NCBI GenBank assembly: GCA_027063755.1
Contig: JAMORD010000091.1
Span: forward strand, 1 to 7,524
Length of the DNA stretch: 7,524 nt
From: a bacterium
GTDB lineage: Bacteria; Coprothermobacterota; Coprothermobacteria; Coprothermobacterales; JAADFF01
Reading direction: 5' to 3'
In this document: positions 1-7,524 of the stretch, piece after piece
How the letters are laid out: every line of letters begins with the position of its first letter
Position numbering within the stretch: the stretch's first letter is position 1
Translations under genes and position numbers: made by a program
The notes under the pieces: model-generated
The model's database searches: none
What the model saw: only the letters and a program-made list of their open reading frames with translations
Told to the model about the DNA's origin: nothing

Positions 1-1
1 G

Positions 2-529
2 GTTGCCGATATTGTTGCCGAGAACGATAAGATACTGAATATTCGCAAAGGCACAGAGACATCTATATGGAAAGCCCTTGCCGGATTAGGGGGCTCAGTT
101 GTCTTGCATATTCTCTTTGTCAGAAGACAGAATCAAAAGGTTGAGGTGCGTCTGATGCTTGAAGATGTTCCACCGTCTCGTCTTGAACATATAGCCTCTG
201 TTTATGCAGAGACCTTAAAGAAAAAAGGGGTAGACTATCTTCCTACCCTTGATAATCTTATGATGCGTATTAGACAATTTTTCGTGAAATATCTGACATT
301 ACCCGGCTCTAAAGATAAAAGTTTTGCCCTTGATAAGGTTCTTGCTACTTACGCTGCATTGCTCATGAACGAAAGATTGAACATATCTATGGTAAAGGAA
401 TATGCCTTGAAATCTGTTGTAAACCTTAGCGGTCAGGAGCATCCTGAAAGTAGATTAAAAGAGCTTATGGATATCTCTACAGAGCTTGTAGATGTTGGTT
501 TAAAACTTGAGGAGGTGAGACATGTATGA
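2..529 (+). CDS. cas8b: Type I-B Cascade large subunit Cas8b/Csh1-like, C-terminal part (5' truncated by window)
   Basis: The frame is open from base 2 to the TGA at 527-529, so the gene starts upstream and 175 residues are visible. The TTG at 104 is only an internal codon. About 54 residues in is EDVPPSRL, preceded by alternating hydrophobic residues (KVEVRLML). This resembles the 'ieDvxPSRl' stretch I recall from the Csh1/TM1802 family, the large subunit of the I-B complex, which recognises the PAM and helps recruit Cas3. The rest is a helical segment (FFVKYL, ALLMNERL, KELMDISTELVDVG). Family assignment also rests on position directly before the small subunit, csh2, cas5 and cas3. The oddity is that the protein ends before the C-terminal helical domain usually fused in Csh1; that domain is encoded by the next ORF. 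The stop overlaps the next start in an ATGA. Family-level call is fairly sure; exact subtype is less so. Confidence 0.75.
   Translation, partial: VADIVAENDKILNIRKGTETSIWKALAGLGGSVVLHILFVRRQNQKVEVRLMLEDVPPSRLEHIASVYAETLKKKGVDYLPTLDNLMMRIRQFFVKYLTLPGSKDKSFALDKVLATYAALLMNERLNISMVKEYALKSVVNLSGQEHPESRLKELMDISTELVDVGLKLEEVRHV
511..518 (+). promoter_or_regulatory. Strong ribosome binding site for the separate small-subunit gene
   Basis: GGAGGTGA lies at the end of the cas8b coding region, 7 nt before the ATG at 526. A closer ATG at 522 is in another frame and reaches a stop after four codons, so 526 is the real start. This strong site argues that the downstream ORF is translated on its own account and is not just the product of a recent frameshift. 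Confidence 0.75.
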
Positions 530-921
530 ATCTTGATTTCTTTGAAGAGTTTGAAGACAAGTATCTCCACACACCTTGTGGACAGGGTTATTTTCTTGCC
601 GGTGTTTTGTTAGGCCTTGTTGCCAGCCATCAGGCAGAAGGCGGGTATAGTTCAGCTCCACTGTTTAAAGTTCTTCAGATGGGGCGTATGGATGTGTATA
701 ACCTAAAGAAGCATCTTAGCAGGGTTCCCACACTTGTAGAGGCATATGATGTTCCCGGCAAAGGTAGGCTCTATCAGCTTCTTAATGTTGCCCTTCAAAA
801 GATAGCCGCATGTGGTAAAGACATGGGGGTTGATGGCAACTTTGCGTTTACCATGGGCTTTGTTGGTGCATGGGATTATTACAAAAAGATATTTCCCGAC
901 ATAGAAAAGAATGAACAGTAA
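526..921 (+). CDS. cas11: Stand-alone Cascade small subunit, Cas11b-like (detached Csh1 C-terminal domain)
   Basis: A 131-residue, probably all-helical soluble protein. Visible blocks are FLAGVLLGLVASHQ (23-36), FKVLQMGRMD (47-56), a helix ending VEAY (71-74), and FAFTMGFVGAWDYYK (106-120). From memory these match the order of blocks in the C-terminal domain of Csh1: 'FllGvl.g.v...Q', then 'pf.kkL...kmd', then an 'e..fyf..Gy' block near the end. In characterised I-B systems that domain is also made separately as Cas11b from an internal start in cas8b, and lines the belly of the Cascade complex. Here it is its own gene, coupled to cas8b by an ATGA overlap with a strong ribosome binding site; cas7 follows after 18 bp. 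The alternative is a cas8b gene broken by a stop, but the ribosome site and clean overlap speak against it. Function is inferred from these blocks and from position. Confidence 0.65.
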   Translation: MNLDFFEEFEDKYLHTPCGQGYFLAGVLLGLVASHQAEGGYSSAPLFKVLQMGRMDVYNLKKHLSRVPTLVEAYDVPGKGRLYQLLNVALQKIAACGKDMGVDGNFAFTMGFVGAWDYYKKIFPDIEKNEQ

Positions 922-939
922 TATGGAGGTGAAAAAGAC

Positions 940-1872
940 ATGGCGTTTGACAGAAGAAGAGAGTTTTTAGGCATTTACAGTGTAAAGAATGCCAACCCCA
1001 ATGGTGACCCCCTGAGGGGTAATGAACCCCGTATGGACGATGAAACAGGTAAGCTTCTTGTTTCAGATGTACGTATTAAGAGAACAATCCGTGATCAGTG
1101 GGATAGAGAAGGCAAAGTTGTATTTGTCAAGGTATATGAAGGTGGCGAGGCTAAGAGTCTCAAGGATAGATATCTTGAGCCTGATATTGGTGGTAGTCAG
1201 TCTGATGATAGGGAAATCGCTAAGGACAAGTTGAGAAAATGCATAGATGTCAGGCTCTTTGGTATTACATTTGCACCTAAAGGCATGGATAAAGCTGCGT
1301 TTGCATGGACAGGACCTGTGCAGATTAGCTGGGGCGAATCTCTGCATAAGGTCTCTCCGCAGTTTGTTCAGGGTACTGCAGCATTTGCCTCTGATGACAA
1401 TAAATCTCAGCGTTCCCTTCGCACTGAGTGGCGTGTGCCTTATGCTATGATAGCCTTTTATGGTGTTGCCAACCAGTACGCATCTGAAAGCACAGGTGCT
1501 ACAGAAGAGGACCTTGAGGCACTGAGAGATGCATGGTGGAAGGGTACAAAGAACCTTATTACCCGCTCCAAGCTTGGTCATCAGCCTCTTATGTGGCTTG
1601 AAATCATTTATAGAAGTGGTTCAGATGCCCTTATTGGCAATCTCACAAATGATGTTGTCTTGACCGACAAAGATGGCAATCTACTTGATAGTGATGCAGG
1701 GCAGGCTTTGAGAAATCACGATGATGTTGTTGTGGATGTTACCAAGCTTATGAAAAAGATAGAGGCAAGATATCTTGGTGATATTGAGAAGATTATCGTT
1801 GTCAAAGATGCCACTTTAAATGTCAAAGGTCTTGATATACTGGGTGATCTTGTAGAGGTTGTGGAGGTGTAA
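940..1872 (+). CDS. cas7: Cascade backbone protein Cas7, Csh2 family
   Basis: A 310-residue RAMP protein that polymerises along the crRNA spacer to form the Cascade backbone. Family hallmarks are clear: NANPNGDP (17-24), NEPRMD (28-33), VSDVRIKRTIRDQW (41-54), DVRLFG (103-108) and TGPVQISWGESLHKV (124-138), all in the order seen in Csh2/Csd2-type Cas7. The RIKRTIRD segment belongs to the RNA-contacting core of the family. The combination with a Csh1-like large subunit points to I-B rather than I-C. The start at 940 is set by GGAGGTGA at 925-932. It ends with TAA 3 bp before cas5. Length is normal for the family and nothing looks broken. Confidence 0.93.
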   Translation: MAFDRRREFLGIYSVKNANPNGDPLRGNEPRMDDETGKLLVSDVRIKRTIRDQWDREGKVVFVKVYEGGEAKSLKDRYLEPDIGGSQSDDREIAKDKLRKCIDVRLFGITFAPKGMDKAAFAWTGPVQISWGESLHKVSPQFVQGTAAFASDDNKSQRSLRTEWRVPYAMIAFYGVANQYASESTGATEEDLEALRDAWWKGTKNLITRSKLGHQPLMWLEIIYRSGSDALIGNLTNDVVLTDKDGNLLDSDAGQALRNHDDVVVDVTKLMKKIEARYLGDIEKIIVVKDATLNVKGLDILGDLVEVVEV

Positions 1873-1875
1873 GAG

Positions 1876-2553
1876 ATGCCTGTGGCATTCAGGGTCTCTT
1901 CGCCTCTGGCTATGTTTCGTAAATGGTGGACGACAACATCATCTGTTTCTTATCCATTCCCCCCACCAACGGCTGTTGCAGGTTTGATAGGGGCTATCTT
2001 GGGGTTTGAGCGCACCGAAGACGGTCTGGCACTGTATTGGGATCAAATGAAAGGCTCTTCTGTAGCCATTGTCATAGAGCACTATGCTTTTCTCAATATG
2101 GCTGTAAACTTTGTCAATACCAAAGATTACAAAGGGCATACCCAGATTATGCATCAGTTTGTAAGAAATGGTTCATATATCATCTTTTATAAAGGTCCTC
2201 TTGAAAATCAGCTAAGAGAGTATCTGGAAGATAGTCGTTCCCACTTCACACCATATCTTGGTGTAGCCTATGCCATAGCCAATATAGAATTTGTAGACTA
2301 CTATCCTACATATAAAAAGTTGCTGACTCATGAGGTTCATTCTGTGTTGCCATTTACCGATAAAGCGCCTCATATAGATATAACAAAGACCGGTGGTGTC
2401 TTTAGGGAACGCATGGACCTTAAACTGACCAGAGAACGCAAAAGAGAAGAGATGATAAATGTTGTGTATAGTAGTGGACCTTTGTATCTAAAAGAGCCCG
2501 TTGAAGCATATGAATTGGGCAATTACAACATCGTTTGGTTTCCTGAATGGTAG
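1876..2553 (+). CDS. cas5: Cascade subunit Cas5 (Cas5h/Cas5b type)
   Basis: A 225-residue RAMP protein that caps the 5' handle of the crRNA in Cascade. The N-terminus carries the Cas5 signature: an RVSSPLAMFRK strand and loop (6-16), then TTTSSVSYPFPPPTA (19-33) and GLIGAILG (36-43). The C-terminus ends in a typical hydrophobic strand (NIVWFPEW). The start is fixed by GGAGG at 1863-1867, which lies inside the last codons of cas7. The final G of its TAG stop is the first base of the terminator hairpin that follows. Length is normal for Cas5h. Confidence 0.9.
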   Translation: MPVAFRVSSPLAMFRKWWTTTSSVSYPFPPPTAVAGLIGAILGFERTEDGLALYWDQMKGSSVAIVIEHYAFLNMAVNFVNTKDYKGHTQIMHQFVRNGSYIIFYKGPLENQLREYLEDSRSHFTPYLGVAYAIANIEFVDYYPTYKKLLTHEVHSVLPFTDKAPHIDITKTGGVFRERMDLKLTRERKREEMINVVYSSGPLYLKEPVEAYELGNYNIVWFPEW

Positions 2554-2579
2554 GGGGAAGGTTGCCTTCCCCCTTTTTT
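2553..2579 (+). terminator. Perfect intrinsic terminator between cas5 and cas3
   Basis: A 9-bp perfectly paired GC-rich stem: GGGGGAAGG (2553-2561) pairs with CCTTCCCCC (2565-2573), with a TTG loop, followed at once by six T (2574-2579). This is a textbook rho-independent terminator. It begins on the stop codon of cas5 and ends just before the cas3 ribosome binding site, so it sits inside the operon. I see no convincing promoter between it and cas3 (only 16 nt), so cas3, cas4, the cas1 pair and cas2 would depend on read-through or antitermination, or on a promoter I could not recognise. Confidence 0.85.
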
Positions 2580-2595
2580 CCTTTTTGGAGGTGAT

Positions 2596-4803
2596 ATGGT
2601 GATATACAGTCATCCTGGTAGAGACCTTGTGTCCCATCTTGAAGGGGTAACAGAGAATCTTAAGCATATGAATGCAGACTATGCCCGCATATTGGGTATG
2701 ACCCATGACGGACTAAAGGCACATCCCATGTTTCAGGAGCTTTTGAGGGGTAAAGTTAAACGCTTTTCCCATGCTCCCGGTTCTGCCCTTATCACATATG
2801 TGTGGGCTATATCTGAAGGTTTGACTCTATCTGAAGCCATACTGCTTGCAGAGGCGGTAAGAAGACATCATGGCGGTATGCCAGATATGTCTGATAGTAA
2901 GGAGTTTTGGGGAAACGAAGAAGTGTTGGCAATGGAAGTGGAGAAGTTAATGGTCCCCGAAGTATCGGATTTTATCAAAAAACATGTGTGGGACGGGTTT
3001 GGCGAAGATGTGCTCCGAGATGCCTTAAGCCAGCTGCCAGCTCTTGTGTTATTTAATAATCCTCTTCCTCAGGGTGGATGGGATTTCTACATGCAGTTAA
3101 GGCATATGCTTTCGCAGCTTGTTGCAGCTGATAGGGTAGATGCTGTATTTGGTGGTGTTGCTGAGAAGGATGTGCTTGTTCCATCTTTGCCCCATCGTGT
3201 TGCCGAGATGGCATTGCAAAATATACAAGATTTTGTAGAGCATGCAGAACCTACCCCTATCAATGCATGGCGTAGCCGTGTGAGAAATGAAGTATTGGGA
3301 CAGTATGACTCATATTCCCACGATAGGGGTGTTTATCGTTTGGTGTTACCTACTGGTGCCGGTAAAACATTGATTTCTCTTACCATGGCACTCAAGGCAG
3401 TTCTAAAAGGTAGAAAGCGTATTATTTATGTCTTGCCATTTATCAGCACAGGTGAGCAGGTTGCCAGTGTTGTTAAAAATATAGTAGGAAAAGACTATGT
3501 CATGATAGATAACTACCTTCAGAAAGGCAAGACAGATACCGATATGTTGAGCCAGATGGATATTATTACGCTGATTATGAGATATTGGACAGCTCCTGTT
3601 GTTGTGACCACGGCCGTGTACATGTGGGAGGTGCTGTTCTCACCAGGTGCAATGGATCTTATGAACTTCCATCTTCTAAAAGATGCCGTATTGATTTTTG
3701 ATGAGGTGCAAGCTATTCCCTCTGAATATTGGAATGACCTTGCTGGTATTGTTAGCCGTTTGGCAGACAGTAGCCTTGTTGTGCTCATGAGTGCGACACA
3801 CCCCATTGATGTTAAAGATAGCATAACCCTGTCTACCTCTGAGAAGATACCAGTGGTGAGATATGAGGTATCTACTACCGATGTGCCAACCCCTAAGGAT
3901 ATAAAAAAAGCCTTTGAAGAAGACGGCAGTGTTCTTGCCATATTCAATACCCGCCGTGGGGCAAGGGATTTCTTTATGGATGTAGAGCCTCTTATACCGA
4001 GTGATGCCTTGTTTTTCTTGTCTACATATATTATTCCCAAGGATAGACACCATATTATCAATATGATTAAGAAAAGAGAAGAGCAGAATTTGCCCCGTGT
4101 TCTTATATCTACTCAAGTTGTTGAGGCAGGTATGGATTTGTCATTTAAGATGCTGTATAGGGAGCTTGCACCACTTGATAGCATAGTGCAAAGTGCAGGT
4201 AGGTGTGGTAGACATGGGGGATATGTGGGTAATGTGTTTGTGGCTTGGGATGAGTCTAATATAGGTAAGGTCTATGGACTTTTGGCAAAAGATAAGACAT
4301 TGAAGATACTTTCCCCTGTAAAATGTAAGGTGCTACCTGAACATTCGTTTTACGGGCTTGTGGATACATATTTTGACCTGCTTAAGGATGTCAAGAGCCT
4401 ATCTGAAATCACAACTGGGGCTATCCAGACGGGTAAATACAGCATGTCTAGTGTTGATTATCACATCATCAAACATACCCACCATGATGTGTCTGTTGTT
4501 ATTCCCACAGATGAAGAAGTCTTATCTTGGATAGATGAAATTGTTAATCTTATGAAGAGCCATACGACCGATAAGTTTGAAAAGCTTAATAGAAAACGCA
4601 TGCTTTATGCACGGCTTTCTTCTTATACCATCAATGTGCCCCAAAGTATATGGAAATATGTGCCCGGTGATATGTATTCCAGTGTTGGTGACAATAATAG
4701 GCTATTTTATATCCTTCCTGAGTATATACCCTATTTTTACCATCCCAAGGTGGGGTGGAACTTCTTTGGGGAGGAAGAGGGATATGGAGCCAGCATTATA
4801 TGA
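2596..4803 (+). CDS. cas3: CRISPR effector nuclease-helicase Cas3 (HD domain fused to SF2 helicase)
   Basis: A 735-residue protein that Cascade recruits to the R-loop to nick, unwind and degrade target DNA. The N-terminal HD domain (about 1-230) has SHP (5-7), H14, the HD pair (37-38), H59 and HH (91-92), the expected metal ligands. The usual HD-I/L-G-K reads HDGLK here, at normal spacing to the following FQ. The helicase part has Walker A LPTGAGKT (251-258), the DEVQ box (369-372), SAT (399-401), STQVVEAGMDLSF (505-517) and motif VI QSAGRCGRHG (532-541). The C-terminal domain runs to 735. GGAGGTGA (2587-2594) serves either ATG 2596 or GTG 2599; the latter has more usual spacing, so the N-terminus could be one residue shorter. 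The 3' end overlaps cas4 by 20 bp. Length and motifs suggest an active enzyme. Confidence 0.93.
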   Translation: MVIYSHPGRDLVSHLEGVTENLKHMNADYARILGMTHDGLKAHPMFQELLRGKVKRFSHAPGSALITYVWAISEGLTLSEAILLAEAVRRHHGGMPDMSDSKEFWGNEEVLAMEVEKLMVPEVSDFIKKHVWDGFGEDVLRDALSQLPALVLFNNPLPQGGWDFYMQLRHMLSQLVAADRVDAVFGGVAEKDVLVPSLPHRVAEMALQNIQDFVEHAEPTPINAWRSRVRNEVLGQYDSYSHDRGVYRLVLPTGAGKTLISLTMALKAVLKGRKRIIYVLPFISTGEQVASVVKNIVGKDYVMIDNYLQKGKTDTDMLSQMDIITLIMRYWTAPVVVTTAVYMWEVLFSPGAMDLMNFHLLKDAVLIFDEVQAIPSEYWNDLAGIVSRLADSSLVVLMSATHPIDVKDSITLSTSEKIPVVRYEVSTTDVPTPKDIKKAFEEDGSVLAIFNTRRGARDFFMDVEPLIPSDALFFLSTYIIPKDRHHIINMIKKREEQNLPRVLISTQVVEAGMDLSFKMLYRELAPLDSIVQSAGRCGRHGGYVGNVFVAWDESNIGKVYGLLAKDKTLKILSPVKCKVLPEHSFYGLVDTYFDLLKDVKSLSEITTGAIQTGKYSMSSVDYHIIKHTHHDVSVVIPTDEEVLSWIDEIVNLMKSHTTDKFEKLNRKRMLYARLSSYTINVPQSIWKYVPGDMYSSVGDNNRLFYILPEYIPYFYHPKVGWNFFGEEEGYGASII

Positions 4804-5305
4804 CATGCTTGAGATTATTACCTCTCATGTGTATTCTGCATATCACTACTGTCTTAGGCAGGGGTGGTATGCAGCCCATCGTATGATGGGAGAGCAGTCC
4901 AATGAGTGGATGGCACGGGGTAAGCTTATAGAAAGTCTGGTAAAGAAAAGGGGTTATCGTCAGGTCTATTTGCTTGGCTCTGTCATAGATATTGTAGAGG
5001 ACACCTCAAGGGGCTTGAGGGTTGTGGAGATAAAAGCATCTAAAGGGTCTCTTGAGAGGGGTATTCATCAGGCAAAGTTCTTTCTATTTCTCTTACATCT
5101 AACCGGTGTTGATGATGCCATAGCAGAGGTTAGTGTACCCATGAGCAAAATAAGACAGGAGATTAGACCATCTGACGAGGTTTATCGTGAAGTTGAAGAA
5201 TATGTCCGTTTTTTCTACAACATATCTCAAGGTCCACCACCCCATATAGAAAGGGTGAAAAAGTGCCATGCCTGCAGTTATAAGCATTTATGTTGGGGGA
5301 GCTGA
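4784..5305 (+). CDS. cas4: Adaptation nuclease Cas4 (RecB-like PD-(D/E)xK with four Fe-S cysteines)
   Basis: A 173-residue Cas4, which trims prespacer ends and helps select PAM-containing DNA in complex with Cas1. The four cluster cysteines are present: C23 in YHYCLRQGW, and C161, C164, C170 in KKCHACSYKHLCW. The nuclease core has D69 (GSVIDIVE), E82 and K84 (VVEIKAS) and Q96 (HQAKFF). The motif I position, where Cas4 proteins have His in a 'G..iH' context, reads GKLIE (46-50), so E50 seems to replace it. The start is ATG 4784, chosen because GGGGAGG (4768-4774) lies at good spacing; a longer in-frame extension to 4577 runs inside cas3 and is not credible. It overlaps cas3 by 20 bp and ends 2 bp before the first cas1 gene, so it is probably translationally coupled on both sides. 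Confidence 0.88.
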   Translation: MEPALYDMLEIITSHVYSAYHYCLRQGWYAAHRMMGEQSNEWMARGKLIESLVKKRGYRQVYLLGSVIDIVEDTSRGLRVVEIKASKGSLERGIHQAKFFLFLLHLTGVDDAIAEVSVPMSKIRQEIRPSDEVYREVEEYVRFFYNISQGPPPHIERVKKCHACSYKHLCWGS

Positions 5306-5307
5306 CA

Positions 5308-6105
5308 ATGTCTGCTATTCCACTGTATCTGATCCGTAAAGGCGAGATTAGAAGACAGCAAAACACCATTGCCATATTGGGGGAGGGCAGACCTGTTTTT
5401 AAGCCCATTAGTGGTATCTTGTCGCTCTACATCTATGGCAGGTACAAACTAAACACATCGGCCGTTGGTTTTCTTGATGATAACTATGTGCCCGTGCATA
5501 TCTTTCACCGCAGTGGAATGTATAGGGGTACATTTTACAATCCTCCTATACCCTCATCTGAAGTGTTTGTCAAGCAAATAGAGTACTTTCAAGACCGTGC
5601 AAAGTATAAGGTATTTGTCAGTGTTTTGAGGGATGCCTACAGAGAAATGTTGACCTTGTCTTGTTCTTACGATGTCAATGATGGGATACTGCGATATTTT
5701 AAGGGCTTGCTCTTTGCCACCCTTGTTGACGGTATATATATGACCCATTTGGACCCTACTGCCTTTCCATCAAATAAAGGTGTTAGCATGGCACTTGTCT
5801 ATGCTTTGTTTGGAGTCTATGCTCCTGTGTTGAGCTGTGTGGCGTATGAGTTTTCTTTGAAGCATAAGGTTTTGCCATCAGATTGGTATGAATGTGGTGG
5901 CTACCCATGTTTGAGAGCAGATGCTTTGAAAAGTCTGCTTCTGTATTGGGAGAAAATTATGTCCTCTTCTATTGTCTTTCGTTGGGGAAAAGGTCCCCGT
6001 CGTATGCTCTTTAGAAATGAGTTTTGGAAAATAGAGCACATGATTATGTGGGGAGAGCCATATACCCCATTTGTTGGCTTGTGGCATATTGTAGGAGGTG
6101 TATAG
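5308..6105 (+). CDS. Diverged Cas1 paralogue lacking the catalytic residues
   Basis: A 265-residue Cas1-family protein. The N-terminal beta domain is recognisable (LYLIRKGEIRR at 7-17, YIYGRYKLNT at 41-50, VPVHIFHRSGMYRGTFYNP at 61-79). The helical domain keeps NDGILRYFKGLLFATLVDGIYMTHLDP (124-150, with LDP at 148-150) and the C-terminal helix and tail (KIEHMIM, GEPYTPF 249-255). The active site is gone. The stretch that should carry the Glu ('ExxAxxxYW') is missing, so residues 111-124 run directly into the next helix. After LDP the expected 'xIGxLHE' reads TAFPSN, and the expected 'LDxAE/D' segment reads ALVYALFG. Start ATG 5308 is preferred over ATG 5290, since GGAG at 5298-5301 precedes it. 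It lies 2 bp after cas4 and 1 bp before the active cas1. The intact frame and good ribosome site argue against decay. A structural integrase subunit is my inference. Confidence 0.82.
   Translation: MSAIPLYLIRKGEIRRQQNTIAILGEGRPVFKPISGILSLYIYGRYKLNTSAVGFLDDNYVPVHIFHRSGMYRGTFYNPPIPSSEVFVKQIEYFQDRAKYKVFVSVLRDAYREMLTLSCSYDVNDGILRYFKGLLFATLVDGIYMTHLDPTAFPSNKGVSMALVYALFGVYAPVLSCVAYEFSLKHKVLPSDWYECGGYPCLRADALKSLLLYWEKIMSSSIVFRWGKGPRRMLFRNEFWKIEHMIMWGEPYTPFVGLWHIVGGV
6093..6098 (+). promoter_or_regulatory. Ribosome binding site setting the cas1 start
   Basis: AGGAGG lies 8 nt before ATG 6107. This favours 6107 over the in-frame GTG at 6098, which overlaps the site itself. It also places the start 1 bp after the stop of the upstream paralogue, so the two Cas1 proteins are probably made in a coupled way and in similar amounts. 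Confidence 0.75.
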
Positions 6106-6106
6106 C

Positions 6107-7039
6107 ATGTTGTTTAAAGCGTTTTATTTGGGAGGTGAGATTAAGGGGGTAGACGATAAGTGGTATTTCTATTCAAGTGATGGCAGTCGCTATAATATGA
6201 CCGATAACGATGTTAGGGATATATATTTCTTTAATGAAATATGGTTTCCTTCCCATTATCTGCGGTATATGGGGGACAGTGGGGTAGCACTGCATTTTCT
6301 CAAGCATGGCTTTTATCAGACAACTTATCTGCCAGCTATGGGGCATGGACGTTGGCCCATTTACAAAAAACAGCTTGAAGCCTATAAAAATAACGATAAA
6401 CGTCTTTCTATTGCCAAAGCGTTTGTCATGTCAGAAATTGTGTCTGCTCAGATTGTTTTTCCACATATTGATATGTCAGATATTATAAATAAACTGAACA
6501 TTGCATCTGAGATTCCATCGGTTATGGCTGCTGAAGCCGAGGCAATGAAACGGTATTGGCATGAGTGGCATGTTCGCGTACCGGAGTTTACCGGTCGTCA
6601 ATTTAATCCATCCCCTGATAAGTACAATGCCATTGTTAGCCTTGCCTATGCCTATCTTTATGGCACGGCATTTAGTGCTATAAAAATGACAGGCTTAGAT
6701 CCCCGTATAGGTTATCTTCATGAGAATAGATTTCGTACCAATACATTGCATCTTGATGTGGCAGATATGTATAAGCCCATTGTGGCATCGTTTGCCATGA
6801 AACTTGCCATGAAATGGAAGGACAATATGTTTTATCGGTTGGGGAAAGGGATATATTTAAGCGATAAAGGTATGCAGAAATTTACAGAGTACTGGGATGA
6901 CCTGCTAAGAAGTAGAGGGCGCTGGTGTAATAGACTGTCATTTGTTGTCATGATAGCCAAAGATGTCAGGGAACTGAGGGGATATATCATGCAGGGGAAT
7001 AGGCCCTTTGAAAGTTGCATTGTCAGAGAAAGGAGATAG
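6107..7039 (+). CDS. cas1: CRISPR integrase Cas1, catalytically complete
   Basis: A 310-residue Cas1, the integrase that joins prespacer 3' ends to the leader-repeat junction. The active-site residues are all present: E143 in EAEAMKRYW (spacing to the Tyr matches the family's 'EGxAxxxYY'), H205 in LDPRIGYLHENRFR, and D217 and D220 in LHLDVADMYKP. The N-terminal beta domain (MLFKAFYLGGEIK, then VALHFLKHGFYQTTYLP) precedes the helical catalytic domain. Length is near normal. The C-terminal end (GYIMQGNRPFES) is a poor match to the usual 'GExYxPF' tail, which the upstream paralogue keeps. It differs strongly from that paralogue over its whole length, so the duplication, if it happened here, is old. 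Cas2 follows after 3 bp. Confidence 0.93.
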   Translation: MLFKAFYLGGEIKGVDDKWYFYSSDGSRYNMTDNDVRDIYFFNEIWFPSHYLRYMGDSGVALHFLKHGFYQTTYLPAMGHGRWPIYKKQLEAYKNNDKRLSIAKAFVMSEIVSAQIVFPHIDMSDIINKLNIASEIPSVMAAEAEAMKRYWHEWHVRVPEFTGRQFNPSPDKYNAIVSLAYAYLYGTAFSAIKMTGLDPRIGYLHENRFRTNTLHLDVADMYKPIVASFAMKLAMKWKDNMFYRLGKGIYLSDKGMQKFTEYWDDLLRSRGRWCNRLSFVVMIAKDVRELRGYIMQGNRPFESCIVRERR

Positions 7040-7042
7040 AAA

Positions 7043-7309
7043 ATGTTTGTGATACTTGCATATGATGTAGATGAGAAAAGGGTGGCTAAAGTTTTGAAAG
7101 TTGCCCGTAAATATCTTGTGTGGGTGCAAAATTCTCTGCTTGAGGGGGATATATCTTCTTCTCAACTGTCTATGTTGAAGATGGAGCTGCGTGAAGTGAC
7201 CGAAAATACCGATAGGGTAAGATTCTACCTCATGAAGGGTAAAAAGTATATGAAAATAGAAGACCTTTATGACGGAGATGTTGATAGCAGGGAAAACTTC
7301 ATAGTGTAG
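7043..7309 (+). CDS. cas2: CRISPR adaptation protein Cas2
   Basis: An 88-residue ferredoxin-fold protein that bridges two Cas1 dimers in the spacer integrase. The family pattern is clear: FVILAYDVDEKRVAKVLKVARKYL at the start with the conserved D8, then WVQNSLLEGDIS, the 'F/Y..L.S/KKY'-like strand (VRFYLMKGKKY), and a short tail. Length matches the usual 85-95 residues. The start at 7043 has AGGAGAT just upstream, overlapping the cas1 stop. It is the last cas gene before the leader, the normal place in type I-B loci. Confidence 0.93.
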   Translation: MFVILAYDVDEKRVAKVLKVARKYLVWVQNSLLEGDISSSQLSMLKMELREVTENTDRVRFYLMKGKKYMKIEDLYDGDVDSRENFIV

Positions 7310-7341
7310 ATATTAAGAATAGTTTTAGTGTTTTCCGAGTA

Positions 7342-7366
7342 CGGGATACAGCAGATATGTATCCCG
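7342..7366 (+). other. Inverted repeat / hairpin in the leader, possible operon-end terminator
   Basis: CGGGATAC (7342-7349) pairs perfectly with GTATCCCG (7359-7366) around a 9-nt loop. The following bases CTGTTTG are only partly T-rich, so it is a weak terminator candidate for the cas operon. It lies 33 nt after the cas2 stop and about 80 nt before the first repeat, so it could also be a leader element used by the array or the integrase. I cannot tell which. Confidence 0.5.
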
Positions 7367-7413
7367 CTGTTTGTGATAAAATTTATAAAAAGGATGTGGT
7401 ATATGAAAGTATA

Positions 7414-7419
7414 TATAAT
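7414..7419 (+). promoter_or_regulatory. Candidate -10 box for the CRISPR array
   Basis: A perfect TATAAT lies 30 nt upstream of the first repeat, which would put a transcription start near 7426 and give a short leader RNA before the repeat. No good -35 hexamer is found at 16-18 nt upstream, and the region is AT-rich, so a chance match is possible. Confidence 0.4.
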
Positions 7420-7449
7420 TAAAAATGGCATTATAAGTGGAAAATTGCG

Positions 7450-7524
7450 GCTTTCAGCCTACCCATAGGGGATGTAAACTGGAGGTATATTCTGCAGTGT
7501 CGGATATTCTTCCTGCTTTCAGCC
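7450..7524 (+). CRISPR. Start of a type I-B CRISPR array: one repeat, one spacer, partial second repeat
   Basis: A 30-nt repeat at 7450-7479 begins GCTTTCAGCC and ends ATGTAAAC. Its first ten bases recur at 7515-7524, where the window ends. This gives a 35-nt spacer (7480-7514) and a period of 65 nt. The repeat centre carries the short inverted repeat CCTA..TAGG. It resembles known I-B repeats of the kind '...AGCCTACCTATAAGG...GAAAC'. Orientation fits: the leader is on the left, and the AAAC end abuts the spacer, so the 8-nt crRNA 5' handle would be ATGTAAAC. Only 10 nt of the second repeat are visible, so the exact repeat edges are partly inferred. The array continues beyond the window. Confidence 0.88.

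Follow-up and report, generated by a model that had tools for sequence, protein, structure and literature searches.

Tandem cas1 genes with complementary losses suggest a probable heteromeric integrase in a type I-B CRISPR-Cas operon

CRISPR integrases are built from Cas1 and Cas2, and the two subunits of a Cas1 dimer play different roles. In E. coli (type I-E), only one Cas1 in each dimer performs catalysis; its non-catalytic partner makes contact with Cas2 and protects the PAM end with its own C-terminal tail (PMC10011333). In the Megasphaera Cas1-Cas2/DEDDh integrase, the C-terminal hairpin of a Cas1b subunit caps the PAM nucleotides, and the C-terminal loop of the Cas1b subunit meets the repeat (PMC10284694). 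The two roles in these homomeric integrases are taken by identical polypeptides. Departures from plain Cas1 + Cas2 are known, namely fused Cas4/Cas1 (type I-G), Cas2/3 (type I-F) and Cas6-RT-Cas1, but these fusions add other enzymes to Cas1 or Cas2, and the Cas1 copies within each complex are identical. Inactive Cas1-solo genes with non-conserved catalytic residues have been described near casposases and termed vestigial (PMC9755687). Here, we describe a CRISPR-Cas operon with the same protein families and gene neighbors as the homomeric integrases, in which a catalytic and a non-catalytic role per Cas1 dimer are also proposed, but in which the roles are apparently assigned to two diverged cas1 genes (hereafter cas1' and cas1''), one of them without an active site. 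Although Cas1' resembles the Cas1-solo proteins in its non-conserved catalytic residues, those genes lie outside CRISPR operons, whereas cas1' lies inside a complete cas operon and adjoins a catalytic cas1. The order cas4, cas1, cas2 is that of the type I-B module cas4-cas1b-cas2, an example of which is found on another contig of the same genome (C163); that module has one complete catalytic cas1, whereas the present operon has a dead and a live copy.

The window (the whole stretch of DNA analyzed, 7,524 nucleotides) is contig C91 of a 1.5-Mb draft genome in 251 contigs. Open reading frames and matches to Pfam and NCBIfam gave the gene order cas8b-cas11-cas7-cas5-cas3-cas4-cas1'-cas1''-cas2-array, running left to right on the forward strand, with a leader between cas2 and the CRISPR array; cas8b is truncated by the contig start and the second CRISPR repeat by the contig end. 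Both cas7/csh2 (940-1872; TIGR02590, 3.3e-73) and cas5b (1876-2553; TIGR02592, 7.9e-31) scored over the cut-offs of their models. They are followed by cas3 (2596-4803), encoding an HD nuclease and helicase (NCBIfam cas3_core, 9.9e-33; cas3_HD, 8.6e-12), and by cas4 (4784-5305; Pfam Cas_Cas4, 2.6e-26 on 4793-5302), whose ATG at 4784, assigned from the sequence, overlaps the end of cas3. The two cas1 genes occupy 5308-6105 (cas1', stop included, 265 aa) and 6107-7039 (cas1'', 310 aa), the coordinates given in the sequence-only reading, with a 1-bp gap between them; cas2 (7043-7309, 88 aa) was identified by its reading frame and by Pfam. Successive genes from cas4 through cas2 are separated by 1-3 bp, and a ribosome-binding-like site is present for each of cas1', cas1'' (AGGAGGT, 6093-6099) and cas2. 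The first CRISPR repeat (GCTTTCAGCCTACCCATAGGGGATGTAAAC) lies at 7450-7479 and spacer 1 at 7480-7514, and the second repeat starts at 7515. Contig C166 (L040) carries the distal end of an array that has the same repeat and whose repeats become degenerate there.

Judged by its genes, the effector is of type I-B, as marked by cas7/csh2 and cas5b; Cas8b, Cas7/Csh2, Cas5b and Cas3 were all found, together with an I-B-like repeat. The Cas8b pieces match TM1802/Csh1 and are split over two open reading frames (2-529 and 526-921), the first matching positions 313-434 of the TM1802 profile and the second matching positions 491-599. The second frame overlaps the first by ATGA and has a ribosome-binding-like site (GGAGGTGAG). 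From these two profile segments, the overlap and the site, the small-subunit (Cas11b-like) part of Cas8b seems to be a separate gene. No cas6 was visible in the window, and no exact match for two spacers was found in viral contigs.

Cas1' is a member of the Cas1 family (Pfam PF01867, Cas_Cas1, 46.9 bits vs. a cut-off of 22.3, 2.7e-12; PADLOC Cas1b, 1.1e-21). It also matched the NCBIfam Cas1 models, in all cases below their strict cut-offs, and the cut-off of TIGR03641 (Cas1b) was reached by neither Cas1' nor Cas1''. The N-terminal domain (residues 1-83) and the first helix (97-115) are present, and the helices carrying the catalytic Glu are missing; in the alignment, the gap spans about 65 family positions, catalytic Glu included. 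The His column is occupied by P154 and the two acidic columns by A166 and G169. Because the Glu segment is absent and the His and acidic positions are replaced, Cas1' is, on its primary structure, a Cas1 homologue and not a Cas1 enzyme. Alignment with Cas1b covers the N-terminal domain and resumes at residue ~122, continuing to the C-terminus. In BLAST, residues ~122-260 were matched with C-terminal portions of ordinary Cas1b proteins at E-values down to 1.6e-8, indicating that the LDP helix and the GEPYTPF tail, by which the sequence-only reading had aligned the gene, are truly homologous. The tail retains E238, K241 and Y252, all three of which are lost in Cas1''. The AlphaFold2 model of Cas1' (pLDDT 75.8, five-sequence alignment) showed a Cas1 fold, for which Aquifex Cas1 was the closest solved structure (2yzs; 257 aligned residues, Z 25.8), and lacked the two helices found around the Glu in Cas1'' (Cas1'' residues 124-132 and 136-157).

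Cas1'' matched Pfam Cas_Cas1 at 147.1 bits (7.6e-43), NCBIfam TIGR00287 at 155.9 bits (cut-off 71.7) and PADLOC Cas1 (3.5e-46). Its E143, H205 and D217 stand in the catalytic Glu, His and Asp columns, and D220, also named in the sequence-only reading, stands in a column that is mostly Glu among the relatives. The AlphaFold2 model of Cas1'' matched Thermotoga and Pyrococcus Cas1 over its whole length; like that of Cas1', it was built from five sequences and is of moderate confidence. The Cas1 parts of the fused adaptation proteins mentioned above also structurally matched the Cas1 models of the window. Assignment of roles by comparing the Cas1' and Cas1'' models with the two known Cas1 conformers was uninformative, because both models fitted the same conformer.

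The active site is thus confined to one gene, and we compared which conserved positions each gene had lost. Reference columns were those at least 90% conserved in 38 Cas1b proteins, the genome's own Cas1s being excluded. In the N-terminal domain, Cas1' retained 9 of 12 columns and Cas1'' only 5; for the three single Cas1s that this genome encodes, the counts were 11, 11 and 9. In the His/Asp core the order was reversed, with 6 of 31 columns retained in Cas1' and 19 in Cas1''; the single Cas1s retained 27, 18 and 17, so that the core of Cas1'' is as well kept as in two of them (17-18). Among columns lost in just one of the two proteins, 1 was lost by Cas1' and 5 by Cas1'' in the N-terminal domain, compared with 14 and 1, respectively, in the core (Fisher p = 0.0017). 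Setting the conservation threshold at 80% gave p = 0.005, and at 95% p = 0.010. Compared with the single Cas1s, the two more diverged of which were used for the core, the N-terminal domain of Cas1' (p = 0.39) and the core of Cas1'' (p = 0.82) were normal, whereas the N-terminal domain of Cas1'' (p = 0.005) and the core of Cas1' (p = 0.0008) were depleted. As these tests were framed after the alignment had been viewed and the columns are non-independent, the p-values amount to a strong description, not proof. The C-terminal columns were depleted about equally in both proteins, at different sites, and the argument from the Cas1' tail accordingly rests on few residues. What appears to be new here is that the losses of the two genes are complementary, a pattern that goes beyond the bare loss of an active site: Cas1' seems to keep what a non-catalytic subunit needs, and Cas1'' what a catalytic subunit needs.

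Three further complete single cas1 genes were found in the same small genome, on contigs C113 (L041), C158 (L042) and C163 (L043), the module orders among them being cas6-like/cas4/cas2/cas1/array, cas6-like/cas1 and cas4/cas1/cas2. The module on C163 is the nearest to that of the window. The two Cas2 proteins are 63% identical (the next best Cas2 found was 55%) and the Cas4 proteins 36%, and Cas1' and Cas1'' are 12-37% identical to the C163 Cas1, depending on the region. Such retention of Cas2 while the Cas1s diverged is as expected after duplication and specialization. In the Cas1 tree, whose branches are too long for placement of the pair, Cas1' and Cas1'' did not appear as sisters, and one-clade tests neither supported nor rejected their sisterhood.

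Whether the tandem pair is conserved elsewhere had been proposed as a check. No second pair was found with Cas1' in about 470 sampled genomes, a small sample, or, when Cas2 was the query, in 386 genomes from this sampling. One other genome of the genus had no match to Cas1' or Cas1''. In scans of contig collections, which reach close relatives only, none were found for Cas1' in viral or genome contigs or for Cas1'' in viral contigs, and a Cas2-based scan of genome contigs gave three loci, none (0/3) with tandem cas1. Phage records gave no match, and plasmids gave ordinary Cas1b only. When a Cas1 profile was run over the retrieved loci, a doubled match was obtained only for the pair in the window and for one frameshifted Cas1 (L045:8287-9407), in which the gene is apparently shifted near its start and two overlapping frames match positions 1-43 and 24-330 of the profile. 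In genome G103, the best N-terminal match (41%) was considered as a second short Cas1 and rejected, since it is an ordinary Cas1 truncated beside a transposase-like ORF. In that locus (L007:1-1818), cas1 breaks off within its C-terminal part next to the long transposase-like ORF, probably through an insertion into the adaptation module. A Thermosipho MAG (L046:8001-9537) carries a single cas1 between two different cas2 genes, a mirror case of a doubled adaptation gene. As for published systems, the statement that no I-B system of this form was known agrees with our keyword search of the open-licence literature, in which no CRISPR operon with a paired or an inactivated Cas1 came to light; a term search within the 2025 classification of CRISPR-Cas systems gave none either.

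The draft state of the genome, incomplete and in 251 contigs, raises the question of whether the pair is an artefact, either because a sequencing error divided a single gene or because assembly joined the genes of two strains. This is hardly credible. Each protein has its own N- and C-terminal domains, which excludes a frameshift split; the two are only 7-23% identical by region, which excludes one gene assembled twice; and the tight junctions from cas4 to cas2, with a ribosome-binding-like site per gene, also speak for genuine neighbors. If the pair is real, Cas1' could still be a decaying duplicate in a module that is ordinary and single-Cas1, or dying. Its badly diverged catalytic core with the ~65-position deletion, its want of close relatives and the other complete cas1 genes in the genome would all suit decay. 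However, Cas1' has no stops or frameshifts in 265 codons, where simulated neutral drift to 65% amino-acid identity would give about 5 stops; its codon bias resembles that of the neighboring genes, and in its own frame only; and its N-terminal domain is conserved as in the single Cas1s (9/12 vs. 9-11, p = 0.39). As far as a single sequence can show, open, codon-biased frames with their own ribosome-binding-like sites in both genes are evidence against decay, which we consider improbable.

A functional Cas1' need not be a partner of Cas1''. It might be a pseudo-enzyme that is expressed and folded but has a task of its own, such as regulating the integrase or scaffolding Cas4 or host factors, perhaps in homodimeric form, while Cas1'' homodimers integrate with Cas2. 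The intact frame and predicted fold of Cas1' agree with this, and Cas1'', whose catalytic residues are all present and whose Cas1 fold is full-length, might work alone; but the loss of conserved N-terminal residues in Cas1'' (5/12 vs. 9-11, p = 0.005) would then be left unexplained, and we regard such a division of labor as unlikely, though it deserves consideration. One of the two proteins could also pair with a complete Cas1 from elsewhere in the genome, e.g., that of the C163 module, given three such genes and a C163 Cas2 that was closer to that of the window than any other Cas2 found. We find this highly improbable, since the operon provides both genes with their own Cas4, Cas2 and array, and the C163 Cas1 is at most 33% identical to either protein over most regions.

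The best reading, and in our view a fairly probable one, is that the locus encodes a heteromeric CRISPR integrase in which a Cas1'/Cas1'' heterodimer sits on Cas2. This interpretation follows from the known integrases, with one catalytic Cas1 per dimer, combined with the complementary losses seen here, and it agrees with the position of both genes in one operon between cas4 and cas2. The anatomy on which the sequence-only reading had based its active/inactive heterodimer was correct; the complementary losses, the codon-biased frame and the published non-catalytic subunit support the proposal, and the complex itself would follow from them by inference. Against it stand the single example of the tandem pair, a tree that does not place the two as sisters without rejecting it, and the three other complete Cas1 genes of the genome, which might serve the array of the window. 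That the heteromer is obligate, requiring both the dead and the live subunit, with the asymmetry fixed in the genes and not reached by conformation, has in our estimate slightly better than an even chance; this part is suggested by the depleted N-terminal domain of Cas1''.

Under the heteromeric reading, the pair probably arose by duplication of a Cas1b gene, the two copies then specializing through complementary loss. Cas1'' would be the catalytic subunit, taking the prespacer 3' end and performing strand transfer, and Cas1' would be the permanently non-catalytic subunit, pairing with Cas1'', docking the dimer on Cas2 and, by means of its C-terminal tail, acting on either the PAM-side end or the repeat. 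Two Cas1'/Cas1'' heterodimers and one Cas2 dimer would be expected to form the complex, which would work with Cas4. In homomeric integrases both Cas1 roles reside in one polypeptide, so that no mutation can alter one role and spare the other. If the heteromeric reading is true, the catalytic and structural roles of Cas1 would here be separately mutable, and this natural split would open to direct test the part played by the non-catalytic Cas1 in Cas2 docking, PAM-end protection, the hand-over from Cas4 and repeat bending. The pair would moreover clearly exemplify duplication with complementary loss in a CRISPR protein that is among the most conserved.
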